NCBI RefSeq assembly: GCF_032854445.1
Contig: NC_088307.1
Coordinates: 18,476,001 to 18,540,000 of the forward strand
Length of the DNA stretch: 64,000 nt
Source of the DNA: Liolophura sinensis
Taxonomy: Eukaryota > Mollusca > Polyplacophora > Chitonida > Chitonidae
Direction of reading: 5' to 3'
A program made the translations under genes and the position numbers. Below, piece by piece: positions 1 to 64,000 of this stretch. How positions within the stretch are numbered: the stretch's first letter is position 1; each line of letters opens with the position of its first letter. Below the pieces are notes generated by a model. That model was given only the letters and a program-made list of their open reading frames with translations, was not told where the DNA came from and searched no databases.

Positions 1-2455
1 AACAGGCCTGATACACCTTATTTTTCCCGTTTCTATGGTTACTAAGGTTGCTTCGCAACTCCGATACTTTGTGACCGATGAATCGGAAAGCTTTGGTAAG
101 TTGAATGAGTTTGCCAAGGACGGTAACATTATCGGAGATTGAGTATATGTAGTGCATGGCAGGCTGAAAGGCAATTTTGAAAGAGTACCTTGGTGGAGGA
201 TTAGAATCGCCAATTTTACAGTTGCAGGAATTTTTTGTGATGACAGGAGCTGAGTTATGGGATTTTTCTTCCAAGACAGGCGAAGACCCTGCATTATTTG
301 CAGAAAAATTGGCCATACTCTCAAGTCTGTCTTCTGGTTCTTCCTGTATAGTGTTGATTTCACCTCCATTCCCGCTGCCATTATATAAATCCTGACCTTC
401 CATAGTTCCATTGGCGGTTAAAACATTCACTGGCATTCGATTCATCTCCAGTTCTCGTTGGATTTTTTGTCCATCCCTATTTGCCCTCACATATAATTCA
501 TGGAGACTATGGCTGCTTAGTTCGTACGAAATCCGATTGGAGAGTTCCTCAGTTCCCTCTCCTGTCGGCTCAGTGTCTGAGCAATCAGAATGGGGACGTT
601 TTTCTAATGTTTCATCAGAGTCTGGCTGTGGGACTCCACAGTAGTGAGGTAATGATAGGCCAGTGTCTTGGTCACACTCTGTCAGTTCTAACAACCATTC
701 TTCCTGGACCTGTAGGTCCTTTGCACTTAAGGACGGAATTTTTTTAACAAGCATGGCTGTGAGAGGTTTGTAAGCCACCTCGTACAGCGTGATCAAATGC
801 GGCATGACCTGAGGATATATGTGTGTCTCATAACACATCCAAAGCTTGCCTTCACTGGTACTCAGCTCGTGAAGCTCCTTCAAACATTGGACAACTTTGC
901 CGATGCCTTCATGTATGTCATTTCTGATCTTTTCACAGTGTACTTTCAGCGGTAGTACACTCTCCTCACCGTACAAGCAGATGCTTTGGATAAGTCGTGA
1001 ACAGCTGCTGCGAGCGCGGCGACGCTGTGCTTGCATGCCTGCTAAGTCTAACGAAGTTTTGAACGAGGCCTCCATCTGGTTAAACACAACATTACTTCCA
1101 CTATCAACAATTAAAATTCCGACCTCATCTAAGACTGTCCTTATTTGATCTTTAATAGAATGGCACAGCTCTCTGTGCATTTGGAATAATGGCGTGTCTG
1201 GTATTAAAATGACACAGCCCACTCTTTCTTCTAAGGTCATCCATTCCTCTGGTTTGCCAGCAATGCCCATTACATCCGTTGCACGTTCACTTCCATCTAT
1301 TTTAAGCTGCAGGCCAACCGTTTCCATATCTACAGCTAAGTCTGCCAAGGCAGACTTAATAGCTTCCCTCACACTTATCACTTTCAATTTTCTATTATAC
1401 AGTTCAAGCATTTCTGCTTTCTTTTCTTCAAACAGTTTATGAACCTCCATGTACCTAAACTGGGAATCCAACATGGTCGGTTTCAAGCCCCAAACGCGTC
1501 GAAACTTCTTTGGTTTCGACGGCTTTGCAACAACGTTGCGCACATTTTCACGCATCGTTGTTGCGCGTTCTTTCTTTCGCCAGGCAAGATCTCTAACTTG
1601 ACGTTTCTCAGCTAAATAGGAGACAGCCGCTGGTGACTCTCCCCCACGTTGTTTTATTTGCTCCACTTCAACCTGCAGGTTTTCTAGTTCCTCAGAGAGA
1701 TCATTCACATCACCCTGAAGTTTATATGAAATCTTTCTCAAAAAGTCAGTATTGTACAGCCTAACTTGCTCTTCTTTTTGGAACTCGTCTATAAATAAAC
1801 CTCTCATCCGTTTGAGGGTGGCTTGCAAAAGCTGAACACTTTGGCTTTTTTTGTCAATGGCTGCTTCTGCTAGCTCCATTTGTCTATCCATGAAACTCAG
1901 AGCATACTTCAGCATCGGCACATCTTTTCGCCACAAAACAACATTTGGCAAGATGTAGCAATGGAGCAGCCGGAGTACTGATAGGTTGAACTCTTTGAAT
2001 CTGGTCCTTTTGTTGCGTACGTTTTCAAACAGGTCGACAACCTCTTGGAACACGCTGTCTGTTGTAGGCTCGTAATCATACACCCCTCTGCCAAACATGG
2101 ACTCCTCGAAATCGCCCAGGGATGGGAATCCATCCGAACCATCAGCCAGAAACTCGTACACATCATCGTCATTATCTTTTAAAACGTAAGTCTCGAAAGT
2201 TTCAGTAGAACTGCCCCTATCAGGGATACCACCTGATAACCTTTTTCTTCTCCACTTGACCTCTTGTCTGTCACAATCGATAATGATGGCGTCTATGAGT
2301 AAAGTTTTGTACCATAGCGCTGGCTCTATTGGAATCAATTCTCCAGTCTCGGGTCGGCATGGTAACGTGTTGCCCACCGCGGGTTGATAGCCATCTCGAA
2401 GGGTTACGTTTGGAATGGTTTTCTTCGTAAGCTCATGCTTCAAATAAAGACGCAT
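1..2455 (-). CDS. Large N-terminal exon of a probable VPS9-domain / VARP-related protein, partial at window edge
   Basis: The minus strand is open from an ATG at 2455-2453 to the window edge: 818 codons without a stop, so the gene continues to the left. An in-frame TGA lies nine codons before the ATG, which fixes the start. In order the protein has a basic N-terminus, an acidic stretch (about residues 85-150), a long charged helical or coiled-coil part (about 183-300) and a lysine/arginine patch near 310-325. Next come a segment around residue 416 containing VILIPDTPLFQMH, a helical block, a Ser/Glu/Asn-rich linker (about 610-745), and a final helix-like part containing VLGKLIQLTKAF. The VILIP segment, the helical block and the final helix resemble, from memory, the same succession in ANKRD27/VARP, where they lead into the Rab GEF VPS9 domain. 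If so, it is an endosomal trafficking factor whose catalytic domain lies outside the window. That it is coding is near certain; the family is a tentative inference. Confidence 0.85.
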   Translation of the reverse strand, partial: MRLYLKHELTKKTIPNVTLRDGYQPAVGNTLPCRPETGELIPIEPALWYKTLLIDAIIIDCDRQEVKWRRKRLSGGIPDRGSSTETFETYVLKDNDDDVYEFLADGSDGFPSLGDFEESMFGRGVYDYEPTTDSVFQEVVDLFENVRNKRTRFKEFNLSVLRLLHCYILPNVVLWRKDVPMLKYALSFMDRQMELAEAAIDKKSQSVQLLQATLKRMRGLFIDEFQKEEQVRLYNTDFLRKISYKLQGDVNDLSEELENLQVEVEQIKQRGGESPAAVSYLAEKRQVRDLAWRKKERATTMRENVRNVVAKPSKPKKFRRVWGLKPTMLDSQFRYMEVHKLFEEKKAEMLELYNRKLKVISVREAIKSALADLAVDMETVGLQLKIDGSERATDVMGIAGKPEEWMTLEERVGCVILIPDTPLFQMHRELCHSIKDQIRTVLDEVGILIVDSGSNVVFNQMEASFKTSLDLAGMQAQRRRARSSCSRLIQSICLYGEESVLPLKVHCEKIRNDIHEGIGKVVQCLKELHELSTSEGKLWMCYETHIYPQVMPHLITLYEVAYKPLTAMLVKKIPSLSAKDLQVQEEWLLELTECDQDTGLSLPHYCGVPQPDSDETLEKRPHSDCSDTEPTGEGTEELSNRISYELSSHSLHELYVRANRDGQKIQRELEMNRMPVNVLTANGTMEGQDLYNGSGNGGEINTIQEEPEDRLESMANFSANNAGSSPVLEEKSHNSAPVITKNSCNCKIGDSNPPPRYSFKIAFQPAMHYIYSISDNVTVLGKLIQLTKAFRFIGHKVSELRSNLSNHRNGKNKVYQAC

Positions 2456-3388
2456 TTCTCCGCCACCAAGTCGAAAAATTCAGCACATGTAAAGAAACAC
2501 AGCTTTTCCCCCTTCATCTAAATTCTTTTTTGTGCTGAGTTACTCACTAAATGTCAAATTTGACTCATGATGGCCAATCCCAAAACAAACTCTCACTTAA
2601 CTTCCGCCTTTCCGCCCTCAGCTGATGATTTCGGCCGCGTAGACCACATAAAACTAGGTCACCAAAACAGTAGCTTAAAATAAGGTCAAACGCAATATTG
2701 AACTTCATACACTGTTAAAAAATATACATTTAAAATAGCGTCTTGTTAAATACTTTTCAGATAAATGGTTAAATCACGAGGCCATAACTAAAACATTATT
2801 TTCATTGATGGAAGGGGCTGTGCACTTTTGCGCTCAGCAGGCGCATGGGTTTCTGTGTTTTGTGTGCGAAAATACTTTCCATTTTTTGAACACTTTTATG
2901 TGCTTCACAAAATTTAGATCTACCTCGCCATGGGTAAACTGATCGTACTGTCATCAGAGGATTTCGCGGGGCAGTTGTTGGACCGATAGCAGATTTTGGA
3001 GGGATACCCTTTTCTATATGCACCCGTTGTTGTTTTACCAACGATATCACACAGTTGGTCACATGAACACGCAAGAGATCAGTGACTGCACCCAACTGAA
3101 CCGTGGAGTTAAAAGAAAATTGCTTCTGGTGGTTACTTTTATATCGCTTTTATATGGTCATAACAACAGGACTCTAATATTGGTGCACTGAATATTTAAT
3201 TTGTCTATGCCAGTGTTTGTGTTGTCAAAAGTTGCGAAAGATCGACTCCAAACAGGTTCAGGTGGACGAAGAATGATGTAGCCATAGCTGTTTCAATTAA
3301 ACACATTATTTGTGGTCGAAGAGATTTAGGCCTCCAATAATTTTTTTTCAAACTGCAGTAGCCATCTGGAAACAATCCTCGTTCCAAG
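2456..3388. promoter_or_regulatory. Divergent intergenic region between the VPS9-like gene and DR1
   Basis: About 930 bp separate two genes transcribed in opposite directions, so this interval should contain both promoters and both 5' leaders. I see no clear TATA box at a convincing distance from either ATG and no repeat insertion. The absence of SINEs is notable, since most non-coding intervals of similar size here carry one. The promoter role rests on position only. Confidence 0.55.
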
Positions 3389-3605
3389 ATGGCAGATAAC
3401 CGTGAAGATGATGATTTAAGTATTCCTCGTGCGGCACTGAACAAAATGATCAAAGAACTTGTGCCAAATGTTCGAGTGGCAAATGATGCTCGTGAGCTTA
3501 TATTGAACTGTTGTACAGAATTCATACATCTGGTGTCGTCAGAAGCAAACGACATCTGCAATAAACAACAGAAGAAAACGATTTCGCCAGAACACGTGTT
3601 GGGAG
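3389..3605 (+). CDS. DR1: DR1 exon 1
   Basis: Encodes MADNREDDDLSIPRAALN through EHVLG, which is most of the histone fold. It ends in phase 1 at GGGAG|gtaag. Confidence 0.94.
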
Positions 3606-6600
3606 GTAAGACAGTGTGAATATAAGTGATGTGGAAGTAAACATATATCAAAGCTCGGTTGTGAACCAGTTGCCCGCTATCATGTCCATAATTCTGTCCT
3701 TGTCAGTTGCGTTAGTATGTTGGATGTATAACAATAAGCCAGTTATTTGGTTATCAGTTTCTTTAGTGACATAAGCAGAAATTGTGAAACATACTTTGTT
3801 CTCGAACATGATAAATGTCCCTCTATGTAGTTACAGAAGTTGTTATCCATGAAACCATGATAGTCCGAGAGTGCTGTGATGTTAGGTCCGGCAAAATTAT
3901 GTTTGGCCTAGGATGGCCATAAACCAAAGTCAAAGCTTGCTTCATTATAAAACCAGTTGCAGTTGTCTTAGCAGTCATGGCATATTACCTATCAACTATG
4001 TCTTCACGACTTCAAACAGTCACACACATTACGTAACTTTTCATCTGCCAATTTGTCACAAGCACAACACCGATTAGTTATTTTCAAGGCCGCATCAACC
4101 TGAGATTGTTTAACAATGTTCTGAACAACTCACTGTTCTGGCAGCCACAAACCGTTTGACAAGGGCAGGTAACTGCATCAGGTTTGGGGGTCATCCTTGA
4201 ACGAACAGAATTTTGCCAAACCTAACAATAGAGCAATCTCAGACTAGTACCATGATAACTTTCTCAGTTTGCATAATTCTAGTCTACTCAATATAACCAG
4301 AGGTTTTACTCTTTTGGTTATGCCCCGCGTCATTCATTCTCAGCATGATAAAAGATCAATTCCACTAAATCAAGTAAAATGTTAAAAGTGGAGAAAACAT
4401 AAAAATTAAATAAAGCTCACGTGAAAGAGTGGGAAAAGTTAATTGCATTAAATGTGGTTTTCAATGTTTTTTTGATTATTCTTTAATGAGGAAAAGGCAA
4501 TTCAAAATAATATTTGTATGGAGGGTATTTGGGACCACCTCTTGGTGTACATTAATTGTCTTTTTGTGATAATGTTATAAATGTTTAATAAATATACATA
4601 TGTTTGCGCAAGAATTACTGTGATTCTTCAACCTTTTCGCATGTTTGCAAGATGTTTTTTCTAGCATATTCTGAAGTCATTGTTCCGTGTAGTCTGATAA
4701 AGTTATGCTTTTTGTGAAGCCCTGAAATTCGCCAATCCAACCAATACTGTTTTGTCTCCAAAATGAAATTGAAAATGTGCATAAATTGCACTGAAAGTTG
4801 CTTTTTTATATGTGAAATGGTTGAGGAATTAGGGTAAGTGTTTTCAGCCAAAAAGAATGTGTTCAAACTGGATTTTGATCAGATTTATATTTTTAGTATA
4901 TTCATAAATATTGTCATAGTTCAGATTAAATGTATATGTTTAGATGTTAACAATCAAATAAATTTATTGGACATGCATCACATCCTTAGTTAGAAATTAT
5001 TATATTAAAAGACAATATGTACCAAGAAGTTGCCCCAAATAGTCAATGGCCACCATACAAAAACATTTTCACATACCCTTTTCTCCTGAAAGAAAAAGAA
5101 TAGTAAAAACCGTATTTGCAAATACGTTTTCCTGCTCTTTCATCTGATTTTGGGATCATTTTTATATTTTTTTTCTCATTTTACGAAGAAAAGAACATGT
5201 GCATACAAAGTTCCACTTCATAGAACCATGAAATTTAAATAACACTACTGATTTTTATGATTAAAGCACATCTACAGCCACAGGGATTTCTAAAATTCTT
5301 TAATTGTGACAGTCTCATGCCGTCTCAAATTGAAAAAAATATATATAGTTGATGACTTTACTATGCTGTTGTGTGTCTGATTGTATTACAAACTATCTAG
5401 TACTTTATGTTCCGCTTGACTGACTTTGTGATCTCAAACTGCAGAGTGGTCTATTTTGAAAGATAGCAGCACATAGAAGACTAGGACCATATGTAGAAAA
5501 CCATTGGAAGCTCTGGTCACAAAATTGAGTGCTCACTTAGTGACTGTGCGTAATGAAAGTTTATGAAATGCTACTCAAGATGACACTTTCTGATAGCTTT
5601 TAGTCTTCGAGCGAAAGAAATTTGTATGAAAACTAAACTTTTTATTCGCTAACCATCATATATTTCTTTGGTTTACTTCTTTTAAAACAGCTTGATTTAT
5701 TTGGGTGCCAAACAGTTTTAGGTACTAAAATGGCCATACATATATGTAATACATATATCGTCTTGATTTTTGGGCTCTCTTTTAGGTACATGGTTACTCA
5801 GTGATAGGATATTGAAATATATGATGTCAATCCTATCACTGAGTAAGCATGTAACAAATTTATCCAGCAAAGACCCATGAATTTAGTGCAGGAGACCGAT
5901 GGATAGGCGAATCCCTTTTGTGATGTGTCCAGAGCCTATCATTGTATACACAACCCAACAAAGGGAGATAACCTACTCAGCAGACACATTTGACGTCGTC
6001 TGCAGTATTCGAGAATATATCTGAATATGCCCCACGTGACTGTTGTTGTCCGATGAAAAGCACAGTATTTTGTCCGATGCGGGATAAATGTCTTTTCTTG
6101 TATATGAGTTCACCTTATTTATGGTGTACTTAATTGCATTAGAAGAGTGGGCCATCACCAAGTGTTAGCTTGCTTTTTAGGATTTTCCAAGGAAACATGA
6201 GGCATCTGCCTTGGGACACGGTGTTTATACTGTCCTCGACTCTATTCCTAGGGCCTTGTCAAAAATGAGTTGTTGCTTCTTGTGTGGCCATTTGTTGAAG
6301 ACCTTCTCAAATCGTCACACTTAATTGATGATTCTTTTAGATTTTTCCAGGGGCATCTGTGGCCTAGCTGGTGGTAGCTCATGGCGCAATGACCCAGGAG
6401 ACTATCACCAATAGAGTGGCTGTGTGTTCAAGTCCGGCTCATGCTGGCTTCCTCTGTGGCCATATGTGGGAAGATCTGCCAGCAACCTGCAGATGGTCGT
6501 GGGTTTCCCCCAGGCTGTGCCCTGTTTCCTCCCAACATAATGCTGCCCTTCCATCATTTAAGTGAAGTATTCTTGATTACCATGGAAAACACCAATTCAA

Positions 6601-8016
6601 TAAATAAATGTACTTTTCCATTGCAACTTTTGCTTCTCTGCCTGTTACAGGATGTTCTGGTTGACTGAACCTGCATCTAATTTTGAAGGAGGTGTTATTA
6701 CAAATTTTCTTCATTTATGTGGGGCCTCTGTGGCTCAGTCGGTTAGCGTGCTAGTGCAGCGTAATGACCCAGGAGTCTCTCACCAATGAGGTCGCTGTGA
6801 GTTCAAGTCCAGCTCATGCTGGCTTCCTCTATGGCCGTACGTGGGAAGGTCTGCCACCAACCTGTGAATGGTCGTGGGTTTCCCCCAGGCTGTGCCCAGT
6901 TTCCTCCCACCGTAATGCTGGCCGCCGTCATATAAGTGAAATATTCTTGAGAACGGCGTAAAACACCAATCAAATAAATAAATAAAATCATTCATGTTTA
7001 TGTAATTTCATTTCTCATACCGTACTAAAATGCCGATTTAACCCAGCATGATTTCACTTTCATTCTCTACACTCATTTTGACAGCATTGGACAGCCTTGG
7101 ATTTGGTACCTACAAGGATGATGCCATGGCAGTGCTAGCAGAAGCAAAAGCTGTGGCTGCCAAAAAGCGAAAAGGAAGTTCACGTTTGGAAAACTTAGGA
7201 ATCCCAGAAGAAGAGTTGCTACGGCAACAACAAGAGCTCTTTGCAAAGGTGGGGATTTGTTTCAAAAGCATGCTTTTTAATTCAACTTTGTCCGAGATGT
7301 GTTCTAGGATAATATGAAATACAAGAGTATTCAAACAATATTGAAGTTTGGGCTTGGGTTTTCAGGACAACACCTGTTATGGTATGTAAAACATTGGCAA
7401 ATTGATGATAGAAATGCCAAAAATTAGAAAAAAAAAAACAGTTTCATTTTTGAGTCATATTTTATATTCTATTTGGTGCATATTTGTTGTGTCATTGGTC
7501 GGAAATATGCAGACTTGAAGTCATTGATGAAATTACTAGGAACGCGGGACAATTCCTACAAAAAAAAGCTGTTTTAACAGAGGTATCATTGTTATCCTCC
7601 CTGCTTAATTTCAGGAGAGACAGACTACTGGGCCGTTAAGAAAACTTTAGTTAAAGTCATTTTTACGGCCCAAAAAGAAAGCTTAGATACTGTTTTGTAC
7701 TTTTATACATTAAGTCATATCCAAACCTCATGTTTCAAGAAATAAAAACCGAGCGTTTCATATATCTTTTAATGAGCCTGATTGTTTTGGGAAATTGGAC
7801 GGGGCCATGGGTCATGTAACTTATATAACTCATGTTTTCTCTTTCTGTCTTCAGGCGCGGCAAGAACAGGCCATCTTAGAACAACAGCAGTGGTTACAGA
7901 TGCAAGCGGCCTTGTTACAACAACAACAGCAACAGCTACAACAACAACAATGTCCTCAACCGCCAGTCATTCAACCTCCTTTTGAATCCAGTGGTCCTCA
8001 AGACGATTACTCTTAA
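3389..8016 (+). CDS. DR1: DR1 / negative cofactor 2 beta (NC2-beta), three exons
   Basis: Three exons (3389-3605, 7085-7248, 7855-8016) join in frame to 180 residues; human DR1 has 176. NC2-beta pairs with NC2-alpha (DRAP1) through histone folds, binds promoter-bound TBP and blocks TFIIA/TFIIB entry; in animals it is also part of the ATAC acetyltransferase complex. It acts in the nucleus. The histone fold covers about residues 10-80, with IPRAALNKMIKE, NVRVANDARELI, CTEFIHLVSSEA and KKTISPEHV all visible. The strongly conserved SSRLENLGIPEEELLRQQQE follows. The C-terminus is glutamine-rich (two Q runs near 149-159) and ends in an acidic tip, GPQDDYS. Intron 1 (3.5 kb) is phase 1 (GGGAG|gtaag, acag|CATTGG) and intron 2 (0.6 kb) is phase 0. 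The start has ATGG context. A short (ATT)n run follows the stop. Confidence 0.96.
5787..5853. repeat. Short near-perfect hairpin in DR1 intron 1
   Basis: A 23-base arm (TACATGGTTACTCAGTGATA then GGA) is matched by its reverse complement at 5831-5853 with a single mismatch. The loop is 21 bases. The size fits a pre-miRNA-like hairpin or a collapsed MITE. Confidence 0.8.
6350..6607 (+). mobile_element. Family A tRNA-derived SINE in DR1 intron 1
   Basis: Has a degraded tRNA-like head (GTGGCCTAGCTGGTGGTAGC, then GTGTTCAAGTCC as box B), the GATGGTCGTGGGTTTCCCCC body, and a tail ending in AATAAATAAAT. Divergence is moderate. Confidence 0.85.
6719..6988 (+). mobile_element. Family A tRNA-derived SINE in DR1 intron 1
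   Basis: Near full length: box A-like TGGCTCAGTCGGTTAGCG, box B-like GAGTTCAAGTCC, body, and tail TTGAGAACGGCGTAAAAC followed by AAATAAATAAATAAAA. Confidence 0.92.
7085..7248 (+). CDS. DR1: DR1 exon 2
   Basis: Follows ttttgacag. The split codon G|CA gives ALDSLGFG, the last helix of the fold, and the exon continues through GIPEEELLRQQQELFAK. Donor is AAAG|gtgggg. Confidence 0.93.
7855..8016 (+). CDS. DR1: DR1 exon 3 and stop
   Basis: Follows ctgtcttcag. It encodes ARQEQAILEQQQWLQMQ, the Q-rich tail and SGPQDDYS, then TAA at 8014-8016. Confidence 0.93.
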   Translation, partial: ARQEQAILEQQQWLQMQAALLQQQQQQLQQQQCPQPPVIQPPFESSGPQDDYS

Positions 8017-8703
8017 CAACAACAACATCAATTCCTGATAAGGAGAGAAACAATATTATTATTATTATTGAGAAAATTCTCAAGTTGTATATTTCTTTGG
8101 TTATCATAGGAAAAGGTAATTTGTTGAACAATGGAATTCTGGGATTCAACTCTGTTTGATGGTTTTTAAAGAAGATGAACTTTGCAAAAGTTGTGAAGGG
8201 TGCGTGCTAAGGTCAGCTGAAAACCTTACCCTCAGACGGCTGCCCCCTTTCCCACCGGCACTCACTCTCTGCCCTTAGGATGCTTTTTAGCCCTATCCTG
8301 AACTGTAGGCCTACATGTACATGGACTAATTAATGATGTCATATTGCATCAGAGATTTATAGGGGAGACTTGGGAAGGATGTCTCCCTGAAAATGGAAAG
8401 TGCCATATTCAGTGGTTATGTTAAACATGAGGGAGATTGTACAGAATTACAGGTTTATCTGACTGACTGACTGACTGAAGCTTCTGGCCATGGAAGCACA
8501 GATTTGATACCTGTGTTTGTTTTTTTCAATCGTTGGATGATGAGTTGCTGTCCCCCTACCCGCGTTGTTCCTAAGGCTTTATTTTTCGAATTAATGACTC
8601 TTACTTTGCACAAAGCTGTCCAGGTGATGGCATACGTAGGAAAGTTTGTCATTAATATGCCCAAGGCTGGTGGTTTACTTCATGCACTCCTGATCCCCTA
8701 GAC

Positions 8704-8848
8704 CTGGGGCCACTTCACAAAACTTTTTCGTAAATTTTCTCATACATGACGTTGCCTTATAACGGCACTGTAAATCGAACGTCTTTTGCAAAAAAAAAAA
8801 AAGTTCTGAGAAATGTGACTTACGAAGTTTTGTGAAAGTGGCCCCCAG
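8704..8848. mobile_element. MITE with about 25-30 bp terminal inverted repeats
   Basis: The left end, CTGGGGCCACTTCACAAAAC, is the inverse of the right end GTTTTGTGAAAGTGGCCCCC, extended inwards by TTTCTCA / TGAGAAA. Length is about 145 bp with no coding capacity, which fits a non-autonomous DNA transposon. It lies downstream of the DR1 stop and may be inside the DR1 3' UTR. Confidence 0.75.
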
Positions 8849-9026
8849 TTTTAAATATTTAGTAAAATATACTTGAGTATGTCATTGAACACCAATGTGG
8901 TTAATCAATCTACAATTTCTTAAAATGGAACATGGTGGGTGAATGTCCTGCGTTAAGGTGACTTCTTGCTCATGTCCAGCATCATGAAGTTAGATACAGT
9001 GCCAGTATAAATGTGGCATCCTTTTC

Positions 9027-9032
9027 AATAAA
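9027..9032 (+). terminator. Candidate DR1 poly(A) signal
   Basis: AATAAA lies about 1 kb after the DR1 stop. Further AATAAA motifs occur near 9783 and 10160, so the real cleavage site cannot be chosen from sequence alone. Confidence 0.35.
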
Positions 9033-10954
9033 AAGCTGACATTTTATATCCTTAATATGCAGTTTTTGAGTTACATCACTACGGCAACAGGGTGATGTCC
9101 CAGTGTAATTGATGTAGCGGCTTCACAGCAGAGGAGGGCTACTTCCCTTCCCTATCTTAACATAACATGGCAGTATTCGTGTTTAGGTTAAACTGCTGGC
9201 AGAATACAATCATTTTTTGCAAATATTGGGAACCCAACCTAAGAACATATTTCAGAAGATCAGTCTAATCTGGATTAAATAGTTTTCTATATTCTATATA
9301 CGACCACATGGTAACACTGGTAGATTGGGTGGAAACAGAGATAAAGAAGGTTGTGAGGATTCACCAAACTTATAGCTCAGGTTAAACAGGAATATTTACA
9401 TGGTCGGTGGCAATTCTCTTTATCTAAACATTGAAAAGTTTGTTTTCAAAAAGATGGGTTTGGACACTTGAATGAGTTGTATACTTAGACCTTTCCCTGT
9501 GGCCTGACTTCTAGTTCATTGTTCCCCATACTGTGGTAAAGGGACAGTGCAAGATCATAGATGCTGTTCATCTGACAAATCTTCTTCCTTATTTCCGTTC
9601 TGCACACTGTGATTGTTTTCCATGCAAACCGTTGGGGGATACATTGATCTGTCACATATTGAAAAGGGTGTACTTTTGGACAGCTTAAGCTCTTTAATTA
9701 GAGGCCAAGTAACTCTCAGTGAATGGAGTAAAGGGGAGATAACTCTTTCGAGTTGATCTCTGTTTGTGAGGTACTAACAGCAATAAAATCGTTTATAGAG
9801 AGGTTGTATTCTTATATACGCCTTAGTTTGCTCACACCTTGACAGCACCCAGGGTTTTTTTCTGTACGCACATTTTATTTTAGGTATAGTTCAGTAAAAC
9901 TACTCAAAATGCCCCACTCACTTATTGCCCAGTAGAGAGGTTTGGATGTTTATTAATGTATAACAATTTTTTTAAAATGACTGGAATAGATGAACTGTTT
10001 AATCCCAGGTTAGACTCAAAGGCTATATGTATCAGTAAGCAGTGGCCAGCTTTCTCTTTTGTAAATGGAGACGCTATTTTTGCAATGGTCGCAACCTACA
10101 TGTTTTGATGCCATCAAGAATTTGAGTGTTGTTTTAATGTTAAGATTCTGCATGTTGAAAATAAATTGTGTATGAACTTAATGTTTCACTTAACAGTTTT
10201 TTTCACATTACAGTTTTTCAAAACAACTTTTTTTTTTTTACTGTAAAGCTGCTGCCCAGTGCTGGCTTTGCAGTATTATGGGTTGTCCTCTAAAGTGACT
10301 AGCTCTTGTTTGAATCCAGTTGCTTTCTTGCATGTATATTGTAACACATCCATCCAATAGAATAATACATATTGAGGCCTTAATAAAAATAACTGTCCAG
10401 TAAGTCCACCGTGGCCTTGGATGGTTAAGGTGCTGCCTCACTGCAACTCTCTGGCTATGGAATGCTGAGGTTAAATGTTCAAATCCTGCTCTTGATATTT
10501 CGTCTGCAGCTTAGGCAAGAGATTTTACATGTACCTGATGAAAGGGTGGGGGGTTACTCCAGTGTCACTTCTGTTTTCTGCATTTATTAACCTGGCTGTT
10601 ATCATTGAAATGAAAAATTTTGAGCACAGTGGTTATACTGCAGATTTTTGCCCCTAAAATCCATATTTGGTAATCAGATCAAATTTTCCAGAATAGCTGA
10701 AATTTTTCAGAAAATACCACATTCATTTTTTAGAGTGTTAAACCGATTTTAAAGTTTTAAAAAGTTGTAATGTACTAATGCAGCCTGCATTATAAATTTT
10801 ACGAACTTGTGTTCTTCATTTTGAACATTAACCTGTACACAAGACCAGGATGTTGTGATTTTCCTTAGGGAACTGGTCAGAGTGTCTCCTGGAACGCACT
10901 GTTTGTTTTTTTCCGCTCACCAACTATTTCAGTCATTCTTTCATCCTCATGTAT

Positions 10955-11050
10955 ATATTTATTTGATTGTTGTTTTACGTCGTCACATTTTACTGACACG
11001 ACAGCGGCCAGGATTATGGTGGGAGGAAAGCGGAGAGAGTCAGGTAGCTG
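10955..11050 (-). mobile_element. Old family A SINE fragment
   Basis: The reversed tail (ATTTATTTGATTG, then TGTTTTACGTCGT) and a GGCCAGGATTATGGTGGGAG body remnant are recognisable; the head is lost. Confidence 0.6.
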
Positions 11051-12149
11051 GTACAAGATTGTTGACTATGGCGTTCGACAATAATCATGCGCTCATTAGG
11101 CCTACTTCAGTTGTAATTATGCTTCACTGTGAACCTCATTACGGGGTCGAAGGTTGGGGGTGGGAGGGAGGGGCGTGGGGGGTGATGCAAATCATAGGTG
11201 ATGGAAAAGCGATCACCCTAGCCAAGAAATCGGGTGTGAACTTTTAATATTTGGTATGGTCCAGTTCACAGCCGAGATGATGTCCACAATAAAATCTCTG
11301 CATTGTGTCAGAGCCTTCCGACAAGCAAGTCTGCGCAACGAAAATTCCTACCAAGACATGTGTTTTATTGTTAAAGACACGTGAAGAATTATCTTAGGCC
11401 GGTACCAATGGTTACAACACGTGCACAAATGTCTGCGCTTGGTACTGGCCATGCGTTAATAGGATTTAAGCGCTGTGTATCGAGTATGCAACGAACTTTA
11501 CCGATGGGATGCCTAAACAATAATAGGCCTACCATGTCAGTATCGGGGGCACAAGTCATCCCGGCCAAGGATATATATGTACATGCGGTGAATATAAGGC
11601 GTCCTTTAACCTGATTTTCGGGCTATCTTCACCGCCGATTATTGACGTAATCTAGTGTACGGTCATATCTCTAGGCCTACCCTCCGCAGAATCCACCTTC
11701 AACACCACAGAAACCCATGTCGTGGAACATGTTGAGTTGAACACGTGTCCAGTTGCCGCTGATTGGCTGGCTGTCATGGCTGAGGCGATAGGCGATCCGA
11801 GGTTAAAGTTCTTGCTAGTCACACTCTATATTCGCCTGTATCCATCTTGCGACAGTGATCTTTGTTCTTCGTTGACGATCGATACGTTTTCATTTTTATA
11901 AGTAGCATTAATTTAGAATTATATTCCCCAGTGTTGCTGTGGAGGATGTTTGGATTTCCTGTAGATTTCTTCAAAATGTTATAAGATATATGAAAGGACA
12001 TAGAACTTGCCTGGGGCGCCTTTTTATCTGCGGAAACTAGACATACAAGATGCACCAGTTAACCACGTGGTGGGAGGATACTCGCGCTCAATCCCGACCC
12101 TAGATTCACCCGCTCTCACGGTTCGTAAGCGTACTACTTACAGCACATT

Positions 12150-12292
12150 GTATTTATATATAATTAGGACAGAAGCTGTGATGTATATGAACTGTATCTG
12201 AGAGCTAAGACACGTGTCTTGTCGTGTATATTAGATCACGGTTATTATTTATTTATGTATTTATTTGATAGGTGTTTTACGCCGTACTCAAG
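12150..12292. repeat. Copy 1 of a local duplication that includes a truncated SINE end
   Basis: AATTAGGACAGAAGCTGTG through AGATCACGGTTATTATTTAT and the reversed SINE tail to ACTCAAGA recur at 14076-14222 with a few differences. Here the SINE is cut off at about 12292, whereas in the other copy it is complete. Confidence 0.85.
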
Positions 12293-12574
12293 ACTGCTGT
12301 CACTGTTTGAAAGCGTACTAGTTACAGCGCATGCGCCGCTCTACGTTCGCCGAGGTCAGTGCGGTCACTGTCATTAAGGAAGTGATGCCTGAAAACACAA
12401 AAACACTGCCTCAACCATTGTTTGTAGTAATACTTTTACACACATGCATTCTCTTTATCTAAAGTGTGTATATACCTAATGATTCTAACCAACGCGTGAA
12501 AAAATTGTATTGATAAATGCTGATTAAATATATTTCGCTAGGACACCACTGATGAGGTTAAAAAGTCTAAAAGG

Positions 12575-12848
12575 GGGGCCTCCGTGGCTCAGTTGGTTAG
12601 CGCGCTAGCACAGCGCAATGACCCAGGAGTCTGTCACCAATGCGGTCGCTGTGAGTTCAAGTCCAGCTCATGCTGGCTTCCTCTCCGGCCGTACGTGGGG
12701 AGGTCTTTTAGCAACCTGCGGATGGTCGTGGGTTTCCCAAGGGCTGTGCCAGGTTTCCACCCACCATAATGCTGGTCGCCGTCGTATAAGTGAAATATTC
12801 TTGAGTACGGCGTAAAACACCAACCAAATAAATAAATAAATAAATAAA
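12575..12848 (+). mobile_element. Full-length family A SINE, the best copy in the window
   Basis: Complete structure of about 270 bp. Head with box A GTGGCTCAGTTGGTTAGCGC and box B GAGTTCAAGTCC; body with CCGTACGTGGGGAGG and GATGGTCGTGGGTTTCCC; tail AGTGAAATATTCTTGAGTAC, then GGCGTAAAACACC and (AAAT)n. It can serve as a local reference for the family. Confidence 0.95.
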
Positions 12849-13319
12849 AAGTCTAAACAAGCCTGCACAAAGGTGAAGCTTGTCGAGCGGTGACAGTCCG
12901 TACAGTCTATTGAAGACAACTTTTTTCTCTAACAAATTGAATATTCATGGCGTCTGAAGACATATGCACAAAACTTCGTAAAGTTTATTGTTCTTTCTTT
13001 AGTAAATGCCGTCTAAGCTATAGCACCATTAGGTGATGAATGAAGAAGTTATACAAAAAAATACGATCAGTTTTTATCTTGTACGTTACGGTATACGTAG
13101 GGAAAGTTAGTAAATATAAAAATGTACCGCATAGAAAGTAAACCAGAGCAGCGACAGCAGTGTGAATACCGGTACCGTGAAATACAGCTCCTGTCAATTT
13201 ACCTCGGTTAGGGTTTTATCCCAACAGCAGTTCACGCGCCCCTTATATTTATTAGATGTCACTGTCCAGAATTACTCAAAATATTTTGTTATAGCAGCAA
13301 TAACATTAGAACTTGCCAA

Positions 13320-13615
13320 ATGTACAAGGTTTACCTCAGGCACTCTGGTTTACCTCAGGCACTCCAGTTTACCCCGGGACACTGTGGTTTACCCCAGGCT
13401 CTCCGGTTTACCCCGGAGCACTCTGATTTACCCGTGGCATTCTGGTTTACCCGTGGTAGTCCGGTTTACCCGTGGCACTCCGGTTTGCTCCGGTTTACCT
13501 CAGGCACTCCAGTTTTCTCCACCCATGATAAAGCTGACCGCCATCGCATAAGAGAAAAGTCTTGAGTATTGCGTCAAACAACTATCAATCAATCATTCAA
13601 TCAATCAATCAATTA
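13320..13615 (+). mobile_element. Family B SINE with internal 19-20 bp tandem expansion and (CAAT)n tail
   Basis: Nine or ten units of the form GGTTTACCTCAGGCACTCC lie at about 13328-13512. They are followed by TTCTCCACCCATGATAAAGC, TGACCGCCATCGCATAAG, a tail resembling that of family A, and (CAAT)n. Open frames across it are repeat by-products. Confidence 0.8.
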
Positions 13616-14075
13616 TGCGAGGTGTTGTGTGAGAATGAATGAATGATTGTGGTTTTAGGCCACATTGCCATTATTTTCAGCCATGCCGTGGTGAATATTG
13701 TAGGAGAGATCTAGGGCATATTGTATACCGGTAGCGGACACCGCTAGTGTAACTTATTGCCGGCGACTTCATACACATTTATGTCCATTGCTCCATTAAT
13801 TAAATCGCTTTCCAAAAAAAAATTTCCTACCTTCACTTGAAATACAACTATAATAAACTGTCAGGTCGTGCTAATAAACTGAAAACAGACTTTGTCTATA
13901 CTAGGTGAAACCAGATTTTGCGTATTAAGATGCGGGGCCGTTCCAGTTGAGCGAACAATAATAATAGTCCAATACACATCACCCTTCGATTATATTAAAA
14001 TTCCGTACGCAATAAGGTGAATGAGTGTAAATATTAAAATGCCTATTTTTAACACACAGGTATAGGAAAGATACT

Positions 14076-14222
14076 GGTATTTATTGTAATTAGGACAGAA
14101 GCTGTGATGTATATATACTGTGTAAGAGCTAAGACACGTGTCTTGTGGTGTATATTAGATCACGGTGATTATTCGTTTATTTATTTATTTGGTTTGTGTT
14201 TTACGCCGTACTCAAGAATACT
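14076..14222. repeat. Copy 2 of the local duplication seen at 12150-12292
   Basis: Same single-copy flank (AATTAGGACAGAAGCTGTG, then CTAAGACACGTGTCTTG) running into the reversed SINE tail. The shared junction shows the SINE was present before duplication. Confidence 0.85.
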
Positions 14223-14428
14223 TCACTTATACGACGGCTGCCAGCATTGTGGTGGGAGGAAAGCGGGCAGCGCCCGGGGGAAACCCACGATCATCCACAG
14301 GTTGTGGCGGACCTTCCCCCGTACGGCCAGAGAGGAAGCCAGCATGAGCTCGACTTACAGCGACCGCATTGGTGACAGGCTCCTGGATCATAACGCGCCA
14401 ACCAACTGAGCCACGGAGCATCCCCCCC
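14165..14428 (-). mobile_element. Family A SINE, reverse orientation, near full length
   Basis: Reads from TTTATTTATTTATTTGG and TGTTTTACGCCGTACTCAAG through GTCGTATAAG-type and body sequence to the reversed head CAACTGAGCCACGGAGC. Confidence 0.92.
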
Positions 14429-15148
14429 ACCCCCAATTAGTTAATCGAGTCTGTTATTCTATCTCTATAAAGAGATGGGCGTAGAGCAGACAGCCACTGA
14501 TCCAGTTTTGGGCACCTTTTTCTCCACGTTAAATCCTTACCAGTAGGTATAGAGGGTTTAAAGAGGATGTAACCTATATGTAGAAGTATACTGAACTGGT
14601 TTTTCGAAGTCCCTGTAATATTCTTGCTGCACGCCTAGCTAACGTGTAATAGACTTGCAGCTGATGACGAATCGAGCTGATACACTTCCAAGGGTCCTAC
14701 CGTGTAGGCCTATATACATCTTAAAACGAGAGATGGTTTCTCAGACGGCCTTGGGCAAGATATCGTACGTTCGGTAAATAGAAGCCATGTTAAAATAAAG
14801 GGAGAGAACGTTGCCTTCTCCACTGACATACACGGTAAGAAAGCATTTACAGAAAATGGCGTGTATTTACACCCGAGCTAAGTTTCGTAGCTTGCGAGCT
14901 TACAGGACTAGATCGGTAGCTAGTTGTGGGATGTCCACAGAGATGAGTGCACTGACTTAGCATGCTGTAGAATAGGGCTAAGATAGTTCATACATGCAGT
15001 ACTTAAATAGACCTGCATTTCCTCGAAGTGTTTTTGTAGTTGTAGAGCTATATAGCTGCACAGGAGGTATAGAGCATATAGCGTAGACAGCCGATTCACG
15101 GTGTTAAAATCACCAACTGGATAGGCCTACATTACCGAAATCTGAAAA

Positions 15149-15181
15149 ATGGTCAAGTTCGGATATTGGTCAATACGTGGG
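15149..15181 (+). CDS. Isolated Mu-class GST first exon (alternative first exon or relic)
   Basis: An ATG opens MVKFGYWSIRG and stops at GGG|gtgagt after exactly 33 nt. This is the same length and phase as the main GST first exon at 26199-26231 (MAVIGYWPIRG|gtaagt). The catalytic tyrosine, sixth residue in GYW, is kept. No matching exon 2 of its own was found before 26 kb. It could splice in frame to the exon at 30200 as an alternative N-terminus about 11 kb upstream, or be the remnant of a duplicated gene. The match of start, length, phase and motif argues against chance. Confidence 0.7.
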
Positions 15182-15664
15182 GTGAGTATATATATATGTA
15201 TATATTTCTATACTATGCCCTTTTATTTGGTTTCAGCTTAGATTATCTTAAGTAAAAATACGTCATTCACCAGGAAAGTGGTTTTGTTTACAAAACCACT
15301 GTTTACAGAGTAAAGAGCAGCCATGTTCTAAACTTTGAAACAGGAGCATCTTCTTCGGATACCGGTACCTGCAAACATCCCACATGAAGTCAGTGATAAC
15401 GATACCCATATTTTAGGCTGAAATTAATTAGCATATTTTGGACGAAATTTACTGTTGTATTTTTGGGGGTCAAATTTAGGTATAATGGTATAATGTACTT
15501 GTAATTCATTTGCGAGTTAAAACGTGTTGATTCGAGCGATATAGGGCCTTGGCTCCATGGCACTTGTTTTCTTCCTTCAAACTCTGACCAGTTTAAAAGA
15601 AAAGAGAACAAATAATAGGCCTGTAACCTGAGTTATTAAGGAAGAGTGACGAAAACCGACATTA

Positions 15665-16025
15665 ATGGCCACAGCCATTCTTCTCTGAAGTGTTTGGTAA
15701 CTTAACAAATCAGTCCTTCATCTGTAATTGTCACGAGGCTGAGATGTATGGGATGGGGCATGTTAACGCAACCGAAATCATGACGTCGCGTCACTCATGC
15801 CTCACATATATGTATGGCTTATTGGCAAACCAAAGTTCGGGTGACGTAAGCGGAAACGGATGCGTTCTCGGGTTGTGTATAGAGATGACTCGCGCCTGAT
15901 TGATTAGAACTGATAACATGGTGGCGCTTTCGATTTTTCTCAATGTGTGTGATATTGCCTACTTTGAACAACGATATCTCAGTTATGCAACAACATTAAT
16001 TTGACCAAAATTACGCTTTTAAAAT
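15665..16025. repeat. Unclassified dispersed repeat, copy 1
   Basis: Matches 47328-47660 in the same order: GGCCACAGCCATT, an ATCATG...CG...TCACT block, a GCGTTCTC block, CGCCTGATTGATT / GTGCCTGATTGGTT, GATATCT and a CTTTT end. No terminal repeats or tRNA boxes were seen. Confidence 0.7.
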
Positions 16026-17013
16026 TTCACATGGATGATTCAGGGGTGCGGATCAAATTAAGGGAAAGGGCGGTGGCGTAGGCCTGTAGAATGGTTTCCA
16101 AAAACGATTGTGTACAAATTTGTACATCTGCAATCCGCTATGCGTGTATCACCGGTACACACATATATACACGAGTCATTAATGGATGAATTACACAATT
16201 TGTGTACTCCTGGTACACAAAAATATGTGGATATGCATTTTTGCCACAACACAGTGTACCACTAGTACAGTAGTTTTCGAGAGCAGGGTTTCTTCTTTCC
16301 ATATATACCTTTTTTCTTCTTTCCATTATAACAGCAATCATTTTCCTATAAAGCAAAAATATCTCTTTATTATTATTTTTAATATTATTTTTACCCTCTA
16401 TTCATAAAGGGAAAAGACAAGTAGCGGCACAAAAACAAACTTAAAAACAAATTGCATTGACACCCATTTCAGTGAATACTGTTGCTATCTTGCATTGTTA
16501 TCTCTCTTTTGTGTGCAGTTAAAGTGTAAAGCAGGACAGTATCTCGAATGCGGGAAATTAGATATTTATTTTTCATCTTATCAGATTGCGTACCAGCTAG
16601 TTTTCTTAGATATATCTTGTTGCGAACTGTAATAAATTTCAAAATTTAAGGAAGATGGCGGTATTCAGGCATGGCGTGTCGGCTGTTATATAGTACGCGT
16701 AACTCTTTTAGTGTGTGCCAGACTTGTAATTAGAACGGAAACCTGTATGATTTGTTCATCGGATAAATAAATTGTATATTGCTATTGTATGTTTGTGTAT
16801 ACAAAAAGCTTAGTCATGTATTATTAGTGTACCGTACTTCATATAATAACTGTGTATAGGTGGTGGTATGCTAGACGTATATAGACCATTAAAATTAGTG
16901 TGCACTAAAATTATTTTCATACTGGTAGTATAGTTTCTATGTATATATGTATATAGACATATATATACTCAATAAATTAAGTGCTGATTGTTTGATACGA
17001 TACTTCTATATAC

Positions 17014-17376
17014 ATGTACATGCATGATACAGATACACATAGACATGCATGATACAGATACACATAGACATGCATGACACAGATACACATAGACATGCAT
17101 GATACAGATACACATAGACATGCATGATACAGATACACATCTACATGCATGATACAGATACACATAGACATGCATGATACAGATACACATAGACATGCAT
17201 GATACAGATACACATAGACATGCATGATACAGATACACATAGACATGCATGATACAGATACACATGTACATGCATGATACAGATACACATAGACATGCAT
17301 GATACAGATACACATAGACATGCATGATACAGATACACATAGACATGCATGATACAGATACACATAGACATGCATG
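17014..17376. repeat. 25-bp minisatellite, about 14 copies
   Basis: Unit TGCATGATACAGATACACAT followed by AGACA, nearly uniform; some units have GTACA or CTACA in the last five bases. Because 25 is not a multiple of three, all three minus-strand frames are open and give long repetitive false ORFs. Confidence 0.97.
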
Positions 17377-17489
17377 CTTATAGAAAGTGTACGTACTTGT
17401 GTATAATTGTTTAGTGGTATTACGAGTACTTCTGCATTAGATGTGCGTTAATTACATAGTTGCAGTACACATCTTTTCTGACAGTACGC

Positions 17490-17712
17490 CTCGGCGGCCA
17501 GCATTATAGTGGGCGGAAACCAGGTAGAGCCTTGCGGAAACACACGACCACCTCTTGACTTAATAGTGAAGTCATATACACCCTCGCAAAATGCGGATGA
17601 TTGTGGATTTTTCTCCCACCACAATGATTGCCGCCGTCGTATAAGTGAAATATTCTAGAGTACGCGGCGTGAAGTACCGATCCAATAAAAATGATTAAAT
17701 GAATAAATAAAT
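17490..17712. mobile_element. Two abutting SINE fragments in opposite orientation
   Basis: 17490-17560 is a reversed family A body fragment (GGCCAGCATTATAGTGGGCG). 17585-17712 is a forward 3' half ending TTCTAGAGTACGCGGCG and AATAAATAAATAG. Confidence 0.75.
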
Positions 17713-17747
17713 AGTACACCCTCTATGTGTGTGAAGTGAATCATTAC

Positions 17748-17905
17748 GCGTACGTGAGAAGGTCTTCCAGCAACCTGCGGATGGTCGTGGATTTCCCCCG
17801 GGCTCTGCCCGGTTTCCTCCCACCATAATGCTGGCCGCCGTCGTATAAGTGAAATATTCTTGAATACGGCGTAAAACACCAAATAAATAAATAAATAAAT
17901 AAATC
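17748..17905 (+). mobile_element. Family A SINE, 5'-truncated
   Basis: Begins at CGCGTACGTGAGAAGGTC and runs through GGATGGTCGTGGATTTCCCC and GCCGCCGTCGTATAAGTG to a (AAAT)n tail. The head is missing, as expected for an incompletely reverse-transcribed copy. Confidence 0.92.
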
Positions 17906-18599
17906 ATTACGTCTGCATAAATGGGTGGCCAGTCTACATGATGTGCTTTTACGTGATTTTCCTTGATATACAATTTACCCTGATACACTTATGTATACAA
18001 AGAATCAGTGTACACAAACATGTATATGTGTACCAATGTTACATTATTCGTCAGAACACTTACCCTAATTCTTCTAACTTTTGGGACAGATATTAGTAGT
18101 GTTGAAAGTAGATTATTACATTTCTTTACCAGTCTTTTGGAAAAGTAAAGATATGAGCATGTTTTTCATTAGATAGAATAACCGTGTGAGAAAAAAATTA
18201 AATATTCCTGCTATAATTACATATTTATATTGGGTGCATTGAGCAGACCAGGTGTCCAAAAAAACTGGACGAATTAGAGTAGGAACATTACGGTAAGCGC
18301 AGGTTGGTATACATGTACGTGTGTATAGGTGGGTATATATTCTCGTGCATCCCGTTAGCTAGGTAACGGAAGCGTCTTGTATCTGCTCCGCGTCAGCAAC
18401 CCGATACGCATCGTTGAGCGTTGGTAAACAGCTGCCTGAGAAGCACGCTGCTTTCGTTAGGCGTGACAGTTTATCAGTATAAACTTAGACTGAGCTTCGC
18501 CAGTTATGTTGTACAGCATTGCTCATTATACGTTTGCCAACAAAGAGCCAGAACCTTTTCTGATGTGTAAACACGAGTTTTGTTAGAGCGTGTGCATTA

Positions 18600-19965
18600 T
18601 GAGGCACCGTGCAGATTAATAAGCCACAAGCATTATCAGGCAAGCATTATCAGGCACCAGGCAGATTAATAAGCCACAAGCATTATCAGGCATCAGTCGG
18701 ATTGATAATTAAAGCATTATCATTTCCAGGCACAACTGGATGAATAAAGCATTAGTATTACGAAGCATCAGTTGAATTAATAAAGCACTACAATTATCAG
18801 GCGTCAGTAAGATTTATGAGGCCTTAACATAGCACATGCACCAGCTGCATTCTTCAATGTGCACGTAATAAGTCTCAGCTGGTTTAAAAAGGCGCCTCAC
18901 TATTGGTCACTAGCTGGATCAATAAAGCATTACCATTATCAGGTACCAGCTGCATCAGTAAGGCATTACATCATTGTCAGTCACCAACCCGGATAATGAA
19001 GCATTGGCACTGCCAGTCATCAGTTACATGAACAAAGCGTTATCATTACCAGACATCCGTGGGGTTAATATAACATTATATATAGCATTATCGAGAAACA
19101 GCTGGATTAATGAGGCACTAGCATTTTCATTATCAGTCATCGATGGAATTAATATGATACTAGCATTATCATATCCCAGCTGGATTATACAGTGGGCGCA
19201 TTATCAAACACCGGCGGGATTAAAAAGACCTATGCATCAAAAGATATAGATGGATTAATAAGGCGTTATTATCAGGCACCACGCATATTAATAAGGCACT
19301 AACGCTATCACAAATCATAGGGATTAATAATGCATCAGAATGATCAGGAATTAGCTCATTAATAAGACATTATCATTGTAAGACACCAGCTGGGTTAATA
19401 AATTTTAATAATAAAGAATTACCACCCACAACACGTGGGAAGGTCCGTCAGTAACTTGACAAATGTTGGGTCATTACCCCGGGAAACCTTCGAATTTCAT
19501 TCAACAATCAAACATCTGGCTCTACCTGGGTTAAAACATAATCATTGTCAGGCACTAACTGGATCAAGGCATTATTATTGTCAGGCACTAACTGGATAAA
19601 GGCATTATTATTGCCAGGCATTAACTGGATAAAGACATTATCACTGTCAGGCACTAACTGGATTAGGGGATTATTATTGCCAGGCACTAACTGGGTTAAG
19701 GCATTTTTATTGCCAGGCACTAACTGGATAAAGGCATTATCATTGTCAGGTGCTAAATGGATAAAGGCATTATCACTGTCAGCCACTAACTGGATAAAGG
19801 CATTGTTATTGCCAGGCACAAACTGGATAAAGGCATCATCATTGTCAGGCACTAAGTGGATTAAGGCATTATTATTGCCAGGCACTAATTGGATTAAGGC
19901 ATTATCATTGTCAGGTACTAAGTGGATAAAGGCATTATCATTGTCAGGTACTAGCTTGGTTACAT
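18600..19965. repeat. Minisatellite grading from degenerate to regular 33-bp units
   Basis: From about 19540 to 19965 there are some 13 regular units, GGCACTAACTGGATAAAGGC plus ATTATTATTGTCA, period 33. From about 18600 the same words (GCATTATCAGGCACCAG, CTGGATTAATAAAG) recur with irregular spacing and many changes. Both strands of the regular part are open because the period is 11 codons. Confidence 0.93.
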
Positions 19966-20871
19966 GCAATCTGCCCGGTAGCTGAATTGTAGCGTTTTGG
20001 ATATAAAGATGGCGCAGCAGTGTCATGTCTTGTGTCCCTGGCACTATGTGATATTGAGACAACCAAATATTTCGGAGAGTGATCGACCATGTTCCCAGCT
20101 CAGCTTTCACATTAACCACTCTGAATTGTTACATTCACAAACCCGGACATCCCATCCGTCGCCTGCGCTGTCCACAATGTTTCAAAGCTATATGCGATGA
20201 AAACAGGTTTCCCGTGATCTTAAAGTAGTTCCGAATTTATTTATATATCACGTCATTATCAGTGAATAATAACGACCACACTATTGTAACTAACACAAAT
20301 GTAACCAAGGTAACCACTCGGACAGCATTCGAACTTCTCAAACCCCCATTTTCGAAACGCGTGACTCCGTTGCTAGGGTGCACTTTCCAAAATTAAAATC
20401 ATTTGGTTTTCCACAGTAGTTGCTATTACTTGCGTCTCGTCATTATTAAAACAATATTTAAAGTTAAGACTTCCAAGCCCTTCTGTATCGTCCTTTTTTT
20501 AATGGTAGGTGTAAATATTCTTTGCTTCAATCCAGACATTCGAAGAGTTTGTAGTTTTCCAGACAATATGCCGAGAAAATGGCGTTTAGCTAACTCTGGC
20601 TGGCTACCAGTGCACTATTCGCATTTGTGTTAGTTGTTGCGCTGTGATCTTTATTATTCATGAATAACTGGGTGATATGAAGAATAACTGGGTGATACGA
20701 AGAATAACTGTGATATGAAGTCAAAATGACCAGGATGTAAGGGAACCAGTTTGTCTATCGTGAAGCCTTGACATGTTGCGGACGACACACTCTGAAGTTT
20801 CAGGTTAGTGATTGAAAGATAACAGATCTGTATTTCTTTATTGAAAAGACCTTTAAAGATCAATGTAGGCA

Positions 20872-21120
20872 TTATTTATTCATTTATTTATTTATTTATT
20901 TGATTGGTGTTTTACGCCGTACTCAAGAATATTTCACTTATACGACGAAGACCAACATTACGGTGGTAGGAAACCGGGCGGAACCCGGGGAAAACCCACG
21001 ACTATCCGCAGGTTGCTGACAGACCTTCCCAATTACGGCCAGAGAGGAAGCCAGCATGCGCAGCGACCGCATTGGTGAGAGGCTTCTGGGTCTTTGCGCA
21101 ATTGAGCCACAGAGGCCCCC
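20872..21120 (-). mobile_element. Family A SINE, reverse orientation
   Basis: Starts with TTTATTTATTTATTTATTTG and GGTGTTTTACGCCGTACTC, and ends in a reversed head, ATTGAGCCACAGAGGCCCCC. Confidence 0.92.
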
Positions 21121-21530
21121 AAGGTATCATTTAAAACTGTGCATAAATATACTTTCATGTTTTTTTTTAAATTTGTGTGAAAAGAGTTCAGACATTTGAA
21201 TTCTAAGGTGGGCTTTATGGAATAATGGAATAACTCTTTTGACTCACAAGTAAAAGATTAGTGGAGTAATGTTCCCCAAAATTCCGTCCTTCTGGTGGAC
21301 ATCAGGAAAAAAAGATGATGTGACGTCAGAATTCCTAGATACCGTCTGTATGGCTCATTGCGTCGTGCTGGCGATCCAATTCCCTCGGCCACGGAGGCCT
21401 CTTATGTCGGTGATAGAATTACTATTGCCTACATATAACCTAAATCAACTTTAATCCTTTTGTCTGTATTTTAATCCTTTCTTTCTGATAATGTTATTCG
21501 TTGTTCACCAGTCCGCCAGACTTCACTTTA

Positions 21531-21772
21531 GAGAATAAAATGTATAGTTATTAAACAGAAGTACGCCTTTCAAGACAAGTTTCCAGAGTCCTTTTTTGAT
21601 GTCACCATGTGCAGTCCATGTTGGGATTAGCTATGGCAATCATTCCAAGCAACCCACACCTGGACTAATATAAAAACCCTTCACTCTAGAGAGTAAAGTG
21701 TAAAGTTAATAAAAACAGAAGTACAACTTTCGAGATAAGTGTCCAGAGTCCATCTTTGTTGTCACCAACATT
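21531..21772. repeat. Direct duplication of an ~80-bp segment, about 155 bp apart
   Basis: 21531-21612 and 21690-21772 share GAGTAAAGTG/GAATAAAATG, ACAGAAGTAC, TTTCGAGATAAGT-type sequence, CCAGAGTCC and TTGTTGTCACCA. Copies differ at roughly one base in six. Confidence 0.7.
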
Positions 21773-22029
21773 GACGGGAACCTTTGGTGAGAGTAATATG
21801 ACAAAACGAATTTTGAATGCATTGCTAAACTCCAGGGCTCGCCAACGATCTCCGAGTGCGATTCCACCTATGACAAGGACCACCATCGGTTTAATGGCTG
21901 ACACTTTTGCGGATGAAATCAGGAAGGCAATTTCTTACAAAGCTGTATTCTTTTTTTAACTGTGTGTTTTCATTTTTTTTCACTTTTGCAGTCGGAGTGT
22001 TTTTTTTTTTCACGCAGCCCCCCCCCCCC

Positions 22030-22300
22030 CAAAAAAGAAAAACTCCAGAAAAAGATCTCGGGCCTCAAGATAATAAACCATTCGGATTAGGTTTTGCTGC
22101 ACACTTATGTATGTGACACGATCATTGGATGATTATCTTGGAGCTCGAGATAACCAAGTCGGGCCCCGACATAACCAACCAATCATTTGGCCTCAGGTTT
22201 CGTGATTTAGACGAAACCGCGAACCGAGTTGTACTCCGATTGGCCTATTATCTCGCGGACAGGGATCTTTTTTCTGTTTTTTTTTTTTTTCGCCTGCTTA
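22030..22300. repeat. Imperfect fold-back sequence flanked by homopolymer runs
   Basis: AAAAAGATCTCGGGCCTC and AGATAATAAACCATTCGGA on the left correspond to the reverse complement of TCCGATTGGCCTATTATCTC and GGGATCTTTTT on the right. Poly-T, poly-C and poly-A tracts flank both arms. Probably a decayed MITE. Confidence 0.5.
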
Positions 22301-23095
22301 AAAAACAAAAAAAAGCCCCACCCGAAGTGGTAAAATAAATAACGTACAGTTAAAATCAGAAAGCCGCCATGCCCCTTTAACGGCTCCGTAGTTTCTGCTT
22401 GAAAGTGTGACGTTCAAGAACAGTTTGTGTCAAGGGTTGTGGCCACCTTTTCAGCTGCAAAAATACTGCTGTTTTCCACTGGAGTTCAACTTTCATACGG
22501 GAATTTGAAAAGTGTCCATTATTCATTAAATAATGTATGTGATAAAAGTATCAAATCTTACCTTAAAAACTTTTTGAATAATTCGGTATACCATCCAATG
22601 CATGTCCCTACACGTATGAAACTGACCGCCGTCACACAATGATGAAAAAAAACTTTTCAGCACCGCGTTTAGTACCACTGAAATATGTACTCATGTCGAG
22701 TGTCAAAATAACAAGTCATTGCTGGAAAGTATAACCCAACATTATAGAATTTTAAGAAATACAACTTTCAGACTTTTATTCAAAAGAAACATTTCGATAT
22801 TGCGGGTAAATGCGCAAAAACTATGTTCATTAAAAATCACCAATAAAGGCCGTGTGAGAAATCATCAAATTCAATATCGTGCATGAAATTAATATATCAT
22901 AGTGTAATACTGATGAGTTCGACTGTTCGGCGACTATCTCAAGGTTGTATACAATTTCTCAGTTACTGTCGTAATCTGAATTCTGACCTCCTGTTTGTGC
23001 TATGTTACTTTAAAACAACCATGTATTGTCAGTCAATCAGTATGAGACATTCTAACCTCCAATCCTGTATTTGCTGTCCGGTCGAAGTCTCCTCG

Positions 23096-23902
23096 TCACT
23101 CTCGGGTACTGACGCGCGGGATTTCCCTCTGGAATTCCAGGGAGGGACAGTGCAATCTCGGAGATTTTAGTGGATGCAGAGGTATGAGTGACACATTCGC
23201 CTGGCCGTAGTCGAGGCCTGGTGTCCCAGAACTGTATACCCTGAAGGGCATCTGAGATGCTGTCCTCTGTCTCAGGTACACTGCAGCATCATCGGTGCTG
23301 AGGAGTGGGCACTTGTCTGAGAACGTGACCACATCGTCCCAATCTAACTGATGACAAGTTTTTGTAGGGCAGGAAATGCTTTGAGTATTTGTCACTTCCC
23401 AGTAAGCTCTGTTGTTGTTGTTTCTTTGGTCACTGGTATTCTGATTGATGTTTTTCATGGATGACCACTTCTCACTAACATTCATCATGTCGTCTTCGAT
23501 GTCCTGCACAAGCAGATCGTCAGCCACAGGATTTCTTCTCGATCCATGGTTGGGCATTATTGTGAGGGGAGAAACCATATACGGGGTAGATTCGGGAACC
23601 GTGTCTGGAGAGGCCCGCGGGGTGGGGACATCCACTGTAAAGTTTATCACAGAATAGTCATCGGAACATATGCTGAGTAATTCTAAGCTGTCGTCCGATC
23701 TCCAGAAGAGGGGAGGAGTTATATCCCCGCTCATTACGCTTGCACTTCTCACAGGACTTTTCCTAGCATTCAGTTTGGTAGGGTTTCTCTTTGGTTTAGG
23801 AAATCTCCATCTTTTCCACCAAGTAGCAGCGAATTGGACTTCTCGACGTTTGGCCACTATTTCTTCAGCGGAGGTTGATACTTTGGAATAACTACAACCC
23901 AT
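23096..23902 (-). CDS. Single-exon orphan protein with N-myristoylation/palmitoylation start (MGCSYSK)
   Basis: The first ATG of the open frame (23902-23900) has a strong context, with G at -3 and G at +4. It gives a 268-residue protein ending IPRVSTRE with TGA at 23096-23098. The frame is open 18 codons further upstream, but without an ATG. The start MGCSYSK has Gly2, Ser6 and Lys7 of the N-myristoyltransferase consensus, and Cys3 is a usual palmitoylation site. Then come a basic stretch (WWKRWRFPKPKR, KLNARKS) and a polar, Ser/Pro/Asp-rich remainder with no transmembrane segment or fold I recognise. Inference: a mostly disordered peripheral membrane protein held at the inner leaflet by two lipids and a basic patch. 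It may be the only exon or the first of several. It lies antisense inside a possible long GST intron. Confidence 0.65.
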   Translation of the reverse strand: MGCSYSKVSTSAEEIVAKRREVQFAATWWKRWRFPKPKRNPTKLNARKSPVRSASVMSGDITPPLFWRSDDSLELLSICSDDYSVINFTVDVPTPRASPDTVPESTPYMVSPLTIMPNHGSRRNPVADDLLVQDIEDDMMNVSEKWSSMKNINQNTSDQRNNNNRAYWEVTNTQSISCPTKTCHQLDWDDVVTFSDKCPLLSTDDAAVYLRQRTASQMPFRVYSSGTPGLDYGQANVSLIPLHPLKSPRLHCPSLEFQREIPRVSTRE

Positions 23903-23981
23903 AACACTAACCACATATTTACATACACGTATGCACAGTCGTGGAAAGCGTGCCAAACGTCAACACGTCTATTTCTCATTG

Positions 23982-23989
23982 TGACGTCA
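23982..23989. promoter_or_regulatory. Consensus cAMP response element TGACGTCA
   Basis: Perfect palindromic CREB/ATF site 80 bp upstream of the MGCSYSK start codon, in the position expected for a proximal promoter element. Function is inferred from position and motif only. Confidence 0.5.
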
Positions 23990-24465
23990 TTGTGTACTGA
24001 TCTCTGTCACCGCATCTTTCGATTGTCAGATCCTTACACGCAAAGTAGAGCGTTAAAAGCATCAGAAAAGTAGAACCAAATTAGTATTTAAATAAATTGT
24101 GAAAAGCTTTGTTTCTGAGGTCATGTTGTGAAATTTACATCTGTTTGACAATTAATGAAGTACGGCAGTAAAATAAGTTAACAATCTTTGAGTCGTAGAA
24201 GCTGGCGGAAGTGTTCAGCGATATCAGTACTTCGTCCGTCTCCAAGGTGACGCCAGCGTCACGCTACGTACAATGGCTCGACGGCGGAAAATACCGAAGA
24301 AGGCAGTGGCGTCGTTCTGATTCTTCCTTCAACAACCCGCCGCCCCTTCTCGTCAAAACTTTACTCGGAACACGTCAACTCGGAACACGTTGTTTACCAT
24401 TCCTTCGGCCGCCCGTAAATTCCCTAAAAGGTTCCGAATGAATCGATTCTTTGCAAAGGTCATTG

Positions 24466-24473
24466 TGACGTCA
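24466..24473. promoter_or_regulatory. Second consensus CRE TGACGTCA
   Basis: Same palindrome about 560 bp upstream of the MGCSYSK start, again in the context ATTGTGACGTCAT. The shared context suggests either duplication or paired use. Confidence 0.4.
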
Positions 24474-24573
24474 TGACGTTTCAGAGAGGTACGCCGGTAT
24501 GAGATTACTTTCTGCAGTATCTCCCAGAGTAACAAGACGTTTTCAAAACCGTAATATAAATAAATAAATAAAT

Positions 24574-24574
<1 letters not shown>

Positions 24575-24641
<67 letters not shown>
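24575..24641. repeat. (AT)n microsatellite, about 33 repeats
   Basis: Uninterrupted AT dinucleotide run, preceded by AAATAAATAAATAAATC, which may be the tail of a lost SINE. Confidence 0.98.
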
Positions 24642-24645
<4 letters not shown>

Positions 24646-24892
24646 CTGCAGGGCAACTCGTGTCCGCGGAAACTCGTACCCTGATCAGACTGTACCCAAA
24701 ATCAGTTCGCTTGGGTATACGCGTTAATCCCTTAATCCCGTGTCCATGACGCTGCCTCACTGAAGCTTTACACTGTAGAAATCACACGCGGAAGCTCAAC
24801 CAGTCACAGTATTTACAAATGTACTAACACCGGGCCAGTCAATCACTTTCCTTTATCAAACATTAAACGCTGTTACCACTTTCACAACAACT

Positions 24893-25098
24893 TGCCCCCG
24901 TGGCCCAGTGACTAGCCTATGAGCACAGCATATAAGCATGTTGGCTTCCTCTCCGGCCGTACGTGGGAAGGCCTTGCAGCAACCTGTGGATGGTCGTGGG
25001 TTTCACGCGGGCTCTGTCCGGTTTCGTCCCACAATAACGTTGGCCACCCTTGCACAGGTCAAATATTCTTTACGACATAGAACAACAAACAAACAATA
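24893..25098 (+). mobile_element. Family A SINE with an internal deletion in the head
   Basis: The head CCCCCGTGGCCCAGTGACTA is followed directly by GTTGGCTTCCTCTCCGGCCG, so box B is missing. Body and tail are present; the end is AACAAACAAACAA. Confidence 0.85.
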
Positions 25099-25119
25099 CC
25101 TTGCAAAACGAGTATAGTA

Positions 25120-25850
25120 TTCGGATTGAACAGTTGTTACCATTCTATGCAGTAGGCAGGCCTATATTTAGTGCGAGTCAGCTTCTTTGAGCAGTTGCTA
25201 TCATTCTATATAATAGGCAGGCCTATATTTGTTTCATTTCAGCTTCATTAAGCAATTGTTACCATTCTATAAAGTAGGCAGCCTATAGTTGGTACGAATC
25301 AGCTTCACTGAACAGTTGTTTTATCATTCGGTATTAAAATTCAGCTATAAAGACTGACAGTTTTACCGTTTGTACAGTTAGCATATATTTATTACTAGTC
25401 AGCCAAGAAATGAACACTCCTACCATCAAGAATTATTATAGGATTTTCGACTTGAGATTAAAAAGTTACTTTCATTCTATGCCCGGCAGATTCAACAATT
25501 GAACTGCAGTTCTACAGTAGACCCATTTGGTACGTTCCAGTTAAGATTCGAAAGGTTCTGTACAGGCTACTTGAGCCTATGTTCCTATATGGTAGACCTG
25601 TTTGATGAGATTGAGCGAAAAAATTAAACAGTTTATATCATTCTGTGGTACGCCTAATTGTTACAATTCTGCCTTGATTTAACAATAGTGAATATACCAT
25701 TCAATGCTGTAGAGTTATTTGGTCAAATTCGGCTGTATAGGAATTTAACATTCTATACTACACTGTCTTATTTGGTATTCAGTTCAGATAGGGATTTATT
25801 AGTTGTTAGCATATTATACTATGGGTATAGTTGGTACGGCTTAGATATAC
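25120..25850. repeat. Degenerate ~69-bp tandem repeat
   Basis: Three clear units at about 25120-25330 share TTGTTACCATTCTAT, AGTAGGCAGGCCTATA and a CAGCTTC word. Weaker copies of 'CATTCTAT...TTTGGTA...' continue to about 25850. Confidence 0.65.
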
Positions 25851-26198
25851 TCACTATTTCTTTTTTTCAATTATTCTTTCTTTCATTACGGGTTTCTGTC
25901 GTTATATCTTTGATTGATTCTTTCTTTCTTTCTTTCTTTTTACATGTCCTTTTTAACTCGTTCTCTCTTTCTCTTCTTATGATCACATCGCTTTCTGCTG
26001 AAGAGAAAAAACGGTTATGAATATAAATAGCTACTCTGCAGTCCGACACGGCTCCGACCCTTAAACGGCTGCAGGCATTGATCGAATGTTGTTATCCTCG
26101 CCAACGCAACCACCCCCGGCTATGCTGTAATCCGGGTTCTATCCTCGTCTTTAGCGGCTGCCGTTGACTCTGGGTGGTGTTTGGACGTGTATTGAACA

Positions 26199-26231
26199 AT
26201 GGCTGTGATAGGATATTGGCCAATCCGGGGC
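26199..26231 (+). CDS. GSTM: GST exon 1
   Basis: MAVIGYWPIRG, 33 nt, phase 0, donor GGC|gtaagt. Contains the catalytic tyrosine. Confidence 0.9.
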
Positions 26232-29200
26232 GTAAGTTTAGTATTTTATGAAAATCGATGCTTTAGGCGTCGGCCAACACTAGACTTATAGAGATCATCT
26301 GTATTCATACAGAATAAGGCCTAGGCTGCTGACCTGAATTTGAAATCACCGTATGCCGTCAGTTCGTTGGAGCAAATATGTTAATCATTGTTGCATTGGG
26401 TACGGCTGCACTGAACCACAGCTGTCTGCATATTTTCTAAGCTTTAGGCTTTGTGAAATATTCTTGAGTACGGCGTAAATAACCTTTTTGATGGTTTTTT
26501 TTTTACTTCGTGACGTTTGTATATATATCTTGTATATACACGGTAGTAGTTTTGTATGCTGTTGAATATAAATAAGTGGCTCAATTGGTTAGTGCGCTAA
26601 GCACAGCGTAATTACCCAGGAGACTGTCACCGATGCAGTCGCTGTGAGTTCAAGTCTTCCTCTCCGGCCGTAAGTGGGAAGGTCTCCCAGCAACCTGCGG
26701 ATGGTCGTGGGTTTCACCCGGGCTGTGCCCGGTTTCCTCCCAACATAATGCTGGCCGCCGTCGTATAAGTGAAATATTCTTGAGTACGTCGTAAAACACC
26801 AATGAAATAAATAAATAAATAAATATAAATCCCTTGAATATAAATATTTGCAGACAGATTAGGTTAGAAGATCCAAGAAGTCATATATCCAAGAGAGAGA
26901 GAGAGAGAATTAAATCATATATCCAAGAAATATAATGAACTTACACTGAAGGAGTTTGATGAGGAAAATTTGTTTTTATAGTAATAACTTGGATCTGATA
27001 TAAATGTTACATAACACACAGGCTGTAACTATTGCCACAAGGCGAGATTTTGTACAAGCCAAATGTAGGATCCTTCTATATGTTATTCTCCTTCGACTAA
27101 GGGTGATTCACTATGTCATTATTGAAAGTATCCCTCTTGCCGTAAAGTCGACCTGACGACAAACTGTTGTAGTGAAATTCCAAGTCCAAGTAAGATGTAC
27201 CTTTAAATCGGGCGAAGGGGGATATGCATCTTTCACAGCTATTGCCATATATAATGTGTTGCTTAAAGCTAGCAGATAATCAGTATATGTGAATGAGAAA
27301 GAGCGAAACGTACCGCCAGAGTGGTAGATTGAAGCACTATGAAAAGCCCAAATCAGCTTTTGAATGGTTTCACAATGGGGATCTTTTGCTTTGGACTGGG
27401 ACCTTTTTATATACTGCATAGACTTAAGGAAATAGGGAACGTAATGCGACCGTAACACTTCTCAAATGTGTTATATAAATTTTATTTGACTTGATTGGTG
27501 TTTCACGCCGTACTCAAGAATATTTCACTTATATATCGGCGGCGGCCAGCATTATTCTGGGAGGAAACCGGGCAGAGCCCGGGGGAAATTCACGACCATC
27601 CACAGGCTGCTGAAAGACCTTCCCACGTACGTCCGGAAAGGAAGCCAGCACGAGGTGGACTTGAATTCACAGCGACCGCATTGGTGGGAGGCTCCTGGTC
27701 ATTGTGCAACGCTGGCGTGCTAACTCCCTCAATAACGGACGCCCCTTCTTTATAGAAATCTCCTTGCTTAATGGAGGACAGTTCACTAACCTTCGGTATA
27801 TATAGGTGAATTGAAACAGAATGCTTTTGATGGTGACAGTGAGGTGTTTGACATCCAAAGGTCACCGATAACCAAAGGTGTAAGGCCAAGCTTTGGTAAA
27901 CAGCGAGTTACATTTACTGACCTCTTTTGAGTGTTTGGTCAAGGTGACATGAAGCGGCTGACAACGCTCGAGTGGCGCTTGCGCAGTCTTTTCTATCAGC
28001 CTCTGGCTGACTGGTTTCCTCCTCCGATAAAACTGACCGATCGTATATGAGTGAAACATTTTTGAGTATGGCGTTGAACAAATAAATTATCAAATAAATA
28101 ATTAAGTAATTATTTTAAGAAATAAATTTCATTCACAGAGAAAAAGTATGGAGACGACCCCTCTCCCATGTCCTCTTTCCCAGTGTATATAGATACGTAC
28201 GTAGGTATATGATAATAGAAGTCATACTAGTGAAGGCTTCTTCTTGGCCGAGCTCGTTTAACTAATATAGGGGCCCTCGATCCGTGGCCAAGTGGTAAGT
28301 ATACTAGCCCAGCACAATGGCCTAGCAGCCTTTCACCAATGGGATCCCAGTGAGTTCAAGTTCAGCTCACTTTGCATGACATCCTCTCCGGTCGAATGCG
28401 GAAAGGCCTCCCAGCATCCTGCGGAGGGTCGAGGGTTTCCTTCGCATTCTTCCCGGTTTCCCCTCACCATTATGGCCACCAGTGTGTAAGCGAAATATTC
28501 GGGAGTACGGTGTGAAACTTCAATGAAAAAGATAAATAAATTTACTGATATACTGCTAGAGAGATATGGAATACACACACAGGTAAAACTAACACAGAAA
28601 CGCCCTTTTGGATTGAGTTTGTCTTAGCATAACGCTTTTAAGATGCCCACACTAAGACTAAGCTTTCAACTCATGTTTCCCTTCCTTTTACGCAAGTCTG
28701 TTATTGCCTTTCTTCATGTGACCCATATGATTTAGTTCTTCGGAGATTTGGGGCCACCCCGACACATTATAAAGCCACAGCTTTTGATTGGTGGAGGAAA
28801 CCGGCGGACTCTGCGTGGGAACATTATAAGTTCCACGAGCGTGTTGTGTTGGTATATGGCCCCATATTTCGTTGAGATGATGAAATATTGCTGATGCATC
28901 CCTGACTCCTTGTTATCGGCTGGCACGTGCCTTCCTGACACCGCAAGTGAACAGAAAAAGTATACTCTCGCTTGTGCGGCGAATATGGTAACTTATCCCA
29001 GCGGATTTGCTCTGAGTAATGATAATTACGTGTAGCTGACAAAAAGATCAGCTGACAGGTTGACTTCATTACAAACATGCATTGTTACTAAGCTTCAATA
29101 CGGACGGCAGGTATACGAACATCTGTCTCTACGGCTGGAGTAATTTATATACCTATTTTACGTAGGCCTACAAACGTAGCCATATGGCTATGTATTATAT

Positions 29201-32200
29201 TATGTTATATTATGTTATATTACATTACATTACATTACATTATATCATATTATATTATATTATATTACATTACATTACATTATATTAGGCCTATATTTTT
29301 AAGGCTGAGTAAAGAGCCTATCTGACATAATACGGATGTCAGTTTTTTTATGAGTGTTTTCCGAATACAGACTATGTTGTGAGTTATATACAGAAAAAAA
29401 GGCATTTTCTCTTTCCTGTTTGGAACTATCATTAATCATGTGATTGCTCCGTCTTTTTTGCTGCATGGGAAACAGGACGTGGCTCAGTGCATAGTAAGAT
29501 ATATACTCTTTTATAACGCTGAAATAGCGGCCGCCATGGCCGAGGGGTTAGCATGCTAGCGCAGCACAATACCTCGAGAATCTTTCACCAATCCGATTGC
29601 TGTGAGCTCGAGTTCAGACTTCCTCTCCTTCCGTATCGTGGGGGAGATCTGCCAGCGATCTGTGGATGTTCGTAGATTTCCCCCAGGCTCTGTCTGGTTT
29701 CCTCCCACAATACTCATGCTTGGCGCTGGCGGAAATATTCCAGTACGTCATAACACGCCATCAAATAAGTAAAACAATTCATTAAAAGAGAAATGTTACT
29801 TTAATAATGCAGGGAGTAAAGAATTTGTGTTGTTAGGTTAATTACACTTTCGAAAATTTCATACAGCGAGTATAGGTTCCCTGAATATGCTTACTACTAG
29901 TGGTTAGCACGCCAGTGAGGCGCGATAACCTATGAGTCTATCACCAATGTGATCGCTGTGGGTCCAAGTCAAGCGCATGCAGGCTTTCTCTCCAGCCGTA
30001 CGTGGGAAGGTCTGCCACAACCTGTGGATGGTCGAGGGCTTCCCTGGGCTCTGCCTGTTCCCTCCCACCATAACGCGGGGCGCCGTCGTATAAGTGAAAT
30101 ATTCTTGATTGCGGCGCAAAACACCAATCAAATAAATAAATAAATTTAATGCCTGTGATTTACTTCGTTTACTGATGACATTGTATACTTTGGTTGCAGT
30201 ACGCCCAGCCTATACGGTACCTAATGAAGTACGCAGGACAGCCATTTGAAGAGAAGCTTTACCACCAGAAGGGACGTAAGTTTCGCCGTGCAAACTTACA
30301 CTCGATCCGCTTTTGTTTTTACCATAGGCGGAGATGAGAAAACATATACATTTGTATCCCCCAAATAATTGATCCATGCAATAATTTTAATTTCACAATG
30401 CTATCTACAGATGCAGGGAATTTTAAGCTTAATATTGACGTGAAATAAGTAGAAAGGAAAACCAGTTTTAATGCTGGAATGGCTGAGAAGAGAAATAAAT
30501 TGATGTGATGTGATGTGATGTGATGTTGTGATGTGATGTGATGTGATGTGATGTTGTGTGATGTGATGTGATGTGATGATGTGATGTGATGTTGTGTGAT
30601 GATGTGATGTGATGTTGTGTGATGTGATGTGATGTGATGTGATGTTGAAGTTGTCATTGACAGTATGGCCCATAAAGCTCATCTTACACTTTAAACAATT
30701 GACTGTACTTGATTCCATTTTAAACAGTCTAAAACTATGAGCACAAGTGGTTTTACAGCTGTATAGTTTTGGCAGTCCATCAGGCAATGCAGATTTGGTT
30801 TCAAGGTTTTGTTTCAAGTAACTCAAACCAGAGTTAATCAAGATTGAAACGAGATTACGATGATAAATCGGCATTTCATTAACAAAATTTTCTCTGAAAC
30901 CTTCAAAGTTATGCGTATTCAGTACTTGCGGAACTTTATATTTGCAAACTTCTGTAGAGAAAGTCGGCAAAACTTATTTTCACATATGGTAATTTGGTAA
31001 TTTGCTCCTTCTGAGTGATTCTTTTTGTCAGTTGTTTTCCTTTATCACTTATTAATTTATTTTATTTTACGGGATTAAGCGGCCGCACGACCATTTTTGC
31101 ATAGTCATATTGGAGTAACGCTCCAGTGTTAAATTCGCTCCATCAAACACAGCTGACTGGCTATAATTGTTGTAGTATGATAGCGTAACACGCAAACCGT
31201 TAATTGTCGATATCATATTCTAGTGCATTATGACTCTGTTTTGGCTTTCAGCACCCGATTTTGACAAGTCTGAGTGGAGAAACGTTAAGGACAAACTGAA
31301 TTTGGACTTTCCCAATGTAAGCATATACACGCTTAATACAGCCCATGAACGGTATTCGACTTTCGCAGAAATCTCGGTGTTTTACGAATAAGGATATAAC
31401 AGATAGCGGTAAATCCTGTAATTTTATTGCATTGCCTTTACAGGAATGACAGTTCCATCTTACATGGAGTACATTGTAGACACATATACAGACTATAGAT
31501 CGATGATTTATCTTTCGATGTTATCAATTCAAATTTTTAATGAGAACTCTCGCATCACACCGACAAATCTCGTGTAAAGAGGTAGGCTTGCCAGCACATG
31601 GCATCTCTGAATGTCACATGTGTGAACGATGGTCAGTAACTTGCCAGTGATGGGTGGTTTCTTCCGGACATTCTTTTGGCCTTCACCCATAAAATTGACT
31701 GTCATCGTATATTCTTGTACCCCTGCTGCGGCCCTGACTGTATATTTGCCTGTTTGTTGTATCTTTTAGCTGCCGTATTACCTTGACGAGAAGGAAGGTG
31801 TCAGACTGTCTCAGAGCAAGGCAATTCTCCTCTATCTGGCCAGGAAACACAAATTAGGTCAGTTATGTCTTGTAAATTCCTTCACAAAATACAACGAATA
31901 AGGCTATTACACGATTAGTATCCAACAAGTATTAATATAATAGAAACGCTACATCTGTAATTTTAAATAGATACTGTGCGTTTCGGAATCTAGATTGTCC
32001 ACTAGATTGTCAGCACTATAAAGAAAAAAAAGAACAGTTATTTGTGCCCTGCATGTTTGCAACATCTGGATATCAGAGTTTTGTGTTACTCTCATTTTTA
32101 ACATAACTCAAAAATTCAAACGTGATTTTTACTCGAAGTGGAACTTGCAAGATAAAACGTTTGTGTTATGTTCATCCACATTAAAACTCATTAATGTTGA

Positions 32201-35200
32201 ACGGCCTGAAAAATAAACCTGCACGTAAATTTTTGTTCATAAAGCCAAAGTAGAATAGGCTCCGGATATATTATCATACTCATGCTCGTACTACCGCTTG
32301 TGGAGCATGGTTTTACTGTTAAAAGCAGTTGGCATGGTAGGTTTGTGGGTGAAAGGACCATTTACCTTCCATCATAAATCACACTTCACACGTAGAACTG
32401 CTCGTCAATAAGTTGCCGGTTTACCTTTGGCATTCCGGTTTCCTGCACTCATAAAAGTGACCGTCATCGTACGAGTGAAACATTCTTCAGTATGACTTTA
32501 AACATGAATTAGTCATTCAATCAATCAATCTGTCAATCGATCAATCGATCTACCACGATTAGACGCTGTATGTTTTGGTATTTTTCAGTCGCCACGAAAG
32601 AAGAGGACATCCAGAGACAAGATGTTGTGTTCTTTGAATCCATCGATTTACATAACAGCTTCTTTTTCCTGACCTATCAGCCAAGCTTTGTAAGAGAATC
32701 ATACAACGATCATAGGCATCATGAAATTCTCTATTTCATATATTACATTATTTTTTGTATTTTTCAAATACAACCAATTTATTTGATTGATTGGTGTTTT
32801 ACACCGTACTAGAGAATATTTCAATTATAGGACAGTTGCGAGATTTTAGGATTGAGAAAAGACTCAACTGGAACCCAGTTAGTGTATTTGCTTTGTAGAA
32901 AAATAACACCACAAGACGCGCCAAGAAATACCAAGAAATAATAGTTTGCATATTATTCTTTGATACTGTTAGGTTTCGCGTTTCTGGACTTCATGGCAAT
33001 AGTCTCTGGTATTTCCATATCTTTTTCTCAGTTCCTATCTGCAAACGAGCTCGGATTGCGCTGTTTATTTTCACAACGTTCGAGTTCATCAAGTTTCAAT
33101 TGTAGTCTGTTCTGAAAGCTTTAAAAAAATTTTAAGCTATGAAATGTGTATGCATAGCAGTGATATTATGTTAAAAACTTTAGGAGTGCGGAGAGACAAT
33201 GTCATAAGGGCGCCCGTATACAGCTAAATTCCCGGAGTGAGCTTGTTCTCATCATGGAGTATAACTTTGATACTGTTGGTGATCTCGCCTTGGTGTACAG
33301 CTTTGATACTGCTGGTGGCCTGGCCTTGGTGTATAGATTTGATGCTGCTGGTGATCTCGCCAATGTGTATAGATTTGATACTGCTGATGATCTCGCCTCG
33401 GTGTATAGATTTGATACTGCTGGTAATCTCTCCTCGGTGTATAGATTTGATACTGCTGGTGATCTGGACTTGGTGTATAGCTTTGATACTGTTGGTGATC
33501 TCGTCTTGATGTACAGCTTTGATACTGCTTGTGATCTCGCCCTGGTATACAGCGTTGATCCTGCTGGTGATCTGGCCTTGATGTACAGCTTTGATACTGC
33601 TTGTGATCTCGCCCTGGTATACAGCGTTGATCGTGCTGGTGATCTGGCCTTGGTGTATAGCTTTGATACTGCTGGTGATCTGGCCTTGGTGTATAGCTTT
33701 GATACTGATGGTGACCTGGTCTTGCTGTATAGATTTGATACTGCGGGTGATCTCGTCTTGGTGTACAGCTTCGACACTACTGGTGATCTCGCCTTGGTTC
33801 TGCTGGTGTTCATTTTACTTCATTTTTGTATCCATTGTTACTCATTCGTTAAATTCCATAGGAGATTTATTTTGTTTTCAGTTGGAGATGCGTGAAGACT
33901 ATGTTGCGAAAGATTTGCCACTAAAGCTGAAATTGTTCGAGGACTTTTTAGGAGACCGGAAATTCTTCGTCGGGGATAAGGTAAAACTGCAGATTTGAGC
34001 CTCGCGTGAGGACTTGTGTATTAAACGAAGTCTATCTCTAATTGGTTAATGGCATGAATGAATGAATGAATGAATGAATGATTATGTCAAAACGCCTCAT
34101 TTGAAATATGTCCGCTATGTCGTGGCAATTTAAGGACTTGAAGGATGGTAATTGACCACAAAAACGTGGCCGTAGGTTCGAGCTTGTCGGCTGGAAATGC
34201 GGGGTTCAGCTCGATCCAAGTCATGACCTAACTACCCAAGCGTACATGTACATACATACAATTCCAAGTCTGAACCACACACGTGACCTTAATATCAACA
34301 ATCATGCTCTGGTCAGCCGTGTTATGTCGGGTGTCTTTGGCATGCGCGCCACTGAGGCAGCACTACGTCTACATTACTCCAGACGCCTGGCCCGATCAGT
34401 AGGGCAGGTAACAAAAATTCAGTTACTGGATCAACGTCGGTAATAGAAGCCTAATTCTACCTAAGCCCTGGTGCTAGAGGGTGTCTAAGTTGTTACTATG
34501 TAAGCATTTGCATGAACCGTTAGAAAAAAAACTCCAACTGAGTTAAATTGGCAAGAAGCCGTATTTCACCGGTTATGTTAAGCATATTATGACACTGTGA
34601 TAGCAGCTCTGGTTTTACTCTCTATACTACAAGTCTTTTCTTCTGCATGGGAAATACCGTCTTTATATGACCGGAATGATCTTGAAAACAAGGTTTTTGA
34701 AAGGAAGTCCTACCATATTTCCTCTTATGACTTTTTGCATAAACCCGCCTCGCGCAGCAGTTGTCGACCTAGGTCATACGGAACAAGGATGCTCTGTAAT
34801 TGTCTTTGCTGGTGACAATGAATTAATTGTGTCAATTTCAACATTCCATGATCCATTCCTATTTTCCGGGTCAAAGTGATCTTGCAGAAAATGTGATTAA
34901 TTATATGCTATACGACATTCCATTTTTTACGGACTTTTGTTTGTTTTGCTGTCCGTTATAAAATGGTGTAAACTATTTCCATACAATCCGTTCCGGCCTT
35001 ATTTGAGACGTCGACCATGTCATTTTCGAGGATTTCCCGGTTACCTCAAATAACTTGTTCTCTTGAAGAGTGAGTCAAATCACATTTTCTGGTAGACATC
35101 CCCAAGTTTCTGCTTTCTTGCAGAATGGGATGGACCTGACATTTTCAAAGTTTGTTCATGTTTTCATTTATACAGGTAAATTTCGCTGATTTCAACGTGT

Positions 35201-35403
35201 ATGAGGCCATTTACGTCCACACAGTGCTCGCCCCTGACTGCCTGAAGGACTTCCCCAAACTAAGGGCTTTCATGAAGCGATTCGAAGAATTGAAGGGTGT
35301 GAAAGAATACATCAAGTCGAAGGAACATTTGAAAGAACCTATCTGTTCAAGAGCTTCCTACTTCTCAAACGGAAACGATGAGGAACCCGAAGAAAAAAAG
35401 TAG
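26199..35403 (+). CDS. GSTM: Mu-class glutathione S-transferase, seven exons
   Basis: Exons 26199-26231, 30200-30275, 31252-31316, 31770-31857, 32589-32689, 33882-33980 and 35176-35403 join without frame breaks to 229 residues; mammalian Mu GSTs have about 218. The cytosolic dimer conjugates glutathione to electrophiles. Visible active-site features are Tyr6 in GYWPIRG (thiolate stabilisation), Trp45 and Lys49 in KSEWRNVK, cis-Pro60 in FPNLPYYL and Gln73-Ser74 in SQSKAILLYLARKH, all at the usual Mu positions. The C-terminal helical domain (about 88-229) includes LPLKLKLFEDFLG and FVGDKVNFADFNVYEA. The acidic C-terminal extension (NDEEPEEKK) is unusual. The exon 1 boundary after IRG matches the vertebrate Mu genes as I recall them. 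Introns carry SINEs and two large simple repeats. An alternative first exon may lie at 15149. Confidence 0.95.
26452..26480 (+). mobile_element. Isolated SINE 3' tail fragment
   Basis: Only GTGAAATATTCTTGAGTACG and GCGTAAA of the family tail remains, 220 bp after GST exon 1. Confidence 0.6.
26575..26827 (+). mobile_element. Family A SINE in GST intron 1
   Basis: Box A AGTGGCTCAATTGGTTAGTG, box B GAGTTCAAGTC, body, and tail TTCTTGAGTACGTCGTAAAA with (AAAT)n. A short deletion follows box B. Confidence 0.92.
27480..27745 (-). mobile_element. Family A SINE, reverse orientation, in GST intron 1
   Basis: Starts GATTGGTGTTTCACGCCGTA and continues through a reversed body to box B complement ACTTGAATTC and TTGTGCAACGCTGGCGTGC. 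Confidence 0.88.
27960..28110 (+). mobile_element. Family B SINE 3' part
   Basis: CTGACTGGTTTCCTCCTCC, ATAAAACTGACCGATCGTAT, and TTTTTGAGTATGGCG followed by AAATAAAT. It has the family B body next to an AAAT-type tail. Confidence 0.75.
28270..28542 (+). mobile_element. Family A SINE, divergent head
   Basis: TCCGTGGCCAAGTGGTAAGT as box A, GAGTTCAAGTTC as box B, a body with GGAGGGTCGAGGGTTTCC, and a tail CGGGAGTACGGTGTGAAAC. Confidence 0.85.
29190..29290. repeat. Pentanucleotide (TTATA / TTACA)n microsatellite
   Basis: Alternating blocks of TTATA, TGTTA and CATTA pentamers. The blocks differ by one base, consistent with slippage after point mutation. Confidence 0.92.
29528..29772 (+). mobile_element. 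Family A SINE, divergent, in GST intron 1
   Basis: Head CCATGGCCGAGGGGTTAGC, box B GAGCTCGAGTTC, body GATGTTCGTAGATTTCCCC, tail CCAGTACGTCATAACACG. Confidence 0.82.
29898..30147 (+). mobile_element. Family A SINE ending 52 bp before GST exon 2
   Basis: GTGGTTAGCACGCCAGTGAG, then GATCGCTGTGGGTCCAAG, body, CTTGATTGCGGCGCAAAAC and AAATAAATAAAT. It sits close to the acceptor of exon 2, where branch-point and pyrimidine signals would be. Confidence 0.9.
30200..30275 (+). CDS. GSTM: GST exon 2
   Basis: After ttggttgcag it encodes YAQPIRYLMKYAGQ and FEEKLYHQKG; ends phase 1 at GGAC|gtaagt. Confidence 0.93.
30503..30646. repeat. Pentanucleotide (GATGT)n array with GTT interruptions
   Basis: About 28 units of GATGT with periodic TTGTG breaks in GST intron 2. 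The minus strand reads out as a repetitive Thr/Ser/His frame that is not a gene. Confidence 0.95.
31252..31316 (+). CDS. GSTM: GST exon 3
   Basis: Encodes PPDFDKSEWRNVKDKLNLD and FPN, with the glutathione-contacting Trp and Lys. Donor AAT|gtaagc. Confidence 0.93.
31770..31857 (+). CDS. GSTM: GST exon 4
   Basis: Encodes LPYYLDEKEGVRLSQSKA and ILLYLARKHKL, with cis-Pro and the Gln-Ser pair. Donor TTAG|gtcagt. Confidence 0.93.
32405..32555 (+). mobile_element. Family B SINE 3' part in GST intron 4
   Basis: CCGGTTTACCTTTGGCATTC, CTCATAAAAGTGACCGTCAT, a CATTCTTCAGTATGAC tail and (CAAT)n/(GATC)n end, finishing 33 bp before exon 5. Confidence 0.8.
32589..32689 (+). CDS. GSTM: GST exon 5
   Basis: Encodes VATKEEDIQRQDVVFFESID through TYQPSF. 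Donor TTT|gtaaga. Confidence 0.9.
32775..32840 (-). mobile_element. Family A SINE tail fragment
   Basis: TTTATTTGATTGATTGGTG, TTTTACACCGTACTAGAGAA and TATTTCAATTATAGGAC; only the 3' end in reverse. Confidence 0.7.
33258..33800. repeat. 36-bp minisatellite in GST intron 5, about 15 copies
   Basis: Unit TTTGATACTGCTGGTGATCT plus CGCCTTGGTGTATAGC. The period is 12 codons, so several frames are open on both strands (plus AGDLALVYSFDT; minus KARSPAVSKLYT). It ends about 80 bp before exon 6. Confidence 0.96.
33882..33980 (+). CDS. GSTM: GST exon 6
   Basis: Encodes LEMREDYVAKDLPLKLKLFE through FFVGDK; phase 0 at both ends. Its frame stays open upstream into the intron and part of the minisatellite. 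Confidence 0.93.
34160..34440 (+). mobile_element. Probable family C SINE, degraded, in GST intron 6
   Basis: Shares GTTATGTCGGGTGTCTTTGG, CATGCGCGCCACTGAGGC and AGCACTACG with the better copies at 36756 and 55672. A box B-like GGTTCAGCTCGATCC lies upstream. Confidence 0.55.
35176..35403 (+). CDS. GSTM: GST exon 7 and stop
   Basis: Encodes VNFADFNVYEAIYVHTVLAP, the last helices, and an acidic tail EEPEEKK; TAG at 35401-35403. Confidence 0.94.
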   Translation, partial: VNFADFNVYEAIYVHTVLAPDCLKDFPKLRAFMKRFEELKGVKEYIKSKEHLKEPICSRASYFSNGNDEEPEEKK

Positions 35404-36132
35404 TGTTGTGAAAGAACCTAAGTTGGTTCACTAAGTATGTTCATTTAAATGTAAATGTGTGATGACTGTAAATTGGATACGTTGTGAAGCTTCGACATTT
35501 AAAAGAAACATTTGGGACAACATGCGTTCTTTTCTACTGCTGTACAAGTAGCTAACTCACAGGTTCCGTTTAAAGTAACATTGTCGTCCATTTTGTACCA
35601 CTAAAGTAGGTGATTTAGAAACGTAATTAAACATGAATAAGAACCTTAATGTATTCTATTCGTTGTGTATTGAAAGAATAATAGAAGGGAAGGAAATCAG
35701 AATGTAGGTCTCGAGTGTTTTTTAAAAAAAATTCAAATCACTGAAAAGCAAGCTGCAATGTCTTGCTTATATTGTAATAGCGACTATTGACCTTGATGTT
35801 TATTTCTGTATTGTACAAATTAGCACAATGCTAGATATTGTATTTCGTTATGTATTGTAGATAAAGTCCACTCCAAACCTTCTTAAAGCCCCGCAGGACT
35901 TTTAAAACGAGATATTAAGATTCGGGTGTACAATATACATGCACACAGTTGTATATGTACTTCTTGTTCCATCTGATTTGAACACGTCACTTCCTTTCTT
36001 GCCATTTATCCAGAACTTCCTTCTTTCTAATTTTGAAGATGTACATGTCAATCTGTCAGTCTTACAAAAGCAGTTTACTGGCAATTTGTAAGCTTTGTAA
36101 ATTTGTAAGCTATGTAAACTTTCTGTCTTCCG

Positions 36133-36138
36133 AATAAA
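36133..36138 (+). terminator. Candidate GST poly(A) signal
   Basis: AATAAA about 730 bp after the GST stop, followed by T- and GT-rich sequence. No better hexamer was seen between the stop and this site. Confidence 0.4.
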
Positions 36139-36485
36139 GGAAATCAAATGTGAGAGCTTTTTCTGTGTACATGGCATTGGCGTTGCAGGGTTAGTAATAG
36201 TTTGAGTACATATTCCAATGCACATTATACGATTACTTTCAACGAATGCTGATGAAAGAACTTATTTCATGTTAAAAATGATAGTATATGGTATGTGGAT
36301 AAATTACATATACGCATGCGTCAAAACAGGGATTATGTTATGAGATGTAAGTCAAGATCATCAACCCTTGGCCAAGGTGCATGGTCAAGAGTTCAACTCA
36401 AACTCAAGTGGCTGATTTTAAACCAGTGACGAGTGTCTAATAAACAGCAAGTATAACATCACATCACGCTTTTCTTTTATGTAGA

Positions 36486-36751
36486 CGGGGCTTCCATGGA
36501 CGAAGGGATTAGCCAGCGCGGTGCAATGACCCAGGAGCCTCCCACCAATGCGGTCGCTGTGAGTTCAAATCCAGCTCATGATGGCTACCTCCCCGGCCGT
36601 ACGCGGGATGGTCTGCCAGCAACCTGCGGATAGTTGTGGGTTTCATCCGGGCTTTGCCCCGGTTTTCTCTCACCAAAATGCTGGCCGCCGGCGTATGAAA
36701 CATTTTTGAGTACGGGGTAAAAACATCCATCAAATAAATAAATAAATTTTA
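36486..36751 (+). mobile_element. Family A SINE
   Basis: Head CCATGGACGAAGGGATTAGC, box B GAGTTCAAATCC, body with GATAGTTGTGGGTTTCATCC, tail TTTTTGAGTACGGGGTAAAA and (AAAT)n. Confidence 0.9.
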
Positions 36752-36755
36752 TCTG

Positions 36756-37045
36756 GACCGCCTCGGTAGGCTAATGGTTAGAGCGTCCACCTCGAAGTCC
36801 AAAGACATTAAAGACGGTACTTACTGCTGCCTTGACTGCGTTGGCGCTCGACACTGAGAGGTTAGAGCTAGGAAATATTACTGGTCGGCCAGGTGTCAGG
36901 ATGGTGTGATTGCATGGGTGTCATGTCTGGTATCTTCGGCATGATTTGTCAGTGGTGGCAGCACGGACGCGCTCCGAAGCAAGAAGACACAACATATGAA
37001 CACACACCTAATGACTCCTCGTCGTCATCTGACTAAAACATTGGT
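36756..37045 (+). mobile_element. Family C SINE, full-length copy directly after a family A copy
   Basis: tRNA-like head CCTCGGTAGGCTAATGGTTA then GAGCGTCCACCTCGAAG; body GGGTGTCATGTCTGGTATCT, TCGGCATGATTTGTCAGTGG, CAGCACGGAC; end TCATCTGACTAAAACATTGG. It starts five bases after the neighbouring SINE tail, suggesting insertion into or next to that A-rich end. Confidence 0.85.
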
Positions 37046-37639
37046 AAGTCACGTGCGGTTCTATCTTCCAGGTCCCGTCCATTTTTCTTTGACAATGCAG
37101 TGATGTGCGCAAACTCCTCTTCTTATAGAAGGAACAGCCTTATAAACTGGTTTGTTAGGTTTAACCGGTTGTTTCCTACATTCTCTGTCAATTTTCCTTT
37201 GACTGCTCACTCAGCTCCCTTATTCAAACTAAAAATTTAAAAGCAATCTAGAATTTATTACTGACATTATACTGCGTCATATTCAACATAATATCTTGTT
37301 AGTCTAACACAATTTTTATGTTCAGTTAATAGAATATATCTAACAGAATGGCTATATTTAACAGAATAATCTGTTGCAATAACATGACGCATTCTTTTGT
37401 ATCACTCACTCAACCGACATTCTGTTAAATTTAAATTATTATTTTGTTTTGGAGAGTTATTTGGTCCTTGAACCGGTAGTCCCACCCATGCATCGATTCC
37501 ACCAGTTTAACGACATTGCATGGGATGGTCAGAAACATATGACGTCGCATGTAGTGGAGAAAACATAACGTTTTCATAGTAAGTTATTATTTGTTCTTTG
37601 TTTGGAGGTTCTGAATGAACTCAAGTTTTGAAACCCCGG

Positions 37640-37738
37640 GATCAGCACAGTTTCCTCCCACCATAATGCTGGCCGCTGTCGTATAAGTGAAATATTCTTG
37701 AGTACGGCGTAAAAACACCAATACAATAAAGAAACAAA
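37640..37738 (+). mobile_element. Family A SINE, 3' third only
   Basis: TTTCCTCCCACCATAATGC, GCCGCTGTCGTATAAGTG, ATTCTTGAGTACGGCGTAAA, and an interrupted A-rich end. Confidence 0.9.
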
Positions 37739-38184
37739 TCAAAGTTTGAAAAAGTTATGATGCAACTCACTTTATACATTTTAGAAACTTTGATATCGAT
37801 TTTAACGGTAACATCAGCATATTTTGTCAAGCATAATTATATCAGTCATTTTAAACTAATATAATAACTTTACGCTGGCTTGGTTCGAACCTCCGACCTC
37901 ATGCACTGATTGCTGTAAACACAATGAGCATGAGGTAGTACTCATTAACCGATATAGATCACAGAGTTTGGAATTCGAACGTCAGTTCGCTGGAATACGT
38001 CACACATTGTCAGAAATATGTAAGACTTGCAGGCAATACTTAAGGCAACAAAATATATACAGATTAACCTTTAGGTCATTAAAGTCAAAACTGAGTGTGC
38101 TTTGTGGAAGGCTTTGTTGAGAGCAGGAAGTTTCAGCAAAAGGTAGGTGTATAACGCATAGAAGCTATTGGGTAGAAATTGTGG

Positions 38185-38870
38185 CAGCTGACAACCGACC
38201 GTGCAATAAGAACCAGCATCTATAATAACATAAGGGATACACAAAAAATATACCCATATGTGCAAACCTACAAGACACGAATGGATGGACAGCACAACTG
38301 CCAGCCGTTTTTCTCGGGGAGTCCCAAAGTCACTTCCAGTGCTAACCTAAAAGACAAGAATGGACAGAAAGCACAACTACCAGCAGGTCTTCTCGGGGAA
38401 TCCCCCAAATCACTCCCCTCCACCCCCCCTCCCCCGGCCAAACCTACAAGACAAGAACGGACGGAAAGCACAACTGTCAGTCGTCTTCTCACGGAATCTC
38501 CAAACTCTCTTCGCCGCGCAAACGTACAAGAAAACATAGTTTTCATAAAACCTAAAACATAAAAGAAAACATAGAATCACGGGATTCCACGTGAAGGCGA
38601 CTGTCTGCTATGCTTTCCGTCCGTTCTTGTCATATAGGTTTGCATTGAGAAGTGACTTTGGGGATACCCCGAGAAGGCGGATGCCGTTGTGCTTTCCCCG
38701 CTTTCTTCTCTTGTAGATTTGCACCGAGAAGTGACTTCGGGGATTCTTCAAGAAGACGACTGGCAGTTGTACTGTCCGTTGTGTTGTAGGTTTGCACATA
38801 TGGGTATAGTCTTTGTGCATACCTTGTGTTGTTATAGTTGATGGTTCTTGTTGCTTGGTCGGTTGTCAGC
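38185..38870. mobile_element. Fold-back element with long inverted arms built of ~80-bp tandem units
   Basis: The left arm (38185-38560) begins CAGCTGACAACCGACC. The right arm (38590-38870) ends as its inverse, GGTCGGTTGTCAGCT. CATATGTGCAAACCTACAA and TTGTAGGTTTGCACATATG also pair. Inside each arm a unit of about 80 bp (ACAAGAACGGACGGAAAGC, ACAACTGCCAGTCGTC, TTCTCGGGGAATCCCC, AAGTCACTTC) occurs about three times. The spacer is about 30 bp. No protein is encoded. The architecture resembles fold-back transposons, whose inverted repeats contain tandem repeats. Confidence 0.8.
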
Positions 38871-39065
38871 TAACACACTCTGGCTATGTCCTGGTGATTG
38901 TTGTTGTTGTTATAGCTGTTACTTGCATGTTTTGTTTTTCTGTCATCTTTTGCTTGTACAATACTGTTGCATGTGGATATATTCTCAGGCTGATAAATTT
39001 AGTTAGAACATGGAGGTATATTGTTGTGCATCCCATGCTATAGAAGAATATTAGGAATAGTTTGG

Positions 39066-39227
39066 TATTTATTCATTTATTTATTTATTTATTTTGGGGA
39101 TACCCGTGACCATCCACAGGTTGCTGAGAGACCTCCGCACGTACGATTAGAGAGGAAAACAGCATGGGCTGGACGTCACAGCGGTCGAGAGGCTCCTGGG
39201 TCATGTGCTGAGCTAACACGCTAACTT
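39066..39227 (-). mobile_element. Family A SINE, reverse, with internal deletion
   Basis: (ATTT)n is joined directly to GGGGATACCCGTGACCATCC, so the 3' tail core is deleted. The remainder reaches GGCTCCTGGGTCATG. Confidence 0.82.
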
Positions 39228-39566
39228 TAATCTTCATAGTTGAAGATTAAACTGCCCCAAATCTTAATGTATACGATTGATTTAACTTCAACCACATGTA
39301 TGTCTCGCACAATATTCTGTTTTTCATTCCCATAGTGTTCACATAAAATCTGTAGGCTAGTGGTTACCTATACACATTCTCTAAAAAATAATCTTAAACT
39401 TAACATTTTTGTTTTATTCTGCAGCAGATTATTCTGTCAAATATAGCACACATATTCTGCTAACTGCTAACAACTGAAGTTAATTGGTAATTAAAGACAA
39501 ACACGACGTGTTGATTACATCATAGTAATATAATAACAAAATACGCTCTAACATCACTTAAATTAC

Positions 39567-39570
<4 letters not shown>

Positions 39571-39608
<38 letters not shown>
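39571..39608. repeat. (TA)n microsatellite
   Basis: About 19 uninterrupted TA repeats. Confidence 0.97.
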
Positions 39609-39612
<4 letters not shown>

Positions 39613-39760
39613 CGGTATTATTTCTTGTCGTCCGTCAATAAGTGCAGGTAATGAGCGCAATGAATCGGAAAAAATCGTCTTTATTCATAGTTCAGTGCCA
39701 GGCGGGCGAGGTACAAGTGTCGACGATTATCCTGTGTGAAATTAATCCTCATGATTCGGT

Positions 39761-40063
39761 TGCGGAATGTAACTCTCTGTATCGAGCAACACGAGGTCTT
39801 TGGGAGAGTTACGGAGAATAACTGCTTCTAATGTTGTCGGATCGACGATAAGCCACATTTATCGCGCATCTTCCCCTCGGGCTTTAACTCTTCCCTACGG
39901 TGTACATCGGTTGACATTGATTTACTCTTCGGAAGATTTAACGCGCGCATGAAGATACTGTAAATGTGCTTACCATCGATCCTACACATTAGAAGCAGTT
40001 AAATATTCACCGTAACTCTAACACTTTGTGTTGCTCGGTACAGAGAGTTACATTCCGCAACTA
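39761..40063. mobile_element. MITE-like element with ~100-bp terminal inverted repeats
   Basis: The left end, GTTGCGGAATGTAACTCTCT through GTTACGG..ACTGCTTCTAATG and CACATTTA, is mirrored at the right by TAAATGTG, CATTAGAAGCAGT and AGAGAGTTACATTCCGCAAC. The arms are about 100 bp with few mismatches, the centre about 100 bp, and there is no ORF. I could not settle a target-site duplication by eye. Confidence 0.85.
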
Positions 40064-42299
40064 CGGGCATGCATATAATCTGCAGACTGAGGAGACTCCG
40101 TGTTCTTGGCAGCAGTCAAAATGGGCGGGAGAAAATATGAGGGTTGGAAGTCAGTGTGTAAACTATTTTTACACGAGACTAAAATCGATTTGTCAGAAAC
40201 TATTAAACGTTTATAATCCGTCAAGACATTTCCACATGTTAAGTCTGTTTTGACTTCATGTATATTAACCCGATGGTTAAATATTGTTGACAATATTTTA
40301 TCACGGAACCTCTCCAGAGCCTCGTACACAAGTGTATATTACTGTGCAATTTCCCTGACCCCCAACCTGTACCTACATGTACGTTACCGCATTGTAAGGC
40401 TTTAAATGTACTGAGAAACAGTGGTATATATTGTTAAGCTCTTGACTTAAACTGATTTGCATTTCACGTCAACTTTAGAATCCCGCCATTTTTTTTTTAA
40501 CAAGTTCCCAACGTGTGAGAATTGCTGCATAGCTCAAGATGACCTGCAGGGGACATGTAATTTCTGTCATCATGTGAGACTGCTCAGAACAGATGTCAGT
40601 ACACGGATGATACCTTGTTCTATCACACTGTTCTCAATTCTAGTTGTTGATTAGTGGTGATCACGGCCGAAACACAAAACAAGCCCCTTTGCATTATTAA
40701 GCCTCATGCAGGCTATGGTTGGGATGCTAATCCGCACCGCATGGGGTCCAGTCGGCGAGAGTGCGGTATCAAGACCTTCCCCAACCGGTCACACCTTTAC
40801 ATTTATTTATGGATTAAAATGAAGAAAGTATCAAGCGACAGTTGTTACAAACCTGTAAATTCCAAAACTGCCTCAAATCAGAAATTCTGTCAAACAGGCA
40901 AGCTAATGGCTGCATCACGGATTGTCTAAGTTTACAAGCTACTCTGCATCGGCGAATGCATTATATGGGGAACAGTGTTGTCCGTTTACAGACCTAGAAA
41001 TTAAATGTTGAAGCATTAAATGTGGTAAAGATTTGATTGACAAGTAAAAGTCGTCAAACTCCCTTAAAATACAGTAGAATATTTTCTAAACCTGACGCAG
41101 GTGTTGTTTTCGTTAAAAGATAGCCCAGACAGTTTCGACTCTACTTTTCTTAAAATAGCCATCACAAACCCAACGTGCATCGGTTGAACATTGTGTCCGC
41201 ATGTGTGGAACTGAATACCTTCCCATTACCAACTTCATATTGCAACAATTTTTAAACATTCTATTTGTGCAAGGCTCCTTCCATTCCATTTCACTTTCTG
41301 AGAACTCACCCTCATACATGTGCGTAAATGTCCTACAGGTACCTGACAGGGCAAAGACTTCAACATTAACCAATTAAATGAACTTATTTTGATTGGGCCG
41401 CCCTTTGGAATAATGAATGGTCACTACTGTGAAATCTCCCGCCAAATCTATACCAGCAGACGGGAGTATGATTTGACACGCTGTCACGGGCACAATGGTG
41501 AGTCTGTGGATATTCTGGAGACTTTGCTCATAACTTTGTTACAAAATCATTTCAGTAAAGCCAGTCATACAAATGTATTACAGTGATGTTCACCACACGT
41601 TAAATCTATTTACCGAGGAAAGAACTGAAAACAATTACCAAAGCAACACGTGGTACGATCGGGTGTATGCTGTGTGACTGGTTTCCCAAACAATGTTGGA
41701 ACTTCAAAGGCTATTTTCAGAGCTGTACGAAGTTGCGATTTGTACATCAGTACATCGGTTGTTTATAATTGAATACACGCAGTTAAAGACTGACAACTCC
41801 TCACCGAAATTTCCACACGATCTTCCATTGTTAGATCATTGGAGCCTGCATTTGTAAGGTGTGAAGACATATGTAATGTTCTGATGCAAACAAACTCGGT
41901 GAAAATGGATTTTCTTATGACAGCAAACCTGTAATGCCGATCTAATTTCGGTAAGTCGGAGCGGTAGTGTCCATGTTAAAAAAATGCTTTGTTCAACTTA
42001 CGGAAAGGTAAAAAAACAACGAAACAAAAAGACGCCCCCTCCCCTTTTCCTTCCCACCCGATCACCATCTTGCAAAGCCCTCCTGAGGTGTACCAAGTTG
42101 TGTTTAAGGCGACATTTCTCGTTAAATCGTGAGTAAAGACAGGGCACGTATCTTTCCTTTCTTTCTCTGCTTGTGAGCCAAAACAAATGAGACCTATTAT
42201 CAGGTGATCAACAGATTTTTAGACAAGAGGAAAATCGTTTTATTCCGGTGCAATTCCAAAAACATAAAATTTTTGATTGGTTTTGGTGGCGTATTCACA
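40064..42299. other. Intergenic stretch with no recognised feature
   Basis: Short open frames occur on both strands, but none shows family similarity, paired splice signals or a codon pattern I could support. No SINE or tandem repeat stands out. Confidence 0.5.
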
Positions 42300-42456
42300 C
42301 ATACCGGACCTGGGAAGGTCTGTCAACAGCTTGCGGATGGTCCTGGGTTTTCCTCAGGCTCTGCTCGATTTCCCCCCACCATAATGCTGGCCGCGGCCAT
42401 ATAAGTGAAATATTTTTGAGTACAGCGTAAAACACCAATCAAATAAACAAATAAAT
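42300..42456 (+). mobile_element. Family A SINE, 5'-truncated
   Basis: Begins TACCGGACCTGGGAAGGTC; body GATGGTCCTGGGTTTTCC; tail TTTTTGAGTACAGCGTAAAA and AAATAAACAAATAAAT. Confidence 0.9.
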
Positions 42457-43664
42457 ATTCACACATATACCGGCCTCAGCGGTCCGTTGAAAATTGCTGA
42501 AGACTGACCATTTGTTGGGTGTTTCCACTGTAAAGGGCTGCAAGTTATCTGATCTCTTAAGTCAACGGGAAGCATTTGATTGCCTCTAAAACCTTGGCGC
42601 CCCAGCTCTGCACATCTCTTCCCGAGTCGATGTCAAGTGGCAACATGTGGAGGCAAGACTGATGCTGAGTAAGCACTGAAAAGCATAACCCATCCCCCCC
42701 CCCCCCCCCCTACACACACATCTCATACGGACGTCTCCTTGTCATAAAGCCTCAAATCCTGTCCGAAATTCGGGAAGAAGTACGGCATATGTCAACCAAA
42801 AGGGCACCACAGTTTGTAACCATCGGAATGTATATCCATATTTGACAGAGACCTTAGAAACCTCAATGAAAACAATCTAGCAAATCTATGAACGAGACAT
42901 TCCAATCATAAACACTACGCCGTGTATGTAGTGGACCTAAAAGCTTTGTTGCTTTTGAAGTTACTGCAGCAGTGACCAGTCTTCTTCAACACTGAAACAA
43001 TTAGTGACGACATTCAGTCGATTGATTGTGAGGGATAGCAGCGCGGAGAATAGAGAAATCTCAATAGTAGATGTACTAAAACAGTATATGTATTTGAGCG
43101 TCTTGTTCTTCAGTGGGACGTTTGGAGTTTTCACGAATCTACATACAATGACTCCTGAATTTTTTGCCAATTGCACAACAGTACTTTTTGGAAAATGAAT
43201 GTGCTTCCTGTATTTTTAGCTAGCCTGGTTTTTCTTAGCTCAACTTTACATACGCGAGACTATAAAGCTTGTAGGTACAAAATCGTTATCTGCGCCTCAG
43301 GGTTAAAATCCCATTATACCCGTCTCAACACGCGGACAACTTATAACAATCTAACGTAACAGCGGAAACTACAGCAGTTTAAATGTTCCTTTATTATTCC
43401 AGACTGAGAAGAGCTTTACTGAGCATGATCCCTACTACATTTCAATCACTTTCACTTGATGTATAACACAGGATATACACTGTTCTTTCGTTATAAAAAA
43501 TGTAGGAAATATGCGCCCCTATGTTAATGGAAATAAGCTATCATATAAAACAAGATAGGTAAACTGAAGTGTTTACCAAATATTAAGTGTACACACTGCA
43601 TCTCACACTTCTTTATCACGTCACAGATGGATACTGCCTGAAGAGCACCCTTATGATCACTCTA

Positions 43665-43791
43665 AACCTGCGGATGGTGCTGAGTTTCCGCCGGTCTCTG
43701 CACGGTTTCCTCCCACCATAATGCTGGCCCCCATCGTATAAGTGAAATTTTCTTGAGTTCAGCGTAAAAAACAATCAAATAAATAAATATA
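43665..43791 (+). mobile_element. Family A SINE, 3' half
   Basis: AACCTGCGGATGGTGCTGAG, TTTCCTCCCACCATAATGC, TCTTGAGTTCAGCGTAAAA, and AAATAAATAAAT. Confidence 0.9.
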
Positions 43792-43829
43792 ATTGCTGTA
43801 TATGCTATTTCTAATACAGTCCAGACAAT

Positions 43830-44520
43830 ATCATTATACAGAGCTGTACACACATATGCTAAATGTACATGTGATACAGCACACAAGACTATTTCTCATA
43901 CAGCACATAACGGTAAAAGGACACAGGACTCATGCTATTTCTCACACAGGACACATGCTATTTCTCACACAGGACACATGCTATTTCTCATACAGAACTA
44001 TTTCTCATACAGCACAGGGCTATTTCTCATATATCACACTGGACTACTTCTCGTACACATACTGTTTTTCATACAAGAGGATGTACCATTTCTCAAACAG
44101 CAGACAAGATTATTTCTCATACAACAGACAGGATTATTTCTCACACAGGACACATGCTATTTCTCATACAACATGGAGGACTATTTCTCATACAGCACAC
44201 AAGACTGTTTCCTATAAAACAGACTATTTCTCATAGAACAGACAGGACAATTTCCCATACAGCACACATGATGTTTCTCATATAACACACAGGACTATTT
44301 CTCATACAACCCACAGAACTATTTCTCATACAACCCACAGAACTATTTCTCATACAGCACACAGAGCTATTTCTCCTACAGCATGCATGATGCCTTCATA
44401 CAGTACACAGGGCTATTTCTTAGATATCAGATGTACTTTTTTCATACAGAAGAGGGGACTTTCTCACACAGAAGAGGAGGCTATTTCTCACACAGTATAC
44501 ACTAGCTATTTCTATTACAG
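43830..44520. repeat. Degenerate ~24-bp minisatellite just downstream of DARS2
   Basis: Many irregular copies of CTATTTCTCATACAGCACAC with AGGA spacers, period about 20-26. It ends at the DARS2 stop codon, so it falls in the DARS2 3' UTR or immediate 3' flank. Confidence 0.88.
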
Positions 44521-44529
44521 CACATTGTG

Positions 44530-44690
44530 CTATGTGTCCTTTATCTGTATGTGATACACATCCAACTCCTCCTGAGACACTACCGCCGGGGCTTTACTCA
44601 TTGGATCTTTGCCATCATGTGACTTGGGGAAGGCTATTACATCACGAATACTTGGAGTTCCGCACACTACGGCCATAAGACGATCCAGAC
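44530..44690 (-). CDS. DARS2: DARS2 last exon and stop
   Basis: After gtgttttcag it encodes [20 protein letters not shown] through [15 protein letters not shown] at 44532-44530. Confidence 0.94.
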
Positions 44691-47600
44691 CTGAAAACAC
44701 AAGATAACTTTTGTGTTCTATACATATTTTATCTGAGTATAACAAAGATTCTAGTACTAAAGCTAACCAAGATCACTTCTAATTTCAACACCACCAAGTA
44801 CAGCATCTGGCATGGAGCAAACCTTTGGAAAGGTAGTGGCCTCAGAGTTGGCACCGAACCAAAAAAAAAAAAAAACCCCAAAAAACCAGAAAAAAACAGA
44901 TGGTTCAGTGGTGAACTAGGTCTAGATATCTGAAATATCCCCTTTACATCCCTCAACATTCCGAAAAGTAAAAAATTCATTACTGCACTAAGACCCTTGA
45001 ACAGGAATTAATTAAGAAAATAATTACACTTTAGTAATTACACTTAAGCAAGCACAAGTTTAGATGGCAGAGAAGATGTATTTTCATGGAAAGAAGTTCA
45101 GTATTTCAGACAGATAGACAGACGGACGGACAGACGGACGGACAGACAGACGGACAGACAGATGAACACACAGGGTGATTCCAGCATACCTCCCTCCCCA
45201 ACCCCTTAACTACAGATTAAACCTTACCCAACGCTATTCCTCCATGAAGGGGATATCCAGACTCTAAGGCTTCCAGCAGGTGAGACAGTTCCTCCATGAA
45301 GGGGACACCCAGACTAAGTCATCCAGCAGGTGAGACATTTCACTACAGATCAAACCTTACCTAACGCTGTTCCTCCATGAGAGGGACACCCAGATTCCAT
45401 GGCATCCAGCAGGTGAGCCTCCATGAGGGGAACACCCAGATTCTATGGCATCCAGCAGGTGAGACAGTTCACTACAGATCAAACCTTACCTAATGCTATT
45501 TATCCTTGAGGGGGACACCCACACTCTAAGGCATCCAGCAGGTGAGACAGTTCACTACAGATCAAACCTTACCCAATGCTATTCCTCCATGAAGGGGACA
45601 CCCACACTGTTAGGCATCCAGCAGGTGAGACAGTTCACTACAGATCAAACCTTACCCAACGCTATTCCTCCATGAGAGGGACACCCAGACTGTAAGGCTT
45701 CCAGCAGGTGAGACAGTTCACTACACATCAAACCTTACCTAATGCTATTCCTCCATGAGGGGGACACCCACACTCTAAGGCATCCAGCAGGTGAGACAGT
45801 TCACTACAGATCAAACCTTACCTAATGCTATTCCTCCATGAGGGGGACACCCACACTCTAAGGCATCCAGCAGGTGAGACAGTTCACTACAGATCAAACC
45901 TTACCTAATGCTATTCCTCCATGAGGGGGACACCCAGACTCTAAGGCATCCAGCAGGTGAGACAGTTCACAACAGATCAAGCCTTACCCAACGCTATTCC
46001 TCCATGAGGGGCACACCCACACTCTAAGGCATCCAGCAGGTGAGACAGTTCACTACAGATCAAACCTTACCTAATGCTATTCCTCCATGAGGGGGACACC
46101 CACACTCTTAGGCATCCAGCAGGTGAGACAGTTCACTGCAGATCAAACCTTACCCAACGCTATTCCTCCATGAGGGGGACACCCAGACTCTAAGGCATCC
46201 AGCAGGTGAGATAGTTCACTGCAGATCAAACCTTACCTAATGCTATTCCTCCCTGAGGGGGACACCCACACTGTAAGGCTTCCAGCAGGTGAGACAGTTC
46301 ACTGCAGATCAAGCCTTACCTAATGCTATTCCTCCATGAGGGGGACACCCACACTCTAAGGCATCCAGCAGGTGAGACAGTTCACTACAGATCAAACCTT
46401 ACCTAATGCTATTCCTCCATGAGGGGGACACCCAGACTCTAAGGCATCCAGCAGGTGAGACAGTTCACTACAGATCAAACCTTACCTAATGCTATTCCTC
46501 CATGAGGGGGACACCCAGACTCTAAGGCATCCAGCAGGTGAGACAGTTCACTACAGATCAAACCTTACCTAATGCTATTCCTCCATGAGGGGGACACCCA
46601 GACTCTAAGGCATCCAGCAGGTGAGACAGTTCACTACAGATCAAACCTTACCTAATGCTATTCCTCCATGAGGGGGACACCCAGACTCTAAGGCATCCAG
46701 CAGGTGAGACAGTTCACTGCAGTCCTCCTGTGAAAAGATTGCATCCAAGAATCATGTTGTGTGGCTGCTTGAAACAAAACAACACACACAGAACAGCACA
46801 TAAATTTCTGACAAAGTTTATCAGATGATGGACAGATGGAACTGCTGACCATGAAAAATATGGTCAAAGAACGCTGAAAAACAGTAGGGTTTGTCTCAAA
46901 TGGTTGACTGATCGATTGATTGGTTAATGTCATTAAGAATGTTTCACTGATCTGACAACAGTCAAGTTTGTGGCTGAAAGTTCTTACCTAGGCCTAAGTG
47001 TACATGTCAGCATGTGGTGTAAGTTTGGTAGCCTGGCAACAAGCGTTCAAGGTAGAGTTTTTACATAGAAATGCACGAATGGTCAAAGAGGTAGAAGGAC
47101 AGATTAAAACGACTGCCTATTACAATTTTTGCGGTGGGCCAGATAAAGATAGCAAATATCTCCTTTCCCTTTCATGGCCAGATATGCCAAAGGTAAAGGG
47201 AGATAACTGTAACCAAACTGTCAATCTCTATTTCACATTTAATAATAAGAGAAAAGACAACAAATAATATAACCTTACAGTTTATGGTTTCATGTATATC
47301 GGCAGAGAGAGGTGGAAACAGACCCAAACAGCCACAGCCATTTTGTTCTGACTTTTTGGATAACTCTATAAGTGTATTTTTAATCTGAAATTCCTATGAA
47401 GACACGGGATACGCCATGCAATAGTCAAACTGGAATCATGGCGTTGCATCACTTGCACTGCACGTTCATACAGCCAAAAGGCAAAACAATATCTGTGATG
47501 TCAGCAGAAACAGCTGCGTTCTCAGATTATAGAAATAACTTGTGCCTGATTGGTTGATAATTGGCAACATTCAGACTTTCTTAATGCACTTAGTTTTGCT

Positions 47601-50600
47601 TAATTTGACCTGTGATATCTTGGTTATACAACATCACAAGACATAAAAGCTTTTTAACTTTTATGTGCTCATGCATATATATGTTTAGCCTAGTAGGAAT
47701 TTTTTTTTAAGTTTCTTTGTGAAAATTGATTAATTTCTTAAAAGAAAATGATAAGTGTTAGCATCAAAAGTATCATTTTAAGCCTTTTACGTGCTTCTGA
47801 AAGTGGTAGTGCCTCCTGGCGGCAGAACACAGAACTACGAGTTTCCCGTTGCTACTGAACCAGGAAATCCATTGGCCCAAGTCAACAAAAAGATGATGCT
47901 AGTATACCTGTCTATATTCACGTTACAATTTCAATCACCAAAAAACAGATGGCAATTCTCTGCTTATTTCAACACCAAACTTATCCTTATATGATATGCA
48001 TTTTCTTGGGGACTGATATAACAGTTATGTTAGTCCTAGGTTCGGTTGTATTAAACAGTACTTGACAGGTAACTCTCCCAAGCAAATTTTACCCATTCAC
48101 AATAGGTGGGCACCTGGACATTTCGGGCCCAGACTGAGCCAGAGAATACTGACACTGGGCTCAGACTACCTGGCAGACAGGGGTCATGTATATTCCAAGC
48201 TAAATTCACAAAACTTAATTATTCATGGGCCAAGAACTTGAAATCTGCATGAATCTGCACAAATTTTTTAGCATAATTGGACAATGTTTTGTTTTACAGT
48301 TATTGCATGGTTACCAACAACCAATCAGAATCAAGGAGATCGCTGAATATGCATAACTTATGCACAGTTACACAAACTTGAACCAGCACACCAAATTTCA
48401 TCAGACAAAAATCGTGTATGCTGCCTGGAAATCAAAGCATGATGACCATGGGCAAACACAAACGGAAATTACATGTACGATCCCTAGCTTTTTTATTTAT
48501 CTATTTAGTTTATTTATTTGATTGGTATTTTACGCCGTACTCAAGAATATTTCACTTATATGCCGGCTGCCAGCATTATGGTGAGAGGAAATCAGGCAGA
48601 GCCCGGGAGAAACCCACAACCATCCGCAGGTTGCTGGCAGATCGTCCCACTTACGGCCGGAGAGGAAGTCAGCATGAGCTGGACTTGAACTCACAGCGAC
48701 CGCATTGGTGAGAGGCTTCTGGGTCATTACGCTGCGATAGCGCGCTAACCAACTGAGCCAGGGAGGCCCCTCTAGCTTTTTTAAAAGAGTGGGATAATGA
48801 AAAATTTCATCTATGTACCTGTACATTTCTTTCACAAACAATGACAACTTTTTCACCAAATACTTTTGATGGATTCTACAATCACAAACACAGAAATGCC
48901 TGGACCAAACCTGAAGTACTTTCTCCAGCACGAATCTCTGTTCATCGGCATTGTGTATTCGGATTGACCCGCCTCCAATCTCGCTGCCATTTACCACCAG
49001 ATCGTAGTGCTGACTTCTGACCTGTGACACAAATAGGCCGTACCAGACTGTAACTCCAAACAGCGATCGAACACTAGTTTTGATTGCACAATGTATCTAC
49101 CATGGGCTTATATGGTATTCGACCCTAAAGTTTGTCCGTGACAAAGCTATGAATTTTTGGGCCTAATTCTGAGAGTTCTAGTGATCTTAGCAAGAGGCTC
49201 TGAGGTTTGTTAGGAAAGTAGGACAAAGTTTCAGAACTCAAAGAAAATACATTATGTCCTAATAACAAAGCTTCTTCAAGACTTAACACACTGCTCTCAG
49301 CCGTAGCATCTCCTTCCATGGAAAGTGTCACATACTGCATAAATGAACAAAACAGAATACAATCCGAGGCCCGTTTCACAAGGCCATCATAATGCTGAAT
49401 CAAACACGTAATTACCATGGTGACGTATGGAATGGAAGTTACGTAGGCCAGGCACAGTTTGTGACAGCTGCGGAAAATAGTTCCCCAGGACCGTTCACGC
49501 ATCTCTCATATTTATTTCCTTACTTGATTGGTGCTTTAAGCCGTACTAAGGAATATTTCAGTTATATGATGGTTTCCAGCTTTATGGTGTTATGAAACCA
49601 AGCAGAGCCCTGGAGGAAACCCACGACCATCCACAGGTCATATTAAGACAGACCACTGGACATTGCCAGTGCCACATGACTCAAAAAGCAGTCTAGCTCA
49701 AACATTTTTCTAGCCTCAACAAAATGAGCAAATATTTAGCTTGTTAATTAACAAAATTTTGTCTCTATACCTGATTGGGGTGAGTAGTCAGGAGGTGAGC
49801 GTCATCTGGGTGAGCAGCTGTGAATGGATGGTGAGCGGATTCCACGCCCCCTACATCAATACAAACAACAATACAAACAACAATACAAATGGATGATTTT
49901 CATTCATTTCTTTGCCTCTACCAAGTATTCACAGCTATGCACTGCAGTACAAACCACACCAGAGACACAAGCCCAAAACATCTAGCTCTGGCTTCTGATA
50001 CTGACATTCCACTCTCTTTCTGATGAAGAGTTTCAAGGCTTGGAATGTATCTAATGTAATATGCCCTCCAATGCACAGTAGGGGAAAAAACACACCATAT
50101 AAACATTTTAAAACATTAAATGACATTTTATTCATATTTCTGATAAAGCAAAGTGAAGTACTGAAAGAAAACTGAATAGATAAGTTGAACATAGCTCCTG
50201 GGATTTTTATCTGGTAGAATCTGTTTTTCAAGTAAGGATTCTTACCTCCCTCCTTAGGCAAAAACAGAGGAAAATCCACAACCCATAAAAAGTTGAAATC
50301 TGCTTTCTTCCGCACCTCAACACCTGATAACAAAACAGATGAAAGGAGACTTGAGATCAAACAACTTTTGACACCTGTCTCACTGGCTTCCAGAGGCGCA
50401 CATGACACCTCTCTCCCTTCAGGCACTTCTTATGTTCACAAACACTCAGCTCATTAAGTTTCTTCATTGTTCGTCTACTCTAAAAAAACATTTTGTTAAA
50501 TTCTTTTCATGCATTAATGTCTCATAGTAGAAGTCGTGAAACCCAGTTGCCGAACATTTCTAACAAGTCACATGGTACAATGGAGCTTTTTCACCTTTAG

Positions 50601-52985
50601 CGACAAAAGGGTTTGAGTGAATGAGTGAGTGAGTGCTTGGGGTTTAACGTCGTACTCAACAATTTTTCAGTCATATGAAAATGAAGGAATCCTTAGAGTG
50701 CATGTAATCTGCCTCCTTGTTGCAGGACGGATTTCCACCGCTCCTTTATCTAGTGCTGCCTCACTGAGACGACTTAATGAAGGCTGGTAAGCCACCCCAC
50801 CTGAGCCATTATACTGAAACGAGTCAACCAATCTTTGCACTATCCCCATCATGCTGAACACCAAGCGAGGAAGTTACATTTTCCTCATTTAAAGTCTTAG
50901 GTGTGACTCGACCAAGGATTGACCCTGGCTCTACCGCTCTACCAACTGTGCTATCAGGGTTAAAAGAGTTTGATCTCAAACCTCCCCACTATTGTTACAG
51001 ATCAGCCTGCTCTTCAAGTCAAGGCTAACATGTTCATTTGTTGTCCGTTACATGTATATAAATAAATACTGTATTATGAGAAAAGGGAGCGCAACTATTT
51101 TACAAATGCGGCAGTGATATGGGAATACGGTCAAAATTTTACCTATATCAAATATCATTTGAAACAACCAAGAAACCAAGGACCAATCAAAATCAAGGGA
51201 TCCGTTAAATACGCCCAAAATTATGCATGGATCTGGATGTTTTCAAACGTAATCTGAGGTAAAACAAAATTAACCTCCCAACAAAATTTTATAAATGTTT
51301 TAATTTAAGGACCAGTGAGAATCATGGAATTCATTAAATACCGTTACTGGTGCATGTTTATTTATTTCATTGGTGTTTTACGCTGTACTCAAGAATATTT
51401 CACTTATATGACGGCGGCCAGCATTATGATGAGTGGAAAAAACAGGCAAAGCCCGGGGAAAACCCACGACCGTCCGCAGGTTGCTGGAAAACCTTCCCAT
51501 GTACAGCCGCAGAGGAAGCCAGCATGAGCTGGACTTGAACTACCGGTATGCCATATATAAGCCCTGATCAGACTGGGTTTTGATCTGTAGTCTCACATAC
51601 TCCATTAATATGAGCTTATTTTTATGAGCATTTTTTTCAAGATACGGGCAAATTAAAGACTTATCAGTTACAAAACTATCTTACCTTTTGACTCTAGTAA
51701 ACTGGCACATTCTAATCGCAATCTACCCAACACAGAGTGCTACAATGATACAAGTAACAATATACTATTATTAATTCTTGTGAAGGGCTTAACAGGTGGG
51801 GATTTGAACCAGTGATCTCTGGGTTACTGCCTGTCACATGGAGGTATACTTAAACTGAGAGAAGACGTACATGTGGCCTTACCTTTCTTCTTTCTAAAAA
51901 AATAACTGAAAATTCTTTAATTCTACCATTTTGTCTAGAAGTTTTATTTATTTATTTTATTGGTGTTTTACGCCGTACTCAAGAATATTTCACTTATACG
52001 ACGGTGGACAGCGTTATGGTGAGATGAAATCGGGCAGAGCCCGGGGGAAACCCACGACCATCCGCAGGTTGCTGGCAGACCTTAGCAGACTCTAGAAGTT
52101 TTAGTACTACTACTAACAGCATGATAATTATTTAAGTTCAAATTTGGGTCAAACAGATTTGATCCAACTGAATACACAACAATCTGGATGACAAAAGGAA
52201 ATTTAAGTTTACAGGATGGTTTTATGCCTACTGTTGTTACAGGATACATGAAACGCTTGGTTTATGTGTCTTTAATACGGAGTATATGATGTGGCCTAAC
52301 ATATCAAACATACAAAAAAGCTACTCGCGTTTCTTCTAGGGGTGTAAAACTGTTTTTCCAAACTACAGTTTTCCTAAGGCCCCAGCAGTGTCAGTCGGGA
52401 AATTAAGTAGCCTACTGTGGTAGATGTCAAATAACTTTCTTTGGGGAGAGCTTAAACTGTGGGAGCTACAAACTAGTCCTGCGTTCCCAGTAGGTTAATC
52501 AATTACAACATGAAGGAATATTTCCGACCAGTGACCGAAAATATGGACAAAACAGACAAGTTTATATTAGGAAATACAAAACTATTCTTTAAAAATGGAA
52601 AAAATTTCTACTTTTTTTTTGCTGTATCTTCCTTCATTTTCCTCAAAACCATAATCTTCATGTTAAAGAACCATTCCATGTATTCTTTAAATAATTCATT
52701 GGGCCCATAAAGGTAAAATAAATCTAGACATCTTTCTGCCATTTCAAGAATAGTCTGTCTCACATATTTTGTAATTCCTCATACAAATGCAGAGTAAGTA
52801 CATTTACAAATGGTCATTCATATTCATACCGGTTCAAACTGGTTTCCACCAGACAACAGTATTAGATCTCCACTCAGGGGCTTTAGGGTTGCTTTGAGCC
52901 TGCTGACATCATCTGCACGGAGATGCTTCACCAACGGAGACTGAAGACTACCATCTTCCTTCACTTTGATCACTTTGAAGATTTT
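44530..52985 (-). CDS. DARS2: Mitochondrial aspartyl-tRNA synthetase, C-terminal seven exons
   Basis: Seven minus-strand exons (52985-52830, 51739-51685, 50323-50246, 49850-49771, 49021-48911, 46727-46652, 44690-44530) join in frame to 238 residues. They match the C-terminal third of bacterial-type AspRS (human DARS2 has 645 residues). The enzyme charges mitochondrial tRNA-Asp. Landmarks in order are [102 protein letters not shown] and [16 protein letters not shown]. The GLDR motif 3 arginine that binds ATP is present. The first exon here aligns to the end of the inserted GAD region. Upstream exons (targeting peptide, anticodon-binding domain, motifs 1 and 2) were not found to the right, so they lie outside the window or in exons I missed. 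Introns contain SINEs and an amplified exon array. Confidence 0.95.
45112..45166. repeat. (GACA/GACG)n microsatellite
   Basis: Tetranucleotide runs of GACA and GACG in the last DARS2 intron, directly downstream of the exon array in gene direction. Confidence 0.93.
45230..46727 (-). repeat. Tandem array of ~19 copies of a DARS2 exon fragment with its splice donor
   Basis: The period is 83 bp over most of the array (for example, unit starts at 46441, 46524, 46607 and 46690). Read on the minus strand, each unit is the last 67 nt of the DARS2 exon (from AGTGAACTGTCTCACCTGC to GGAATAGCATTAG), the donor GTAAGG, and ten further intron bases, TTTGATCTGT. The 46652-46727 copy is the edge unit and keeps the true acceptor. 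Units near 45240-45500 are more divergent and some are shortened; the central and right-hand ones are nearly identical. Confidence 0.96.
46652..46727 (-). CDS. DARS2: DARS2 exon, 76 nt, parent of the adjoining tandem array
   Basis: Acceptor cttttcacag, then [20 protein letters not shown] and GGIAL, donor TTAG|gtaagg (phase 1). It is the only copy in the region with a proper 3' splice site, so it is taken as the functional exon. Confidence 0.88.
47328..47660. repeat. Unclassified dispersed repeat, copy 2, in a DARS2 intron
   Basis: Same order of words as 15665-16025 (CCACAGCCATTTTGTTCTG, ATCATGGCGTTGCATCACT, GTGCCTGATTGGTTGATAA, GTGATATCTTGG). Confidence 0.7.
48489..48770 (-). mobile_element. 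Full-length family A SINE, reverse orientation, in a DARS2 intron
   Basis: From TTTATTTATTTGATTGG and TATTTTACGCCGTACTCAAG to the reversed head CGCTAACCAACTGAGCCAGG. It is in the sense direction of DARS2. Confidence 0.94.
48911..49021 (-). CDS. DARS2: DARS2 exon, 111 nt
   Basis: Encodes [20 protein letters not shown] then [17 protein letters not shown]; active-site core of the class II fold. Acceptor gtcacag, donor CAG|gtttgg. Confidence 0.93.
49509..49640 (-). mobile_element. Family A SINE 3' half in a DARS2 intron
   Basis: CTTGATTGGTGCTTTAAGCC, TACTAAGGAATATTTCAG, and body to GAAACCCACGACCATCCAC; moderately diverged. Confidence 0.85.
49771..49850 (-). CDS. DARS2: DARS2 exon, 80 nt
   Basis: Encodes [20 protein letters not shown] and LTTHPNQ; donor CAG|gtatag. 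Confidence 0.92.
50246..50323 (-). CDS. DARS2: DARS2 exon, 78 nt
   Basis: Encodes [20 protein letters not shown] and FLPKEG; donor GGGAG|gtaaga. [10 protein letters not shown] is a hallmark of bacterial-type AspRS. Confidence 0.93.
50618..50963 (-). mobile_element. Family D SINE, about 345 bp, in a DARS2 intron
   Basis: The reversed tail, GAGTGAGTGAGTGCTTGGGG and TTTAACGTCGTACTCAAC, is followed by CCTCCTTGTTGCAGGACGG and CACTATCCCCATCATGCTG. The reversed tRNA-like head is CTACCAACTGTGCTATCAGG, whose complement reads as box A TAGCACAGTTGGTAGAGCG, with a box B-like sequence nearby. It is a different body from family A. Confidence 0.88.
51356..51543 (-). mobile_element. Family A SINE, head-truncated, in a DARS2 intron
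   Basis: TTTATTTATTTCATTGGTG, TTTTACGCTGTACTCAAGAA through body to CATGAGCTGGACTTGAACT (box B complement), where it stops. Confidence 0.92.
51685..51739 (-). CDS. DARS2: DARS2 exon, 55 nt
   Basis: [18 protein letters not shown] plus one base; donor AAAG|gtaaga. Matches the LLGKLRLECADLLE segment I recall from human DARS2. Confidence 0.9.
51945..52085 (-). mobile_element. Family A SINE 3' half in a DARS2 intron
   Basis: TTTATTTATTTTATTGGTG, TTTTACGCCGTACTCAAGAA and body to AGGTTGCTGGCAGACC. Confidence 0.93.
52830..52985 (-). CDS. DARS2: DARS2 exon (GAD/insertion region end)
   Basis: Encodes [20 protein letters not shown] through [11 protein letters not shown], 52 codons, phase 0 at both ends; acceptor tttcag, donor CCG|gtatga. 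Confidence 0.85.
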
Positions 52986-53674
52986 CTGAAATACAACAGT
53001 TTGATAGTAGACAGAACTCTATGGATTTACCGAGAATTAAGAATGATAATAGGTAATTTTTTTTGTAAAACTTAAATTTTTTTAAATCTATGAGCATTCA
53101 AAAAAAAATTAATAATATTATTATGCATTCTCTGTTTAAAAATTCAACCAAGTTTGCTCCCTTGCTGTTTCAGCAGAGGGAGTGAAACTGAACAGCTTTC
53201 TAGTCTATAGCTCTACATGCACTTGTCATGCAAAATCCCTGAGGACAGCCAAGACTCTAAATTGCCTAATAAAATCTCTGTTTATAACTCCCGTTATCAA
53301 TAAGTAATGGCCACACAATAAGAAGAAATAGGACATGGTTGTTTATATATCAACATTCTGGTTTAGGCTTACATTAGGCAGACCCTAACCAGGGGTATCA
53401 GCTTACCCCTGATAGTGACAGGTCAGACAAGCCAGCCTGAGGGTTAACATAATAACAACTGTATATCTCATATAACTGTATTTAAGTGTACCCTGTTACC
53501 CCTGGTGCAGGCCCCAAGGGGGAGGGGCACTCACAGGGGTGCCTTAGAACAGTATGGGTATGAAAAGTATTCACCCTTCTTGTGATAGCATTTCTTTTTA
53601 CTTTTGTCACGAGTAATTATGAAGACCTGAGATAAAAAATCAAATCTGACTTAGAATGATTACATGTACCAGTA

Positions 53675-53815
53675 ATGGTATATTTTTAACAAAAATGCAA
53701 ATATGTGTACATTTTTAACAAAGTGTTAAAGTGCATTTACCTTTGTAACAAATATGTTAATATGTGTACATTTGTTACAAATGTGTTAATACATACACCT
53801 TTGTTTAGCTTATTT
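53675..53815. repeat. Short tandem repeat of an ~50-bp AT-rich unit
   Basis: AATATGTGTACATTTTTAAC and AATATGTGTACATTTGTTAC with intervening TGTTAAAGTG-like and ACAAATGTG words, about three copies. Confidence 0.75.
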
Positions 53816-54055
53816 GAAATACTGCATGTTGACTGCCTGTAAAGTGTGTAGATTTACAAACTTTAAATGATACTTAATATGACATCATAGTGTCAAACTG
53901 TAGTTTCTTTTTACGGAAACTGCATATAGTGTACATTCCTATCCTGGAAAGAACAGTGCGACAGAGAACTTAGTGTACAGAGACACCAAAATCAGCATTA
54001 CATGGTGAAATAATGCACACTGTGGCCTGGGTCGCAAAAACCTATCCCTCTTTAT

Positions 54056-54085
54056 CCCCCCACCCCCACCCACCCCCACCCACCC
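54056..54085 (-). other. G-quadruplex-prone tract on the minus strand
   Basis: The plus strand is CCCCCC ACCCCC ACCC ACCCCC ACCC ACCC. The minus strand therefore has at least six G-runs of three or more separated by single T residues, an ideal G4 pattern. Confidence 0.75.
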
Positions 54086-54796
54086 TCTGCAAACCATTAC
54101 CTTTACTATGCAAATGCCATAACATGTTCTACCAGATGCTGTCCTGTTCAATTAGCACATATGGTCAAAGGTCCAACAAACATCCACACAGATATCCAAC
54201 ACAACTGAACTGGGTTCGCATGTATAAAGCAATCGGTTATAAATTCAAGAACGTGTTACACAAAGCACAGGAATAAAGTTTTCAGTCTTGTAGATATATA
54301 TAGTCAACATCCACTGCAAAAAAATGGGCAATTAATGTCAAATGTTAACTCCACCTATCATTTGAGTGGAGTAGAAAGTCACTCAGTTACATAAATATTG
54401 TTTGTGACTATTGTTTAAGACGGAGAAAGCACTCGTAACAGTGCTATCCTAAGAGAATCAACTCGGCGATATTGTGCCTCGTTGACTCTTTTTCTTTTTT
54501 CATTTTTTGGATTCTTTTTTTTGTTTCAGGAAAGTACTGTTGCTTGTACTTTCTTCATTACAGAACCAATTCATCAATTTAACAATTACAAAATGCATTC
54601 CCCCTTTTCCATATTACATGTACCGATATTTCAGACAGTGGAAGTTTTGCCTCCAAAATCAAACTAAAAAGGTATATAAATCACACTAATGTTGTTCTTT
54701 CATATGTGAAAAGGTTAAGGCTAAATCTTAGTCACACAATGATCACACCTCCAGAGAAAAAAGGACAAATTAAATATTTTTCTTCTTACACATTCT

Positions 54797-54915
54797 ATTT
54801 ATTTATTTTATATTTGATTGCTGTTCAATGCGTGTCTGGACTACTTTCACTTATAAGATGGCTTGTTATGAGTGCAGGGAACTGAAATTTCTAGAGGAAA
54901 ACCACCAACCTTTGG
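54797..54915 (-). mobile_element. Very old SINE fragment
   Basis: TCTATTTATTTATTTTATA, TTTGATTGCTGTTCAATGC, TTTCACTTATAAGATGGC; recognisable only by order of motifs. Confidence 0.5.
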
Positions 54916-55671
54916 CAAAATACTACCCCAATTCCTCAACCTTTTTGTACATGAAAGAGCAGATTTAACTGCAATCTATGCAAATTTTTAATTTGATTTT
55001 GGAGACAAATCTACATTGGTTGGATTAGACCATTTCAGGACTACACAGAAAACTCAATTTTATCAGTCTATACCCAACAATACCTTCAGAATATGCATGC
55101 ACAAGCACCTTGCCTACAGGTGAAAAGGTTGAGGAATTACAGTAACTTTCCCACGTGATCGTAGAACAAATATGCACACAATGATGGCGGGAGACAAGTG
55201 GTCTTCAACGACCTTTCGACTACATCGCCCACCCTTTATTGTCACCAAGATCCCATAAGCACTAAGAGCGCGGAATCAACACATTCCTTGTCCAAGGCTG
55301 GTTTTGAACCGCATCTTATATGTTCCACAAACACAGCATTAAACACAGAACATACATCAATACCTAACATTTATTTTGGAGCTGCGAATTTTCACATAAA
55401 GATGTGATAAAATTTTAACTACAAATTCATATTCTGGCAGCCGCTTTTGAATGTAATGTTTTAATAATACATGATATCAGAGCATCTATCATTTGACCTC
55501 ATCCAATTACACACTGCACTAATTAACCTACTATAAATTAAGATTTACAGTTAATTAAAAGTGACACAACAATGGTAACTAGGCCAACAGTGCGAGGCGA
55601 AGTATGAAAAAAAACAAGCAACAGTACAAGATAACTCAGGCTGTAATTTACAAGTGGTAAACTGCTTCATT

Positions 55672-56010
55672 GGCCTGATGGCGAGCATGTCCGGCTCAAA
55701 GTCGAGAGATCAACCCTGCTTACATACCAAAAACTTTAAAAATGGTACTTGATGCTGCTTCGCCAGGTGCTCAGCACTGAGAGGTTAGAGATCGGGTACA
55801 GGACTGGTTGGCTCAGTGTCAGTACAATGTGACTGGGTGGGTGTCATGACTGGTGTCTTCGGCATGATGCTTCAGTGGCGGCTGCACTTAGGCAGCATGG
55901 ACTCGCCCTGCCACAGGAAGACACAGTATATACGCACATACCTAATGACATCTCTTCGCCATATGACAGAAAAATTGTTAAGTTCAACGTAAAAACTCCA
56001 AGCATATATA
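55672..56010 (+). mobile_element. Family C SINE, complete
   Basis: Head TGGCCTGATGGCGAGCATGT; body GACTGGGTGGGTGTCATGAC, TCTTCGGCATGATGCTTCAG, TGGCGGCTGCACTTAGGCAG; tail CATATGACAGAAAAATTGTT then AAGTTCAACGTAAAAACTCC. Confidence 0.85.
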
Positions 56011-56185
56011 CACACACAAACAGTGCACACATTTATTGATCGAATATTGATTGAACTACCCATTGTGTCATGTTTGTGCCTGGCAAACATTCATATCCTA
56101 CAAGTAGTCCTGAAAATTGTTTGGTTCATGTTTCAAAACCCAAAGCGGCTTGAAAAAACTGTCAGTACTTGAATTTGTATTATAT

Positions 56186-56216
56186 CCCCCCCCCCCTTTT
56201 GCAGGGGGGGGGGGGA
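56186..56216. repeat. Poly-C / poly-G palindrome
   Basis: A run of about 12 C, then TTTTGCA, then a run of about 13 G. The two runs can pair, or each form a quadruplex/i-motif. Length may be affected by sequencing error. Confidence 0.85.
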
Positions 56217-57966
56217 GCAAACCATTATTAAAAATACTATTAAATCCATCTAGTACCCATCTGTTTCTCTTATATCTGCTGCTCCACACATGTAATGAGC
56301 AACAATAAACTGAAACAAAGGTGTATTTCTTGAATATTTTTACCCAAATATACAACTTTGGGTACAAGCTCAAAATTCATCTAGGAAAGAGATTTTATCA
56401 CAAAACTGTTAACCGTACGAAAGTTGCCGCAACTATTTACACACATGCTTACACTTTCCTTTCTGTATGAGGACAACTCTCAAAAATACATCCTACTTAA
56501 AGCAGCAGTTAAAAAGATGGGACAATGCTGATAAATGGCTGTCAGACTGTATAGTTATGAACCTAGATCTCAGAGGGCATGCATTTCTTCCCATTAATGC
56601 CTATATGTATAAACTAGGTGAAATTTCATCCAGTGATAACCCAGCTGGGGCGGGTATTGTTTTTGTCACTAGAGAGTGGTTTGATTAAGCCCAGCTCCGG
56701 TTTCTCCTGGAAAACCCGACACCATTTCTGTGTGTTGTAGAGAAAAGACCTAAGCTATACCACCAAGAGCCAACACCCCCATAAAATCTACACTCAATTC
56801 TATCTACAATTCAGGTCTTGTCAAAATTTGGAGGATCATTTTCTCGCTCAGTCCACTCCACGGGCTCACAAGCTTGTGTGGTTCAGAGCTGTGTTAGTTA
56901 AAACTTCACAGACAACTTTTGGATTCTAGCTTCTTGCAGCCTTCACAAAAAAAAGCAGGCTTGTTGAACTTTATGATTATTTTGGAGTTGCAACAAAGAT
57001 GTGATGAGACACAAATGCTCGTCATGCTTTCATCAAAAGCTCAGATTTGATTTGGGATTTTTAATGAGTTGCTGTATGCGACTTGGAAATTTGCTACAAA
57101 TCAGTTTTGTACGTCTTTACCTGGATTTACTAACAACTTGGCTGTTAAACAATCCTGTACAAGTAAGTCTTCCCCACTTTATTTTATTTTTTATTTTAAT
57201 TTAAAATATAAATAAGGTGTAAAGATCTTATTCATTTCTACGTTCTTATCACAGTAAAAAAAACGGAAATGCTTATATATTTTTGGTTTATGTTTTGTTT
57301 TTTTTAATATTTTTGTTAACAAGAATCAATGCACAAATTAAAGTGAATTACCTGAATCTTGTTTTGCTTTCTTTCACTTTGAACCATTTTCTATACTGTT
57401 TCTGATTAGCTATACTTTGCATATAAAATCATGTTTACACTCCACACTTACTTTACCGCTATACATATTCTGGGACTAACACAATTACAATTAAGATGCA
57501 CTAAAATCTACTGGATCATGTCTAGATCAGCTGAAGTTCAAAAAAATTCCCTTTTAAATGTTACACAATGACACAAGGCAAATTTGATTGAAATCTGATG
57601 ATTTTAAGTGTGTGTTAATAAGGTCTAAATTTAAATATCAGTAGCACATTATTTTATTCTCTACATGTGTTTTATGTGTTGAAGGATAAGCTCTATATAA
57701 AGTATTCGCGTACATTACATCAAAAGGAAAAGAAAACTTTAAAAAATCTGCGCAGCAAAGACTGATGTTAATTCACATGACATTTTGCAGGATTATTTCA
57801 TCTTATTATTATTATTTCATCTCCTTTTTATTATTTCATTACTACGTCTATTTTGTTCATTGTAACAATACCAATATTAAAACTTCATCTTACCTTATTA
57901 CAACCTAACTGCCATTCTGCTTAATTCACTTTTACTGTGTAATTTTAACATGTACATGTATATCAG

Positions 57967-58123
57967 TATCTGTACATGGGAAGGTCTGGCAGCAACCTGC
58001 GGATGGTCGAGGGTTTCCCGCGGGCTCTGCCCGGTTTCCTCCCACCATAATGCCGGCCGCTGTTGCATAAGCGAAATATTCTTGAGTACGGCATAAAACA
58101 CCAACAAATAAATAAATAAATAT
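57967..58123 (+). mobile_element. Family A SINE, 5'-truncated
   Basis: Starts ATCTGTACATGGGAAGGTC, body GATGGTCGAGGGTTTCCCG, tail TTCTTGAGTACGGCATAAAA with (AAAT)n. Confidence 0.93.
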
Positions 58124-58816
58124 ATCAGTATCGCCAAGATGATTAACATCTATACCCAGAGGTATACAGCACAAAGACAACACAGATTATTTTTAGTCTC
58201 TAAATATGCTGTCACAGACGCACACTGTGCTAGAATAAATACGGCCATAAAAGCTAGCAAATGGTCAATCTTTAACTTGCGTTTCATTCAGTGTAAAAAA
58301 AAAAAAAAAACAATCATAAATTTCAAACCCATATTTGGAATCTGCAGAAAAATTACCTTTCAGGTGATAAAAATTTCATTCAAAGTTGTTCTGTCTGCTT
58401 AGTTAATGTGATCCAAGAACATAAAATTGCAGAAGAAACAAAAACCATATTAACACCTAGCATTTTCCTCTTGTACACAAATTCAAAAAGTTCTCTGTTT
58501 CCAGACAAATGGGTCGTCAGAGGTAACACTTCCTTAACTTCTTGACAACAAACCTGTGTGCAAAACCAGCTCTTTTGACAATAAGCCTGTTCTGAAGCTA
58601 ATTTACACTCATACAATTGTTTCATTTCTGTTGACAGTTTGTTGGAAACTGTGACAGGGATGGGAAGTGGGAGTCAGTGTCACATACAGGTGCAGAAGTT
58701 TTCATTCAAACAGATTTAAAATATCCTTTCCTTTGTCTGCCATGCGACTAAATTATATTCACAATGATTTTGGTGCTGTCTGAGATACATGTGCAAGCTT
58801 GAGGAATAACTGAATT

Positions 58817-58907
58817 TTAGGCACAAGTAGTGCATAGTTTTAGGCACAAGTACTGCATACTTTTAGGCACAAGTAGTGCAAAGTTTTAGGCACAAGTAGT
58901 GCATACA
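58817..58907. repeat. Tandem repeat of a ~29-bp unit, about four copies
   Basis: TTTTAGGCACAAGTAGTGCA followed by TA(G/C)-type spacers. The AAGTAGTGCA word is repeated almost exactly. Confidence 0.88.
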
Positions 58908-59137
58908 AAATGTGTGTGCCTTTAAGTAAAACCGTAACATTAAACAAAAATGTGAATTTACATATCTTGACTAATATTTGTTTATTTTACTTATTTATTT
59001 ACTTGACATAAAACTCAAAAATTTTTCATGATGGCAGTTTGTGATATGGTTCGAGTGACTGACCCCTGGCAAATTACTGATGAACTTTCTCTCGTACAAC
59101 ATAAAATATAAGGCATACTTCATATGAATATTTTTGG

Positions 59138-59237
59138 CCCGGTTTCCTCCCACCTTGATGCTGGCCACCATCATATGAGTGAAATATTCTTGAGTACGGC
59201 GTGAAACACCAATCAAATAAATAAACAAATAAATATG
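59138..59237 (+). mobile_element. Family A SINE, 3' third
   Basis: CCCGGTTTCCTCCCACCTTG, CATCATATGAGTGAAATATT, TTGAGTACGGCGTGAAAC, (AAAT)n. An opposite-strand piece of tail-like sequence lies just upstream near 58985-59030. Confidence 0.9.
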
Positions 59238-60187
59238 AATATTTTTGCTAATTTATACGTCATTTTTTTCCGTTACACCAGGTATTCTTGGAGACCTTGG
59301 AGTTGGCAGATGGTAGCTTTGCCCCTAAAACCTTATCAACAAGCCACGTTTAAGGCAGAGTGTTTTGAAGCTGTCTAGTCCTGGCAAAAGTGAATTCAGC
59401 ATTCCATACACTTGACATATTTCCCGGGTTTCTGTGGAACTGTTCATTCCAACTAAAGAAAGGCAGAAGGACAGATTCTTTATATAGCAGATGTGTTTTA
59501 CACTTATGAGAAAAACTTAACCAAGCAGTGGAGTGAAAGCTTCTCCTGTTCAGTCTTAGTCACTCCTAATGTAAAACAAACTTTGTACAACGATTTTGAT
59601 GCAGCTTACTCAAACAAGGAACTTAACAGAGCTCAATGTTCGGTACAATACCAAACAGCTGTTGGGGTACAAAACCACTAACATTCTTCTTGCAAATGTA
59701 AATACAACCACATTCAGCTCTTAGCAGAAAGGAATATGAACCTCCAACATTTGAATATCGATTTAACAAAGTGTTCGCCCGAATCAGGAACCGATTGAAC
59801 TCGCTTAATGCGACTGAGGAGCTTACAGAATTTGTGTACGAAATATACTGGAAATGAACAAAAGCAATTCTTCACAAAAATGATTCTGAATTAATTCTCG
59901 AGTAGAAAAAAAGCGCAGTCAGTGTGCATTCTGTCGTACTGCTGGAGAATACCCACAAGTCTTCACACATCGGAATAAGATTTGTTCAGATTTCACTTGA
60001 CTCCCTCAAAACATCAACAATTCAAAGCAAATTCGTCCGAACACTACAGAAAATCCTTTGGAAATCTCAAGACCATTGAACATCACTTCCTGAAGAAAAT
60101 GAACACCACCACAAACTAGACTCCACCAGTGACTCCACCAGTGACTCCACCAGTGACTCTGTGAATTCTACGTTTGGAAACTTCACA

Positions 60188-63100
60188 ATGATTAACCTCA
60201 ACTATCTGAATCAAAGAGAATTAACAGTTTGGACTCAAACAAGTTTCCGTAAATGCTCAGTCATGTCTAAAACTGCATTTAGGACCCAAAGCATGTTGAT
60301 ACTGCTGGTGCTGTGGTACTGTGGCATGCAATGTTGCTTGGCAACGGATGTACGACAGTCAAGTGTAAAAATGACAATGCCTTCATGTCCCTCACAGTGT
60401 TCATGTAAACAGACAGTAGTGCAATGTTCAAAACGTTACCAGATACCAAGCGTTCACAAAAACACAACAGAACTGTACATGCGAGGAAATTTCCTGGGAC
60501 CAGATATCAACGGATCAGTATCCAATCTTCAGGATCTACGGATCCTGGATCTTTCCGAGAACAATATCCGCTGGTTGGAAAGAGACTTCCTGTCTGGTTT
60601 AATCCATCTCACAAAACTCAACCTCAGCAGAAATTCACTGGAATCATTGCCAGATAATGGCTTCTCATCAAACTCGGACTTGGAAATTCTTGACCTGAGT
60701 TACAACCAGTTCTATGTTTTGCCACGAAAGGCTGTACGTTTTCTTGTTCATTTGAAAAAACTAGATTTCAGTCACAATCAGCTTATTTCCCCGTTCCTAG
60801 CAATTCAGTTTCAAGTCATGGTGAGACTTTCGGTGTTGGATCTGTCATACAACAATTTTCAGGGTATTCCTGAAAACAGCTTCGATGTCGTGACCAACTG
60901 GGATGCTTCTATTCCCAAGTACATAAACTTGTCTTACAACAACATCAATGCAGTCCAAAAACATTCCCTGGACTCCTTGCGAGGCCTTAGAGAGTTTCGA
61001 CTCGAAGGAAACGGTCACATGGACCCAGAAAGCCTTTCACTGGCTTTGTCAGAGATTCAAAACTCTGGGATCAAAGACCTGGATCTTTCCCATATGAACA
61101 TAGCAGATTTGGCAGCTGTGCTTTCGAATTTTACAGAGTCGAGCATTGAAACCCTGGACATTTCCCACAACTCTATAAGCAAGCTACGCAACAACTCTTT
61201 TGATTTTCTGGTGAGCATTAAAAAACTTGACCTGTCACGGAATCGGATTAGGACGCTTGGGGGCGGTTTACGAGATCTGGAATATTTGAACTATTTAGAC
61301 ATCAGCCATAATAAACTGACCTCCCTGGATCGTAATGAACTCTCCCGGCAGTCCCAACTCCGTGACTTGATTCTCTCCGATAATCACATCATAAATCTGG
61401 ACAAAGGAACTCTATCTAGTCTGCCAAAGTTGCACACACTAGATGTTAGCAACAACAACATAGAAGTTTTTGACCTATCTGGGAACATTTCATCCTCCCT
61501 ACAAAACCTGAATTTAGCTGGAAATAATCTGCTTGATACTGGATCTGTGATAAACCTTCCCAGACTTAGAATTCTTGACCTCAGCCGAAACAAACTGAAG
61601 AACCTGAAAGCATTCCTTCTGCAAAACTCGCGCAATATACATGCAGTCAACTTCAGTCATAATCACATCAGTGAAATCAACCATCAAGTTTTCAAGCCAA
61701 ACGTACCGAAGATCATTGATCTGTCGTACAACTATCTCTACACCATTAAGAACTTTGATTGGATCGAGGCCACGCATATTTATCTCCAGGGCAACCTAAT
61801 TCGCACGATCGACTACCAGGCCTTTTACGCCATGAACAATATGCAACTTCTGGATGTGAGTGGAAACCAAATTGAAACCATCGAGAAGGACACTTTCAAC
61901 TATTTAACAAACTTGACCACCTTGCTACTTCAAGACAATCAATTGACCTTTGACCCCAATGAAGCAAGTCTTTTTCGTTACATGAGCAGTTTACGACATT
62001 TAGATTTGAGTGACAACAGCATTTCCAAGCTCAGAGACTCAACATTTCAAAGATGCTTAAAGCTTGAGTTTCTCTCTCTGGCAAGAAATGAATTTTCAAC
62101 ACTTAACATACAGGTCATCTCGGATCTTCTGAACCTCAAGGAACTTAGACTAGACGGAAATCCATTCCGCTGCAGTTGCAACTTGATCCCTCTGAAACTC
62201 TGGTTGCATCACCTAAATGAACTGAAAGTTCCGTGGTTCAACCAGAGTCTTTTGTGTCAAAGTCCGGCTGCACGAAGAGGAACCCTGATTCGTGATTATC
62301 GTTTGGCAGAATTTGAGTGTAACCATTTCCTTATTTACCTCGTGGTTATTTGTTCATTGGTGGGACTAGGGCTCTTTGTGTGTCTCCTAGCAACCATAGT
62401 CTGCCATTATTTCCATCGCTGGCGCAAGACTCGTACATTGCCTGATGACGATGAAACATACCAGTATGATGACACATTGATAACCGATGATAAATACCCT
62501 GGTGATACTGACAGTAACTATGGCAAACAGGATGAATTTATCGGCAACAGCATCCTCAAAGTTGACCAATGCAACGGCTACATTGGTTTCCCGCCAAAAT
62601 TCAAAGGCAAGGAATCGAAACCGGTTTCCAAGATCAAATCAAAGCTGAAAAAGAAACGAGGAATGAAACGCAGCAATTCTGTGACATTTGGACTACCAAT
62701 CAGTCGCACTGCTGATTACATCATGAGCATGGATGAACGTGATTGGCCAGGATCTCGAGAAGGCTCCAGAGAATCAAGAGTACGCAGAAGCCGATCATTT
62801 GATCTTCGAGCAACCGGGGAACCATTTTACCCTCCTCCCATTGGAGCGCGACAACAGCTAAAAGAACGTCTTCACCCTATGTATGGAGGATCGCTTGGTC
62901 GACGGCACAGCGCTATGAATGGTTATCTCCCTTCAACAAGGCAGTTGCAACAACGACGAAGGTCAACCAATAGTTACTTTCCTCACAGCCCACTTGTCTA
63001 CGAAAAATATCCACGTAATGTTAATACTTACAGTACTGTGCATCGTCAAAGACGACCCATCAACCATGGCCTCGGGGACTACTCAGACCTGCCCTTAGTT

Positions 63101-63295
63101 ACGTATCGCCGACGTTCTAGCAACACGCCTATTTACCCTGGTGGAAGCATGACGCTGCCTCGTAACATTGGGCGACACACAAGTATGCAACAGATAAGTC
63201 CCTTGGGGCATCATGGACCTTTCACCTACACTAACGGGGTGATACCAGCACGTGTAAGACGCACAGATAGTCTGAGTAAAATAGAATGGGTATGA
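60188..63295 (+). CDS. Type I membrane leucine-rich-repeat receptor-like protein, single large exon
   Basis: The frame is open from an in-frame TGA at 60077 to the stop at 63293-63295. The first ATG (60188) gives 1035 residues. The hydrophobic signal core (MLILLVLWYCGMQCCLA) begins 35 residues in, so the Met at 60263, only ten residues before it, may be the real start (1010 residues). From 60188 numbering: LRR N-cap CPSQCSCKQTVVQC at about 67-80; some 22 LRRs of LxxLxLSxNxI type; LRR C-cap NPFRCSCNLIPLKLWL at about 660; transmembrane helix about 714-741; cytoplasmic tail of about 294 residues. No TIR, Ig or kinase domain is present, so it is not a Toll receptor. The tail has repeated RRxS-type motifs and ends KIEWV, a possible PDZ ligand. 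The family is not identified beyond LRR adhesion/receptor proteins; ligand unknown. Confidence 0.93.
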   Translation: MINLNYLNQRELTVWTQTSFRKCSVMSKTAFRTQSMLILLVLWYCGMQCCLATDVRQSSVKMTMPSCPSQCSCKQTVVQCSKRYQIPSVHKNTTELYMRGNFLGPDINGSVSNLQDLRILDLSENNIRWLERDFLSGLIHLTKLNLSRNSLESLPDNGFSSNSDLEILDLSYNQFYVLPRKAVRFLVHLKKLDFSHNQLISPFLAIQFQVMVRLSVLDLSYNNFQGIPENSFDVVTNWDASIPKYINLSYNNINAVQKHSLDSLRGLREFRLEGNGHMDPESLSLALSEIQNSGIKDLDLSHMNIADLAAVLSNFTESSIETLDISHNSISKLRNNSFDFLVSIKKLDLSRNRIRTLGGGLRDLEYLNYLDISHNKLTSLDRNELSRQSQLRDLILSDNHIINLDKGTLSSLPKLHTLDVSNNNIEVFDLSGNISSSLQNLNLAGNNLLDTGSVINLPRLRILDLSRNKLKNLKAFLLQNSRNIHAVNFSHNHISEINHQVFKPNVPKIIDLSYNYLYTIKNFDWIEATHIYLQGNLIRTIDYQAFYAMNNMQLLDVSGNQIETIEKDTFNYLTNLTTLLLQDNQLTFDPNEASLFRYMSSLRHLDLSDNSISKLRDSTFQRCLKLEFLSLARNEFSTLNIQVISDLLNLKELRLDGNPFRCSCNLIPLKLWLHHLNELKVPWFNQSLLCQSPAARRGTLIRDYRLAEFECNHFLIYLVVICSLVGLGLFVCLLATIVCHYFHRWRKTRTLPDDDETYQYDDTLITDDKYPGDTDSNYGKQDEFIGNSILKVDQCNGYIGFPPKFKGKESKPVSKIKSKLKKKRGMKRSNSVTFGLPISRTADYIMSMDERDWPGSREGSRESRVRRSRSFDLRATGEPFYPPPIGARQQLKERLHPMYGGSLGRRHSAMNGYLPSTRQLQQRRRSTNSYFPHSPLVYEKYPRNVNTYSTVHRQRRPINHGLGDYSDLPLVTYRRRSSNTPIYPGGSMTLPRNIGRHTSMQQISPLGHHGPFTYTNGVIPARVRRTDSLSKIEWV

Positions 63296-64000
63296 CCATT
63301 GTGAAATTGTATATCAATTTAATAACTACATTTACGGATCAAATGTTATGCACATGCGAATGCAACCTGTAGATGGGCGTGGGTATCCCGGGGTCATGCT
63401 GGTTTCCTTAAACCATAATGCTGGCTGCCGTCGTATGAATAAAAATGTTCTTGAGTATAGTGTAAAGTACCAATCAAATAAGTAAGTCATGTAGATGGCC
63501 GTGGGTATCCCCGGGGTCATGCTGGTTTCCTCCTACCATAATGCTGGCTGCCGTCGTATGAATAAAAATGTTCTTGAGTATGGTGTAAAGTACCAATCAA
63601 ATAAGTCAGTCAAATGCTATGTAGTTAAGTAGCTCACTTTAAGTAGCTCACAATGGCATAAATATGTAGCATGTGCACTGATTTGAGTGCATTTAGTGAT
63701 TCGCCCAATAGATGGCGCTGTGTTTCATCATTGTTGAACATGTACTGACTTGGACAGATCTGCATACCACATACTATCATAAGTTGTGGACTGTTTATCA
63801 GAAAAAATGTCCATCTTTTTCTTAACAACAGTGGGCAATGTTAATTTCAAGTTACACTCGTATAAAAAGATTCTGCTCCAACGTTAGGCAAAATGTTAGT
63901 AGTCAATGCCAGTCATGATTTTCATAATTTGGCAATTTTTAAAAAAATTCTGAGTGATAGGAAAGAAGTGAAGATCTGTATACATTGCATGTATATATGT
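63296..64000. other. 3' flank or UTR of the LRR gene
   Basis: Contains two tandem SINE 3' ends (listed separately); their GAATAAAAATG words are the first AATAAA hexamers after the stop. Nothing else is recognisable before the window ends. Confidence 0.5.
63365..63605 (+). mobile_element. Tandem pair of family A SINE 3' ends
   Basis: Two successive ~120-bp copies of GTAGATGGGCGTGGGTATCC, CATAATGCTGGCTGCCGTCG, GTTCTTGAGTATAGTGTAAA and CAATCAAATAAGT. They are nearly identical and share private changes (TATGAATAAAAATG), so this is a local duplication rather than two insertions. Confidence 0.9.

Follow-up and report, generated by a model that had tools for sequence, protein, structure and literature searches.

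A tandem array of exon ends and 5' splice sites in a DARS2 intron of the chiton Liolophura sinensis, and arrays of the same design elsewhere in its genome

In the chiton Liolophura sinensis, the end of an exon of DARS2, the gene of the mitochondrial aspartyl-tRNA synthetase (AspRS), is repeated in tandem together with its 5' splice site. The array, found in a window of 64,000 nucleotides (contig NC_088307.1, positions 18,476,001 to 18,540,000), comprises 19 coding cores when the exon is included, and the 18 extra cores lie downstream in the adjoining intron. Judging from its sequence, the array is a mirage minisatellite. We consider it likely that it arose by tandem duplication across the exon end, followed by expansion, and that it is removed with the intron, the donor attached to the exon being the one used. 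Arrays of exon ends with their donors appear to be common across the genome, from the sequences we sampled. We also lean, if only a little, towards the view that, throughout this genome, minisatellites are preferentially born or retained at 5' splice sites, in hundreds or more introns, and that 3' splice sites are kept free.

The DARS2 gene and the exon at the array edge

The minus strand of the window contains the 3' part of DARS2. The C-terminal exons, once joined, had the human mitochondrial AspRS as best match (4ah6, E=7.9e-43), and a 113-aa C-terminal piece matched the bacterial-type AspRS model TIGR00459 at 3e-39, with a score under the whole-protein cut-off because the scan took in just a piece of DARS2. 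This is the sole mitochondrial AspRS gene that we found: the C-terminal protein had 18 matches in the genome, every one of them at this locus, where the array exon is the only source of the residues it encodes. Bacterial AspRS proteins served to map 15 exons, whose collinear matches span C13:18520533-18560470; this mapping gave no placement for a mid-protein stretch, around residues 311-368 of the bacterial protein from L012.

The phase of the exon at the array edge agrees with the flanking DARS2 exons (Table 1). The copy at 46652-46727 had been predicted to be the only one with a real acceptor, and it is exactly this 76-nt exon. Reading frame and homology indicate that the GT at 46651 would be the donor in use, and the exon-attached donor is the expected one because the reading frame requires it. 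We infer that the use of this first donor would be exclusive.

The window contains other minisatellites. One of a 24-bp type (ATACAGCACACAGGACTATTTCTC) lies at 43874-44500, starting a short way past the stop codon of DARS2 (44530-44532), and is probably within or beside the 3' UTR of the gene. Another, of 36 bp and about 15 copies, lies at 33255-33798, upstream of an ORF that presumably resembles a mu-class glutathione S-transferase.

Table 1. Features of the DARS2 arrays and conserved exons running into arrays at donor-motif loci. Positions are those of the window unless a contig or locus is given.
Feature	Position	Strand	Remarks
Last DARS2 coding exon, beyond the array intron	44530..44690	-	stop codon 44530-44532
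Irregular far-end copies (4)	45209..45471	-	donors at 45360 and 45227, lost in two; continues into intron sequence GTTTAATCTGTAGTTAAGGGG
Regular 83-bp decoy copies (14)	45472..46633	-	GTAAGG in each; no difference between the exon copy and its three nearest neighbours
5' splice site GTAAGG (TAG/GTAAGG) of the 76-nt exon	46646..46651; GT at 46651-46650	-	from sequence
DARS2 exon, 76 nt, 14th of 15 mapped	46652..46727	-	first array copy; sole copy with real acceptor
3' splice site TTTTCACAG of the 76-nt exon	46728..46736	-	from sequence
Preceding DARS2 exon, 5' limit approximate	48911..49024	-	from sequence and homology
Exon 7 array, ~88 bp	L010:1700-2240 = C13:18550700-18551240	-	five extra copies, donor intact in four
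Annexin exon and array	donor-motif locus		1.3e-6
Ankyrin exon and array	donor-motif locus		9.8e-12
Raptor exon and array	donor-motif locus		4.6e-5, PDB search on chosen exon
RRP7A exon and array	donor-motif locus		8.2e-11, PDB search on chosen exon
SUFU exon and array	donor-motif locus		5.1e-10
Iron-hydrogenase-like exon and array	donor-motif locus		3.5e-13
SNF2-type helicase exon and array	donor-motif locus L066		1.8e-18
ClC-7 exon and array	donor-motif locus		1.1e-5, PDB search on chosen exon; exon frame picked by eye

Anatomy of the 83-bp array

TRF placed the array at 45418-46722, with 15.7 copies and 94% matches. Reading the minus strand extends it to about 45209-46716 and gives 15 regular 83-bp copies, from 46716 down to 45472, the first of which is the exon itself, plus 4 irregular ones. 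The unit consists of about 66 nt of exon end and 17 nt of intron, and spans the genuine DARS2 exon/intron boundary. GGTAAGG occurs 17 times, once as the genuine donor and 16 times as a decoy; the donor is lost in 2 of the 19 coding cores, both irregular copies at the far end. We found no copies of the array exon upstream, within 4 kb. A genome search using the array unit returned 19 matches, every one inside the DARS2 array, and no other locus carrying it.

These results bear out the original prediction that a DARS2 exon end and its donor were amplified in tandem (by the TRF array, the frame, the acceptor and the 4ah6 match), and about 19-fold, as the count of cores confirms. The prediction of some 18 near-identical decoy donors in the downstream intron was right as to near-identity and too high in number, and the 3' edge lies about 20 bp outside the predicted interval, 45230-46727, at 45209.

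Turnover and decay of the copies

Over 83 bp, the exon copy does not differ from the three copies that follow it, the regular copies further out show 0 to 6 base differences, and 66 of the 83 columns are invariant across the 15 regular units. To go by these sequences, the copies are homogenised by turnover, and the most recent turnover was at the exon edge. The distinct coding changes in the decoys comprise 3 synonymous, 9 nonsynonymous and 2 stop changes, out of 51, 129 and 9 possible ones. Stops and amino-acid changes are thus near the unconstrained expectation, which argues that the decoy copies are not maintained as protein. A coding minisatellite in DARS2 is ruled out by the stops, the nonsynonymous changes and a period that is not a multiple of 3.

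The donor hexamer is unchanged in all 15 regular copies. Since 16 of the 83 six-column windows are equally invariant, this is uninformative on selection either way, and we dropped the idea of selection on the decoy donors.

Strength of the decoy donors

The decoy donors match the genuine one in sequence and in predicted pairing with the 5' end of U1, for which we used what we take to be the U1 sequence: -10.1 kcal/mol for the genuine TAG/GTAAGG and -9.7 for the TGG variant present in 5 of the 16 decoys, compared with -14.5 for a consensus site. Counting the genuine donor, 12 of the 17 sites read TTAG/GT and 5 read TTGG/GT. A genuine donor weaker than consensus makes competition plausible, in which case the decoys would recruit U1, splicing would be slowed or diverted, and DARS2 transcripts with extended or cryptic exons would make up a measurable share and be degraded; a slowing of transcription had been proposed as a further consequence. 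We regard this as unlikely. With a decoy donor in use, the exon would grow by 83 nt for each regular copy, and in-frame read-through past the first donor gives GGT AAG GTT TGA, where TGA is the third codon after the donor. An extended exon would meet this stop at once and, with an in-frame TGA directly past the exon, decoy use should truncate the transcript before the last exon. It had also been proposed that GATCTGCAG before TGAACTG could act as a weak acceptor; this sequence does end 3 of the 14 regular decoy units, but the stretch upstream of the putative acceptor CTGYAG is purine-rich and has no polypyrimidine tract by eye, which counts against active decoys. In amphioxus, mirages are reported to leave splicing undisturbed (PMC3087553, PMC3902484).

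A far less probable course is recursive removal, where 83-nt pieces would be spliced out stepwise at TTAG/GTAAGG, each step regenerating the exon end and its donor and leaving no trace in the mRNA. The AG/GT at 12 of the 17 donors fits this scheme, and a small intron can be as short as 83 nt. By eye, however, no polypyrimidine tract lies directly upstream of TTAG, and several AGs are closer to the nearest possible branch point.

A second array in DARS2 and motif counts in the genome

DARS2 harbors a second array, on exon 7, with a period of 88 bp and 4.9 copies according to TRF, which reading the DNA confirmed. Its unit is made of the exon end (..GAGTTTACACAG), GTGAGT and about 25 intron bases. 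Exon 7 and the 76-nt exon are the two of the 15 mapped DARS2 exons with same-strand copies within 4 kb; the other 13 have none within that distance. The local copies of both exons are all downstream and all repeat the 3' end.

In the genome, triples of the donor motif AGGTRAG at periods of 72-102 numbered 9591, as compared with 3452 for the mirrored motif, on a single-site baseline of 162427 vs 132674; these and the following are counts of overlapping matches, weighted by array length, and not of independent arrays. The full donor 9-mer CAGGTGAGT gave 1073 triples vs 28 for its mirror, in a comparison of triples alone, and GAGTGGA gave 1457 vs 4845 for its mirror AGGTGAG. The acceptor-like motif TTTTNTTNCAG, the one strict motif that represents the acceptor side and one with few matches, showed no excess of triples (47 vs 65), while its single sites are 1.83 times commoner than those of the mirror (29841 vs 16312). 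Such match counts do not tell birth at donors from retention. The excess in number of arrays is small in the first 2.94 Mb of C1, where the matches listed form 16 donor 7-mer groups (two heptamers) vs 6 groups for one of the two mirrored heptamers.

Conserved exons at donor-motif loci

To see whether such arrays derive from exons, we merged listed matches within 2 kb into groups. The donor sample included 15 of the 16 7-mer groups among 100 listed matches (one array edge per locus, one or two ORFs, 20 ORFs in all) and the 10 of 10 9-mer groups among the matches listed (one ORF per locus). As control, we took all 22 of 22 GAGTGGA groups among the matches listed, with the longest ORF per edge on the inward strand; 35 ORFs came from 19 of these groups and 3 groups had no ORF of 25 codons, and at some control edges TRF took a neighbouring array. 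As the match lists begin at the start of C1, the samples are local.

At 8 of the 25 donor-motif loci, the array is continuous with a conserved coding exon and repeats the end of that exon with its donor (Table 1). The SNF2-type helicase among them is presumably Mot1/BTAF1. For the other 16 loci, besides L039, there was no firm homology either way. L039 (C1:1309466-1310999; L039:967-2500) was kept out of the clear cases: its 81-bp array is antistasin-like (6e-8), with cysteine repeats and GGTGAGT, and the frame is open through the translated stretch of copies. From its sequence, it could be either a tandemly repeated coding domain or a set of in-frame donors from which products of different length would arise.

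In the Pfam edge test, 6 of the 25 donor arrays and 1 of the 22 control arrays exceeded the cut-off (one-sided p=0.07; 5 of 25 when only the longest ORF is counted, since the match of L039 came from its second ORF). These were L032, L036, L039, L064, L066 and L070 among the donor loci and L057 among the controls. The latter matches a Core-2/I-branching enzyme (1.7e-6), and its array repeats an exon end and GTAAGT. The control L057 being itself an exon-end and donor array, included by chance, arrays not selected for a donor also include such cases. It was also the one control put through the PDB search, where it had no match. Below the cut-off were the donor loci L031, L037, L041 and, with a trimmed exon, L040, as well as the controls L048 (EVC2_like, 0.02), L060 (Peptidase_C98, 0.033), L080 (APH, 0.0049) and L081 (Lysostaphin_N, 2.5e-4, 21.5 bits vs a cut-off of 60). 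No match over the cut-off was obtained for L040, which we take to be TMF1-like, or for L071.

In the cases seen, arrays had about 5 to about 90 copies. Among 84 exon matches to the myosin head (PF00063) and 32 to tRNA-synt_1 (PF00133) we found no exon-end array; the myosin scan scored 65 of 213 candidates, and short decayed copies are easily missed. With a second array in DARS2 and such arrays common in the genome, our results do not support the original statement that coding sequence rarely becomes a minisatellite.

The scans yielded some further observations. The same part of the myosin head was matched twice, by two open stretches 1.1 kb apart (C1:26642195-26642299 and C1:26643291-26643386), which are probably alternative exons. 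At L080:700-1390 (C1:33890950-33891640), a 75-bp array repeats a kinase-like exon end (..CLVHGDLHTGSVMVNQSLAK) with a GTATCC donor. On the minus strand of C10:25028582-25028932, 85-bp tandem units contain TTTTCTTCCAG, which resembles an acceptor, as well as the donor-like CAGTGTAAG; an entire exon may be repeated in tandem here. A 100-bp array at L078:605-1454 (C1:24718432-24719281) lies immediately 3' of the stop codon of a gene without Pfam match, which presumably resembles a heparan-sulfate sulfotransferase. Eight haemocyanin beta-sandwich units of molluscan type lie in tandem on one strand at C8:37880506-37891931; we take this family to be a molluscan marker, and on this ground rejected a cephalochordate host, which the occurrence of mirages in amphioxus might suggest.

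Function or artefact

The over-representation of donor motifs in array matches genome-wide would suit an array that is a selected functional element, e.g., a cluster of U1-binding sites protecting the pre-mRNA from early polyadenylation. We find this very doubtful: many other windows in DARS2 are as invariant as the donor hexamer, the donor has been lost from two of the 19 copies, and the arrays at identified exons, with periods anywhere between 26 and 94 bp, have no design in common. The DARS2 array is real, and there is next to no chance that its length or existence is a repeat-assembly error of the kind by which one amphioxus mirage was misassembled in a genome draft (PMC3087553), given the many different variants among the units, the irregular end copies, the unrelated loci of the same assembly having the same design with sequences of their own, and an assembly of 609 Mb in 632 contigs, which suggests long reads.

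Discussion

Tandem duplication across the exon end, followed by expansion, would have started from an 83-bp segment lying between two short similar sequences, CTGCAGTGAA in the exon and CTGTAGTTAA past the donor. The start of the unit in the exon and the intron after the last copy are alike in 8 of 10 bases. We infer a birth between these sequences, by slippage or unequal exchange, though the junction homology may instead mark where an incomplete last copy begins. The array would then have expanded into the intron. With the extra copies beyond the first donor and the exon-attached donor in use, it would leave with the intron and the protein would be unaffected. The array may thus be tolerated rather than useful, most likely because the extra copies lie past the first donor. 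Duplications on the acceptor side or in the exon interior would harm the product more, so that donor-side arrays would be those that survive, and arrays attached to an exon would be homogenised again and again with a selected copy.

A mirage in the Adh3 gene of amphioxus was reportedly described by Canestro et al. in 2002. Mirages are minisatellite-like tandem duplications of exon/intron boundaries, described in amphioxus globins, at the acceptor of BflGb6 and at the donor of BflGb9; data for Adh3 and RT-PCR of the globins suggest that splicing is regular (PMC3087553). They also occur in amphioxus TnC and PGBD5 (PMC3902484). The DARS2 array resembles them as a minisatellite that spans a boundary, has its copies in the intron, keeps many splice signals and undergoes homogenising turnover. 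It differs in its host, a mollusc, and in size, with 19 cores as compared with the 6 and 3 units of the two BflGb6 haplotypes (PMC3087553), and there are two arrays in one gene. Both sides are reported in amphioxus, whereas DARS2 has arrays on the donor side only and the acceptor motif that we tried showed no excess; the amphioxus mirages come with RT-PCR, whereas the DARS2 array is known here from DNA. Our searches of open-licence PMC papers brought up neither a report from molluscs nor a count of such arrays across a genome. Hence, while the kind itself is known from amphioxus, the mollusc host, the genome-wide scale and the donor-side bias look new.

Other systems share parts of this design. 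The human gene 6-16/IFI6 is said to contain a minisatellite that provides several splice donors. Going by its title, that report concerns, as in DARS2, a tandem array with repeated splice donors, but at a single human locus and with donors that the title implies are used, whereas the DARS2 decoys are identified by sequence. In intron gain by AGGT tandem duplication, described for potato RdRp (PMC4974935), a segment with exon/intron border signals is likewise duplicated, and it shares AG/GT with 12 of the 17 DARS2 donors; there the duplication makes a new intron, whereas the DARS2 copies sit in a pre-existing one. The human internal tandem repeats described in PMC2812944 are similar in being variable minisatellites, some of them at exon-intron borders, that may alter splicing, but they lie in recent segmental duplications, about half of them in coding exons, and average about 4 units of 30 bp.

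Work on how one of several identical 5' splice sites is chosen has relied on a few artificial duplications. A genome with many natural donor arrays, of about 5 to about 90 copies, would allow the rule of donor choice to be measured with standard RNA-seq. In annotation, gene predictors and searches at exon level can be misled by exon ends that are copied in tandem. The asymmetry between donors and acceptors suggests which splice signals can be multiplied harmlessly, and donor arrays may be raw material for intron gain and for alternative donors. If 5' splice sites are indeed hotspots, the spliceosome would have to select, reliably, the first one among many equivalent 5' splice sites, and the genome of this chiton would hold hundreds of natural experiments in 5'-splice-site competition, with arrays re-seeded from the exon copy under selection.
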